From positions 1 through 50,011 of the forward strand of contig OMIE01000093.1 of NCBI GenBank assembly GCA_900299025.1: a DNA stretch of 50,011 nucleotides. Reading direction: 5' to 3'. A program made the position numbers and the translations under genes. Positions 1-50,011 of the stretch are shown piece after piece; position 1 is the stretch's first letter, and each line of letters opens with the position of its first letter. Source of the stretch: Burkholderiaceae bacterium. GTDB taxonomy: Bacteria > Pseudomonadota > Gammaproteobacteria > Burkholderiales > Burkholderiaceae_E. The notes under the pieces were generated by a model. It was given only the letters and a program-made list of their open reading frames with translations, did no database searches and was not told the DNA's origin.

Positions 1-861
1 GAATTTCGACGCTTTGGCCTTCAAACTGCACAAATACTTTTAACTCACGAAGATTTGGCAGATCGAACTCGCTACCTTAATGCGCGCTCGACGCTTACAA
101 GGTTGATCGAGCTAGGTGTTATACCGATCATTAATGAGAACGATACAGTCGTTACTGACGAAATCAAGGTCGGCGACAATGACACATTGGCAGCGCTTGT
201 TACCAATCTGATCGAAGCAGATGCCTTAGTGATTCTCACGGATCAAGCTGGGCTTTACACTGCAGATCCGCGCAGCCATCCTGATGCGCGCTTGCTTTCG
301 AAAGTCAAGGCTGGCGATCCTCGCCTCGAAGCGATGGCAGGCGGGGCCGGCAGTTTGATTGGCAAAGGGGGGATGTTGACGAAAGTGCTCGCTGCGCGGC
401 GCGCCGCCTCGGCAGGGGCGCACACCATTGTGGCAAGTGGTCGTGAGTCGAAAGTCTTGCAGCGACTTGCGGGCGGCGAAATGATCGGCACAAGTTTTAT
501 TGCAAACACGGCGAAACTTACTGCAAGAAAGCAGTGGATTGCCGATCAGTTGCAGCTTCGCGGTGCGCTTGTGCTTGATGCAGGCGCACTCAAGGCCCTT
601 TTGCGCGATGGCAAAAGTTTATTGCCAATCGGGGTTTCGGAAGTCCAGGGCGATTTTGCTCGCGGCGATGTTGTTGCCTGCTTAAGCCAAGCCGGTTCAG
701 AGGTGGGCCGTGGTCTGATCAATTACGCAAGCTCCGAGACGAGGCGGATCATCGGTAAGCCCTCGAGCGAGATTGAATCGCTCTTGGGTTTTGTCGAGGA
801 GCCTGAGTTAATCCACCGCAGCAACCTGGTGATCACTCACTTAGATGATTCGTCGGATTGA
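1..861 (+). CDS. proB: Glutamate 5-kinase, 5'-truncated by window edge
   Basis: ProB phosphorylates glutamate to glutamyl 5-phosphate, the first and feedback-controlled step of proline synthesis in the cytoplasm. The frame is open from base 1, and the residues before the first in-window start (TTG at 55) already read like the family (LTHEDLADR), so the gene begins upstream; roughly 80 N-terminal residues are missing. Visible parts are the kinase-core motif INENDTV (about residue 46), the [14 protein letters not shown] strand, and [12 protein letters not shown]-terminal PUA domain starts around LVLDAGA and contains the typical GDFARGDVV and IIGKPSSEI segments. In Burkholderiales the upstream neighbour is normally obgE (known order, not visible here). 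Identity is very secure. Confidence 0.97.
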
Positions 862-943
862 CACGAGCGATCGGGTAGGTGGCGCTATGCCAGGATCAGG
901 GCAGCTCACCACCTTAGCCCACCCACGAGCACACTGCGCAAGG

Positions 944-2482
944 CTACATGACAGCGCCGAGTTGCCAGGGTACAAACTCATCATTACCCATGCCAAGCTC
1001 TTCGCTCTTGGTCTTTTCGCCACTAGCCACCTTGAGTATTAAGTCAAAAATCGCTTTTCCTTTTTCGGCGACCGGAACATCCTGATCAATGATATCGCCG
1101 CAGTTAATGTCCATATCCTCGTGCATGCGCTGATAGAGCCCTGAATTCGTGGCGAGTTTGATCGACGGCGCAGGCTTGCAGCCATAGACCGAGCCACGAC
1201 CGGTCGTGAAGCAAATAAGATTGGCACCACCTGCAACTTGCCCCGTGGCCGAAACCGGGTCATAGCCTGGCGTGTCCATGAAGACAAAGCCCTTTGCAGA
1301 AACCGTGTCAGCGTACTCATAAACCTCGGCGAGATTGGTCGATCCTGCTTTGGCAACGGCGCCAAGACTCTTCTCTAAAATCGTTGTTAGCCCGCCCGCC
1401 TTGTTACCTGGCGAGGGATTGTTATCCATGGATCCATTGTTCTTTTCAGTATAGCTTTCCCACCAGCGAATGCGGGCAATCAACTTCTGAGCGACTTCCT
1501 CAGATACCGCGCGGCGAGTCAGGAGATGCTCGGCACCATAAATCTCTGGTGTTTCAGAAAGAATAACAGTGCCGCCTTGGGCAACAAGCATATCGCAGGC
1601 TGCACCGAGCGCGGGGTTTGCCGTAATGCCCGAATAACCGTCAGAGCCCCCGCACTGTAAGCCTATACATAAGTGCGAAGCGCTAACGGGTTGCCGCTTT
1701 AAAGCATTGGCTGCGGGTAGCATCGACTCGATTGCTTCGATAGCTGCCTGCGTGGTCTTTCTTGAGCCGCCGCTACTTTGGATCACCAGAGGTTTGAGCA
1801 TAGGGTTTTCATCCATGCCCTGGCTCAAGAACAAGGCATCCATTTGATTGGCTTCACAACCTAGCCCAATCACGACAATCCCTGAGAAATTTGGATGTCT
1901 TGCGTAGCCTGCGATTGTCTTTCTTAATAGATCGATACCGGCCCCGTCCGAATCCATGCCACAACCTGAAGCGTGAGTAATGGGGACGACGCCGTCAACA
2001 TTTGGAAAAGCGGCAAGGCGCTCGGGCGTGAAATGCGAAGCGACGAATTTTGAAACAGACGCTGAGCAATTGACGGTGGCAATCACCCCGATATAGTTTC
2101 TGGTTGCTACTCGACCGTCTGGGCGGACATAACCCATAAAGTGAGCGGGCTCAACCGCAGGTGTCGGCTTGCAATCGACACCAACCGCATAGTCTCGGTC
2201 AAACATCTCAAAGGCGAGATTGTGCGTGTGCACATGTTCGCCGGCTTGAATATCTTGTTTGGCAAAGCCAATGATTTGGTTATAGCGTCTGACTGCAGAG
2301 CCGGCTGCAATAGCGCGGGTCGCAATCTTATGTCCTGGGGTCATGGCCTGCTTTAAGCTGATTGTATGTCCCGCATCTTCGAGTTGGGTTCCCGCGCTTA
2401 AAGGTCGGATGGCAATCAGTACATCATCTTGGGCATGTAAACGCAGAAAGGATTTACGGATCACTGAGATAGCCTGGTTCAT
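944..2482 (-). CDS. UxaA-family sugar-acid dehydratase (altronate/galactarate dehydratase-like)
   Basis: The family removes water from sugar acids to give 2-keto-3-deoxy acids; known members include altronate and galactarate dehydratases. An N-terminal SAF-like domain (about residues 5-95) is followed by the catalytic UxaA region with GRVATRNYIGVIATVNCSASV split over about 120-140, HASGCGM, VIGLGCEANQ, CGGSDGYSGITANPALG and a GCKPAPSIKLATN segment near the C-terminus. The frame is open to 2602, but I place the start at ATG 2482, because AAAGGAA lies about 10 bases upstream and 512 residues matches the usual length of about 500-515; the longer form adds 40 unlikely residues. It diverges from the dehydrogenase gene at 2601. 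With the SDR and FAH-family genes it suggests L-fuconate, L-rhamnonate or a related aldonate as substrate, which is inference. Sulfolactate lyases are also in this superfamily. Confidence 0.85.
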   Translation of the reverse strand: MNQAISVIRKSFLRLHAQDDVLIAIRPLSAGTQLEDAGHTISLKQAMTPGHKIATRAIAAGSAVRRYNQIIGFAKQDIQAGEHVHTHNLAFEMFDRDYAVGVDCKPTPAVEPAHFMGYVRPDGRVATRNYIGVIATVNCSASVSKFVASHFTPERLAAFPNVDGVVPITHASGCGMDSDGAGIDLLRKTIAGYARHPNFSGIVVIGLGCEANQMDALFLSQGMDENPMLKPLVIQSSGGSRKTTQAAIEAIESMLPAANALKRQPVSASHLCIGLQCGGSDGYSGITANPALGAACDMLVAQGGTVILSETPEIYGAEHLLTRRAVSEEVAQKLIARIRWWESYTEKNNGSMDNNPSPGNKAGGLTTILEKSLGAVAKAGSTNLAEVYEYADTVSAKGFVFMDTPGYDPVSATGQVAGGANLICFTTGRGSVYGCKPAPSIKLATNSGLYQRMHEDMDINCGDIIDQDVPVAEKGKAIFDLILKVASGEKTKSEELGMGNDEFVPWQLGAVM

Positions 2483-2508
2483 AACGCGAAGATTCCTTTT
2501 ACGGATCG

Positions 2509-2534
2509 AATGAAGAACAGATGTTCGCTTCAAT
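2509..2534. promoter_or_regulatory. Near-palindromic operator candidate in a divergent promoter region
   Basis: The 118-bp gap between the dehydratase and the dehydrogenase holds a perfect inverted repeat GAACAGATGTTC at 2515-2526. Around it, AATGAAG (2509-2515) and CTTCAAT (2528-2534) form a second, nearly symmetric pair of arms. The layout resembles operators of IclR/KdgR-type regulators of sugar-acid genes (family knowledge), but no regulator gene lies nearby. That it is an operator is inference from its symmetry and position. Confidence 0.4.
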
Positions 2535-2600
2535 AGTGCTCGCTTGCAAGCCTGCGGTGTAAGCTTATGGCCCATTGCAATCCAATAAAGGTAACTTGCC

Positions 2601-3374
2601 ATGCCACATGGACGAGTTCTCGGAAAGAAAATCCTGGTGACTGCCTCAGGTCAAGGGATGGGAAAGGCCTCGGTGCTTGCCCTGTTAAGCGAAGGTGCTG
2701 AGGTTATCGCTACAGATGTACGCATCGATTTGCTACATGAATTGGAGCGTATTTTTGCTTTGAGCGAACATAAGCATCCAAGGGCACGACTGCACACCCA
2801 AGTCCTCGACGTGACCGACCCTGTGGGAATTCGCGATATCGTGACAACATTCGCTGACCTGGATGTGCTGTTTAACTGCGCAGGTTTTGTTCATCAGGGC
2901 ACGATTGCACAGTGTGATGAGGCGCAATGGGACCATAGCTTCAATATCAATGTCCGCTCGATGTATCGTCTGATTCAAGCCTGCCTGCCCGGCATGCTTG
3001 CGCGATCAAAGGGATCAATTATCAATATGGCCTCTGTTTGCGGATCGGTCAAAGGGTTGCCAAATCGTTTCATTTATGGAACGACCAAGGCGGCGGTCAT
3101 CGGTCTAACTAAGTCGGTTGCCGCTGACTATGTTGCTCAGGGTATTCGTTGTAATGCGATTGCACCCGGTACGGTGGAGACTCCATCCTTACACGAACGC
3201 ATGCAAGCGCTTGGCGATATCGATGAAGCGCGCCGTATGTTTACCGCGCGCCAGCCGATGGGGCGTTTGGCTCAAGCCGATGACATTGTGCCTATTGTGG
3301 TGTATCTGGCTAGTGATGAGAGTGCCTTCGCAACTGGGCAGGTGTTTTCGATTGACGGCGGCATGACGATTTAA
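2601..3374 (+). CDS. Short-chain dehydrogenase, BDH2/2-keto-3-deoxy-fuconate dehydrogenase-like
   Basis: A classical SDR of 257 residues, expected to be an NAD(H)-dependent cytoplasmic oxidoreductase. The cofactor motif is TASGQGMGKA near residue 14, followed by the acidic residue in ATDVR that usually selects NAD over NADP, NCAG at about 93, a catalytic Ser in NMASVCGS, and YGTTK (Tyr/Lys) at about 155. The stretches TTKAAVIGLTKSVAADY and PGTVETPSL closely match the DHRS6/BDH2 branch, whose bacterial members include 2-keto-3-deoxy-L-fuconate dehydrogenase. In such a pathway it would oxidise the dehydratase product to a 2,4-diketo acid for the next enzyme. AAAGG sits 9 bases before ATG 2601. 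Family is secure; the substrate is inferred from neighbours. Confidence 0.88.
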   Translation: MPHGRVLGKKILVTASGQGMGKASVLALLSEGAEVIATDVRIDLLHELERIFALSEHKHPRARLHTQVLDVTDPVGIRDIVTTFADLDVLFNCAGFVHQGTIAQCDEAQWDHSFNINVRSMYRLIQACLPGMLARSKGSIINMASVCGSVKGLPNRFIYGTTKAAVIGLTKSVAADYVAQGIRCNAIAPGTVETPSLHERMQALGDIDEARRMFTARQPMGRLAQADDIVPIVVYLASDESAFATGQVFSIDGGMTI

Positions 3375-3408
3375 GCTCAGGCCCCTAAGTTTATTAAAAG
3401 GAGAACAA

Positions 3409-4260
3409 ATGAAGCTTTTACGTTTTGGAAAACCCGGCAAAGAAAAGCCTGGGATGCTTGATCATGATGGCAAATTACGCGACCTGTCAGGGGTGATCGC
3501 AGACATTGGCCCGGAGCAATTATCACCCAAAGGCCTGGCAAAGCTTGCCAAGCTCAAGCTTGAAAAGTTGCCCTTGGTTCGTGGCAAACCAAGGCTTGGT
3601 GTTCCTTTTACAGGCGCTACAAAATTCGTAGCTATTGGTTTGAATTATTCCGATCATGCAGCGGAGACCGGTAATCCGATTCCAAAAGAGCCGATTATTT
3701 TTCATAAAACCCTCAGCAGTATGCAAGGCCCCAACGACGATGTCATGCTGCCCAAGGGCTCGGTGAAGACCGATTGGGAAATTGAGTTGGGCATTGTCAT
3801 AGGGAGCCGCGCCAGCTATGTAAGCAAGAAAGATGCACTTTCTTATGTCGCGGGCTATGTCATGGCCAACGATGTGTCAGAGCGCGCCTTCCAAATGGAG
3901 CGTGGCGGTCTTTGGGACAAAGGCAAGGGTTGCGATACGTTTGGGCCGGTAGGGCCTTGGCTTGTTACCAGCGATGAGGTAGCCAATCCCCAAAAGCTTG
4001 CCATGTGGCTTGATGTCAACGGCGAAAGGATGCAAACCGGCAATACAAAAACAATGATTTTTGATTGCGCAACAATCGTCTCCTATGTCAGTCAATTCAT
4101 GACCCTGCTACCTGGCGACATGATCGTGACCGGTACCCCACCCGGTGTTGGTCATGGCTTTAAGCCACCTCGCTACTTAAAGGCAGGCGATGTCATGACC
4201 ATGGGTATCGAAGGGCTTGGCGAAGCACGTCAACAAGTCATCAAATACAAGGCAAGTTGA
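3409..4260 (+). CDS. Fumarylacetoacetate hydrolase-family protein (2,4-diketo acid hydrolase-like)
   Basis: FAH-fold enzyme of 283 residues. Family members cleave or decarboxylate 2,4-diketo acids using a divalent metal. An N-terminal strand region (about 1-75) is followed by the catalytic domain with VAIGLNYSDHAAE at about 72, the acidic metal-site segment DWEIELGIVIG at about 124, GYVMANDVSER at about 147, DTFGPVGPWLV, and the late family motif VTGTPPGVG at about 242. Start ATG 3409 follows AAAAGGAG by 5 bases. The gene is 34 bp behind the dehydrogenase and probably cotranscribed. With those genes it fits the last step of a non-phosphorylative L-fucose/L-rhamnose-type route, splitting a 2,4-diketo-3-deoxy acid to pyruvate and a hydroxyacid (inferred). 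Ureidoglycolate lyase is a common alternative annotation for this family. Confidence 0.87.
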   Translation: MKLLRFGKPGKEKPGMLDHDGKLRDLSGVIADIGPEQLSPKGLAKLAKLKLEKLPLVRGKPRLGVPFTGATKFVAIGLNYSDHAAETGNPIPKEPIIFHKTLSSMQGPNDDVMLPKGSVKTDWEIELGIVIGSRASYVSKKDALSYVAGYVMANDVSERAFQMERGGLWDKGKGCDTFGPVGPWLVTSDEVANPQKLAMWLDVNGERMQTGNTKTMIFDCATIVSYVSQFMTLLPGDMIVTGTPPGVGHGFKPPRYLKAGDVMTMGIEGLGEARQQVIKYKAS

Positions 4261-4347
4261 TCGCTCTTCGATGAGGGGAACTCAACATCCCAGGTTGATC
4301 GTGATGGAAAACTTGCCTGGCCGCCGGCGTCATCTCGAGGGTTAGCG

Positions 4348-5415
4348 GTGAATCAGTCAACCAATCCTGCCATCGCTTATGAGCGTTTGCGTGTGGCTGC
4401 CTGCCGTCTCTTGGAGGCAGCGGGAGCCGAGCCGTCCGTGGCTCGTTGTGTGGCCCAAGCACTGCTTGAGGCCGATCTTTTAGGTCATGATACCCACGGA
4501 TTGGCGTTACTTGGCGCCTACGTCGACGAGCTAAAAAAGGGGAGCATGCGCGCTTCGGGGCAGGTTGAGGTATTGCGCGAAAGCGCATCGGTTGCGCTTT
4601 GGGATGGACACCGGATGGCTGGGCCATGGCTTGTTCAAGAGGCCATCCGATGGGGTCTTCATGCAGCGAAGCGGCACGGTGCCGCTCATGTCGTGGTTCG
4701 CCGCAGCCACCATATTGCAGCATTGGCTGCCTACCTTGAGGCACCGGCTCGCGCGGGTTTTCTTGTCCATTTATGTTGTTCGGATCCAAACACGGCAAGC
4801 GTTGCGCCATTTGGTGGTACACGGGCAGTAATTACGCCAAACCCGATGGCCTGGGCTTGGCCCGCTGATCCGGACCCAGTCATCATCGATATATCGGCTT
4901 CGATAACAACCAACGGCATGAGTGCCAGGCTTTCTTCGGCAGATGCAAGCGAGTTACAGCCTTATGCTTGGTGGCTCGATGCTGCGGGTAATCCAACAAA
5001 AGACCCCGGCGTCTTGCAATCAAAGCCTGCAGGTAGCATCTTGCCGCTTGGCGGGATGGATGCAGGTCATAAAGGCTTTGGTCTGGGTTTAATGGTTGAG
5101 GCGATGACCGCTGGCCTGGGTGCGCATGGCCGCGCGGATCCGCCAGAGGGCTGGGGTGCGAGTCTGCATGTGCAAGTGCTCGATCCCGAAGCCTTTGGTG
5201 GCTTGGTTGGCTTTGAGCGGGAAATGAATCAACTCGCAGCGCAATGTCGGGCAAGCCCAAGCCCCGCTGGTAAGCCTGGGGTTCGCATGCCTGGCGAGCG
5301 AGGACTGCATAGAAAACGCAAACAATTAAACGATGGGATTGAGCTTCATCCGTCGATACTCCCGAGCCTTGAGCGCTGTGCACAATCGCTTGGTTTTAAA
5401 ACCTTCTTGTTTTGA
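4348..5415 (+). CDS. Ldh2/malate-lactate dehydrogenase-family oxidoreductase
   Basis: NAD(P)-dependent 2-hydroxyacid or 2-imino-acid oxidoreductase of the Ldh2 fold, 355 residues. Members act on malate, sulfolactate, ureidoglycolate, 2,3-diketogulonate or cyclic imino acids. Recognisable segments are GHDTHGL (about residue 49, catalytic His), VVVRRSHHIAALAAYL, SVAPFGGTRAVITPNPMAW, a DISASITTNGM segment where most members read D-x-ATS-x-x-A-x-GK, and GGMDAGHKGFGLGLMVEAM at about 237. The substitutions mark a distinct subfamily rather than decay, because all blocks are collinear and I recall Burkholderiales relatives with the same wording. Start is GTG 4348 after GAGGG. It lies 87 bp behind the FAH gene and may serve the same pathway; the substrate is unknown. 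Confidence 0.82.
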   Translation: MNQSTNPAIAYERLRVAACRLLEAAGAEPSVARCVAQALLEADLLGHDTHGLALLGAYVDELKKGSMRASGQVEVLRESASVALWDGHRMAGPWLVQEAIRWGLHAAKRHGAAHVVVRRSHHIAALAAYLEAPARAGFLVHLCCSDPNTASVAPFGGTRAVITPNPMAWAWPADPDPVIIDISASITTNGMSARLSSADASELQPYAWWLDAAGNPTKDPGVLQSKPAGSILPLGGMDAGHKGFGLGLMVEAMTAGLGAHGRADPPEGWGASLHVQVLDPEAFGGLVGFEREMNQLAAQCRASPSPAGKPGVRMPGERGLHRKRKQLNDGIELHPSILPSLERCAQSLGFKTFLF

Positions 5416-5463
5416 CAAAATACCCTATAGGTCAATTTTTGGTGTTTAAGTTGGAACATTCCA
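5412..5463. promoter_or_regulatory. Intergenic region with two inverted repeats before the hydroxyacid dehydrogenase
   Basis: Two symmetric elements lie between the Ldh2 gene and the next gene: TTGAC (5412-5416) facing GTCAA (5431-5435), and TGGAACATTCCA (5452-5463), a perfect 12-bp inverted repeat. The first also contains TTGACA as a possible -35 box, but I see no good -10 at the right distance. They could be regulator sites giving the dehydrogenase its own promoter; this rests on symmetry and position only. Confidence 0.25.
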
Positions 5464-5515
5464 GGTTTTGAATAGCTTGGGCGAAGTTTCCTGCGATACT
5501 AATGGTCACGAGCTG

Positions 5516-6475
5516 ATGAAGCCCTCTGAGAAAACCGATGTCGTCTTGATTGTCCCGGTTCACCAGGCAACCGATGATCAATTGCGATCCCATTATCGTG
5601 TCCATGAGTATTTCCGGGTGAAGGATCAAGGACCCGATGCTCAGGCAGCGTTTTTTAAAGCGCTCGAACACTGCGAAATTGCCGTCACGACCGGGAGCTC
5701 GGGCATTAAGGCGCCTTTAATCGACCGATTACCCTCGCTACGCTTAATTGCCTGTTTTGGCGTGGGTGTCGATGGGGTTGACCTCGTTCATGCTCGTTCT
5801 CGCGGTATTGCTGTGACAAATACCCCCGATGTACTAAGTGATGAAGTGGCTGACTTTGCGATCGCGCTTTTGCTCGCTAGCCTCAGGCAACTACCCCAGG
5901 CGGACCGATTCGTTCGCGAAGGCGCTTGGTTAAAGGGTCCAATGCCTTTGTCGAGGTCGCTTCAAGGCAAGCGTGTTGGCATTGTTGGCATGGGGCGTAT
6001 CGGACAGGCCATCGCAAGGCGCTGCGAGGCCTTCGGTGTCTCGCTTGCCTACCATGGGCCACGCGCCAAGCCCGCGCTGGCCTATCCGTATTACGATCGG
6101 TTGATCGAGCTCGCTCAATGGAGTGACTGCTTAATCGTTGCCTGTCCTGGCGGCGCTGACACGGCGGGCCTCATTTCTCGAGAGGTCATGCTTGCGCTCG
6201 GGTCTTCAGGTTATTTAATCAATATCAGTCGAGGTTCGGTGGTTGATCAGCCAGCCCTGGTTGAATTGTTGCAAAACCACGGACTTGCCGGTGCTGGGCT
6301 CGATGTATTTGTTGACGAACCGCAGGTGCCGGCTGCATTGACTGGTTTGCCGCATGTGGTTTTATCGCCCCATGTCGCAAGCGCATCGCAAGAAACAAGA
6401 TCGGCGATGGGACAGCTCACACTTGATAACGTTGCAGCGTTTGTAGCGGGTAGGCCGCTACTCACCGTGGTTTAA
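5516..6475 (+). CDS. D-isomer-specific 2-hydroxyacid dehydrogenase
   Basis: NAD(P)-dependent reductase of 2-keto acids such as glyoxylate or hydroxypyruvate; cytoplasmic. The protein has the split catalytic domain flanking a Rossmann domain: GVGVDGVDL near 80, the dinucleotide motif [14 protein letters not shown] near 150, the substrate-binding Arg in NISRGSVVD near 237, the Asp-Glu pair in DVFVDEP near 265, and the catalytic His in VLSPHVAS near 287. The frame is open from TTG 5468, but ATG 5516 gives 319 residues, the usual family length, and removes a leader without homology. The last 18 bp overlap the convergent rppH gene. It may recycle a glycolate- or lactate-like product of the adjacent cluster (inference). 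Confidence 0.87.
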
Positions 6476-7102
6476 GTTGTCTTTCGGATTTGAGCCTGCT
6501 GCGCCTTTTAACTTGGCTGGGCTTGGCGCTTGTATGGCTTTTTGAGCCTGTAACGATGGTGACCCTTCTTGGGCTTGTTGTTTTGCCAGTGGGGCTTGTT
6601 CGTTGGGCGCTGCAGCATTTGCGCTTTTTCGGCGTTGCAAATGCTTGGCAAGTTCGGTAAGCGCAAGTCGATAAACATCACGTTTGAACTCGATGACCGA
6701 ATCCAAAGGCACCCAGTACTGATTCCAGCGCCAGGCATCAAACTCGGGGTGCTGGGATGCGCGCAATTGAATGTCGCTGTCTCGGCCGACTAGTCGTAGC
6801 AAATACCAGATTTGTTTTTGTCCACGATAATGCCCTCGCCATTCACGCCGAACCCAATGGTCAGGAACTTCATAGCGCAGCCAGTCGCGGGTACGGGCGA
6901 TGATTCGGACATGGTCAGGCCGAAGTCCGACCTCCTCTTCGAGTTCGCGAAACATGGCTTGCTCAGGCGATTCACCGCGCTTGATGCCACCCTGCGGAAA
7001 TTGCCACGAATGTTCGCGGATGCGCTTGCCCCAAAATACCTCGTTACGTCGGTTCAGCAGGATGATCCCAACGTTGGGGCGATAGCCGTCTTTGTCCAGC
7101 AT
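6458..7102 (-). CDS. rppH: RNA pyrophosphohydrolase (Nudix hydrolase)
   Basis: RppH removes pyrophosphate from the 5' end of triphosphorylated mRNAs and so starts their decay by RNase E. The N-terminus ([13 protein letters not shown]) and the Nudix box are typical: [23 protein letters not shown] lies at about residues 38-60, with the G-x5-E-x7-REUXEE pattern intact. The Nudix domain ends around 160. The remaining 50 residues are a low-complexity Ala/Lys/Pro/Gln tail, as is common in betaproteobacterial versions. The gene ends inside the convergent hydroxyacid dehydrogenase gene (18-bp overlap) and diverges from proS, its usual neighbour. Confidence 0.95.
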
Positions 7103-7113
7103 GCCGACAGGCC

Positions 7114-7142
7114 TTGTCCCTTAGAATGCAAGTCATTATATC
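7114..7142 (+). promoter_or_regulatory. Possible sigma-70 promoter of proS
   Basis: TTGTCC at 7114-7119 and TATATC at 7137-7142 are separated by 17 bp in the rppH-proS intergenic region. Each matches the sigma-70 consensus at four of six positions. They would give a 5' leader of roughly 90 bases before the proS start at 7237. The spacing is ideal but the boxes are only moderate. Confidence 0.3.
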
Positions 7143-7236
7143 CATCGACCTGGCAACTGAACATGTTTCTTATGCAGAATCGATCGATCCTCCTTGGTCT
7201 TGGGTCAAAGGCCACCCGTTTGAAGAGTACTTATTG

Positions 7237-8970
7237 ATGAGAGCTAGCCAATTCCACATTGCCACCTTGCGTGAGGCACCCGCCGACGCCGAGGTTGTTA
7301 GTCACCAATTGATGACCCGCGCAGGGATGATTCGAAAACTAGCTGGTGGAATTTATAACTATATGCCGATGGGTTTGCGGGTGATTCGAAAAATTGAAGC
7401 GATCATTCGGGAGGAGATGGACGCAGCAGGCGCCATTGAATTGTTGATGCCCATCGTGCAACCAGCCGAATTGTGGATGGAATCGCAGCGCTGGCAAAAA
7501 TACGGGCCTGAGCTTTTGCGTATCAGAGACCGGCACGAGCGTGATTTCATCATTCAGCCAACCTCAGAGGAGGTGATTACGGATATCGCAAGAGCTGAAC
7601 TGCGTAGTTACCGCGATTTGCCAAAGAATTTTTATCATATTCAAACCAAATTCCGCGACGAGCGTAGGCCGCGGTTTGGCCTCATGCGCGGCCGTGAGTT
7701 CACGATGAAGGATGCATACTCCTTTGACCGTGATCAAACAGGCGCTTTAGCGTCTTATCAGCGCATGTTTGATGCCTACCAGCGAATCTTTGAACGTATG
7801 GGCCTTGCTTTTCGTGCGGTTGCTGCTGACACTGGGGCAATCGGTGGTTCAGCAAGCCACGAGTTTCAGGTGATCGCCGAAACCGGCGAAGATCTCATCG
7901 CCTATTGCCCTGACTCGGATTACGCAGCCAATATCGAACTTGCCAAGGCGATGCCCTTGCTTCAAGCGCGTAAGGCGCCAGGTGCCTTGATGCAGCAAGT
8001 GGCAACGCCCGGCAAGGCGCGATGCGAGGATGTCGCGAGCTATCTCAAGATTGATTTGGCCCAAACCGTCAAATCGTTGGTACTTGCCGTCGACCCCGAG
8101 GAGGCGGCAAGTGGCGAAAAAGCTCAGATCTATTTGCTACTGCTGCGTGGTGATCACGAACTCAACGAGGTTAAGGCGGGCAAACTAGCCGGTTTGTCGG
8201 GATTTCGCTTTGCGAGCGAAGCAGAAATTCTTGAGTATTTCGGTTGCGAACCCGGTTATCTCGGACCAGTCAACACCCTCAAACCAGTAAAACTTATCGT
8301 CGATGACACAGTTGCCATGATGAGCGATTTCGTCTGCGGTGCGAATCAGGCTGGATTTCATTGGGTTGGCGTGAACTGGGGTCGAGACTTGCCCGAACCG
8401 CTCACTGCCGATTTACGCAATGTGCGTGAGGGCGACCCTTCGCCTGATGGCAAGGGACGCCTTTCGATTTGCCGTGGCATTGAAGTAGGGCATGTGTTTT
8501 ATCTGGGCACCCGTTATGCCGAGCCGATGCAAGCCTTGTTTGTTGACGAAGACGGCGGCAAGAAGTCGATGGAAATGGGCTGTTATGGCATCGGCGTGAC
8601 CCGCTTGCTTGGGGCTGCGGTGGAGCAGAATCATGACGATCGAGGGATGATTTGGCCTGCAAGTATTGCGCCATTTAGCGTGGTGATCGTAGCCTTGGGT
8701 TTGAACAAATCCCATGCAGTTCGTGTGGCGAGTGAAAACCTTTATGCCGCTTTGCGAGAAGCGGGCATCGATGCGATCTTCGATGACCGCGATTTAAGAC
8801 CCGGTGTGATGTTTGCCGACTGGGAACTGATCGGTGTCCCCTGGCGGGTGACGATCGGCGATCGAGGACTTGCCAAGGGTGAAGTCGAACTCACAGCACG
8901 TCGTGGCCTGCAGACTGAAAGCCTGTCGCCTGAGGATGTCACCGCGCTCTTAAAGCAGCGCCTCACCTGA
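7237..8970 (+). CDS. proS: Proline--tRNA ligase
   Basis: Class II aminoacyl-tRNA synthetase charging tRNA-Pro. The frame is open from 7114, but family homology begins at [19 protein letters not shown], so ATG 7237 is the start, giving 577 residues (the E. coli enzyme has 572). Class II motif 1 is around the [10 protein letters not shown] region. Motif 2 is [21 protein letters not shown] split around residues 140-160. Motif 3 is [14 protein letters not shown] near 450. The insertion domain that hydrolyses mischarged Ala-tRNA-Pro lies at about 230-390. The C-terminal anticodon-binding domain starts near 475 ([11 protein letters not shown]). It faces ffh with only 9 bp between the stop codons, so there is no room for a terminator. 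Confidence 0.97.
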
Positions 8971-8979
8971 CTTTGCGTA

Positions 8980-10416
8980 TCAACGCCCGCGTTTACCAAA
9001 GCCGCCCGAGGGCGGCGGCATCGGCATCGACGAGCCAAAGCCCCCAGGCATACCGCCCTTGCCCATACCTGCAAGTCCGCCAAGGCTGCGCATAAGCTTG
9101 GCCATACCGCCTTTTTGCATTTTTTTCATCATGCCTTGCATTTGGTCGAACTGGGCGAGCATGCGGTTGACTTCTTGCACTTGGACGCCAGCGCCGGCCG
9201 CGATTCGCCGTTTGCGCGAGGCCTTAATCAGGTCGGGTTTGGCTCGCTCTGCAGGCGTCATGGCGTGGATGATGCCCTGGGTGCGCTTTAGTTCTCGCTC
9301 GGCTTTATTCATATCGGCCTTACCCGCGGCTGCTTGCATGGCTGCGGGCAGCTTATCGAGCATGGTCGAGAGCCCACCCATTTTGCGCATTTGCATCAAC
9401 TGGGCAAGATAGTCTTCCAAATCAAAGCGTGCACCCGATTTGAGCTTATCAGCCAGCGCTTTGGCGCTATCTTCATCGATTGCAGCGCGCGCCTGCTCGA
9501 CCAAAGCGACAATATCGCCCATGCCCAACACGCGATTAGACATACGCTCGGCGTCGAAGGCCTGCAAGCCATCGGGCTTTTCGCTTACGCCAACAAACTT
9601 GATCGGTCGTCCGGTGACCGCTTTGACCGATAGGGCGGCGCCCCCGCGCGAGTCGCCATCGAGCTTTGTCAGAATTACGCCCGTTAATTCGAGCGCCTCG
9701 CCGAAGGCTTTAGCGGTGTTGACCGCATCTTGGCCTTGCATGGCGTCGACGACAAAAAGCGTTTCGATCGGTTTGAGTTGTTGATGTAGTCGGCTGATTT
9801 CAGCCATCATCGCTTCGTCGATGCCAAGCCTTCCGGCTGTATCAACAATGAGAACGTCATGAAAATGAGTTCGGGCCCATTGCAAAGCGTTTTGTGCAAT
9901 TTCTTCTGGTTTTTGGCTCGGTAGTGAGGGGAAATAATCAGCGCCTACCTGCTCGCTTACCACGCGCAATTGCTCGATGGCTGCAGGCCTGTAAACGTCA
10001 CAAGAAACCGTCAGGACTTTTTTCTTTTGTTGTTCGGCCAACCACTTGGCGAGTTTGCCTGCGGTGGTTGTTTTGCCTGCGCCTTGCAAGCCCGCAAGCA
10101 AAATCACAGCAGGGGGCTGCGTGGCCAAATTCAATTTGGCGACATCGCCTTTGCCGCCCATCAAGTCAACTAATGCATCGTGCACCACGCCGACAAGGGC
10201 TTGACCTGGTGTGAGACTTGCCATGACTTCCTGGCCCATGGCGCGCTCTTTGACTTTGGCTACAAAGTCGCGCACCACACTCAGTGCGACATCGGCCTCA
10301 AGTAGCGCTAGGCGGATTTCACGCAACATCTCCTGGGTGTTGGATTCGGTGAGTCTGGCCTCACCACGGATCGTCTTTACAACCTTGGCAAGTCGTTGAG
10401 ATAGGTTTTCAAGCAT
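8980..10416 (-). CDS. ffh: Signal recognition particle protein Ffh
   Basis: Ffh binds 4.5S RNA and signal sequences of nascent inner-membrane proteins and targets them to FtsY at the membrane. The 478 residues show the N domain (1-90), the G domain with P-loop GLQGAGKTTTAGKLAKW at about 108, the DTAGRLG motif near 190 and TKLDGDSRGGAA near 250, and the M domain from about 330. The tail is rich in Met and Gly (MQGMMKKMQKGGMAKL), as expected for the signal-peptide groove, and ends in a Gly/Pro/Met-rich segment. The start has no strong ribosome site. It diverges from the CcsA-like gene. Confidence 0.97.
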   Translation of the reverse strand: MLENLSQRLAKVVKTIRGEARLTESNTQEMLREIRLALLEADVALSVVRDFVAKVKERAMGQEVMASLTPGQALVGVVHDALVDLMGGKGDVAKLNLATQPPAVILLAGLQGAGKTTTAGKLAKWLAEQQKKKVLTVSCDVYRPAAIEQLRVVSEQVGADYFPSLPSQKPEEIAQNALQWARTHFHDVLIVDTAGRLGIDEAMMAEISRLHQQLKPIETLFVVDAMQGQDAVNTAKAFGEALELTGVILTKLDGDSRGGAALSVKAVTGRPIKFVGVSEKPDGLQAFDAERMSNRVLGMGDIVALVEQARAAIDEDSAKALADKLKSGARFDLEDYLAQLMQMRKMGGLSTMLDKLPAAMQAAAGKADMNKAERELKRTQGIIHAMTPAERAKPDLIKASRKRRIAAGAGVQVQEVNRMLAQFDQMQGMMKKMQKGGMAKLMRSLGGLAGMGKGGMPGGFGSSMPMPPPSGGFGKRGR

Positions 10417-10513
10417 GCTTTAACGGCGCCTTGCGTATTTGGACCAGTGAAGTGCTCTACACTTTAACGCAGGCCGGCTCCCTGTGCCGATTCGCAAGTT
10501 TGATGGCAAGTTT

Positions 10514-11344
10514 ATGGCGTCCCCACTTTCTTTTTTGCACCATTGGCAAGGCTGGCTCACCATCGCAGCGGCGGTCACTTATTTGCTCGCCACGGTGACA
10601 ATGCGCCGTCGCCATCCCAAAGGCCTTGCGGTGCTCGCAATCGCCCTTGGTATGCATGCCCCAGTGCTTGCAAGCCAGATCATGGCGCTCGAAGGTTTGC
10701 GCTATGGCTTTGCCTCAGCGCTCTCAGCAACCCTTTGGCTCGCGCTTGTGGTCCTTGTTTGGGAGGCTCGTCGGAGTCGACTCGAGGGCGCAGCGACGGT
10801 GGTTGCGCCGCTCGCTGCGATTGCCTTGGTTTTGCCCTGGTTTTTTGTGGGCCATGTCTTTCAGGGAACTGTTTCGGTCTTGTTTGTACCGCATCTGCTG
10901 ATTGGCACCTTGGCCTATGGCGTGTTTTTGCTTGCAGCTACGCTCGCTGTATTCATTCTGATCCAGGCTCGCGTGTTGCAATCGCACAGTGCCCGATTGC
11001 TCGACGACGGTTTGTTTGATCAGTTGCCACCGTTGTTAGCGATGGAGCGCATGCTTTTTCGTTACTTGAGCATCGGGTTTTTCCTTTTGACCATTACCCT
11101 AATCAGTGGGGTGCTGTTTTCTGAAGAGGTCTTCGGTCGCGCGCTAAGGCTTGATCACAAGTCGGTACTTACGCTCTTTTCATGGCTTGTCTACGGCCTG
11201 TTACTGTGGGGCCATCGAAGCCGTGGCTGGCGCGGTGCCGCTGCCGCTCGGGCGACCTTACTTGGGTTTTTTGTTCTCTTGCTCGCTTATGTTGGCAGCC
11301 GCTTTGTGCTCGAAGTGGTTTTGCAACGCAGCCTTGGGGCTTAA
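10514..11344 (+). CDS. CcsA/YpjD-family cytochrome c assembly-like membrane protein
   Basis: Inner-membrane protein with about eight hydrophobic helices, matching the CcsA/CcmC-like core found in YpjD proteins encoded next to ffh in many proteobacteria. Helices are visible at LTIAAAVTYLLATV, LAVLAIALGMHAPVL, the VVAPLAAIALVLPWFFVG stretch, LIGTLAYGVFLLAATLAVF, FFLLTITLISGVLF, and LFSWLVYGLLLWGHR. His residues in HLLIGTLAYG and DHKSVLTLFSWLVYG occupy places used for haem binding in the family. The frame is open from GTG 10484; ATG 10514 is my choice because the extra ten residues are charged and unlike the family. Neither start has a clear ribosome site. The exact role of these ffh-linked members is not well established. 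Confidence 0.82.
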   Translation: MASPLSFLHHWQGWLTIAAAVTYLLATVTMRRRHPKGLAVLAIALGMHAPVLASQIMALEGLRYGFASALSATLWLALVVLVWEARRSRLEGAATVVAPLAAIALVLPWFFVGHVFQGTVSVLFVPHLLIGTLAYGVFLLAATLAVFILIQARVLQSHSARLLDDGLFDQLPPLLAMERMLFRYLSIGFFLLTITLISGVLFSEEVFGRALRLDHKSVLTLFSWLVYGLLLWGHRSRGWRGAAAARATLLGFFVLLLAYVGSRFVLEVVLQRSLGA

Positions 11345-11381
11345 GACCATGATTGTTTGATTGAAGCTCGACGAGTTCGCT

Positions 11382-11672
11382 ATGCGTTGGTTTTTATTCC
11401 TCTTACTAGGTACCCTTGGCTGGTTGCTCTGGAAAGCCTGGTCTCGGACCAAGTACCGCTCAACGCGCGTCAAGCAAGAAGCCGAGAAAGATCTCTCGTT
11501 GCCCGAGCAAGAAGCGCAAACCGGGCAGTCTGCGCGCAAGGGGCAGAACGAGCAGCATGCGCAAACCATGGTGCGCTGCACTCATTGCGGCGCTTGGTCG
11601 CCGCAAAGTATGGCGCTGAGCCAAGGCGGGCAATGGTTTTGCGATGAAAATCATGCAAAAGCCAAATCCTGA
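11382..11672 (+). CDS. PP0621-family small membrane protein with zinc ribbon
   Basis: A 96-residue protein: an N-terminal membrane helix (WFLFLLLGTLGWLLWKA), a charged Glu/Gln-rich linker, and a C-terminal MVRCTHCGAW motif with a later Cys in FCDENH, suggesting a one-site zinc ribbon. This architecture matches the PP0621 family found next to the CcsA-like gene in beta- and gammaproteobacteria. The frame opens at TTG 11361, but ATG 11382, behind ACGAG, gives the expected N-terminus. It lies 37 bp behind the CcsA-like gene and is probably cotranscribed. Function is unknown. Confidence 0.78.
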   Translation: MRWFLFLLLGTLGWLLWKAWSRTKYRSTRVKQEAEKDLSLPEQEAQTGQSARKGQNEQHAQTMVRCTHCGAWSPQSMALSQGGQWFCDENHAKAKS

Positions 11673-11843
11673 GGGCTCAGTGTCGGCGCGGTAGCGGCAG
11701 GCGTGGATACAGCGGGGGTTTTGCCTTGCATCGTCGCATCGCGTCGGATTGAAGGCGGCGCTAAGCCCGATTGACGGGCCTCGGGGCGCAAGTTGGCCGG
11801 CCGAATTCGACCGCCGGCCGGTGCTTGCTGTTCGTGGCGAGGA

Positions 11844-11859
11844 ATACTAGAATTTGTGC
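11844..11859. promoter_or_regulatory. NrdR box-like site 1
   Basis: ATACTAGAATTTGTGC matches the NrdR box consensus (ACAC-T/A-ATATAT-T/A-GTGT) at about 11 of 16 positions, including the outer A-C-T-A and T-T-G-T-G blocks. Its centre is 31 bp, about three helical turns, from site 2, which is the spacing known for paired NrdR boxes. Confidence 0.55.
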
Positions 11860-11874
11860 CTAGAAAGCATTTCA

Positions 11875-11890
11875 CCACTACATCTAGTGG
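11875..11890. promoter_or_regulatory. NrdR box-like site 2
   Basis: CCACTACATCTAGTGG is the core of a perfect inverted repeat with 7-bp arms, ACCACTA (11874-11880) and TAGTGGT (11885-11891). It fits the symmetric NrdR box pattern. NrdR is the ATP/dATP-sensing repressor of ribonucleotide reductase operons, and this site lies 83 bp before the nrdA start. Confidence 0.65.
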
Positions 11891-11973
11891 TCTTACACCG
11901 TATTCAACCAACCTATCGTGCAAGATAGGCCCACTCAAGTACTGGCCATTTAGGCATCCCCCGGAGGAAAACC

Positions 11974-14910
11974 ATGCAGCAAAGCCCCCATTCCCAAAGC
12001 AATCCCACAGCGGGCCCGCGTTCCGGCGTCATGATGGGAGACTCTGGAGCACCTGGGGCCCTCGCTATTCAATCGGCCTTAAATGATTTCAAACTGATCC
12101 GCCGCAATGGCTCGGTGGTTGCCTTTGAACCGGTGAAGATTTCCGTAGCCATGACCAAGGCTTTTTTGGCCATCAACGGAGGCCAGGGAGCGGCATCGGC
12201 AAGAATTAGGGAACTCGTAGAGGACCTCACCCAAAATGTGGTGCAAGCGCTCACGCGTGGTAAGCCTGGCGGCGGTACCTTCCATATCGAAGATGTGCAA
12301 GACCATGTAGAGCTTGCCTTAATGCGCTCGGGTGAGCACGAAGTGGCCAGGGCTTATGTGCTCTATCGCGAACGTCGTTCGCAGGAGCGCGCCGCCAAAG
12401 GCCAAAGCAGTCATGCGCCAGCATCTAGCCTGCATGTGACCGATGCGGGCCACAGCATGCCGCTCGATATGGACGACTTAAGCGCTGTTATTGCCTCGGC
12501 TTGTGAAGGTTTACATGAGGTGGTGAGCGTTGAGGCGGTCTTGCAAGAGACGGTCAAAAATCTCTACGACGGCGTACCGCTTGATGAAGTCTATAAGTCA
12601 GCCATTCTCTCGGCACGCTCGCTGATTGAGAAGGATCCCGCCTATAGTCAGGTGACAGCCCGGCTTTTGCTGCATACGGTGCGCAAAGAGGTCCTCGGAG
12701 AGGTCGTCAGCCAGCAACAAATGCACCAGCGCTACGCGCATTACTTCCCACAATTCATCAAGCGTGGCATCGAAGCGGGCTTGCTCAACGAAGAATTGCG
12801 ACGCTTTGATCTGGCCAAACTTGGGGCTGCTCTTAGTGCAGAGCGTGACCAACAGTTTAGTTATCTGGGTTTGCAAACGCTTTATGATCGATATTTTTTG
12901 CATATCGATGAGCAGCGTATTGAGTTGCCTCAAGCCTTTTTCATGCGTGTTGCGATGGGGCTTGCCCTCAATGAAATCGACCGCGAAGCCAAAGCGATCA
13001 CCTTCTACGAGTTGTTATCGAGCTTTGATTTCATGAGCAGCACACCAACGCTGTTCAATTCGGGAACGCAACGCTCGCAGCTTTCCTCTTGCTACCTCAC
13101 GACAGTGAGCGACGATCTCGACGGTATTTACGAGGCGATCAAAGAAAACGCTTTGCTCGCGAAATACGCGGGCGGGCTTGGCAATGATTGGACGCCGGTT
13201 CGTGCCCTTGGAAGTCATATCAAAGGAACCAACGGAAAGAGTCAGGGGGTTGTGCCCTTTTTGAAGGTGGTCAACGACACGGCTGTTGCCGTGAACCAAG
13301 GCGGCAAGCGTAAAGGTGCGGTGTGCGCGTATTTAGAGACCTGGCATCTCGATATCGAAGAGTTTTTGGAATTGCGCAAGAACACCGGCGATGATCGCCG
13401 TCGCACCCACGATATGAACACAGCTAACTGGATTCCGGACCTGTTCATGAAACGGGTGATGGAAAATGCGAGTTGGACCTTGTTTTCGCCCGCCGACTGC
13501 GTTGACTTACATGAGAAAGTTGGCAAGGCCTTCGAGCAGGCCTACACGGAATATGAGGCAAAGGCTGCTCGCGGCGAACTCAAGCTCTTTAAGACGGTGC
13601 AGGCGGTTCAGTTGTGGCGAAAAATGCTCTCTATGTTGTTTGAGACCGGTCATCCTTGGATCACCTTTAAAGATCCTTGCAATGTGCGATCGCCCCAACA
13701 ACATGTTGGTGTCGTACACAGCTCTAATTTATGTACCGAAATTACGCTCAACACCAACGATCACGAGATCGCGGTGTGTAATCTTGGTTCGGTGAACCTG
13801 GTCGCCCATATGCGCGAGGTTCGTGAAGAGTCGGGAAGCCGCTGGGAGCTTGATCACGAGAAACTGCGCAACACCATCAACACAGCCATGCGTATGCTCG
13901 ATAACGTGGTTGATATTAATTATTACGCTGTCGGCAAAGCAAGGCACTCAAACCTGCGGCATCGCCCTGTCGGTCTCGGTATCATGGGTTTCCAGGACTG
14001 CTTGCATTTGATGCGTGTGCCTTATGCGAGCCAAGAGGCAGTGGCTTTTGCTGATCAATCAACCGAAGCAGTCTGTTATTACGCCTACTGGGCATCGACC
14101 GAGCTGGCCAACGAACGCGGCGCTTATTCAAGCTTTAAGGGATCCTTATGGGATCGCGGCATTTTGCCCCACGACAGCCTTGATCTTTTGGCGCAAGAGC
14201 GCGGCGACTACCTTGAGGTCGACCGCAGTCAAAGCATGGATTGGACAGCTTTGCGTCAACGTATCGCACGTTACGGTATGCGCAATTCAAATTGCGTAGC
14301 AATCGCCCCCACTGCGACGATTTCAAACATCATTGGCGTCAGCGCATGTATTGAGCCGACCTTCCAAAATCTTTACGTCAAATCAAACCTCTCAGGTGAA
14401 TTTACTGTCGTCAATGACTACCTTGTCCGTGATCTCAAGAGGCTTGGACTATGGGATGAGGTGATGATTTCCGATCTGAAGTTCTTTGATGGCTCACTTG
14501 CAAGAATCGATCGCATTCCGGCATCGCTTCGGGAAATTTATGCCACAGCCTTTGAGATTGATCCGAGCTGGCTGGTCGAGGCGGCTTCAAGGCGCCAAAA
14601 ATGGATCGACCAAGCGCAATCGCTCAATATTTATATGGCCGGCGCATCGGGCAAGCGTTTGCATGACACCTATACCCTGGCGTGGTTGCGTGGACTCAAG
14701 ACCACTTATTACTTGCGTACCCTTGGGGCAACGAGTGCAGAAAAGTCGACCACCGATCGACTCGGCCAACTTAATGCCGTATCGGCCGACGGTGCTGGTA
14801 TGCAAGCGGGATTTAGCTATGCCGCGAGTGCTTCGACAAGTCCTGCGGTATCAAGCGATAGTCCTAAATTTTGCGCAATTGATGATCCCGAGTGCGAAGC
14901 CTGCCAGTAA
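11974..14910 (+). CDS. nrdA: Class Ia ribonucleoside-diphosphate reductase, alpha subunit
   Basis: NrdA reduces ribonucleoside diphosphates to deoxy forms together with the radical-generating NrdB. The 978-residue protein is longer than E. coli NrdA (761), as in other Burkholderiales. It starts with an ATP-cone domain (about 40-140, from IRRNGSVVAFEPVKI) and has a second cone-like region around 170-250. The catalytic barrel carries NSGTQRSQLSSCYL (Cys at about 373), SSNLCTEITLNT (Cys at about 586), the dinucleotide-site region MRMLDNVVDINYY, and PTATISNIIGVSACIEPTF. The C-terminal tail ends with the thioredoxin/glutaredoxin-accessible Cys motif PECEACQ. Start ATG 11974 has a strong GGAGG. The paired NrdR boxes suggest repression when dATP is high. 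nrdB follows after 182 bp. Confidence 0.97.
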   Translation: MQQSPHSQSNPTAGPRSGVMMGDSGAPGALAIQSALNDFKLIRRNGSVVAFEPVKISVAMTKAFLAINGGQGAASARIRELVEDLTQNVVQALTRGKPGGGTFHIEDVQDHVELALMRSGEHEVARAYVLYRERRSQERAAKGQSSHAPASSLHVTDAGHSMPLDMDDLSAVIASACEGLHEVVSVEAVLQETVKNLYDGVPLDEVYKSAILSARSLIEKDPAYSQVTARLLLHTVRKEVLGEVVSQQQMHQRYAHYFPQFIKRGIEAGLLNEELRRFDLAKLGAALSAERDQQFSYLGLQTLYDRYFLHIDEQRIELPQAFFMRVAMGLALNEIDREAKAITFYELLSSFDFMSSTPTLFNSGTQRSQLSSCYLTTVSDDLDGIYEAIKENALLAKYAGGLGNDWTPVRALGSHIKGTNGKSQGVVPFLKVVNDTAVAVNQGGKRKGAVCAYLETWHLDIEEFLELRKNTGDDRRRTHDMNTANWIPDLFMKRVMENASWTLFSPADCVDLHEKVGKAFEQAYTEYEAKAARGELKLFKTVQAVQLWRKMLSMLFETGHPWITFKDPCNVRSPQQHVGVVHSSNLCTEITLNTNDHEIAVCNLGSVNLVAHMREVREESGSRWELDHEKLRNTINTAMRMLDNVVDINYYAVGKARHSNLRHRPVGLGIMGFQDCLHLMRVPYASQEAVAFADQSTEAVCYYAYWASTELANERGAYSSFKGSLWDRGILPHDSLDLLAQERGDYLEVDRSQSMDWTALRQRIARYGMRNSNCVAIAPTATISNIIGVSACIEPTFQNLYVKSNLSGEFTVVNDYLVRDLKRLGLWDEVMISDLKFFDGSLARIDRIPASLREIYATAFEIDPSWLVEAASRRQKWIDQAQSLNIYMAGASGKRLHDTYTLAWLRGLKTTYYLRTLGATSAEKSTTDRLGQLNAVSADGAGMQAGFSYAASASTSPAVSSDSPKFCAIDDPECEACQ

Positions 14911-15092
14911 TGTGAAAGAAAATCATACCGATCTATTTAAAAGATCTGTTTTGTTTGTTGTAAAGCGTTCACTTTTTGTTGCAGTGCTTTTGTTCAACGA
15001 CTATGATCGGCATGCTTTATTTCAATCCTGCCAGGTAGTCGATTGATTCAAAACGCTGTGTACGTATTGATTGAGTAAAGCGAGAGAAAGCC

Positions 15093-16238
15093 ATGTTGTC
15101 TTGGGACGAACCACAAACCCTCATTCGAAAACCGCAAGGCCTGCCGAGCTTTAAGCCGGCGCAGGCCCCACTTATCGATTCGATGCCGCTTGAATCGTCG
15201 AGCGCATCGGCGATGAGTGATCGGCGGGTCAAAGTTGAAGATAAGCGCATCATCAATGGTGCGTCCGATGTCAATCAACTCGTTCCCTTTAAGTACAAGT
15301 GGGCCTGGGAAAAGTATCTTGCAACCTGTGCCAATCATTGGATGCCGCAAGAAATTAATATGAGCCGCGATATCGCGCTTTGGAAGTCGCCTCAGGGTCT
15401 GACCGAGGATGAGCGACGACTCATTAAGCGTAATTTGGGTTTTTTTGTGACGGCTGATTCCTTAGCAGCCAACAATATCGTATTGGGTACTTACCGGCAC
15501 ATCACCGCGCCTGAATGCCGGCAGTTTTTATTGAGACAGGCCTTTGAAGAGGCGATTCACACGCACGCGTATCAATACATCGTGGAGTCGCTGGGATTAG
15601 ATGAAGGCGAAATTTTTAACGCCTACCACGAAGTAAAGTCGATTCGGGATAAGGATGAATTTCTGATTCCTTTTATCGACACCTTAACTGATCCAAATTT
15701 TAAAACAGGCACGCTCCAAGCCGACCAGGATTTGCTGAAGTCGATGATTGTGTTTTCCTGTTTGATGGAAGGCCTCTTCTTCTACGTCGGCTTTGTGCAA
15801 ATACTCGCCCTTGGCCGTCAAAACAAGATGACTGGCGCTGCTGAGCAGTACCAATACATTCTTCGTGACGAATCGATGCATTGCAATTTCGGGATCGATT
15901 TGGTCAACACCATCAAGCTTGAGAATCCTCAGCTTTGGACGGCGAGCTTTCGCGAAGAGATTAAGGCTTTGTTCTTGCGTGCTGTTGATTTGGAGTATGC
16001 CTACGCAGAAGACACCATGCCAAGAGGTGTGCTTGGTCTGAATGCTTCGATGTTTAAAGGCTATTTAAGGTTTATTGCTAATCGTCGTGCGCAGCAAATC
16101 GGGCTCGATGCTCTCTTTCCCCAAGAGGAAAATCCTTTCCCTTGGATGAGCGAGATGATCGACTTGAAAAAGGAAAGAAATTTTTTCGAAACCCGTGTCA
16201 TCGAATACCAGACCGGAGGTGCCCTGAGTTGGGACTAA
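15093..16238 (+). CDS. nrdB: Class Ia ribonucleoside-diphosphate reductase, beta subunit
   Basis: NrdB houses the diiron-tyrosyl radical cofactor that starts catalysis in NrdA. In 381 residues, the helix [10 protein letters not shown] gives metal ligands Glu153 and His156 and the radical Tyr160, spaced exactly as in E. coli (E115-H118-Y122). The second ligand set is in [10 protein letters not shown] (about residue 266). The C-terminus, with an ending like GGALSWD, supplies the NrdA-docking tail. ATG 15093 follows GAGAG by 6 bases. The gap after nrdA holds an A/T-rich stretch with a weak GATCT/AGATC repeat but no clear terminator, so cotranscription is likely. Confidence 0.97.
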
Positions 16239-16270
16239 GCGCCATGGTCAAGGCGATGCACAGGGTTTTA

Positions 16271-16304
16271 GGCTGCTCGGGAGTCACTATTTCTCTGAGC
16301 AGCC
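16271..16304 (+). other. Stem-loop after nrdB
   Basis: GGCTGCTC (16271-16278) pairs perfectly with GAGCAGCC (16297-16304); an inner GAG/CTC pair can extend the stem. No U tract follows, so a simple Rho-independent terminator is unlikely. It starts 32 bp after the nrdB stop. Confidence 0.5.
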
Positions 16305-16316
16305 AGTGGCATTCGT

Positions 16317-16345
16317 CGGTGCGACCCACTAAGAGGTTTGCACCG
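16317..16345 (+). other. Second stem-loop between nrdB and the histone H1-like gene
   Basis: CGGTGC (16317-16322) pairs with GCACCG (16340-16345) around a 17-base loop, only 12 bases after the preceding hairpin. Both lie in the 208-bp gap before the H1-like gene and could be part of its leader or a structured 3' end of the nrd transcript. Confidence 0.35.
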
Positions 16346-16446
16346 GTGAATAGTCTTGTGACGCAGGGTGAGCAGGCGCCTAAGTCTGTTTCAGCTTTTT
16401 GATCGAGACTTTCATCGTCGTGATCTCATGAAAAAGGAGTTCCACC

Positions 16447-16962
16447 ATGGCAACTGCCAAGAAGCCTGCCGCAAAGACTGCGGCAAAGAAAGCCGCTGCA
16501 AAGGCTGCAAAGCCAGAGGCAAAGGCCGAAAAGTCGACCACTAAAAAGGCCGCAGCAAAATCCACACCGGTGAAGAAGACTACAGAAGCTGCGGGCAAGA
16601 AAGCAGCGCCAAAGGCTGCTGCTCCTGCTGATAAAGCAGCTAAGAAGCCCGCCGCTTCGAAGGCCGCTAAGCCCGGAAAGCCCGCAGCGAAAAAAGCAGC
16701 CATTAAGCCCGCCGCCGCTGCCAAAGCGGCAGCGAAGTCAACTAAAGCTGCAGCAAAGGCAACGAAGGCCGCAGCAAAGCCGAGCAAAGCAGCTGCTAAA
16801 AAGGCAGTCGCCAAGCCAGCAGTGAAAGAGGCAATCGCAAAGCCTGCGGCAAAAAAAGCAGTAAAGGCCATGAAGACCGCTGCCAAGGCAAAGGCGCCTG
16901 CAAAAGCAGCAGCGAAAAAGGCAGCCCCGGCATGGCCCTTCCCGACGGGTGATAAGCCTTAG
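16447..16962 (+). CDS. Histone H1-like Ala/Lys-rich DNA-binding protein
   Basis: A 171-residue protein composed almost wholly of Ala, Lys, Pro and Thr in irregular repeats such as AAKKA, KPAAKKA and KAAAK. It resembles the C-terminal domain of eukaryotic histone H1 and bacterial homologues such as BpH1 of Bordetella, which bind DNA non-specifically and compact the nucleoid. It has no globular domain. The tail ends with a hydrophobic AWPFPTGDKP motif that I recall in betaproteobacterial members. ATG 16447 follows AAAAAGGAG, an excellent ribosome site, suggesting high expression. Low-complexity repeats make length variation between strains likely. Polyhydroxyalkanoate-granule phasins (PhaF type) share such tails but carry an N-terminal phasin domain that is absent here. 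Confidence 0.88.
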   Translation: MATAKKPAAKTAAKKAAAKAAKPEAKAEKSTTKKAAAKSTPVKKTTEAAGKKAAPKAAAPADKAAKKPAASKAAKPGKPAAKKAAIKPAAAAKAAAKSTKAAAKATKAAAKPSKAAAKKAVAKPAVKEAIAKPAAKKAVKAMKTAAKAKAPAKAAAKKAAPAWPFPTGDKP

Positions 16963-16977
16963 GGTTGGCAAGAAAAG

Positions 16978-17003
16978 GGCCGCGAACCTGAGGGGTTGCG
17001 GCC
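16978..17003. terminator. Bidirectional terminator hairpin
   Basis: GGCCGC (16978-16983) pairs with GCGGCC (16998-17003), extended by AACC/GGTT with one bulged G. It lies between the convergent H1-like and kinase genes. Read on the minus strand, the stem is followed by CTTTTCTT, a usable U tract for terminating the kinase transcript. On the plus strand the tail is poorer (TTGCTTG). Confidence 0.7.
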
Positions 17004-17059
17004 TTGCTTGAATTCAAATCCTTGGGTTTTCTTGCTTACTTTGATTGACGTGGCAGTGC

Positions 17060-18097
17060 CTATCTAAGTTCTTCGGGCATGTTGTCGCCAAAGTGTTCTG
17101 ACCATCGCCGCCGAACTTCATGGCGATCAACGGGGTGATTTTGTGCGCCCGCATAGCCGACTTTGATGGCACCCAAGATCGTGCCTAGCCTGATGGCATC
17201 TTCCCAGGAGCAGGCCTTCGAGAGTGCATAGAGTACAGCGCCGCGAAATGCGTCGCCGCAACCTGTTGGGTCGACGACCTGTTGGGCGGGTGCAGCCTTA
17301 ATCTCAATGACTCTTCCTTGCTCGAGCAGGCGACTGCCCTCAGCACCGCGTGTAATCACAAGCGCCTTTAACTCGCTGGCAAGCGCCGCTTCATCCAAGC
17401 CTGTCTTTTGCATCAGCATGGAGGCCTCATAGTCATTGAGAATCAAAGCGTCAGCAAGCTTGATGAGGCTTAGCAATTCCTCACCTGAAAACATGGGAAG
17501 ACCTTGACCTGGGTCAAAGATGAAGGGGACGCCCGCTTGCGCGAAGGCTGCGGCGTGTTCGATCATCGCTTGTTTGCCGTTTGGCGCAACAATGCCCCAT
17601 GCGCAAGACTTGCAATCGATCATCGCCTGTCTGACATCGAGCTCATGCGCCTTATTCATCGCACCCGGATGAAAGGCAGTAATTTGATTGGCTTCAGTAT
17701 CGGTTGTGATGAAAGCTTGAGCGCTATAACAATCGGTAAGTTGTTGAACCGATCCAAGGTCGATCCCATAAGAGGCCAAACGCGCCAAATAATCGGTGGC
17801 ATCCTGCCCCACGCTGCCTAAAAGCCGCGCCCAGCCGCCGAGCTTAGCGAGCGTGTAGGCGATATTGGCTGCACACCCCCCATCTTGACGCTGAAGTTGT
17901 GGCGTTAAAAACGCAACGTTTAACATATGAATGCGATCGGGGAGGATATGATCCTTGAACTTCCCGTCAAAAAGCAAAATAAAGTCAAAAGCGATCGAGC
18001 CACTAATAAGCACTGCCTTGCTGCTTGCGCTGGGGTTTTTATCGCGAAGCACTGCCTTATTGTTTGGGATGGGGGTTTTATCGAGCTTTGAATGCAT
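17060..18097 (-). CDS. PfkB-family carbohydrate/adenosine kinase
   Basis: Ribokinase-fold kinase, 345 residues from ATG 18097. The N-terminal PfkB core starts at VLISGSIAFDFIL, then GGCAANIAYTLAKLGG (the substrate-binding GG motif, about residue 72), FDPGQGLP, ILNDYEA, and the C-terminal signature DPTGCGDAFRGAVLY with the catalytic Asp and anion hole. The GSIAFD...HILPD wording fits the proteobacterial group often annotated as adenosine kinase. The substrate is not proven. The frame is open to 18274, but that overlaps prmA by over 140 bp, so ATG 18097 is preferred despite only a weak AGG. The first 31 residues are unlike the family and include a 13-residue tandem repeat. It probably forms the end of the prmA operon. 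Confidence 0.82.
   Translation of the reverse strand: MHSKLDKTPIPNNKAVLRDKNPSASSKAVLISGSIAFDFILLFDGKFKDHILPDRIHMLNVAFLTPQLQRQDGGCAANIAYTLAKLGGWARLLGSVGQDATDYLARLASYGIDLGSVQQLTDCYSAQAFITTDTEANQITAFHPGAMNKAHELDVRQAMIDCKSCAWGIVAPNGKQAMIEHAAAFAQAGVPFIFDPGQGLPMFSGEELLSLIKLADALILNDYEASMLMQKTGLDEAALASELKALVITRGAEGSRLLEQGRVIEIKAAPAQQVVDPTGCGDAFRGAVLYALSKACSWEDAIRLGTILGAIKVGYAGAQNHPVDRHEVRRRWSEHFGDNMPEELR
18005..18082 (-). repeat. 39-bp in-frame tandem repeat in the kinase N-terminus
   Basis: Two adjacent 39-bp units encode DKTPIPNNKAVLR (18044-18082) and DKNPSASSKAVLI (18005-18043). They share GATAAAA-C-CCC at the start and AAGGCAGTGCTT at the end. A third, weaker copy of CACTGCCT (plus-strand reading) lies at 18098-18105. 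The unit encodes a spacer ahead of the first beta strand of the kinase. Confidence 0.7.
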
Positions 18098-18131
18098 CAC
18101 TGCCTGGCCGTTTGGGTAAAGGTTGCTGGTT

Positions 18132-19085
18132 TTAATGGCCTTCAATGGGGCGCTGCCCTGCAAGCACGCTCCAGCCGTCGAGATCTTGCCATGCCTGCAA
18201 ACGTATCGTTGCATAACAATTCGCAACTTCATCAACTTGGCGTGTGAGAAGTCCGGCAAGGACCAAATAGCCACCTGGCTTGACGAGGCTCTCCAAGGCG
18301 GGTGCGAGCAGCTTTAAAGGGGCTGCGAGAATATTGGCAAGCAAAATATCGGCAGGTGCAAGTCGATCAGCCCGCGTCAGATGGGTCTGCAAATCAACCC
18401 GATTGCGCTTGGCGTTTTCTTTTGTGGCAATCAAGGCTTGAGGATCGATATCAATCGCATCAATGCTTGTTGCACCCAACAGGCCCGCGGCAATCGCCAA
18501 GATGCCAGAACCACAACCGTAGTCGATGACACGCTCTGCGCCGCGCAGGTGAGCGTCAAGCCAGCGCAAGCAAAGCGCAGTTGTCGGATGCGAGCCAGTC
18601 CCAAATGCAAGGCCCGGGTCGAGGACTAAGCGCTTTCGCCCGACGTGTGCGGCCTGTTCAGGTTCCCAACTCGGGGTGATCAGCAAACGTTCACCAATCT
18701 CGATGGGCTGAAACTGCGATTGGGTCAAGCGCACCCAGTCCTGGTTTTCGAGCGCCTTGAGTTGCCATGAGCTCGTTAAGGCGATCCTTGCTTGATCGCA
18801 AGCATTGGCAAGTAGCGCAAGCGCTTGATGATCGGCCTGGCGCGGGCTCGATTCGAATAGGGCAGTAAGCCGTGTTTGGGCCCAAACACGCGGGTGAGGG
18901 TCCTCGAGTCCAGGCTCAGCAAAGATGGCTTGCTCGTCCTCGGTGTTTGCCTGCGCGTCCTCAGCCTGCACACATACCGCGCCAGCCTCGAGTAAACAAT
19001 CGCTAAGCTGCTCCGCTTCGGATGCCGCAAGCACTAAGGAAAGCTCAAACCATTGAAGATCTTCAGGGCTGGGGGCGTTGGGCAA
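18132..19085 (-). CDS. prmA: Ribosomal protein L11 methyltransferase
   Basis: PrmA trimethylates ribosomal protein L11 using S-adenosylmethionine. The N-terminal L11-recognition domain ([25 protein letters not shown], from about residue 12) is followed by the SAM-binding fold with [19 protein letters not shown] at about 180, [17 protein letters not shown], and the post-I motif [10 protein letters not shown] typical of PrmA (N-I-L-A). The frame runs to 19262, but homology begins just after TTG 19085, which has GGAA 8 bases upstream; this start overlaps the end of accC by 23 bp and gives 317 residues against about 293-300 usual. Co-directional with accC, indicating translational coupling. Confidence 0.93.
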
Positions 19086-20415
19086 GTTTTTGTTCCAAAT
19101 AATGGATTGAAGTGCCGCCTTGCATAAAACGCGCATCCGCGAGCAGTTCCCGGTGTAAGGCCAGGTTCGTTTGGATGCCTTCGACAGCCATCTCAGAAAG
19201 TGCAATGCGCATCCTCGCCATGGCCTGCTCGCGGCTGTCACCGTAGGTGATGACTTTAGCAATCATCGAGTCGTAGTGAGGAGGTACCAAATAATTGGTA
19301 TAAGCATGCGAGTCGACGCGCACGCCAAGCCCGCCAGGAGGATGCCAGTGGCTGATGCGGCCGGGCGATGGGGTAAATCGAAAGGGGTCTTCGGCATTGA
19401 TTCGGCACTCGATGGCATGGCCTTTGAGCACGATGTCTTTTTGCCTGAACATGAGTTTTTGACCCGCCGCGACTCGAATCTGTTGTTGAACAATATCGAT
19501 CCCGGTGATCATTTCGGTGACCGGGTGTTCAACCTGCACCCGGGTGTTCATTTCGATGAAGTAGAACTCGTCGTTCTCAAATAAAAACTCGAAGGTTCCT
19601 GCGCCGCGATAGCCAATCTTCTTTGCAGCGTCGGCGCATCGGCTGCCAATCCGATCAATCAGCTTGCGGGCTATCCCTGGTGCGGGTCCTTCTTCGATGA
19701 CCTTCTGGTGCCGACGTTGCATCGAACAATCGCGCTCCCCAAGGTAGACCACATTGCCCTGACCGTCTGCGAGAATTTGAATTTCGATATGCCTGGGCTG
19801 CTCGAGAAACTTCTCCAAATAAACGCTTGCATTGTTAAATGCTGCTCCCGCTTCGCTTCGCGTCATCGTCACGGCATTGATGAGCGCAGCTTCGGTATGC
19901 ACCACGCGCATGCCGCGCCCGCCACCGCCACCTGCCGCCTTGATAATAACGGGGTAGCCAATCTGCCTCGCTATGCGAACAATCTCTTTGGGGTCGTCAG
20001 GAAGCGCGCCCTCAGATCCCGGTACTACGGGAACACCTGCTGATTTCATCGCTTGTTTGGCGCTGACCTTATCGCCCATGATCCGAATCGACTCGGGCTT
20101 GGGTCCGATAAACACAAATCCCGATCGCTCAACCCGCTCGGCAAAGTCAGCGTTTTCAGATAAAAACCCATAACCTGGGTGGATGGCTTCAGAGTCTGTA
20201 ACCTCGGCAGCAGAAATAATCGCAGGAATATTGAGGTAGCTTTCGCGGGACGGGGCAGGGCCAATACATACCGACTCATCGGCTAGCTTCACGTACTTGG
20301 CTTCGGTATCTGCTTCGGAGTGGACCACAACCGTCCGAATACCCATCTCTCGGCAAGCGCGTTGAATTCGAAGCGCGATTTCGCCGCGATTGGCAATTAA
20401 TATTTTTTCAAACAT
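19063..20415 (-). CDS. accC: Acetyl-CoA carboxylase, biotin carboxylase subunit
   Basis: AccC carboxylates the biotin on AccB using ATP and bicarbonate, the first half-reaction of malonyl-CoA and fatty-acid synthesis. At 450 residues it has normal length. Visible are the N-terminal [16 protein letters not shown], the ATP-grasp glycine loop [15 protein letters not shown] at about 159, the [14 protein letters not shown] segment, [17 protein letters not shown] at about 230, and [18 protein letters not shown] at about 288, which contains the catalytic Glu and Arg. The C-terminal domain includes ECRINAEDP. accB lies 55-70 bp upstream on the same strand, giving the standard accBC operon. Confidence 0.98.
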
Positions 20416-20470
20416 CGGTCTCTCACACGAAGGGCGCAGCCTGCTTATCGGACATTGGCAAGGACTGGCC

Positions 20471-20986
20471 TCACTCGATCACGAATAGTGGCTGGCCATA
20501 CTCAACCGGTTGGCCGTTTTCTACAAGAATCTGGGTAACGGTGCCCGCCTTGCCGGCCTCGATTTCGTTGAGCAGCTTCATCGCCTCAATCAGGCAAAGC
20601 ACATCTTGCTCACCCACTTTGCTCCCTAGTTGGACAAAGGGGTCTGCGCCTGGTTGCGAAGCACGATAAAAAGTACCAACCATGGGTGACTTCACCACAT
20701 GACCATGGTGCTTGGCTTCGGCATTGGGCGCATCTCCCGGAGCGGGTATGGCTTGGGCTTGCGTTGGACTTTGGTTGAGGGTTTGTGCCGCAGGCAGGCT
20801 CGTAAGTGAGATTGGCGCTTGCATGTGTAGTGACTGCATCGATGCGAGCGCATTCATTTGAGGCAAGCTCAAGCCTGGCTGCGCTTTAACAATCCGCACC
20901 TTGCCTTCGTTTTCAGTGATTTCCAACTCTGATATATCCGACTCAGAGACCAAATCGATTAATGATTTAATTTTTCGTAAGTCCAT
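20471..20986 (-). CDS. accB: Acetyl-CoA carboxylase, biotin carboxyl carrier protein
   Basis: AccB carries the covalently attached biotin shuttled between AccC and the carboxyltransferase. The N-terminal [20 protein letters not shown] is the family start, followed by a Pro/Ala/Gln-rich flexible linker (about 40-90) and the lipoyl-like biotinyl domain from [13 protein letters not shown]. The biotinylated Lys is in [16 protein letters not shown] prefer ATG 20986 over ATG 20992: AGGA is 7 bases from the former but touches the latter. This gives 171 residues. In many proteobacteria AccB also represses its own operon. Confidence 0.97.
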
Positions 20987-21062
20987 CGACATGTCCTAAA
21001 TGCTTTGAGCGCCTGAGGCCAGGCTGTCTCGGTTCGCTGGCTTGAGTGCCGCCCGCCAAGGG

Positions 21063-21527
21063 CTAAGCCTGCAAGCGCCTTGCTGCCGCTTGCAGGGCGA
21101 GTTCGTAGCCCTGCGAGCCAAGTCCAACAATACTTCCGATCGCAAGATCAGAAAAATACGAGTGATGCCTAAAGGCCTCCCGCTGGTGGATATTGCTAAG
21201 GTGTACTTCAATAAAGGGAATTGCAACGGCGGCAAGCGCATCGCGTAGCGCGACCGAACTGTGGGTGAAGCCGGCAGGGTTGATAAGAATGAACCCAACG
21301 GATTCATCGCGCGCCTGATGGATACGATCAATCAGGGCGCCTTCGTGATTGCTCTGGAAGACTTCAAGACCCAGGCCCATCGCGTGCGCTGCTGCACGCA
21401 GCCTCTGGTGAATGTCCTCAAGTGTTTCATGGCCATAGATCGCTGGCTCGCGACGGCCGAGCATGTTGAGATTCGGGCCCTGGATCACCAATACAGAAGG
21501 CGCCGAGGCCGTTTGCTCAGCACTCAT
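21063..21527 (-). CDS. aroQ: 3-dehydroquinate dehydratase, type II
   Basis: Catalyses the third step of the shikimate pathway, 3-dehydroquinate to 3-dehydroshikimate, as a dodecamer. The 154 residues include [20 protein letters not shown] with catalytic Tyr31, [16 protein letters not shown] (Asn near 80), and [20 protein letters not shown], which carries the active-site His. Its ATG abuts the stop codon of the TlpA-like gene with no intervening base, so the two are translationally coupled. Gene order aroQ-accB-accC is common in proteobacteria. Confidence 0.97.
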
Positions 21528-22091
21528 TTAAAGGGCAGCCCGCACTTGAGTTCGAAGCGCATCAATGCGCACTTTTCCGACAATTGTTTTTAACATGTTG
21601 CCATCTTGCCCGATTATTACCGTATAAGGCAATAAGCCTTTGTCATTTCCAAATAGACGCGCTAGTTCGTTGCCTGTTGTCCCGCCAAGTAGGAGGGGGT
21701 AGCCAACAGGCGATTTTGCTGCAAATTGCCGTATGTTAGAAGGTGAATCAATACCGATACCGATTATTTTGACACGGTTGGGTGATGAGGCCTCAAGCTC
21801 GCGCTGCAAAGCATCGAGTTCGGGCATTTCTTCAACGCATGGGGGGCACCAGGTCGCCCAGAAATTCACCACGATCACCTTGCCGCGAAGGCTCGACAGT
21901 TCTAGGGGACTGTTGTCCGCAGTTTCAAATCGCTGAGAAAAAAAAGTCTGGCTTGCGTGGTGGGCCGCCGGTTGCTCGCTGTAGTAGCGGGTAGCAAACC
22001 ACGCACCAGCGGCTGTCAGGATAAAGGCGAGTGCGAGCAGGCTGAGCATGCGCATTAACAAGCGCTTCCCCTGTGTTTCTGAGGCGTTCAT
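21528..22091 (-). CDS. TlpA/ResA-like membrane-anchored thioredoxin
   Basis: Periplasm-facing disulfide reductase, 187 residues. A basic N-terminus and one membrane helix (MLSLLALAFILTAAGAWFA, about 14-33) anchor the protein. The thioredoxin domain starts near residue 60 and holds the active site FWATWCPPC with Cys82 and Cys85, then the cis-Pro segment SPVGYPLLLGG and LPYTVIIGQDGNM. TlpA-like proteins reduce apocytochrome c or copper-site cysteines in respiratory complexes. The partner here is unknown; the CcsA-like gene is 10 kb away. The stop codon abuts the aroQ start. Confidence 0.9.
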   Translation of the reverse strand: MNASETQGKRLLMRMLSLLALAFILTAAGAWFATRYYSEQPAAHHASQTFFSQRFETADNSPLELSSLRGKVIVVNFWATWCPPCVEEMPELDALQRELEASSPNRVKIIGIGIDSPSNIRQFAAKSPVGYPLLLGGTTGNELARLFGNDKGLLPYTVIIGQDGNMLKTIVGKVRIDALRTQVRAAL

Positions 22092-22124
22092 GGCGCGCGA
22101 TCTTATACGAAAGGTTAGTCCTCG

Positions 22125-22772
22125 TCAGTAAGGCCTCATGATGGCACGGCTTTTAGCATGGCTTGCCGGGTCTAAAGGCCCAAGTTTTGCTTCAAGTGCC
22201 AGCACATCGCCACGCTCGACGAGGCTTTGCCCGCCGATGTGGGTCGGCTGCAGCGCACCACGGAAATCAACAGGGGTGTACATCGCAATCATGATCGCCT
22301 CGCCCTGCCAATGGACACCCAGTGCTTCAATCGCTTTGCCCGTTCTGAAATGTCTCAAGGACAAGGCCTCAGGATCGAGTCCGAGATCGAGCAGTCGAAA
22401 ATGTAACTGTTTTGTGTCCTCAGGAAAGGCCTGTAAATGGATTGGGGCATCCTGGATGGCAATACCTTTCCACACGGCGCCGGTCGCAAGCACGGGTGTG
22501 GGTGCGATGCTTCGCATCATCGCAATGGCAACTTGGCGCATGCGCTGCAGGCGTTGGCCATGATGCGGATCGAATAGTTCGAGATGTTCAAGCAACGCGC
22601 GATCGATATGCAAGGCATCAGGTATCGCACTGGTTGGCAGACGCTGCCCGCCACTGAGCGATTCGAGCGCTCGTTTTCGGGCCTGCCCAGGCTCAAGGCC
22701 GTGGTCTGCGATCAACTGGGCGATATGTTGTGCGAGTTGTTCGCGGATTTCATCATGTGTTCGTGAAGCCAT
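22125..22772 (-). CDS. Conserved nucleotidyltransferase-like protein beside mpl
   Basis: A 215-residue protein. It recalls a betaproteobacterial family of about 200 residues encoded next to mpl and often mislabelled UDP-N-acetylmuramate--alanine ligase or nucleotidyltransferase-domain protein. An N-terminal helical part (REQLAQHIAQLIADHGLEPGQARKRA, split over 9-34) is followed by LATGAVWKGIAIQDAPIHLQAF at about 115-136. In relatives this aligns with a GS-x-x-x-G...D-x-D-L beta strand of the nucleotidyltransferase fold, but here the Asp pair reads A-P-I-H. The later IMIAMYTPVDFRGA strand also resembles that family. It diverges from mpl by 35 bp. Assignment rests on memory of the family and is moderate. 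Confidence 0.6.
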   Translation of the reverse strand: MASRTHDEIREQLAQHIAQLIADHGLEPGQARKRALESLSGGQRLPTSAIPDALHIDRALLEHLELFDPHHGQRLQRMRQVAIAMMRSIAPTPVLATGAVWKGIAIQDAPIHLQAFPEDTKQLHFRLLDLGLDPEALSLRHFRTGKAIEALGVHWQGEAIMIAMYTPVDFRGALQPTHIGGQSLVERGDVLALEAKLGPLDPASHAKSRAIMRPY

Positions 22773-22807
22773 GGTTCTTGTCGTTTGCTGATTAAAATGA
22801 CGGCATC

Positions 22808-24181
22808 GTGCATATTCACATATTAGGTATTGCGGGCACCTTCATGGGCGGTCTCGCCGCCATAGCCCGTCAGGCCGGGTATCGGGTCACAGGCTGTGAT
22901 GCCAATGTCTACCCTCCGATGAGCGATCAACTGCGGGCGCTCGACATCGATTTTCTTGAAGGCTTTTCGGCTGATCAGATCGCCTTAAAGCCTGACTTAT
23001 TTGTCATAGGCAATGTGGTCTCGCGCGGTAATCCCCTGATGGAGGCGATTTTGGATGCCCGGCTGCCCTATCGCTCAGGCCCTCAATGGTTGAGCGAGGC
23101 TGTGCTGGGATCGCGGCCTGTACTTGCAATTGCAGGTACGCATGGCAAAACCACAACGACCGCAATCAGTGCCTTCTTGCTTCGCGAGGGATTGAAACAA
23201 GACATCGGTTACTTGATTGGCGGGGTTGCGCACGACTTCGAATCGAGTGGTTATTTGGGTTCGCCCAATGCGCCATTTGTGATCGAAGCAGACGAATACG
23301 ACACTGCATTTTTCGATAAGCGATCAAAGTTTGTGCATTATCGACCGCAGGTAGCGGTGCTCAATAATCTTGAATTTGATCACGCTGACATCTTTCCTGA
23401 TCTTGCCGCGATTGAAACCCAGTTCCATCACTTGGTGCGGATGATGGCACGCCACGCCTTTATTGTGATGCCTGCACAAGAACTTGCAGGCCAAGCGCTC
23501 GAACGTGTTATTGCCCGTGGTTGCTGGTCGCAGCTTGAGCGATTCGGTGATGCCACAAAGGGACTTTGGGTCGCGGCCTCGCAAGCGATCGACGGTGGCC
23601 AAATCATCCAATTGCATGATGCAAAGCGAACAATCGGTTCATTCAAGCTCGCACTGTCGGGAGCATTTAACCGCAATAATTGCCTCGCCGCGCTGACGGC
23701 TGCTCGTTGTCTTGGTCTTGAGCCTGAGCAGGCGATCGAACATCTTGCCGGTTTTCGCGGGGTAAGGCGGCGTATGGAGTGGCGTGGTAGCGTCCGTGAG
23801 ATTCACGTGTACGACGATTTTGCGCATCACCCCACCGCGATTGAGGCCAGTCTCGCAGCAGCAGCTGAGTTTTGCACCGGGCGCGTCATTGCCGTGCTTG
23901 AACCGCGAACAAACACGATGAAGCAAGGGGCGATGGCCGCAAGACTAGCGCCGAGTCTGCAAACAGCAGATCTTGTGTTTTGCTATGCAGGCGGGCTGTC
24001 CTGGGATGTTGCTGGCGCACTTGCGCCGCTCGGCGACAAGTTGCAGGTTCACCATGCGATGGATGAACTGATTAATGCGATCGCTAAGTCGGCGAGGCCG
24101 CATGACTGCATCATCGTTATGAGTAATGGCGGATTCGGTGGGATTCATCAGCGATTGCTTGATGCGCTAGAGGCCGCTTGA
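22808..24181 (+). CDS. mpl: UDP-N-acetylmuramate:L-alanyl-gamma-D-glutamyl-meso-diaminopimelate ligase
   Basis: Mpl attaches recycled murein tripeptide to UDP-MurNAc, returning cell-wall turnover products to peptidoglycan synthesis. The 457 residues show the Mur-ligase three-domain layout: HILGIAGTFMGGLAAIARQ (Rossmann, about 3-21), the ATP loop AIAGTHGKTTTTAIS at about 107, FVIEADEYDTAFFDKRSKF (acidic metal site, about 157), NNLEFDHADIF, and the C-terminal RRRMEWRG...HVYDDFAHHPTAIEASL. These wordings separate Mpl from MurC. Start is GTG 22808 with a poor ribosome site. The following gene overlaps its stop by 4 bp. Confidence 0.95.
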   Translation: MHIHILGIAGTFMGGLAAIARQAGYRVTGCDANVYPPMSDQLRALDIDFLEGFSADQIALKPDLFVIGNVVSRGNPLMEAILDARLPYRSGPQWLSEAVLGSRPVLAIAGTHGKTTTTAISAFLLREGLKQDIGYLIGGVAHDFESSGYLGSPNAPFVIEADEYDTAFFDKRSKFVHYRPQVAVLNNLEFDHADIFPDLAAIETQFHHLVRMMARHAFIVMPAQELAGQALERVIARGCWSQLERFGDATKGLWVAASQAIDGGQIIQLHDAKRTIGSFKLALSGAFNRNNCLAALTAARCLGLEPEQAIEHLAGFRGVRRRMEWRGSVREIHVYDDFAHHPTAIEASLAAAAEFCTGRVIAVLEPRTNTMKQGAMAARLAPSLQTADLVFCYAGGLSWDVAGALAPLGDKLQVHHAMDELINAIAKSARPHDCIIVMSNGGFGGIHQRLLDALEAA

Positions 24182-26253
24182 GTAAAGATCAGACCAACGC
24201 CGCGCAGGTCCATGGCAGCGGGCCTTTTGCTCTTTTTGAAGAAGAAGGGCAATTACGCTGCGGCAAATTGCTTGCCGAAGCGCCGGCAAGTGTGCAGATC
24301 GAGCAAGCCAGTGGTCGACGCAGCAAAGTTAAACAAAACCACATGTTTATGCGATTTTCGCAACCTGGACCGCAAGACTTGCTGGTCCAGGCTAAAGCGA
24401 TGGCTGCTGAGCTCGATGTGGCTTTTATTTGGGAAACCTGCAACCAAGAAATCGCTGGTGACCTCGACTTCATGACTCTGGCAAGTGAGTACTTTGGCAG
24501 CGGCCCAAATGCAGTTCAAGCCTGCGCTATGCTCATATGCCTGCAAGAGGCACCGATTTGGTTTTTGCGTCGCGGACGGGGGCTTTTTCGCCCCCAGCCA
24601 CGTGAGCAAATCGATCGCGCCTTGCAAGCGCTCGAACGACGACGTCAGCAAGATGAGATGGTCCAAGCCTGGGCTGGCTCGTTAGCGCAAGATCAATGGC
24701 CTCATGATTGGCTTGACCCTCAGGGCCCAGTGGGGTTGGTGCGCCCTATTGCGCTCTTATTAAAGCCAGACAAACAATCATTGGCCTATCGAGCCATCGA
24801 TGCGGCTTGCAAAGCGCGGCAGTTATCGCCGGCGCGGCTGCTCTTAGCCTGCGGCCAATTTGCCACCCCACTGCAATTGCATCAGGAGCTCTTTGCACAA
24901 GAGCATTTCCCGAAAGGGCTCGATGCGGCCTTTCCTCAAGTCGAACTCGAAAGGGCAATCGCATCGCTCCTGTTGCATATCAATACCCTCGACCAAGCAG
25001 CTGTCGAAGCGTTTTCAATTGACGATTCGAGCACCACGGAGATCGACGACGCACTGTCCTTAAGCATTAGCTACGCGGCCGATGGGCAGACCATCAACGA
25101 GCTTAGCCTTGGTGTGCATATTGCAGTCCCGGCCTTGTTGCTCACACCTGAAAGTCGCTGGGATGCGATGGCCAGGGAGCGGATGTCAACCGTGTATGCG
25201 CCGGGTCAGAAAATCCAAATGCTTCCTGAGGCGATCGTGCGTTGCTTTTCGCTCGATGAAGGCAAGCTTTGCCCAGCGCTGTCGCTTTACGTTCGCTTTA
25301 ACGGGCAATGCGAGGTCGTGGGGGAAGAGACTAAACTTGAACGGGTCAAGATACGCGCCAACTTACGCCACGACCAACTTGAAAGCAGCATTGATGAGCA
25401 AGTGATTGAGGACTGGGAGCGTGCGGTTTGGCCAAAGGCCGTGCTTGCCGAGGATTTGATGCAAGCGCTTGGACAACTATGGCGAATCAGCAAGCGACTC
25501 CAGGCCGAGCGTGAAACCGTGCGGGGGCGGCCTGAACCTCGGTTTCGGAGCGACTTTCACTTTCGTATTCAAGACGATCGGGTTGAGATCGAGCAACGTC
25601 GTCGCGATGCACCATTAGATCGAATCGTTGCTGAGATGATGATTTTGGCCAACTCACGATGGGGGCGATGGGTCGCACTCAATCGGTTGCCAGCGATTTT
25701 TCGCTCGCAGTCGATGGGTCGCGCACGCATGACCACCCACCCCATTGCGCATCAAGGTCTAGGCGTTGGGCAATACCTGTGGGCTACTTCGCCCTTGCGC
25801 CGGTATGCCGATCTCGTGAATCAACGGCAATTGCTCGCTCTGGCCACTCGCCAACGTCCGCCGTTCAGCCAGGAAAGCGCCGATTTGCATCGGGTGATTG
25901 CGGGCTTTGATGCGCGCTATGATGCTTATAACGATTACCAGAACAGCATGGAGCGCTACTGGTCCATGCGCTGGGTCGAGCAAATGCAGCCCGAGGGTGC
26001 TGAACGCCCCTTGCGCTTTCGCGCTATTGCCCTACGCGAACAACGCGCTCGTTTGAGAGATGCGCCTTTGGTATTCGCACTCCCCGATATGCCGGATGGG
26101 CATGCAGGTCGAGGCCTGTGGGTTGAGTTTGTGAAGATGGATGGGCTTGATTTATCGATCGAAGTTCGCATGTTGGCTTGGGACGATGAGCCCAGCGCTG
26201 AATCGGCCGACGGATCTTCTCAAACATCAGGCGATGGGCCGAGCACGAGCTGA
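24178..26253 (+). CDS. RNase II-family exoribonuclease (RNB domain)
   Basis: 3'-5' hydrolytic exoribonuclease of the RNB family, 691 residues. Catalytic acidic cluster FSIDDSSTTEIDDALSLS lies at about 279-296, with the conserved Asp spacing for two Mg ions. Supporting segments are SRWDAMARERMSTVYAPG, an EMMILANSRWGRW helix, and YLWATSPLRRYADLVNQRQL (RNB C-terminal motif, Arg involved in catalysis). The N-terminal part (FALFEEEGQLRCGKLL...GRRSKVKQNH) matches betaproteobacterial RNase II-like proteins rather than RNase R, as no clear S1 domain or basic tail is seen. Start TTG 24178 overlaps the mpl stop (TTGA) and has GAGG 5 bases upstream, so translation is coupled. The C-terminus is Ser/Asp-rich. 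Confidence 0.9.
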   Translation: MSKDQTNAAQVHGSGPFALFEEEGQLRCGKLLAEAPASVQIEQASGRRSKVKQNHMFMRFSQPGPQDLLVQAKAMAAELDVAFIWETCNQEIAGDLDFMTLASEYFGSGPNAVQACAMLICLQEAPIWFLRRGRGLFRPQPREQIDRALQALERRRQQDEMVQAWAGSLAQDQWPHDWLDPQGPVGLVRPIALLLKPDKQSLAYRAIDAACKARQLSPARLLLACGQFATPLQLHQELFAQEHFPKGLDAAFPQVELERAIASLLLHINTLDQAAVEAFSIDDSSTTEIDDALSLSISYAADGQTINELSLGVHIAVPALLLTPESRWDAMARERMSTVYAPGQKIQMLPEAIVRCFSLDEGKLCPALSLYVRFNGQCEVVGEETKLERVKIRANLRHDQLESSIDEQVIEDWERAVWPKAVLAEDLMQALGQLWRISKRLQAERETVRGRPEPRFRSDFHFRIQDDRVEIEQRRRDAPLDRIVAEMMILANSRWGRWVALNRLPAIFRSQSMGRARMTTHPIAHQGLGVGQYLWATSPLRRYADLVNQRQLLALATRQRPPFSQESADLHRVIAGFDARYDAYNDYQNSMERYWSMRWVEQMQPEGAERPLRFRAIALREQRARLRDAPLVFALPDMPDGHAGRGLWVEFVKMDGLDLSIEVRMLAWDDEPSAESADGSSQTSGDGPSTS

Positions 26254-27118
26254 CCGAGGAACACCCTTGGCCCAGGACCATCCGGGAACGCCCATGGCCC
26301 AAGCCCACCCGGGATCACCCAAGGCCCAGGCCTTATGGGTTGCGCTTGGCCTTTCTGCACTCTTACACCTTGGCTTTTTTTTTACCCCTTGGGCAGGCCT
26401 TATGCAGCCCTCGCGGCCCAAGTTGCCATCGAGTCTTGAATTGGTCTTTGTCAACGCACAAAACGATTTGCCGCCGCTGGCGCCCGAAGTACTTGCCCAA
26501 GCACCGATGTCTGGAGGCGGTGACGATCGAGCCGGGGAGCGCTATCGCTCGCCCTATTTGGCAAACCGGCTCGCTAAGGATTCAGCCCATCATCAAGCCT
26601 TGATGGACGAAGTGCTCAAAGCTGAGCAACTGCAAAGCCATGCCGAGCGGCTAGCTAAGAAACAGCAGGTGCCTGAAAAGCCAGGGTTTGATTTAGAGCA
26701 GGCAAGAGAACTTGCACGTTTGCAAGCCCAAATCGATCAGCGCATGGGGCATTTGTCCAATATGCCGCGGCGACTGGTGTATGGGGTCAATGCCAAGGCT
26801 GTTTCCTGGGCGGCATGGGCCGATCGTTGGGTTGAAAAGATTGAGCGCGTTGGTACCCAGCGTTTTGCGGCCTTGGCGCGGCAGGCGCGTTTTGATCGGG
26901 TGCTGGTGCGGGTCGATGTTGATCGAAGCGGACGTGTGATGAAGCTTGAAATTCACCAAGCATCGCGCTATCCCGAATTGAACCAAGCTGTTCAAGACAT
27001 TGTCCGGGCTGCGTCGCCTTTTGCACCCTTTGATGCAGCCATGCGGGCTGAGGGGGATGTGATCAGCATGGTAAGGTGGTGGCATTTCACACGCGAAGGA
27101 CTGCGTACTGACTCCTAG
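26234..27118 (+). CDS. TonB-like energy-transducer protein
   Basis: Inner-membrane protein of about 294 residues. After a short cytoplasmic segment with Pro/Ala repeats comes one membrane helix (LWVALGLSALLHLGFFF, about 35-52), a coiled, Gln/Lys/Ala-rich periplasmic region, and a C-terminal TonB-like fold (VLVRVDVDRSGRVMKLEI, then SRYPELNQAVQDIVRAASPF). TonB proteins transmit proton-motive energy to outer-membrane receptors, but no ExbB/ExbD or receptor is nearby. The linker lacks the Pro-Glu/Pro-Lys repeats of classical TonB. ATG 26234 overlaps the RNase gene by 20 bp; ATG 26291 is an alternative that would drop the first repeat. Order RNase-TonB-like-aroE-mtgA is a known Burkholderiales arrangement. 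Confidence 0.8.
   Translation: MGRARADRGTPLAQDHPGTPMAQAHPGSPKAQALWVALGLSALLHLGFFFTPWAGLMQPSRPKLPSSLELVFVNAQNDLPPLAPEVLAQAPMSGGGDDRAGERYRSPYLANRLAKDSAHHQALMDEVLKAEQLQSHAERLAKKQQVPEKPGFDLEQARELARLQAQIDQRMGHLSNMPRRLVYGVNAKAVSWAAWADRWVEKIERVGTQRFAALARQARFDRVLVRVDVDRSGRVMKLEIHQASRYPELNQAVQDIVRAASPFAPFDAAMRAEGDVISMVRWWHFTREGLRTDS
26261..26332 (+). repeat. 27-bp in-frame tandem repeats before the TonB-like membrane helix
   Basis: Units of 27 bp encode TPLAQDHPG (26261-26287), TPMAQAHPG (26288-26314) and a partial SPKAQA (26315-26332). They sit directly before the membrane helix, so they face the cytoplasm, and they contain the alternative start ATG 26291. Confidence 0.8.
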
Positions 27119-27130
27119 GCGACGCACTTC

Positions 27131-27976
27131 ATGAAGTATTTTGCGGTCATCGGTCATCCGGTTGCGCATAGCCGGTCTCCAATCATTCATCAGGCCTTTG
27201 CCAAGCAGTTTGGTCATGAGATCGCCTATGCTCGATTGCATGCGGCGCCTGGCGGGTTTGCTGATGTACTCGCAGCTTTTCAAGCAGCAGGCGGTCACGG
27301 GGTAAACGTCACGCTGCCATTTAAAATTGAGGCTTACGCGATTTGTTCGGAAGTCAGCAACCGGGCTAAGTCTGCCGCTGCGGTTAACACGATTGCCTTT
27401 AGCAAGGGCGAACTCATCGGCGATAACACCGATGGTCTTGGTTTGGTCGATGACTTGAGCGGTCGTCTTGGCTTAAGGCTTGAGGGTTTGTCGGTATTGA
27501 TTTGTGGAGCGGGAGGAGCGACTCGAGGGGTTATTGCTCCACTTTTTGAAGCGGGCTGTCGCCACATCCGTGTGGTGAACCGAGATGTTCAAAAAGCAAA
27601 GCAACTTTGTATTGACATTAATAACGTTCCACATCATGAGGCTTTGGATGCTTGTTCTTATTCGGACTTGCAAACCCTTAAAAGCAGCCAAGGTTTCGAT
27701 GTCCTTATTAACGCAACCTCTGCGGGCTTGGCAGGACAAAGGCTTGATGTACCCGATGCGATGTTTGCAAAAAGCAGGCTTGCCTATGACATGGTCTACG
27801 CTGCAAAACCAACCGTATTTATGCAGCAGGCTATGCATGCAGGCTGCGCCGAATCGAGCGATGGGTTAGGTATGCTCGTTGGGCAGGCTGCACATGCCTA
27901 TGCGCTATGGCATGGCGTGATGCCACAAACAGCGCAGGTGTACAAGGACTTGCGCGCAGCCATCGATGGGCAATAG
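27131..27976 (+). CDS. aroE: Shikimate dehydrogenase
   Basis: NADPH-dependent reduction of 3-dehydroshikimate to shikimate. The 281 residues carry the N-terminal substrate domain (YFAVIGHPVAHSRSPIIHQAF; the catalytic Lys in VNVTLPFKIEAY at about 65 and Asp in GDNTDGLGLV at about 100) and the NADP domain with ICGAGGATRGVI at about 125 and the Arg-containing VVNRDVQKA for the phosphate. The C-terminal DGLGMLVGQAAHAYALWHG is also typical. The start follows the TonB-like stop by 12 bp. The gene overlaps mtgA by 11 bp, so all are probably one transcript. Confidence 0.97.
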   Translation: MKYFAVIGHPVAHSRSPIIHQAFAKQFGHEIAYARLHAAPGGFADVLAAFQAAGGHGVNVTLPFKIEAYAICSEVSNRAKSAAAVNTIAFSKGELIGDNTDGLGLVDDLSGRLGLRLEGLSVLICGAGGATRGVIAPLFEAGCRHIRVVNRDVQKAKQLCIDINNVPHHEALDACSYSDLQTLKSSQGFDVLINATSAGLAGQRLDVPDAMFAKSRLAYDMVYAAKPTVFMQQAMHAGCAESSDGLGMLVGQAAHAYALWHGVMPQTAQVYKDLRAAIDGQ

Positions 27977-28658
27977 ACGATCGTTTTCGCTGACGTCAAT
28001 CTTGGTTCGCCTCGGGCTCATTTTTTTCGGATTGTTTTGCTTCGTTCAATGCTTTTATTTTGTACAGGTTTTATGGTTCCGTTTCGTTGATCCGGAGCAA
28101 AGCGCATTCATGGCCGAGCAGGCAAAGCAGGTGCCGATGATCAAACATCATCCGGTCGCTTATCAGCGCATCGCAGTGCACTTAAAGCGTGCGGTTATTG
28201 CCGCCGAAGATCAGCGTTTTGAGAAACACGATGGGATTGACTGGGAGGCGATTGAAAAGGCTTGGATGCATAACCGCGATAAAGGCCGCGTCGTCCGCGG
28301 TGGATCAACGATCACCCAACAGCTCGCCAAAAATCTTTTTTTATCGGGTGAGCGCAGCTATTGGCGCAAGGCACAGGAGGCCTTGATCACGCTGATGATT
28401 GAAGCTGTTATGGATAAGCAACGCATCTTGCATCTTTATTTGAATTACGCTGAATGGGGCGTGGGTGTGTTTGGAGCTCAGGCAGCGGCACAGCATTACT
28501 TCGGTATTCCAGCCTCTCAGCTCAATGCTTATCAAGCGGCGCGTCTCGCTGCGATGTTGCCACGGCCTCGCCACTACGACAAACATCGCGATTCGGCTTT
28601 TCTTGCCTCACGAACCGAATTTGTTTTGCGCTGGATGCCGCAAATGCAGCTGCCTTGA
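27966..28658 (+). CDS. mtgA: Monofunctional biosynthetic peptidoglycan transglycosylase
   Basis: MtgA polymerises lipid II into glycan strands at the outer face of the inner membrane. A single N-terminal anchor (LVRLGLIFFGLFCFVQCFYF, about 12-31) precedes a GT51 domain with the catalytic Glu in IAAEDQRFEKHDGIDW at about 78, GGSTITQQLAKNLFLS at about 115, and the second Glu in LYLNYAEWGVGVFGAQAAA at about 158. The segment AARLAAMLPRPRHYDKHRD ends the domain. No transpeptidase domain follows, which separates it from class A PBPs. 230 residues is the usual length. It starts inside the end of aroE. Confidence 0.96.
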   Translation: MGNRRSFSLTSILVRLGLIFFGLFCFVQCFYFVQVLWFRFVDPEQSAFMAEQAKQVPMIKHHPVAYQRIAVHLKRAVIAAEDQRFEKHDGIDWEAIEKAWMHNRDKGRVVRGGSTITQQLAKNLFLSGERSYWRKAQEALITLMIEAVMDKQRILHLYLNYAEWGVGVFGAQAAAQHYFGIPASQLNAYQAARLAAMLPRPRHYDKHRDSAFLASRTEFVLRWMPQMQLP

Positions 28659-28728
28659 AACGCTAGTGCCAAGCGATTATCGATTCGTGCATCAGAATGC
28701 TCAGTAGGCCTAATTTGGAGGAAGCAAC

Positions 28729-29640
28729 GTGGGGATGATGCAAGATAAGGTTGTTATTGTGACGGGAGCCGGTGGCGGCATTGGTCGTGCGATCGCTTTG
28801 GCCATGGCAGCAGAAGGAGCCAAAGTGCTCGTCAATGATATTGGCGCTAGCGTGAGCGGCGAAGGCAATGACCAAGGCCCAGCGGCAGCTGTGGTCTCGG
28901 AGATCGCCGCGCTAGGTGGTCAGGCGTTTGCCAATACGGATTCAGTTGCCGATGCAGCAGGTGCTCAGCGGATTGTTGATGCTGCGCTAGCGCGTTTTGG
29001 TCGTTTAGACGCGGTGGTCAATAACGCAGGCATATTGCGTGATCGTTTCTTTTTTAAGATGAGTAACGATGATTTTGATGCCGTCATCAAAGTACATCTT
29101 TATGGCAGTTAGTACGTGAGTCGTGCTGCGGCTAATCTCTTCAAAGAGCAGCAGTCAGGCGCATTCGTGCACATGACATCAACCTCAGGTCTGATTGGCA
29201 ACCTGGGTCAGGCCAATTATGCTGCGGCAAAATTGGCCCTGGTGGCATTGTCTAAATCGATTGCGCTTGACATGGCGCGTTATCAGGTACGATCAAATTG
29301 TATAGCGCCATTCGCATGGAGCCGGATGATTGGTTCGATCCCAACCGACACCCCAGAACAAAAGGCCCGAGTCGCCAAGATCCAGCAAATGACACCAGAG
29401 AAAATCGCACCGATTGCAGTCTACTTAGCGAGCGATGCGGCAAGTAAGGTCAACGCTCAAGTTTTTGCGGTCCGCAACAATGAAATCTTTTTGATGAGCC
29501 AGCCTCGACCGATACGATCAGTGCATCGTTCTGAAGGCTGGAATCCACAATCCGTTGCTGAGCATGCCATGCCAGCCCTGCAAGCTGACTTTTTGGGGAT
29601 GGAGCGTTCGGGCGATGTCTTCACATGGGATCCGGTATGA
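28729..29640 (+). pseudogene. MFE-2-like 3-hydroxyacyl-CoA dehydrogenase (SDR) interrupted by TAG
   Basis: The intact reading frame would encode an SDR of about 303 residues, related to the dehydrogenase part of peroxisomal multifunctional enzyme 2. The cofactor motif VTGAGGGIGRAIAL, NNAGILRDRFFFKMS and VIKVHLYGS are followed by TAG at 29110-29112, then by YVSRAAANLF in the same frame, without insertion or deletion. The catalytic YAAAK lies after the stop, so the truncated product would be inactive. The downstream part (HMTSTSGLIGN, NCIAPFAWSRMIGSIP, QPRPIRSVHRSEGW) is otherwise well preserved. Start is GTG 28729 with GGAGG 7 bases before. One base change from Trp (TGG) or Tyr (TAT/TAC) explains it. 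A MaoC hydratase follows with an ATGA overlap. It could be a recent pseudogene, a suppressed codon or a sequencing error. Confidence 0.8.
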
Positions 29641-30521
29641 GCCAAATGTTTGATGCACAACGCCTTCGTGACTGGGCGTTTGAGCCTATTCGTCATCGTT
29701 ATAGCGAACGCGACACCATGCTCTATGCGCTTTCGCTCGGTGCTGGTATGGATCCTTGTGATGAGCAAGCCTTAAGGCTTTGCTACGAAGACAGGCTCCA
29801 GGCTCTGCCAACCATGGCGGTCGTTCTCGCCTATCCTGGGTTTTGGGCTAAAAATCCTGCAACCGGTATCAACTGGGTGAAGCTTGTGCACGGCGAACAG
29901 CAACTGCATCTTCACCAAGTCCTGCCAAGTGCTGGTGAGGTGCTGGGCTACAGCCGCGTGACCCATGTGATCGATAAAGGCGCAGATAAGGGTGCATTGA
30001 TGATTAGCGAGCGCAAGGTCTGTGAGGCAAATACGGGCGCTGTCATCGCCACGATGACGCAAACGACCTTTATGCGCGGCGATGGAGGGTTTACCCAGCG
30101 TGGTCAGCGCAGCGATGATGCACCTGCCTCAAGGCCTGCTGTCCCAAGCCGCCCTCCCGATATGAAACATCAGCTCGCAAGCCGGCCCGAATCGGCACTG
30201 CTCTACCGCCTCATGGGGGACTACAACCCACTTCACGCAGATCCGGCAGTGGCAATCGCCGCGGGATTCAAACAGCCCATATTGCATGGGCTTGCAAGCT
30301 TCGGTATCGCTGCGCGGTCATTGATCGAAAGCTGTGCTGAGCGAAATCCCGCAGGCTTGGTCGATATCGGGGTACGATTTTCTTCGCCGGTTTATCCAGG
30401 AGAAACCCTTGAAACCTCGATTTGGAAACTTGATGAGCCAGGAGCCTATGCCTTTCAAACCAAAGTTTTAGAACGTGATTTGATTGTTCTGAGCCATGGA
30501 ACAGCCCGTATTGCTGTATAA
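29637..30521 (+). CDS. MaoC-like 2-enoyl-CoA hydratase (hydratase 2)
   Basis: A double hot-dog-fold (R)-specific enoyl-CoA hydratase of 294 residues. The N-terminal half (about 1-140, YALSLGAGMD...AVVLAYPGFW) is a degenerate hot dog. The C-terminal half has the hydratase-2 motif YRLMGDYNPLHADPAVAIAAGF, split over about 191-212, with Asp and His of the active site, followed by PILHGLASFGIAAR. Such proteins resemble the hydratase domain of MFE-2, complementing the upstream SDR: the pair would hydrate trans-2-enoyl-CoA and oxidise the (3R)-hydroxyacyl-CoA. ATG 29637 overlaps the SDR stop as ATGA, so it normally depends on translation of the now interrupted SDR frame. The frame extends to 29625, but homology does not require it. 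Confidence 0.9.
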   Translation: MSQMFDAQRLRDWAFEPIRHRYSERDTMLYALSLGAGMDPCDEQALRLCYEDRLQALPTMAVVLAYPGFWAKNPATGINWVKLVHGEQQLHLHQVLPSAGEVLGYSRVTHVIDKGADKGALMISERKVCEANTGAVIATMTQTTFMRGDGGFTQRGQRSDDAPASRPAVPSRPPDMKHQLASRPESALLYRLMGDYNPLHADPAVAIAAGFKQPILHGLASFGIAARSLIESCAERNPAGLVDIGVRFSSPVYPGETLETSIWKLDEPGAYAFQTKVLERDLIVLSHGTARIAV

Positions 30522-30543
30522 ATGATAACTAAGGGGAGACCAC

Positions 30544-31569
30544 ATGAAAGATAATCAAAACAGAACGATGATCGGCCAACGAAGAACGTCGCTTAAGCGA
30601 ATTGCGATCGCAGGCGCATCGCTGGCTGCTATGCAAACTCATCCGTTTAGTAGCGCCTGGGCGCAAAACACAGCATCATGGACCTCAAAGCCGATTCGCC
30701 TCTTGGTGGGTTATCCACCGGGCGGGCCGGTTGATCTCGCTGCGCGCTCTTTCGGCGCAACGCTTGAGAAAATCATCGGCCAATCGGTGGTGATCGAAAA
30801 CAAGGGTGGTGCCAGCGGCATGCTTGCTGCGCAAACCATTGCGCAGGCGCCCTCCGATGGATCTTATTTGTTTTTCGCAGCGAGCCCAACGATTTCAATC
30901 GCACCGCACTTGCAAAAGGGCAACAACTTTGACCCCCTGAACCAGCTTGCACCTATTGCTCAGGTGGTCGAGTATGCAAATGTTTTAATGGTCAATAAAG
31001 ATCTTCCTTTTAAAACAGTGTCTGATCTTGTTGCATTTGCCAGGGCTAATCCCGATAAGCTCAGCTTTGGTTCTGCAGGCGTTGGTGGTTCGAATCATTT
31101 ATCGGCAGAACTATTAAAGAAAATGACGCAAACCCAAATGGTGCATGTTCCTTATCGCGGCAATGCACCGGCGATGCTCGATGTGATGGGCGGCAAAATT
31201 GCTTTCATGTTCGATATTGTGATTACCGCCAAGGGCTACCATGAAAGCGGCAAGGCAAGAGCGCTTGCGGTGACCTCCAAAACCCGTAACCGCGCGCTTC
31301 CCGACATTCCGACGATGGTCGAGGCGGGGGTGCCAGGCTTTGATGTCACCGGCTGGTTTGCCCTCTACGGACCGACAAGTCTGAACAGGGATTTAATCGC
31401 GAAAATAAATCAGGCGACTAGGATGAGTTTGTCACAGTCTGCTCTGGTCGGTCGCATGACCGAACTGGGCTTTGAGGTGAAGCACAGTTCGGCCGACGAG
31501 CTTGCAAGCCTTGCAAAAAATGAGCATGGCATGTGGGCTGACGTCATTCGCGGCTTAAAGATCGACTAG
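30544..31569 (+). CDS. Bug/TctC-family periplasmic solute-binding protein
   Basis: Extracytoplasmic receptor of the tripartite tricarboxylate transporter class, 341 residues. A Tat-like signal (Arg13-Arg14 in GQRRTSLKRIAIAG, hydrophobic core, cleavage likely after SSAWAQ) leads to the mature protein starting near SKPIRLLVGYPPGGPVDLAAR, a signature of the family. Other typical parts are GQSVVIENKGGASG, FGSAGVGGSNHLSAELLKKM, VPYRGNAPAMLDVMGG and the DIPTMVEAGVPGFDVTGW region. The ribosome site AAGGGGAG is strong. No membrane subunits (TctA/TctB) are encoded nearby, as is common for the expanded Bug families of Burkholderiales. It sits 22 bp behind the MaoC gene, so its ligand may be a carboxylate fed into that CoA pathway (inference). 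Confidence 0.93.
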   Translation: MKDNQNRTMIGQRRTSLKRIAIAGASLAAMQTHPFSSAWAQNTASWTSKPIRLLVGYPPGGPVDLAARSFGATLEKIIGQSVVIENKGGASGMLAAQTIAQAPSDGSYLFFAASPTISIAPHLQKGNNFDPLNQLAPIAQVVEYANVLMVNKDLPFKTVSDLVAFARANPDKLSFGSAGVGGSNHLSAELLKKMTQTQMVHVPYRGNAPAMLDVMGGKIAFMFDIVITAKGYHESGKARALAVTSKTRNRALPDIPTMVEAGVPGFDVTGWFALYGPTSLNRDLIAKINQATRMSLSQSALVGRMTELGFEVKHSSADELASLAKNEHGMWADVIRGLKID

Positions 31570-31590
31570 GGTGGCTTAAAGATCGACTAG
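31552..31590. repeat. 18-bp direct repeat across the stop codons of convergent genes
   Basis: GGCTTAAAGATCGACTAG occurs at 31552-31569 and again at 31573-31590, with GGT between (21-bp period). The first copy ends with the Bug-gene stop TAG. The second contains CTAG, whose minus-strand TAG is the stop of the ABC transporter gene. It is a recent exact tandem duplication at a convergent gene junction. Confidence 0.95.
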
Positions 31591-33356
31591 TTGCCGCTTG
31601 TCTCATGGCCAATAAAGCCGGCCGATTGGCGCTGCCATAAGCTGGCGTAGTGGCCTTTGAGAGCCAGTAGTTGCGCGTGTGTACCCTCTTCGACAATCTT
31701 GCCCTGATCCATGACGAGGATACGGTCCATCCGCGCAAGTGTGGAAAGCCGATGGGCGATAGCGATCACCGTGCGCCCTTTGCACAAACGATCGATTGCG
31801 TCCTGAATCAAGGACTCGGTTTCCGAGTCGAGGGCTGAGGTCGCCTCGTCCAAGATCAGAATCGGTGCATCTTTAACAAAGGCGCGTGCGATGGCGACCC
31901 TTTGGCGCTCGCCACCCGAGAGTCGTACACCGCGTTCACCGACAATCACATCAAAACCCTCGGGTCGATTGTTAATGAAAGCTTCGCAGTGCGCAGCTTT
32001 AGCGGCTTCCCACAAGCAAGCTTCACTGGCTTCAGGCTTTGCGTAGGCAATATTTTCCCGCAGGCTGCGATGAAAAAGTGCCGGGTCTTGCGGCACATCA
32101 GCAATCCCTAGGTTCAGTGAGTCGATCGTGACGGTGGCAATGTCCTGGCCGTCGATCAAGATCCGTCCCGAACTCACATCGTAGTAGCGGCGAATAAGCT
32201 TGGTAAGCGTGCTTTTTCCTGCACCCGATGGGCCAACCAAACCGATGCGTTCGCCAGCACGAATATGCAAGTCGAGGTCTCGAAATAAGTGATCGCCGCT
32301 ACGATATTGATAACTGACTTTCTCAAAACGTATTTCACCGCCGCGCACTTGAAGTGGTTTTGCGTCGATAGCTTCAAGGATGTCGTGGGGTTTTGCAATC
32401 ACTGCTAATGCCGCCCCAAGAATGCCTACTTGCTCGAAAAACCCAACCAATTGCCCTGAAAGCGCCCATACGTTGGTGACAAGAATCGCCGCAAGCGATA
32501 TCACCATGACCACATCGCCAACACCCATGAGGCCTTTCAAAAAGGCGTCGATCCCCATGGCAATAAAGGCGCACTGAAAGGCAAGCAGGGCCGTGTACAT
32601 TACAAGCATCATCCAGAGCAAGAATCGCCTTGTGTTCATCGAGGCGCCGCGCTCGGATCGCAGCGAATCGAGCACGCGCAAGCGCTCGCTCAATCGCTTG
32701 GCGTTACCTCGAACCACGTCCATGTGGGTGTTGATGTCGACAAGCACCCCAGTGGAAGCTGACATCTCCTCGCCGAAGGCCTTAAACAAGGGCACGCAGC
32801 GGCGGGGGAACCACATCGAAAGGCCAACAAAGCCGACCAGCCAGAACAAAAAAACCCAGAAAAAATAGCTCGGAGCCGCGGCAAGGACAATGAAAGACAT
32901 CAAGATCGCAACGACCATGCGGATAAAGCCGTCAAAGACGATGCTCAAGAGCGCGACCGACGCAGTGCCGGCTTGCTTGACCTTTTGCCCGAGGCTTCCC
33001 GCCAAATGATCCTGAAAAAAGCGTGGTGCATGCTGATCAAGCCAGTGATAAACCTCGACTTGAGCTTGTAGTCGTAACTCAGGCGCTGTATACAAATCAA
33101 CCCACTCGCGGATTCGGTTACATGTCGCCGAGCCAAACCAGACCGCTGCGATGAGGGCAAATAGTTGCCAAATGTTTTCAGCTTCTGTCTCGTTGGCTCT
33201 GAGCGCGTCAATTAAATCGCGCATGAGGATTGGTTCAAAGCCCATGAGGCCGATGCCGCCAGCCGCGAAAAGGGCGAGCGCAAAGGTTCGGTAGCGAAAC
33301 TGTCGCCACAAGATACCGAAGAAAAATGGATAGGGCTTAAGCGGAACAGCGGTCAA
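31587..33356 (-). CDS. ABC transporter, fused permease and ATP-binding protein
   Basis: A type I exporter half-transporter of about 589 residues, MsbA/LapB-like in layout. The membrane domain has about six helices (TFALALFAAGGIGLMGF, IAAVWFGSATC, MVVAILMSFIVLAAAPSYFFWVFLFWLVGF in two helices, LLWMMLVMYTALLAFQCAF, VVMVISLAAILVTNV). The nucleotide-binding domain has Walker A GPSGAGKSTLTKLI (about 378), the Q loop DVPQDPALF, signature RLSGGERQRVAIARAF (about 477), Walker B ILILDEATSALD and the H-loop AHRLST. The frame starts at TTG 33389, inside moaC; TTG 33356 has AGG at 7 bases and avoids the overlap, so I prefer it. The transported substrate is unknown. Confidence 0.9.
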   Translation of the reverse strand: MTAVPLKPYPFFFGILWRQFRYRTFALALFAAGGIGLMGFEPILMRDLIDALRANETEAENIWQLFALIAAVWFGSATCNRIREWVDLYTAPELRLQAQVEVYHWLDQHAPRFFQDHLAGSLGQKVKQAGTASVALLSIVFDGFIRMVVAILMSFIVLAAAPSYFFWVFLFWLVGFVGLSMWFPRRCVPLFKAFGEEMSASTGVLVDINTHMDVVRGNAKRLSERLRVLDSLRSERGASMNTRRFLLWMMLVMYTALLAFQCAFIAMGIDAFLKGLMGVGDVVMVISLAAILVTNVWALSGQLVGFFEQVGILGAALAVIAKPHDILEAIDAKPLQVRGGEIRFEKVSYQYRSGDHLFRDLDLHIRAGERIGLVGPSGAGKSTLTKLIRRYYDVSSGRILIDGQDIATVTIDSLNLGIADVPQDPALFHRSLRENIAYAKPEASEACLWEAAKAAHCEAFINNRPEGFDVIVGERGVRLSGGERQRVAIARAFVKDAPILILDEATSALDSETESLIQDAIDRLCKGRTVIAIAHRLSTLARMDRILVMDQGKIVEEGTHAQLLALKGHYASLWQRQSAGFIGHETSGN

Positions 33357-33367
33357 CGAATCACCTG

Positions 33368-33865
33368 TTAAAGATCCTTCGCTGTCCAATGGCCACTACG
33401 ACCACCTTGCTTCTCGATGAGTTGAACGGCTTCGATGACCATGCCTCGGTCAACTGCCTTGCACATGTCGTAGATTGTCAGCAGGGCAATCTGTACCGCT
33501 GTGAGGGCCTCCATTTCGACGCCTGTTCGCCCTTCACATCGCACGCAAGACTCGCAACCGATTGAATCGTCGCCTAGCCAATGCCAGTCGATTGTGACCT
33601 TGCTAAGGCTAAGGGGATGACAAAGCGGGATCAAGTCTGCAGTGCGCTTGGCAGCCATAATGCCTGCAATCCGCGCAACCGCGAGCACATCGCCTTTGCC
33701 CGCTTTGCCCTCTTGTACCAGCTGTCGGGTACTCGGCAACATGCGAATGCGACCTGCTGCAATCGCCTGTCGGCTTGTTATGGCTTTATCGCCAACGTCA
33801 ACCATGACAGCCTGGCCGGCTTCATCGAAGTGGGTGAGCGCGTTCTTATGGAACTTTTCATTCAT
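33368..33865 (-). CDS. moaC: Cyclic pyranopterin monophosphate synthase
   Basis: MoaC converts the MoaA product (3',8-cyclo-GTP) into cyclic pyranopterin monophosphate, the first stable intermediate of molybdenum cofactor. The 165 residues include [39 protein letters not shown], the active-site region [17 protein letters not shown] (about 75-91), [20 protein letters not shown] and [10 protein letters not shown] near the end (catalytic Lys and Asp). The ABC exporter lies downstream on the same strand. It diverges from the M48 protease gene with only 17 bp between start codons. Confidence 0.97.
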
Positions 33866-33882
33866 GCAACAATCATAGCAAG

Positions 33883-35439
33883 ATGAGTAAAGCTGTTTTT
33901 CGCAAGCCTCTGGTCCGACTCGTAGTCAGTGCCCTGTCGCTTGGATTCGCTTGCGGGGTGACTTCAGCGCGTTCAGAAGCGGCGTCCTTGGCCCGAGCCG
34001 CACCAAGCGCCTTGCCTGCCCTAGGGGATCCGTCTTCGGAGAGTTTGTCGCCTTCGACCGAGCGCAAGCTCGGCGAAAGCATCATGCGCGACATTCGGCG
34101 CAGTCAGGCTGGTGACGAAGACCTTGATGTCATCGCCTACCTCGATACCCTAGGTAGACGGCTCATTGATGCATCAAAAAGCGGTCAGGATTTTGAGTTT
34201 TTTCTCGTACGCGATAGCAGCCTTAATGCTTTTGCCCTGCCTGGTGGCTTTATCGGCGTCCATGCCGGGCTTATCGCTGCTGCAGAAAGTGAGTCGGAAC
34301 TCGCGGGTGTGCTAGCTCATGAAATCGGCCATGTGACCCAACGCCATATTGCTCGTATGCTGGGGAAGAGTCGCGACGCTGGGATTGCGCAAATGGTTGG
34401 GCTGGTGCTTGCGGCACTGGCTGCCAGATCGAATCCGCAAGCAACACCTGGGCTGATTGCGCTTGGCCAGCAGATGGCACAGGACCAGATGCTTTCTTTT
34501 TCACGCGATGCCGAGCGCGAAGCTGATCGGATTGGCTTTGATACGCTCACGAGGGCTGGCTTCGATCCACAAGGCATGGTAAGTTTTTTCGGGCGGATTC
34601 AGCGCGCCTCGCGGGTTTACGAGTCGGCTGCACCGGCCTATTTGCGCACGCACCCACTGACGACCGAACGGATGTCAGATATGCAGGCGCGGATCCGCCA
34701 GGAGCGTTATAAGCAATGGCCCGATTCCTTGGGTTTTCGTCTGATCCGAGCCAGGATGCAAGCCCTACTTGACCCCAGCGTTGACGGTTTGCGACGAAGC
34801 GCAGAACGTTTTGAGTTTCAGATTAAAGAACAAAGTACTCTTGATCTTGCTGCTGCCTGGTTTGGCCTTGCAAGCGTACGAGAGGCCCAGCTTCGTTGGC
34901 ACGATGCCTTTCAGGCCGCGCAGCTTGCTCGCGATTTGCTGCAGCACGAGGGATTGAACAATGACTCGGCGGCATCGGCGATCGAGCGCGTGCAAATCCA
35001 AGCACTTGCCGGCCAGGGAAACATGCAAGAGGCGATTGCGCGAAGTGAGGCTGCCTTGCAGCAGTTTGCCAGGCAAAAGCGACTTGTACTTGCGCACGCT
35101 GAGCTCTTACTGCGTGCCCAACGCCAGGCCGAGGCCATACGCTGGGTTGAGGCAATGCTAAGTGAACGGCAAGATGATTTACGCGCCTGGGACTTGCTAA
35201 GTAAAATCTACGCATCACAGGGCCAGCGCGCGCTCACTCACCGGGCAAGAGCTGAGGTTTTTTGGCTGCAAGGTGCTTTGCCGGCCGCTATCGAACAATT
35301 AAAGCTCGCGCAGTCGGCTAAAGACGCAGATTTTTTTCATGCATCGGCTATTGATGCGCGACTTCGCGAAGCGCTACAGCGCTGGCGCGCTGAACGGGCG
35401 GCCATGGGCCCTCAAGCTGGACGCGACACAAAGCCATAG
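33883..35439 (+). CDS. bepA: M48-family periplasmic metalloprotease with TPR region, BepA-like
   Basis: A 518-residue exported zinc protease. The N-terminal signal ([24 protein letters not shown]) is followed by the M48 domain, with [12 protein letters not shown] at about 144 (two His and catalytic Glu), the third zinc ligand in [16 protein letters not shown] at about 210, and [11 protein letters not shown]. The C-terminal half (about 290-505) is helical and Ala/Gln/Arg-rich, matching the TPR-like repeats by which BepA/YfgC contacts the BAM complex and LptD. The role in outer-membrane protein quality control is family knowledge. The last 28 bp overlap the convergent gene at 35412. A moaC neighbour is usual in Burkholderiales. 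Confidence 0.9.
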
Positions 35440-35993
35440 TGTTGCGAAGCATCATCAATGACAGCTAAGCAAAATGCCTGCTTGCCATGTCTTTCTGAGT
35501 CCCAGTGCCTAAGGTAATCCACCGCTGGAGCATGCTGTGCTTCGTCAATGGCAAGTTGTGCAAGGTCAAGATCATGAATCATTGCAGGGCCGAGTTCGCA
35601 GCGTAAAAAAATGCGTCCCTGTCGGTCGATACAAGCGTCTCGAATGTCGTTGACCAAATAGCCCGTATGGCTCACAAGACGATGCTTGCTCGCGTCGGCA
35701 ACCGACTCCAACACCCGCAAGATGAGCGGTGCGGCATCTAATGACACATACACTCGCTGCGGTCCGTTTTGCCAGAACCATCGACCTTGTTCATCGACAG
35801 CGTAGTTGCGGCCGATGAAATCGATGATCGGCGGGCTCGTAATCGGTTCGCCTCGTCCATGTTCTTCAGGGTTAAACCCTGGTGCATCCCGCTGGATCAG
35901 GTGCCAGTGCCCGCGCTCGTCAAGCCTTAACCAGCCAAAGACGGCTGGCACTTGTGGCCAGCGCTTCATCGCATGTTCGACTGCTTCATCCAC
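35412..35993 (-). CDS. Conserved proteobacterial hypothetical protein (DUF29xx type)
   Basis: A 193-residue soluble protein without signal or membrane helix. The N-terminus MKRWPQVPAVFGWLRLDERGHWHLI (from residue 9, seen as two blocks) and IIDFIGRNYAVDEQGRWFWQNGPQRVYV in the middle resemble a family conserved in beta- and gammaproteobacteria that I recall as a DUF of the 2940s; the number is uncertain. Repeated D-x-x-G-x-W/I-x-F/L turns suggest beta-hairpin modules. ATG 35993 is preceded by a perfect AGGAGG about 12 bases upstream. The gene is 26 bp behind the hydrolase gene and ends inside the convergent protease gene. Function unknown. Confidence 0.72.
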   Translation of the reverse strand: MDEAVEHAMKRWPQVPAVFGWLRLDERGHWHLIQRDAPGFNPEEHGRGEPITSPPIIDFIGRNYAVDEQGRWFWQNGPQRVYVSLDAAPLILRVLESVADASKHRLVSHTGYLVNDIRDACIDRQGRIFLRCELGPAMIHDLDLAQLAIDEAQHAPAVDYLRHWDSERHGKQAFCLAVIDDASQHYGFVSRPA

Positions 35994-36019
35994 GCGAATA
36001 CCTCCTGGTCTTTAAGGCT

Positions 36020-37156
36020 TCAAGCATTCAACGTTTCCTTAAACCATTGACAAATCGTCTTTGGCAGCCAGTCGATGGTAATGGGCATGCCGCCTTGCAC
36101 GAAGCCAACATGGCCACCATCGTGCGGATAAGCGAGTTGTACGCTTGAGTGCAGGCCCGATGGACTTCTGAGCGACTTTGCTGGCACAAAGGGATCGTTT
36201 AAAGGATTGAGAACCAAACAAGGGCTTCGAATTGCGCCAAGCCATGGGCCACATGAGCTGCTTGCCCAGTAATGTTCAGCATCGTTAAAACCATGAAGTG
36301 GGGCTGTGACATATTCGTCAAACGCTATAAAAGTTCTTGATTGAAGAACTGATGCTTTATCGTATAGGCCAGGAAATCGCTGCAGGCGCTCGAGAGCGTT
36401 AGGTATAAGGCTATGTAAAAAATAACGCATATACATGAGATTGACGCCACTTGCCAAGGCGTAGGCACCTGCTCTCAAATCCTGGGGTGCGCAAACCGCA
36501 GCGCATGCGTCAACCAGCTTGCTTGCCGACTCGCCTTGTTCGCCAAGCCACTTCAGCAAAGCATTGGCCCCCAGCGACACACCGACTGCGACGAGCAAAC
36601 CATCGTGCCTGCTGCGAAATCTTCGCAAGATCCAGTCGATTTCGGCGCTGTCGCCCGAGTGGTAGGCACGAGGCTTTCGATTAGGCAAGCCACCGCAGCC
36701 GCGAAAGTGAACAACACTTCCTTGCCAGTTCAATCTCAAAGCCTCTTGCATGAATGCAAGGCTGTAATGGCTTTGAGAACTACCCTCCAAGCCATGAAAA
36801 AGCACGAGCTGCACCGAGCTGCTTGCTGGACGCCTGTGCGCCCTCGACGTTGATAGGCCCTCCTCGGTTTGGACGATCGGTACGCTCGTTTTCTGAAGCA
36901 CAGCAGCTTCACAGGTCGACATGACCTCGTCGACAGCCAGCACGTCATCATCGGGTGTCTGCCAGATGTTGCGCTGATAGTTGACCACAGGCTTTTGGCT
37001 AAGCCTTGAGGCAGTTACCGTTTGCACATGCGCGTTGCGCGCCCACCATGGTGCGCGGTAGCCTCGCAGGCGAACGATCGCTTCTTCAGTGCAAGACACG
37101 CGCGTTGGGGCGATCGTCAATGCTTTGGTTTGTGTCTTGCTGAACAGCCGCTGCAT
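36020..37156 (-). CDS. YheT-like alpha/beta hydrolase
   Basis: Alpha/beta-fold hydrolase of the YheT/ABHD group. The family signature YRAPWWARNAHVQTV lies near the N-terminus. It is followed by LVLFHGLEGSSQSHY (oxyanion loop), VVHFRGCGGLPNRKPRAYHSGD, the nucleophile elbow VAVGVSLGANALLKWLGE, LVLNPLNDPFVP with the acid, and the catalytic His in AYPHDGGHVGFV. Substrates are unknown, probably esters. The start is uncertain: the frame reaches 37249, deep in the upstream gene. ATG 37156 still overlaps it by 71 bp, while GTG 37099 would overlap by only 14 bp and give 359 residues, closer to YheT at about 340. None has a clear ribosome site. Confidence 0.85.
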   Translation of the reverse strand: MQRLFSKTQTKALTIAPTRVSCTEEAIVRLRGYRAPWWARNAHVQTVTASRLSQKPVVNYQRNIWQTPDDDVLAVDEVMSTCEAAVLQKTSVPIVQTEEGLSTSRAHRRPASSSVQLVLFHGLEGSSQSHYSLAFMQEALRLNWQGSVVHFRGCGGLPNRKPRAYHSGDSAEIDWILRRFRSRHDGLLVAVGVSLGANALLKWLGEQGESASKLVDACAAVCAPQDLRAGAYALASGVNLMYMRYFLHSLIPNALERLQRFPGLYDKASVLQSRTFIAFDEYVTAPLHGFNDAEHYWASSSCGPWLGAIRSPCLVLNPLNDPFVPAKSLRSPSGLHSSVQLAYPHDGGHVGFVQGGMPITIDWLPKTICQWFKETLNA

Positions 37157-37535
37157 GGTGCAAAACCATGCGCCAGCCTCGGCTGCCATGCATATAAACA
37201 TTAGTACAAGCCATTTGGAAGGCTCGGGCTCTGCCCGCTTCCACGACATGAATGGTCTCGATCAGGTTATGAACCGCGAGTGTTCCTGCTGCAATGATCT
37301 GAATTTTCGATCGATCCACAACAAGATTGCCCTGAGAAAGTATGAGTGCCCACGACTGCCTTATGGCATCAAGGCCTAGCAGACGCGGCCCTGATGGGTG
37401 GATGCAAACGCTATCTTCCTCATCGCTCCAAAGTGCCATCAGGGCTTCAAGATCGCCACGGGCGAGTGCATCGTAGATCGCATCCTCAGCCGCTTCGCTG
37501 CTGTCGTAACGTAAAGGTGAAAGCGTGCTTTTCAT
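37086..37535 (-). CDS. SnoaL-like/NTF2-fold protein
   Basis: A 149-residue cone-shaped NTF2-like protein. EDAIYDALARGDLEALMALWSDEE gives the helical start, followed by VCIHPSGPRLLGLDAIRQSW, characteristic of the proteobacterial SnoaL_3-like group, and the sheet strands AVHNLIETIHVV and RGWRMVLHHAA. Such proteins are small enzymes or ligand binders; no catalytic function can be read from the sequence. The start ATG 37535 overlaps the heptosyltransferase stop by 4 bp, and the 3' end overlaps the hydrolase gene, so the block is likely one operon. Confidence 0.82.
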   Translation of the reverse strand: MKSTLSPLRYDSSEAAEDAIYDALARGDLEALMALWSDEEDSVCIHPSGPRLLGLDAIRQSWALILSQGNLVVDRSKIQIIAAGTLAVHNLIETIHVVEAGRARAFQMACTNVYMHGSRGWRMVLHHAAAVQQDTNQSIDDRPNARVLH

Positions 37536-38554
37536 GGCGCAAGCATAGTGGTCTTTGCGCTGATGCTGCGCAAATCCCGAGCAAGTACCTCAGGGCTGAT
37601 GTTGCGCAAACAATCATGATGGGTGAGTGGGCAGTGCCGCTGAAAACACGGAGAGCAATCAAGTTTCAGCCACCGGACAATAGCCTGCGGGTTGATAGGC
37701 CCGGAGTGCATCGGGTCGGTCGAGCCAAAGACGGCAATTTGAGGCTTCGCAAGAGCGGCGGCGACATGCATTAAGCCAGAATCGTTGGAAACCAATAATC
37801 GTGCGCCGGCGATCAAGGCGATGGCCTGTGCCATTGTGGTTTGACCACAGAGATTAGCCACCCTCTGGCCGGGCTTTGCGCTCTGCGCCAAGGCCTCACC
37901 GAAGGCGTGATCACGTGGGCCGCCAAGGATTGCAAGCCTTTGGGCGCTTGGTATCAAGCCGAGTAGTGCCTGCCAGTGCTCGAGCGGCCATTGCTTGGCC
38001 GGGCCGAATTCTGCACCGGGTGCAAAAACCCAGTAGTCACCCAAGCCAAAGTGCGCTTGCTGGGCGGCAATCTGGGAAGCATCCACCGAAAGTCTGGGCG
38101 CTTGTGGTGGAGCCGCATCGTGGCTGGGCGTGATGGCTGAGGTCAGGGCAAGATAGTAAGACACCATATTTTGCTCGCGTGCCTTGCCGGCTCTCCCTAA
38201 GGGGCGCCGGTTCACAAGGCCGTAGCGATGCTCACCGACATGGCCGATTCGGTGCGGTATGCCAGCAAGCCAGGGTATGAGCGATGATTTAAGCGAATGC
38301 GGCAATATCAAGGCGTGGCTAAATCCAAGGCCGCGGACATGCCTTGCGATCGCTTGCCGCTTTCGCCACTGTAGCCGTCCATGGGACTCCTGAAAGCGCA
38401 GAATCTGCGGACGTTGCGGCATCGCCTCGAACACATCGGCGATGACGCCATCGGCTAGCACGGCACATCGCCCCGATCCTGCCGCATGGGCGATGTGTTC
38501 GAGCAGGGGCTGGGCCATGACTGCATCGCCCACCCAATTAGGAGGGACAATCAG
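37532..38554 (-). CDS. waaF: ADP-heptose:LPS heptosyltransferase II-like glycosyltransferase
   Basis: GT9-family transferase adding the second heptose to the LPS inner core. Features are the N-terminal P-x-W-x-GDAVMAQPLL motif, ALILPHSLKSSLIPWLAGIPHRIGH at about 80-105, the second domain with WVFAPGAEFGPAKQWP, LLVSNDSGLMHVAAALAKP and FGSTDPMHSGP, and the CSPCFQR-x-CPL-x-HHDCL Cys cluster typical of WaaF. The first canonical start in frame is GTG 38533, but it lies inside the conserved motif. The upstream codons (LIVPPNW) match the family's first strand, and no ATG, GTG or TTG exists there before a stop. A CTG at 38554 with GAGGA 10 bases before is my best guess, overlapping no other gene and 13 bp after the zinc-finger stop. 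Confidence 0.85.
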   Translation of the reverse strand: MIVPPNWVGDAVMAQPLLEHIAHAAGSGRCAVLADGVIADVFEAMPQRPQILRFQESHGRLQWRKRQAIARHVRGLGFSHALILPHSLKSSLIPWLAGIPHRIGHVGEHRYGLVNRRPLGRAGKAREQNMVSYYLALTSAITPSHDAAPPQAPRLSVDASQIAAQQAHFGLGDYWVFAPGAEFGPAKQWPLEHWQALLGLIPSAQRLAILGGPRDHAFGEALAQSAKPGQRVANLCGQTTMAQAIALIAGARLLVSNDSGLMHVAAALAKPQIAVFGSTDPMHSGPINPQAIVRWLKLDCSPCFQRHCPLTHHDCLRNISPEVLARDLRSISAKTTMLAP

Positions 38555-38567
38555 CCAGCGTACTTCC

Positions 38568-38780
38568 TCAGTGGCCGTGCGCCTTCTCCCCGGCCTTGAG
38601 CTTGTACGCGGTGCCGCAATAAGGGCAGTTCACGACGTCGGCTTTCGTGACATCGAGAAACACCCGCGGGTGCTGATTCCATAAGCTCATCTTAGGGTTG
38701 GGACAAAAGGCCGGTAGATCTGCCGCAAGTAATTCAACGGCTGCAAGATTTGGACTTGATTTGTTCTGGGTATCGCTCAT
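38568..38780 (-). CDS. Small zinc-finger (CHCC type) protein
   Basis: A 70-residue protein with CPNPKMSLWNQHPRVFLDV and CPYCGTAYKL, i.e. one Cys, one His and a C-x-x-C that together form a CHCC zinc finger, as in the NDUFS6-like family. In Burkholderiales it is regularly encoded between ilvE and a heptosyltransferase. Three in-frame ATGs exist (38789, 38786, 38780); AGGA abuts the first but is 9 bases from ATG 38780, which I choose. Function in bacteria is not established. Confidence 0.85.
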   Translation of the reverse strand: MSDTQNKSSPNLAAVELLAADLPAFCPNPKMSLWNQHPRVFLDVTKADVVNCPYCGTAYKLKAGEKAHGH

Positions 38781-38804
38781 GCTCATCATTCCTGCAACAG
38801 GGTC

Positions 38805-39725
38805 TCAGACAGCCGTGAGCCAGTGGGCGTAACGTTCGGCACGACCGTTGACGACATCAAAAAACATTTGTTGCAGTCGTTCGGTCACAGGACCGCGCGC
38901 ACCGGCGCCAATACAACGATCGTCGAGTTCGCGGATCGGGGTCACCTCGGCCGCTGTCCCCGTAAAAAAGAGTTCATCGGCACAGTACATTTCATCGCGG
39001 GTGATTCGCTTTTCTTTGACCTCGATACCGAAATCCTGGGCAATGGTTATGACCGCATTTCTTGTGATCCCGTCGAGGCAGGATGCGAGGTCGGGCGTGT
39101 AAAGCACACCGTCGCGCACCATGAACACATTTTCGCCGGCACCTTCTGACACGTAGCCTTCGGTGTCGAGCAAGAGGGCTTCGTCGTAGCCATGAGCGGT
39201 AACTTCGGCATTAGCGAGAATCGAGTTGACGTAGTAACCGCTCGCTTTGGCACGGACCATCGACACATTGACGTGATGTCTTGTGTATGAGGAGGTTTTC
39301 ACTCGGATGCCTTTGGCCAAACCATCTTCACCCAAATAAGCGCCCCAGGGCCAGGCAGCTATGGCAACGTGGATGCTGTTGCCAAGCTTTGAAACCCCAA
39401 GCTTTTCGGAGCCCACCCAAACGATTGGCCTGATGTAACAGGACTCGAGTTTGTTTTCGCGTACCACAGCGCGCTGCGCATCGATTAGCGTTTGCTGGCT
39501 AAAAGGGATCTCCATTTGGAAGATCTTGGCTGAGTTGAATAAGCGCCTTGTGTGTTCGGTGAGCCTGAAAATCGCTGTGCCCTTGACTGTGTTGTAGGCA
39601 CGTACCCCTTCGAAAACACCCATGCCGTAGTGCAGCGAATGGGTCAACACATGGATGTTGGCGCTGCGCCAGTCCACCATCTTTCCGTCAAACCAAATCA
39701 GCCCATCGCGGTCAGCCATCGACAT
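38805..39725 (-). CDS. ilvE: Branched-chain amino-acid aminotransferase
   Basis: PLP-dependent class IV aminotransferase, last step of Leu, Ile and Val synthesis. The 306 residues begin with GLIWFDGKMVDWRSANIHVLTHSLHYGMGVFEGVRAY (seen as consecutive blocks), with Arg in EHTRRLFNSAKI, the catalytic Lys in VRAKASGYYVNSILA at about 160, the Glu of YVSEGAGENVFMV at about 193 contacting the PLP ring, and TGTAAEVTPIRELD near 255. ATG 39725 has GAGGAG 8 bases upstream. The zinc-finger gene follows after 24 bp. It diverges from an MFS gene across 136 bp with no clear regulatory site. Confidence 0.97.
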   Translation of the reverse strand: MSMADRDGLIWFDGKMVDWRSANIHVLTHSLHYGMGVFEGVRAYNTVKGTAIFRLTEHTRRLFNSAKIFQMEIPFSQQTLIDAQRAVVRENKLESCYIRPIVWVGSEKLGVSKLGNSIHVAIAAWPWGAYLGEDGLAKGIRVKTSSYTRHHVNVSMVRAKASGYYVNSILANAEVTAHGYDEALLLDTEGYVSEGAGENVFMVRDGVLYTPDLASCLDGITRNAVITIAQDFGIEVKEKRITRDEMYCADELFFTGTAAEVTPIRELDDRCIGAGARGPVTERLQQMFFDVVNGRAERYAHWLTAV

Positions 39726-39861
39726 GGCATCTACTCCTCAAAGAAAGCAATCATGAATCAAAGGGCGCAGGCTAAACCATCCAAGCCTTCGTTGCCCGTC
39801 TTTTAAGGGCAATTTCGCGGCAAAGAGGACGCTGCACCAGCAACTTGGAACATTCTAGCGA

Positions 39862-41124
39862 ATGAGCGGGCCAAGCTTGGCAACATATTCGCGTACCATG
39901 GCCAGAAACAACTCAAAAATACTCCCAATGATCCGTAGCTTGCGCTTTCAAATGGGCCTTCTGGCAACGCTCCAAGCCCTTTTACTAACCAATAATGTGA
40001 CGCTTGTTGCCGTCAATGGCCTGGCAGGCTACCAGCTTGCGAGCGAGAAATGGATGGCGACTCTCCCAGTTACAGGCTATGTACTGGGTGGGGCGGTTTG
40101 GGCTATGCCTGCGGCGCTATTTATGCGGCGTTTTGGTAGGGCTTCTGGCTACGCGTTGGGATCGCTTGCAGCAGTCCTCGGTGCTGTCATTACCTGGTAT
40201 GCGGTAACGAGTTCGAATTTATGGCTACTTTGTTTCGGTACTTTTGTTTGCGGCCTTTATAACGCTTTTGCGCAAAGCTATCGCTTTGCCGCTGCCGACG
40301 ACGCCGATGCCCACGATCCAAGCTTTAAGGCTAAGGCTATTTCGCTCGTGCTTACTGGAGGGATTGTCGGTGGGGTGCTTGGACCGGAGCTTGCCAACTG
40401 GTCAAGAGGTGCGCTTGAGCAGGCCTTTGCTGGCTCGTATTTGAGCTTGTCTGGGTTTGCCATACTTTCTTTATTGCTTTCATCGTTGTTGCGGCTCCCA
40501 GAATCCAAAGGCCCGGCCTCTGTTGCTGACGGCGAGATAAGGCCACTATCGGAAATCTTGCGTCAGCCCGCGGTAAGTCTTGCCATTCTCAGTGCCGCCA
40601 TCGGCTACGGGGTTATGAATCTTTTAATGGTCGCAACCCCGCTTGCCATGGAAGTCTGCGGGCATAGCTGGCCATCGACCACAATGGTGCTGGAGTGGCA
40701 TGTGATTGGCATGTTTGCGCCTGGACTGATCACCGGATCGTTAATCAGCCGCTTTGGCGTCATGCGCATGCTGATTGCGGGGGTGGCGCTTAATCTTATA
40801 GCGATGGTTGTGGCATTGATGGGAACGAGCGTTTCACACTTTCTGGTATCGATGGCCTTAATCGGGGTTGGCTGGAATTTTATGTATACCGGTGGCACCA
40901 CCTTGCTCACCCAGTCTTATCGCCCCGTTGAGAAAAATAAGGTCCAGGGTTTTATGGATATGTGCGTTTTTTGTGTGATGGTGAGTTCATCAGCCTCATC
41001 GGGTGCCTTGCATTTTATGAATGGTTGGAACGTTCTTAATATGATTGCCATTCCTTTGGTGGCAACCGTACTTGTCTATGCGGCGTGGCTCAGTTGGCAA
41101 AAGGCCACTCCGAAGGCGGTCTAG
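39862..41124 (+). CDS. Major facilitator superfamily transporter
   Basis: A 12-helix MFS permease of 420 residues. Hydrophobic segments alternate with short basic loops; the loop between helices 2 and 3 reads MRRFGRASGYALG, a version of the MFS motif G-x-x-x-D-R-x-G-R-R/K. Helix 4-5 contains FVCGLYNAFAQSYRFAAADDA, a wording I recall in uncharacterised proteobacterial MFS proteins, and the second half has LIGVGWNFMYTGGTTLLTQSYR. No substrate can be read. ATG 39862 has GGAA 10 bases before; ATG 39898 is an alternative. It converges on glnE with 6 bp between stop codons. Confidence 0.88.
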   Translation: MSGPSLATYSRTMARNNSKILPMIRSLRFQMGLLATLQALLLTNNVTLVAVNGLAGYQLASEKWMATLPVTGYVLGGAVWAMPAALFMRRFGRASGYALGSLAAVLGAVITWYAVTSSNLWLLCFGTFVCGLYNAFAQSYRFAAADDADAHDPSFKAKAISLVLTGGIVGGVLGPELANWSRGALEQAFAGSYLSLSGFAILSLLLSSLLRLPESKGPASVADGEIRPLSEILRQPAVSLAILSAAIGYGVMNLLMVATPLAMEVCGHSWPSTTMVLEWHVIGMFAPGLITGSLISRFGVMRMLIAGVALNLIAMVVALMGTSVSHFLVSMALIGVGWNFMYTGGTTLLTQSYRPVEKNKVQGFMDMCVFCVMVSSSASSGALHFMNGWNVLNMIAIPLVATVLVYAAWLSWQKATPKAV

Positions 41125-41130
41125 GCCTTG

Positions 41131-43803
41131 TTAGTGGTCAAAAACTTGAAACCAAAGCGCCTTAACCGCTTGGGACTCAGCGACAACTAACTGAGGATCA
41201 ACTCTTGCATATCGGGCTTCGTTTAAGCGCAGTCCATGTTGCAAACTCCGATAGCGTCGATAGGCGTTTGCGGCATCCATCGCAAGCGAGGCATCGATCA
41301 ACCCCGCTTGAGCGGCGCGCTGTAGCAAAGCGATATTGCCAGCGTTATCGAGCAAACTCGGATGATTGTGGCTATGCGCAAGCACCAGGTATTGCGTCAT
41401 GAATTCAATATCAACCATGCCGCCGGCATCATGCTTCAAATCAAATTCAGCGCTGCGATTCGGGTGGCCTGCGTGCATGCGCTTTCGCATATCGCTGACT
41501 TTTTCGGCCAGGGCTTTAGGATCGCGGCTGGCCCTGAGCATGTCGCGCCGGATTGATTCAAAGCCTGAAGCTAGCTTGCTATCACCTGCACACCACCGAG
41601 CACGGGTCAATGCCTGATGTTCCCAAACCCAAGCCTTCTCCCGCAAGTAGCTCTCCAAGCCACCAAGGCTAATGGCGGCAAGCCCCGAGATACCGTCAGG
41701 TCGAAGTCGCACGTCGACATCAAAGAGTTGCCCTGCTGCGGTCTGCATCGACATCCAAGAACTGATGCGCAGGGCGAGCTGGCCATAGGCGTGCGCCGCT
41801 TGCGCATCGTCGTCGTCATAAACAAAGACCAAGTCTAGATCGGAGGCATAACCGAGTTCCTTGCCCCCGAGCTTGCCGTAGGCGATCGCAGCAAACTGTG
41901 GCCTGTCGCGATGTCTTGACTTAAGGCTTGACCAGGCGCACTCGATGACCAGGCCCAGGACTTGGTCGGCGAGTTCACTTAAGTGGTCCGATAAATGTTC
42001 AAGGCTCAAGTGCCCCTCAAGATCTTGCACAAGCAGGCGAAAGACTTGGGCGTGATGAGCTTCACGCAAGTGGTCCATGCGTCGCTCATCATCGGCTTGA
42101 CCATTGATTTGCAAGGTCTGCATGACTTCGCGTTGCTGGCAGGCCCAAAGCTCATAGTCCATCGGCTCAAATATTTGTCCGTCGAGCAATTCGTCGAGAA
42201 CCACCGGATGACGCAGCAAATACTGACTTGCCCAACGCGCCTTGCCAAGGAGCCGCAAGACAGGTTTGAGCGCTGCGGGGTATTCATCGAGCAAAGCGAG
42301 ATAAGCCGGCCTACGAAGCACTGATTCAAGAAAATCGACAAAACGAATCAGCGCCTCTTCGGAGGCTTGTTCATGACTCGCCCGATCCATCAAACGATGA
42401 ATGCGTTTATGCGTTTCATCGCGGGCGGCTTGCCATCGCCCGCTCGATGACAGGGCGGTAAAACGCGTTGCAACCGCACTGGGAAGCTTGCTGCTTTGCT
42501 GTTCGTCTTGTTGGGGCGCTTTGTCCTGTGCGAGCAAACTGTCGAAGACCCCCGATACAAAATCGCGTGTTCGCTGAACCTTTTCGATTAACTCGACCAG
42601 AGGCAATCGCAGCAGTTGGGCGATCTCGGCCTGAATCGCTTCGTCATCAGGTAAACGATGGGTTTGTTCGTCTTCACGGTATTGGATGGCGTGTTCAAGC
42701 TGGCGTAAAAAGCAATAAGCGCTTGCGAGCTGTCTGGCTTGTGCAGCGTCTAAAATGCCGCGTTCGCCCAAACCCTCCAGAGTCGCCAGGGTTTGTGGCG
42801 CACGCAACCCAGGATCGCGACCACCTCGCACGATCTGGAACAATTGCGCGATGAATTCGATCTCTCGGATGCCGCCCCGCCCGAGCTTGACATCCCAGCC
42901 TCGCTTGCGTGCGTCGGCTTTCGCTACTTCCTGGCGAATCAGTGCATGCAACTGTCTTAAGGCTTCGATCGCCTGAAAGTCCAAATAGCGCCGAAACACA
43001 AAGGGTCGAACAGTCGACATTAACTGCTCAATATCGTCCTCGCGTTTTACGGCGCTACCGAGGCCCGAGTGAGCAATCGGCCTCACCTTCAACCAGGCAA
43101 AACGCTCCCATTCGCGGCCTTCACCAAAAAAGTAATGCTCAAGCATATTTAGATTCACGACGAGTGGGCCTGAATCGCCATGAGGCCGCAGACGGGTATC
43201 GACACGGAAAATAAAACCGGCTGCAGTCCGCTCGGTCAGCAATCCGGTGAGTTCACGGGCAAGCTGATGCATAAATTCGTCACTTGCTCGGCTCCCGTGA
43301 CTGCCATCGTCGCGGGCTGTGCCGCCACGGCCGCGGCAGACAAACACCACGTCCAGATCGGATGAAACATTGAGTTCTCGACCACCAGCTTTTCCCATGG
43401 CCAATACATGCAAATCCTGGATCTGTCCTTGCTCGTCGAGTGGCTTACCCCAGCGTGCTGCGAGCGCGCTAGCTGCAAGCGGCAGCAGACTTGTACAGGC
43501 AAGTTCGGCTAGGTCGGTCATGCTATGGGTAACTTCGTCTAGGCTTGCAAGCCCTGAACTGTCGCGCCTAATCAGGCTCATCACGGTCAGACAGCGCAGA
43601 TAGCGCAACGCTAAGGCCATCTGCTCGAGCTCGCTCAGTTCCTTCGCGATCAAGGCATCGATAAGTCGATGCAGCGCCTCTTTAAGTCGCTTGGCGCTGA
43701 GCGGTAAAGCCTCGAGTTCGCCTAGCAAAGCCTGCGCTACGCCTTGCGCGATGGGCCAGCTCGGCATTGCCTCGGCATTGCGTCGATACCAGGAGCTTGT
43801 CAT
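41131..43803 (-). CDS. glnE: Bifunctional glutamine synthetase adenylyltransferase/adenylyl-removing enzyme
   Basis: GlnE adenylylates glutamine synthetase when nitrogen is plentiful and removes AMP when it is scarce, under control of PII. The protein has two nucleotidyltransferase domains: the N-terminal de-adenylylase motif MGKAGGRELNVSSDLDVVFV at about residue 134, and the C-terminal adenylylase motif AYGKLGGKELGYASDLDLVFVYD at about 610. FDVDVRLRPDG and FRVDTRLRPHGDSG are the paired third-Asp segments. A helical regulatory region with the GlnD-like RRMDHLREAHHAQVFRL segment lies between. ATG 43803 (M17 of the open frame to 43851) gives 890 residues versus 946 in E. coli and leaves 47 bp to the divergent yhdP gene. 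Confidence 0.96.
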   Translation of the reverse strand: MTSSWYRRNAEAMPSWPIAQGVAQALLGELEALPLSAKRLKEALHRLIDALIAKELSELEQMALALRYLRCLTVMSLIRRDSSGLASLDEVTHSMTDLAELACTSLLPLAASALAARWGKPLDEQGQIQDLHVLAMGKAGGRELNVSSDLDVVFVCRGRGGTARDDGSHGSRASDEFMHQLARELTGLLTERTAAGFIFRVDTRLRPHGDSGPLVVNLNMLEHYFFGEGREWERFAWLKVRPIAHSGLGSAVKREDDIEQLMSTVRPFVFRRYLDFQAIEALRQLHALIRQEVAKADARKRGWDVKLGRGGIREIEFIAQLFQIVRGGRDPGLRAPQTLATLEGLGERGILDAAQARQLASAYCFLRQLEHAIQYREDEQTHRLPDDEAIQAEIAQLLRLPLVELIEKVQRTRDFVSGVFDSLLAQDKAPQQDEQQSSKLPSAVATRFTALSSSGRWQAARDETHKRIHRLMDRASHEQASEEALIRFVDFLESVLRRPAYLALLDEYPAALKPVLRLLGKARWASQYLLRHPVVLDELLDGQIFEPMDYELWACQQREVMQTLQINGQADDERRMDHLREAHHAQVFRLLVQDLEGHLSLEHLSDHLSELADQVLGLVIECAWSSLKSRHRDRPQFAAIAYGKLGGKELGYASDLDLVFVYDDDDAQAAHAYGQLALRISSWMSMQTAAGQLFDVDVRLRPDGISGLAAISLGGLESYLREKAWVWEHQALTRARWCAGDSKLASGFESIRRDMLRASRDPKALAEKVSDMRKRMHAGHPNRSAEFDLKHDAGGMVDIEFMTQYLVLAHSHNHPSLLDNAGNIALLQRAAQAGLIDASLAMDAANAYRRYRSLQHGLRLNEARYARVDPQLVVAESQAVKALWFQVFDH

Positions 43804-43850
43804 AGTGCTGAGGTTAACCCAGTCAGCAGTTATGCTTCGCCACAAAAGCA

Positions 43851-46800
43851 ATGCTTGCCATGGATTCTTTCAAAAAGTTGCGCGATAGCTTGATCAAGAC
43901 GCTGAGCTGGGCACTCGTATGGCGCTGCCTTGCCTGGCTGAGCCTTGTGTTGGGCCTTTTGGTTGCGGCCGCCTACTTGGGCTTGCGATGGTACGTCTGG
44001 CCCCAACTCAACGAACTTGGCCCAAGGGTTATAGCATTAATGAGCGAGCACTTGCCGAGGCCTATCGAGCTGCGTCAAATGCGAGGCGACATGGTGGCTG
44101 GTCGCCCGGTATTGCGCATCGAGGGCTTGAGCATGCGCGATGATCAAGGGCAAAGCCTGCTTGAGATCGGCGTCGTAGAAGCCGAGTTATCGATCACGCC
44201 GCTCTTGTGGGGTGAGATCGATTTAAATCGGTTGCGCTTGCACGATGTTGCGATGGCAGCCAAACGTATCAATCCGCACACCTTGCAAATCGCGGCTTGG
44301 GATATCGCGCTCGATAAACCTCATGATGATCGTTGGATGCAGTGGTTACTAAGCCAATCGCGGCTTGAGGTCAACAACATGGCCTTGCGGTGGCGCGACG
44401 ATGTGCTGGGCTCCGAAGTGCTCGTCGAGGGTATCCAACTCGAGGCTGTTAACCAATTGCGCGAACATCGCTGGCGGATCGATGCAAAACGCGTGGGGGG
44501 GGCACTTCACGATGCGAGTTGGGTGGCGCACTTTCATCATGGCTTGCTCAAAGATCCACAACATTGGCAAGCCTGGCAGGGGAGTTTGTTTTTCGGTGCT
44601 CAAAAACTCGATCTCGTCGAGCTCAGCCATTGGATCGATCCGCATTGGCTCCCGAGCTTATTACCCTTGGCTGGCAATCTTCAAGTCGCTACTTGGACCG
44701 ATTTCTCATTGGCCCGAGTTCGCAAGCTGCAAGCGCGTATCGCCGGGCAGGATTTAGCGCTCAAAACACCGACTGGGACCTTGCAGCTGGCGCGCTTGCA
44801 AACGGCGTTTACCGCAATGCCGCGCTACCTGCCAGACGCCCAAGCGCTCAAGGCTGTGGCGTTGACATTGGCTGAGTGGTCGGTCGACGATGGACTTGGT
44901 ACCCAGCTGAGCGGTACGCCGGCTTCACAGCGCCTGGTCATTGCTGCAGATGGCAGCTTGCTTGAGGGAAGACTGGCGCTCGAACCTTTCGAGGTAGCCC
45001 AGGCACTTGCTCTGGTTCGACGTTTGCCTCTGCCCGCTGATTTGAAGAAATCGCTCGAGTCGCTCCGTGCCCAGGGTCAGGTCAAGCGCCTCGCGGTGCA
45101 ATTCGAAGACAGCGTTGCGCTCGGTTTAGGTGCTCAGTCAAGTTATGGCGCAAGTCTGGCTGTCGACCGTCTCGCTGTTGACGTACGTCCCCGTGAATCA
45201 CTTGGCAGTCGCTGGCCTTCCTTTGAGGGGCTATCGGGTGAAGTTCAAATCGATGAGACCGGCGGCACGATGAAATTAGCGGGCGAGTCAGCGTCGCTGC
45301 GATTCCCGGGCTTGTTTGAAGAACCGGATTTCGCGGTTCAGTCGGCCCGCGCCAAGGTTCGCTGGCGTTATGGTGAACGACCCAACGATGTCCGTATTGA
45401 TGTCGATGAACTCGAGTTTGCCAATAGCGATGGGAAAGCCTTTGTTAAAGGTCATTACCAAAGCGGTGGTAGAGGTGCCGGTCTCTTCGATCTCCAGGGG
45501 CAACTGAGCGATGTTCGCGCCGAGAGGGTGGTGCGCTATTTGCCCTTGGTGGTTAGCCAGGAGTTGAGGCGCTGGTTGCAGGCTTCGGTGCAAGGCGGCA
45601 AGGTGTCGCGGGCTAATTTTTTGTTGCGTGGCGATATTGAAGACTTTCCCTTTAGCAAGCCTGGGACGGGTCAGTTCCTGGTCGAGGGTGAACTGGCTGG
45701 GAGTAGGCTCGACTATGCAAGGTCCTGGCCTGCCATCGATGAAGTCGTCGGGCGCCTGCGATTTGAAGCGTCCACGATGCAAATTGATATGCGATCGGGC
45801 AAGGTGATGGGCTTGGCGCTCACCGATACGCGCGCGACGATTGCCGAACTCGATACCCCTGTCTTGCGCATTTCTGGAAGCGCCAAGGGTGAGGCGAACG
45901 ACATGATTCGATTTGTCAACGCGAGCCCGATTGCAGCCAAGATCAATCAATTTTCGCAAGAGATGCAAGCACAAGGACAGGCAAGCCTTGACCTCAGCTT
46001 GATTTTACCGCTCGAAAATTTGGATCGAAGTCAGGTGCGAGGTACCGTTCAGCTCCAGGGCAATCAATTGCAATTCGCGCCGCAATTTCCCGCCATGTCC
46101 CAAGTGCGCGGAGCCTTCGGCTTTACGGAAAATGCGCTCTTTGTGAATGCGGCGCAGGCCCAATTTCTGGGTGGATCGGTCGCGATCGATGGCAAGACTG
46201 ATGATCAAGCGGTTTTACGTTTGCAAGCCAAGGGCAGGGCGAGTGCTCAGGGATTACAAAGCCTTGTGGATCATGCGGTGATGAAGGGCTTGGAGGGTTA
46301 TCTCGACTACCAGGCCGCCATTAGTTTGGAAGGGCAGGGTATGGACTTGCGGCTTGAGTCCGATGGGCTCGGTTTGCAGAGCCGACTTCCATCGCCGCTT
46401 GCCAAATCCGCAAAAGAAGCCTGGCCGATAAGAGTCGAGATGGTGCCAGGGCAACGTTTCGGTGGTGATATCGCGCTCCAAGGTATACGCCGTGACGATC
46501 AAATACGGATCCGTTTGCGCGAAGACGCTGAGGTGTGGCTCGGGCGTGAGCGGGTAAAGCCTCAAGACCCGATGCGAGTTGCCTCAGGCGTCATCGCCAT
46601 CAATAGCGACGCGCTTTTACCTTCACGTGGACTAGCGATTAGTGCGAATGTAGGGCACTTAGAAGTCGATCCCTGGCTGACGCTGATGCAAGGCGATGGC
46701 CAACCTAGGTCTGGCACTTTAGTGCCTGAGCGGCTCGCCATCTCGGCCAAACATTTGCGCTATGGCCATCGGGAACTAAGCGATGCGGTGCTCGGTGCGA

Positions 46801-47858
46801 GTTTTGATCGAGGCCATTGGCGCTTGAATGTCGAGTCGCGCGAATTGGCAGGCTTTGCGTCCTGGCGGGTCGATTCCCAAGACGACCCAGGCGAGCTGCT
46901 CGGACGATTTCGTCGCGTTCACTGGCCCCAGCAGGAGCCGGAATTAGCCCAGCGGATTCGCAAGCTTGATCTTGCCCCGCAACGCTTGCCTGCCATGGAT
47001 ATCCAGATTGACAGCCTTCGCATTGGCGAGCGAGATTTGGGGGCAAGCGCGATCAAGGCGAGCAGCCGACGCCGTGAGGGGGCCTGGTTTTGGAGCCTTG
47101 ATGACATGCAGTTGCAAGTGCAGGGCGCTCGCCTGCTCGCCAGCGGCGATTGGAAGGCCAATGCGATGCAACTTGAGATCGATCTGAAAATCGACAACGC
47201 CGGGCAGGCGCTCACAAAACTCGGTTTTCCCGACAGCTTTCGTGGGGGCGAGGGACGCCTAGCAGGGCGTTTGGCTTGGCGAGGGCTCCCCTGGGATCCC
47301 CATGTGCCAAGTTTGGAAGGCCGCCTGGAGCTTGCCCTGGGGCGGGGGAGGTTTTTGCGCACAGAGCCTGGCGTTGCTAAGCTGCTCAGCGTGTTTAATC
47401 TTCAGTCGCTACCCCGAAGGCTTAGCCTCGACTTCTCAGACATATTTTCAAGTGGCTATAGTTTTGACGGCTTAAGGGCCACCGCAGCGATTAGACAGGG
47501 TATCGTCTACACCGATGATTTTTCGATGTTAGGGCTCCAAGCCGTGGTGGGGTTGCGGGGAAGTATTGATCTGAGCAGCGAAACGCAGATCATGGAAGCC
47601 CAAGTGGTTCCCAACCTCGATGCAGGCATGGCTGCCGTGGCTTATGGTGCGCTTATCAACCCCTTTGTTGGCTTGGGATCGCTCGTAGCGCAGTATGCTT
47701 TGGCTGAGCCACTTAAGCGTTTGCTGACCTACCGATACGCAATCTCAGGATCATGGGACGAACCGCAGGTGATCGAATTGGGCCGTGAAGGCCTTATCGA
47801 TTTACTGCGGCAATCCCCATCAACCACCAAGCCCCCGCAAAAGGATAAGCCAGGATGA
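43851..47858 (+). CDS. yhdP: YhdP-family AsmA-like envelope protein
   Basis: A very large (1335 residues) inner-membrane-anchored periplasmic protein. An N-terminal helix (LAWLSLVLGLLVAAAYLGLRW, about 24-44) is followed by long beta-rich repeats with AsmA/YhdP features (LRIEGLSMRDDQGQSLLEIG, DVAMAAKRI) and a C-terminal AsmA2-type region (FSMLGLQAVVGLRGSIDLSS, AYGALINPFVGLGSLVAQYAL, RYAISGSWDEPQVIEL). AsmA-like proteins of this size, such as YhdP and TamB, are proposed bridge-like carriers of phospholipid between inner and outer membranes (family knowledge). Two in-frame ATGs, 43851 and 43860, are equally unsupported by ribosome sites. The nitrilase and tldD genes follow, an order common in proteobacteria. 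Confidence 0.93.
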   Translation: MLAMDSFKKLRDSLIKTLSWALVWRCLAWLSLVLGLLVAAAYLGLRWYVWPQLNELGPRVIALMSEHLPRPIELRQMRGDMVAGRPVLRIEGLSMRDDQGQSLLEIGVVEAELSITPLLWGEIDLNRLRLHDVAMAAKRINPHTLQIAAWDIALDKPHDDRWMQWLLSQSRLEVNNMALRWRDDVLGSEVLVEGIQLEAVNQLREHRWRIDAKRVGGALHDASWVAHFHHGLLKDPQHWQAWQGSLFFGAQKLDLVELSHWIDPHWLPSLLPLAGNLQVATWTDFSLARVRKLQARIAGQDLALKTPTGTLQLARLQTAFTAMPRYLPDAQALKAVALTLAEWSVDDGLGTQLSGTPASQRLVIAADGSLLEGRLALEPFEVAQALALVRRLPLPADLKKSLESLRAQGQVKRLAVQFEDSVALGLGAQSSYGASLAVDRLAVDVRPRESLGSRWPSFEGLSGEVQIDETGGTMKLAGESASLRFPGLFEEPDFAVQSARAKVRWRYGERPNDVRIDVDELEFANSDGKAFVKGHYQSGGRGAGLFDLQGQLSDVRAERVVRYLPLVVSQELRRWLQASVQGGKVSRANFLLRGDIEDFPFSKPGTGQFLVEGELAGSRLDYARSWPAIDEVVGRLRFEASTMQIDMRSGKVMGLALTDTRATIAELDTPVLRISGSAKGEANDMIRFVNASPIAAKINQFSQEMQAQGQASLDLSLILPLENLDRSQVRGTVQLQGNQLQFAPQFPAMSQVRGAFGFTENALFVNAAQAQFLGGSVAIDGKTDDQAVLRLQAKGRASAQGLQSLVDHAVMKGLEGYLDYQAAISLEGQGMDLRLESDGLGLQSRLPSPLAKSAKEAWPIRVEMVPGQRFGGDIALQGIRRDDQIRIRLREDAEVWLGRERVKPQDPMRVASGVIAINSDALLPSRGLAISANVGHLEVDPWLTLMQGDGQPRSGTLVPERLAISAKHLRYGHRELSDAVLGASFDRGHWRLNVESRELAGFASWRVDSQDDPGELLGRFRRVHWPQQEPELAQRIRKLDLAPQRLPAMDIQIDSLRIGERDLGASAIKASSRRREGAWFWSLDDMQLQVQGARLLASGDWKANAMQLEIDLKIDNAGQALTKLGFPDSFRGGEGRLAGRLAWRGLPWDPHVPSLEGRLELALGRGRFLRTEPGVAKLLSVFNLQSLPRRLSLDFSDIFSSGYSFDGLRATAAIRQGIVYTDDFSMLGLQAVVGLRGSIDLSSETQIMEAQVVPNLDAGMAAVAYGALINPFVGLGSLVAQYALAEPLKRLLTYRYAISGSWDEPQVIELGREGLIDLLRQSPSTTKPPQKDKPG

Positions 47859-48745
47859 ATCAACCCTCAACCGACGCCTTCTCGAGCGATACCGGGTCTG
47901 TTGCCGCTACGCAATTGAAAGCCGCAGAAGAGGTCCCTGCAGACGATCGGATTGATGTCGCATTGATCCAGATGGTTTCTGCGCCTGATCTCGAGCTCAA
48001 CCTTGTACGGGCCGAAGCCTTGATCAAGCAAGCTGTAGCGCTTGGTGCAGAACTCGTTAGCCTTCCGGAATATTTTTGCCTTCTCGGACGTCGCGATACC
48101 GACAAAGTCTCCTTGCGTGAACCCTGGGGTGAAGGACCCATACAGCAATTTCTTGCCGACGTAGCGACGCGCTACAAGATCTGGCTTGCTGCTGGAACGA
48201 TTCCTTTGCAATGCCGTGATCCGAGGCGTGTTCGCAACAGTCAGCTGATGATTGATCCTCAAGGCAAAGTCAGGGCGCGATACGACAAAATCCATTTGTT
48301 CGGCTTTCAAAAGGGTAGCGAGCGCTTTAACGAATCCGACACCATCGAGCCGGGATCAAGTCCAGTGCTTTGCGACATTGGCCATTGGCGTATCGGCATG
48401 AGCATTTGCTATGACTTACGTTTTCCCGAGCTTTATCGGCGGCTTGCACCTGCGGATGCGCTGCTTGTCCCTTCGGCATTCACCTACACGACGGGCCAAG
48501 CCCATTGGGAGATTTTGCTGCGGGCACGCGCCATTGAAAACCAGTGTTATGTGCTCGCAGCAGCTCAGGGCGGTGAGCATCCAAACGGGCGACGTACCTG
48601 GGGTCAAAGTATGGTGGTCGACCCCTGGGGTGAAGTGATTGCTCAGGCCTCCCAGGGCGAGGCGGTGGTCTATGCAAGCCTGCAACGCGAGCGCATCAAG
48701 CAGGTCAGAGGTATGCTACCTGCCTTAGGACATCGCGTGCTTTAA
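47855..48745 (+). CDS. Nitrilase-superfamily amidase (deaminated glutathione amidase-like)
   Basis: Carbon-nitrogen hydrolase of 296 residues with the Glu-Lys-Cys triad: Glu in LVSLPEYFCLLG (about 72), Lys in RYDKIHLFGF (about 145) and Cys in GMSICYDLRFPELYR (about 185). The segment RAIENQCYVLAAAQGG is also typical. The Nit1-like wording points to deaminated glutathione amidase, a metabolite-repair enzyme, as the most likely role, but omega-amidase or other amides are possible. The first 28 residues are an unconserved Ser/Asp/Glu-rich leader. ATG overlaps the yhdP stop as ATGA, so translation is coupled. Confidence 0.92.
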   Translation: MNQPSTDAFSSDTGSVAATQLKAAEEVPADDRIDVALIQMVSAPDLELNLVRAEALIKQAVALGAELVSLPEYFCLLGRRDTDKVSLREPWGEGPIQQFLADVATRYKIWLAAGTIPLQCRDPRRVRNSQLMIDPQGKVRARYDKIHLFGFQKGSERFNESDTIEPGSSPVLCDIGHWRIGMSICYDLRFPELYRRLAPADALLVPSAFTYTTGQAHWEILLRARAIENQCYVLAAAQGGEHPNGRRTWGQSMVVDPWGEVIAQASQGEAVVYASLQRERIKQVRGMLPALGHRVL

Positions 48746-48812
48746 TCGATGCCATAACCCAAAATCCCCCGTGTTGGACTTTTGGGGCGGTGAAATCAAC
48801 GAGGCAAATATT

Positions 48813-50011
48813 ATGAATGTTGTAGATCCCATGGTGCAAAGGCTTGCGGTTGCGCAAAGCGCTTTGCTTGAGCCTGCAGGCTTGAAGCAGTCCGACCTTG
48901 CACGAGCGCTCGGCTGCATGGCAGAGCATCGCGTTGACGATGCGGATCTTTATTTTCAGTACACCCGCAGCGAGGCCTGGAGCCTCGACGAGGGTATTGT
49001 TAAATCTGGAAGTTTCTCAATCGATCAAGGCCTTGGCGTTAGGGCAGTCCAGGGTGAGAAGAGTGCATTTTCTTACTCGGATGGGATTAGCGAATCGATT
49101 TTGATGGATGCAGCCCGTGCCACGCGCAGCATTGCCCGTCAGGGTGGCGGACAAGCAAAGCTCAGGCCGAAAATGAAGCGCGCCAAGATCGCGCAGCATT
49201 ACGGCTTTGCCGATCCGATTGCCGCGATGTCGGCCGATGACAAGGTTGCGCTTTTACACAAGATCGAAGCCTATGCTCGCGGTCGCGACACCCGTATTCG
49301 TCAGGTGATGGCTTCGCTCGCAGCCGAGTGGGATGTGATGATGGTGGCCCGGCTCGATGGCACCATGGCGGCTGATGTTCGACCACTCATTCGCTTGTCG
49401 GTCAGCGTCATCGTCGAGCAAAAGGGGCGTCGTGAGCAGGGTTATAGCGGCGGGGGCGGACGCTTTAATTTGGATTATTTCACCGAAGCGCAAGCCTATG
49501 CGCATGTCGACAAAGCCGTCGATCAAGCCCTACTCAACCTTGAGGCAAGGCCAGCGCCTGCAGGGCAGATGACGGTTGTGCTTGGCTCAGGCTGGCCTGG
49601 GATCTTGCTTCATGAGGCGGTGGGGCATGGTCTTGAGGGTGACTTCAATCGTAAGGGCTCATCGGTGTTTTCGGGTCGGATCGGTGAGCGAGTTGCAGCC
49701 AAAGGCGTGACCGTCGTTGATGACGGCACGATTGCCGACAGGCGCGGCTCGCTCAATATCGACGACGAGGGCGAACAAACCCGTCGGACGGTGTTGATTG
49801 AGGACGGCATCTTAAAGGGCTATTTGCAAGACCGGCTTAATGCGCGGCTGATGAAGGTGGCGCCGACCGGCAATGGGCGTCGCGAATCCTTTGCCCATCT
49901 CCCGATGCCTAGGATGACCAATACCATCATGCTCAATGGCGATAAGGATCCCGAGGAGATCATCGCATCGATCGATCGCGGTATTTATGCGGTCAATTTT
50001 GGTGGCGGCCA
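48813..50011 (+). CDS. tldD: Metalloprotease TldD, 3'-truncated by window edge
   Basis: TldD, with TldE/PmbA, forms a heterodimeric zinc protease that degrades unfolded peptides and processes some ribosomal peptides such as microcin B17. About 399 residues are visible. The frame starts at ATG 48813 with GAGG 8 bases upstream. Characteristic parts are the N-terminal DADLYFQYTRSEAWSLDEGIVK, GLGVRAVQGEKSAFSYSD, the zinc site LLHEAVGHGLEGDFNRKGSS at about 264 (H-E-x-x-x-H), and a TIADRRGSLNIDDEG loop. The window ends within YAVNFGGG, where the third metal-ligand region (a Cys or His downstream) would follow. It lies 67 bp behind the nitrilase gene, the standard yhdP-nitrilase-tldD order. Confidence 0.96.
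   Translation, partial: MNVVDPMVQRLAVAQSALLEPAGLKQSDLARALGCMAEHRVDDADLYFQYTRSEAWSLDEGIVKSGSFSIDQGLGVRAVQGEKSAFSYSDGISESILMDAARATRSIARQGGGQAKLRPKMKRAKIAQHYGFADPIAAMSADDKVALLHKIEAYARGRDTRIRQVMASLAAEWDVMMVARLDGTMAADVRPLIRLSVSVIVEQKGRREQGYSGGGGRFNLDYFTEAQAYAHVDKAVDQALLNLEARPAPAGQMTVVLGSGWPGILLHEAVGHGLEGDFNRKGSSVFSGRIGERVAAKGVTVVDDGTIADRRGSLNIDDEGEQTRRTVLIEDGILKGYLQDRLNARLMKVAPTGNGRRESFAHLPMPRMTNTIMLNGDKDPEEIIASIDRGIYAVNFGGG

Follow-up and report, generated by a model that had tools for sequence, protein, structure and literature searches.

The DNA analyzed here is a stretch of 50,011 bases, hereafter the window, taken from a draft assembly of 180 contigs (G000). On its forward strand lies a dehydrogenase-like frame whose translation is interrupted by a single stop, a TAG at codon 128 of 303, past which the same frame stays open, with zero frameshift, up to the TGA at 29638-29640. 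The TAG sits inside one Pfam SDR domain, PF13561, which covers residues 13-248 of the read-through frame. The initial annotation of this DNA had described a family-like, unshifted frame on both sides of the TAG, with the catalytic YxxxK downstream, and both points hold, as one SDR domain crosses the stop and a YAAAK motif follows it. Since the TAG precedes this motif, a product terminated there would be devoid of it. The C-terminal ORF beyond the TAG, for its part, does not include the N-terminal nucleotide-binding motif. The features of the locus are collected in Table 1, together with three further interrupted genes that are considered below.

Table 1. Features of the interrupted dehydrogenase locus and other genes of G000 with in-frame stops. 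Coordinates refer to the window unless a locus or contig is given.
Feature	Coordinates	Strand	Basis or remark
SDR-family (3R)-hydroxyacyl-CoA-dehydrogenase-like gene, interrupted	28729-29640	+	PF13561/PF00106 across the stop; best PDB match 2et6
In-frame TAG, codon 128	29110-29112	+	Tyr in G001 and G002; aromatic in 102/102 other listed loci
GGAGGA, ribosome-binding-site-like, ahead of GTG 28729	28717-28722	+	sequence
Catalytic YAAAK, residues 164-168, downstream of the stop	29218-29232	+	motif in read-through frame
C-terminal part, translatable upon a ribosomal restart at GTG 29116	29116-29640	+	ORF list
MaoC / MFE-2 hydratase-2-like gene	29637-30521	+	PF01575 and PF22622; ATGA overlap with the SDR stop
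Block SDR-MaoC-TctC-like-ABC exporter, missing at the same place in G003	~28659-33367		G003 contig 11
Cytochrome b, in-frame TAG	L241:7123-8523, stop L241:8263 (G000 contig 66, 107123-108523)		C-terminal domain interrupted
PhoU-like/DUF47 gene, in-frame TAA	L250:9521-10183, stop L250:9872 (G000 contig 129)		inside PF01865
TrkH, in-frame TAG	L277:3787-5280, stop L277:4525 (G000 contig 55)		inside TrkH

The read-through frame exceeds the curated Pfam cut-offs for both PF13561 (139.5 bits) and PF00106 (138.1 bits), which places it in the SDR superfamily, and the SDR motifs TGxxxGxG, NNAG and YxxxK are found at residues 12, 98 and 164, respectively. Among proteins of solved structure, the nearest sequence match is 2et6, the yeast MFE-2 dehydrogenase (E 1.2e-97), and the top ranks of the best 60 of 622 PDB matches are held by 2et6, 1gz6 and 1zbq, all MFE-2 dehydrogenases, in line with the family originally proposed for the gene. 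Among the best 25 of 209 matched NCBIfam models, none passed its own cut-off, the top one being PRK07791 with 275.2 of 373 bits. In MFE-2, or D-bifunctional protein, a dehydrogenase and a hydratase are fused in one protein. The window gene resembles the dehydrogenase part in that the alignment extends over residues 5-248 (2et6) or 6-276 (1gz6), in that TGxxxGIG, NNAG and YxxxK are all there and in that the adjacent ORF, whose possible start, ATG 29637, overlaps the dehydrogenase TGA as ATGA, specifies a MaoC/MFE-2 hydratase-like protein. It differs in that the dehydrogenase and the hydratase are encoded by separate genes and, unlike 2et6, 1gz6 and 1zbq, in having a stop ahead of the catalytic residues. 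Judging by these similarities, the gene product is probably an MFE-2-like SDR that would catalyze the (3R)-hydroxyacyl-CoA dehydrogenase step, paired with the adjacent MaoC hydratase.

For codon 128, we compared 103 loci, namely the window gene and 102 others, in a sample that includes the best 80 of a longer match list. As two pairs among the 102 are identical in sequence (L004/L033 and L005/L055), these correspond to 100 distinct loci, and all 100 listed carry an aromatic residue at this position (Tyr in 65, Phe in 34 and Trp in 1). In G001 and G002, the two congeners possessing the gene, the residue is Tyr. None of the 102 listed related loci has a stop at codon 128 or anywhere else in the aligned stretch, which for L007 covers residues 1-236 only. 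The window gene, as read from the draft assembly, thus carries a disabling lesion that is absent from its orthologues. The proposal that a single change from Trp or Tyr explains the TAG, for which a look at sister genomes had been recommended, is borne out by the Tyr of the two congeners.

Two codons 3' of the TAG, at codon 130 (window 29116), the window has Val and both congeners have Met; Val is found at this position in 71 of the 102 listed relatives. The GTG at 29116 raises the thought of a split gene, in which ribosomes would restart at this codon and the two halves would assemble. This is very hard to credit, as no purine-rich, ribosome-binding motif is found in the sequence directly upstream of this GTG, as the congeners have ATG at the same codon, such that the window start is the weaker one (yet Val is common among the listed relatives), and as none of the 102 listed loci is split.

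The selection acting on the gene was considered on either side of the stop. Between the window gene and that of G002, the nearest sister, we counted 40 synonymous and 6 amino-acid changes (the TAG codon was not counted), with a dN/dS of 0.042 before the stop and 0.041 after it, so that no relaxed selection is seen downstream of the stop in this comparison, as it would be in an established pseudogene. Nor was any second lesion found in the dehydrogenase gene. Such equal and very low values show the stop to be either of recent origin, an artefact or read through, which are the three options (a very recent pseudogene, a base error or readthrough) that the initial annotation had offered. With G001 as the outgroup, codons 1-236 have 17 synonymous changes on the window branch, and amino-acid-changing counts of 2/7 after the stop and 1/13 before it do not differ (Fisher p 0.27). 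For codons 129-303, neutrality over the window branch predicts approximately 40 amino-acid changes, against an observed maximum of 3. A dead gene would therefore imply a stop younger than about 20% of the window branch, or 26% when only G001-polarised codons are used. When referring to these window-branch counts, it should be noted that G001 is 98-99% identical to G002 at 28921-29220 and, being apparently recombinant across the dehydrogenase, is not a clean outgroup. The identity of G001 and G002 rises from approximately 62-81% to 85-99% within mtgA, near 28172, and remains high into the dehydrogenase (window 28172-29436; L151, G001 contig 452), a sequence pattern that suggests homologous recombination between species across the mtgA-dehydrogenase segment.

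The gene does not belong to every genome of the group. In G003, a congener genome that is 93% complete, only 33 bases separate the mtgA stop from the moaC end on contig 11 (L181 8690-8722), with the flanking gene order kept, and the dehydrogenase, MaoC, TctC-like and ABC genes are all missing from this site. Elsewhere in G003, neither a close dehydrogenase match nor a MaoC match was found. The block between mtgA and moaC was either lost in G003 or gained in the others. Close dehydrogenase matches (E <1e-100) are present in 18 of 36 genomes of the same family and in 4 of 24 from elsewhere in the order; not all of these genomes are complete. Given the empty site in G003 and the presence of a close match in only half of the same-family genomes, the gene looks accessory and dispensable.

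The remainder of the window was compared with G002, to which 46,015 of the 50,011 bases could be aligned, with 2,344 differences. The window ORFs are open by selection, and testing them on the window side thus informs little on other breaks; hence, we projected in reverse 53 open frames of G002 (>=150 codons) onto the window. Nine were flagged, including the dehydrogenase. To judge by coordinates, the remaining eight lie in frames that overlap longer genes or differ near an ORF end, such that no further clear break was found in the window against these 53 frames. In G002, four window ORFs run into a stop, at codons 285, 7, 32 and 200, in all cases at most 32 codons from an ORF end. Length differences between window ORFs and G002 include one of 2 bases near the start of the ORF at 5468 and two gaps (5 and 22 bases, 27 in total) near the start of the ORF at 26141, with all others being multiples of three. 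Several such in-frame differences fall in a Lys/Ala-rich ORF at 16447-16962 that appears histone H1-like by eye. With G001 as the third sequence, 95 amino-acid changes were assigned to the window side and 83 to the G002 side in 11,426 residues, while radical or stop changes numbered 4 and 1, respectively, with one of the 4 lying upstream of a likely start.

Beyond the window, two samples of G000 (384,091 and 280,583 bases, 664,674 in total, or approximately 24% of the genome) were searched for same-frame stops. Candidates came from an open-frame screen, a codon screen, which missed the known dehydrogenase case, and a hexamer screen, which recovers all four cases described here. Outside the window, 83 stops were tested with Pfam (62 from the first sample and 21 from the second), and an overlap filter removed 16, of which 12 were tested. 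The stop count is a lower bound. Of these 83, three lie inside one Pfam domain and 13 have no Pfam match, while many have a domain on one side only; in a subset of 37, none lies inside a domain, 26 have domains on both sides and 11 on one side. The three stops inside a domain interrupt a PhoU-like/DUF47 gene, cytochrome b and TrkH (Table 1). The PhoU-like/DUF47 gene is the sole copy found in G000 and is 99% identical to that of G002; it is intact, with Gln at the stop position, in G001, G002 and G003. No second copy of cytochrome b was found in G000; the counterpart in G003 is uninterrupted and has Leu at the aligned position, and no contig of G001 or G002 covers the site. TrkH is intact with Trp in G001 and G003, G002 having no coverage here; another TrkH of G000, 52% identical, is uninterrupted. 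Counting the window gene, the isolated in-frame stops number four (TAG in three cases, TAA in one), and TGA was not found among them in the approximately 24% of the genome that was covered.

These additional stops bear directly on the possibility that the TAG is a base error, or a minority-variant artefact of the draft assembly, and that the cell has an intact gene. The assembly is in 180 contigs, one base suffices, the TAG is seen in one genome only, selection downstream of it is not relaxed and the three other stops are likewise isolated in genes that are intact in congeners. Moreover, G000 also encodes NADH dehydrogenase and COX1, which makes a defective cytochrome b implausible. An interrupted single cytochrome b in such a genome argues for base errors, alleles present in part of the population or a tolerance of stops, and a stop in a single-copy respiratory gene raises the chance of base errors in particular. 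Against base error, the window stop falls in an apparently dispensable gene, and the changes assigned to the two sides (95 and 83) give no clear excess on the window side, a comparison that is too weak to exclude errors. Altogether, we consider base error to be possible, at odds somewhat short of even.

We also asked how UAG would be decoded in G000. RF1 is encoded by a gene that scores 499 bits, over the cut-off, is free of internal stops and has GGQ in the locus. No CUA anticodon was detected among 37 tRNA genes (Rfam model and ARAGORN), a draft-genome set that misses some expected tRNAs, such as Ile. In this draft, therefore, neither a UAG suppressor tRNA nor a loss of RF1 is seen, and TAG terminates 11 of 39 window ORFs picked by eye from the ORF list. 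As the initial annotation had foreseen from the use of TAG as a true stop by other genes, a general recoding of UAG is made very unlikely by these findings, which also answer its call for a check on amber-suppressor tRNAs. In-frame TAG codons in three conserved genes could be taken as a sign of recoding in G000; the congeners, nonetheless, have Tyr, Leu and Trp at these three sites, and the residues at all four stops differ from one another (Tyr, Leu, Trp and Gln), which does not indicate a fixed recoding. The chance that UAG is recoded is thus very small.

Functional readthrough, with UAG decoded at a useful rate to yield the full-length enzyme at a low level, requires separate consideration. 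The dN/dS remains 0.04 beyond the stop, further conserved genes carry UAG or UAA within their frames and Belinky et al. 2021 describe in-frame stops with dN/dS <1, for which they propose readthrough (PMC7918605). The stop is, however, unique relative to all relatives examined and, as it is not shared with any of them, the low dN/dS was mostly earned before the stop arose. Furthermore, no suppressor tRNA is among the 37, RF1 is present and the RNA fold near the stop is not unusual, with no readthrough-stimulating structure found there (z -1.17, 26 of 200 shuffles being as good). In addition, UAG leaked less than UGA in an E. coli reporter study (PMC11126739). Apart from the low dN/dS, nothing here speaks positively for functional readthrough, which is, accordingly, an unlikely explanation. 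A related proposal is that G000 tolerates in-frame UAR codons in general through leaky termination, owing to an inefficient RF1 or to a suppressor tRNA missing from the assembly, such that cytochrome b, TrkH, DUF47 and the dehydrogenase would all be made at a reduced level. We give this proposal very little weight.

The reading that we tentatively favor, at a probability of about 0.46, is that the TAG is a very young nonsense allele, i.e. a pseudogene at its first step, that arose by recent mutation in the sampled strain or population. One recent base change would have turned a Tyr codon into TAG. RF1 should then stop translation at codon 128 and release a fragment of 127 residues that lacks the catalytic ones, so that no active enzyme would be made. 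In addition, the coupling of MaoC translation may drop, an effect that the initial annotation had proposed and that the ATGA overlap makes plausible. Such a loss would be tolerated because the gene is accessory. In favor of a nonsense allele are the single stop, the frame that is intact on both sides, the Tyr of the congeners, the presence of RF1 and the lack of a CUA tRNA among those detected. Against it, there is no relaxed selection downstream and no second lesion, and the three other isolated stops are explained at least equally well by base errors in a draft of 180 contigs. As the first of these is expected if the event is very recent, the case is classed as a nonsense allele rather than as an established pseudogene. 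The three further stops lowered our probability for a recent mutation from about 0.58 to its present value, while base error went from a clearly less likely reading to one that is nearly equal to it, with dispensability favoring the allele and the three other stops favoring error.

The kind of case is already known, since Belinky et al. 2021 describe short-lived in-frame stops as widespread in bacterial genes (PMC7918605). Isolated nonsense alleles are commonplace, as are base errors in draft genomes. The dehydrogenase resembles their cases in having a single stop flanked on either side by sequence under purifying selection and in the apparently short life of that stop; it differs from their main set, in which the stop is found in at least 2 species, as the TAG is seen in one genome only. 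The case is nonetheless useful, as two intact congeners and one with an empty site allow a bound to be set on the age of the stop, and it should be kept in mind that a low dN/dS beyond a stop is no proof of readthrough when the stop is young. What deserves attention in G000 is the density of the stops rather than their kind: four isolated UAR stops, one of them in a core respiratory gene, lie within about one quarter of the genome, and may reflect either a high error load in a public draft or a rare tolerance of stops.
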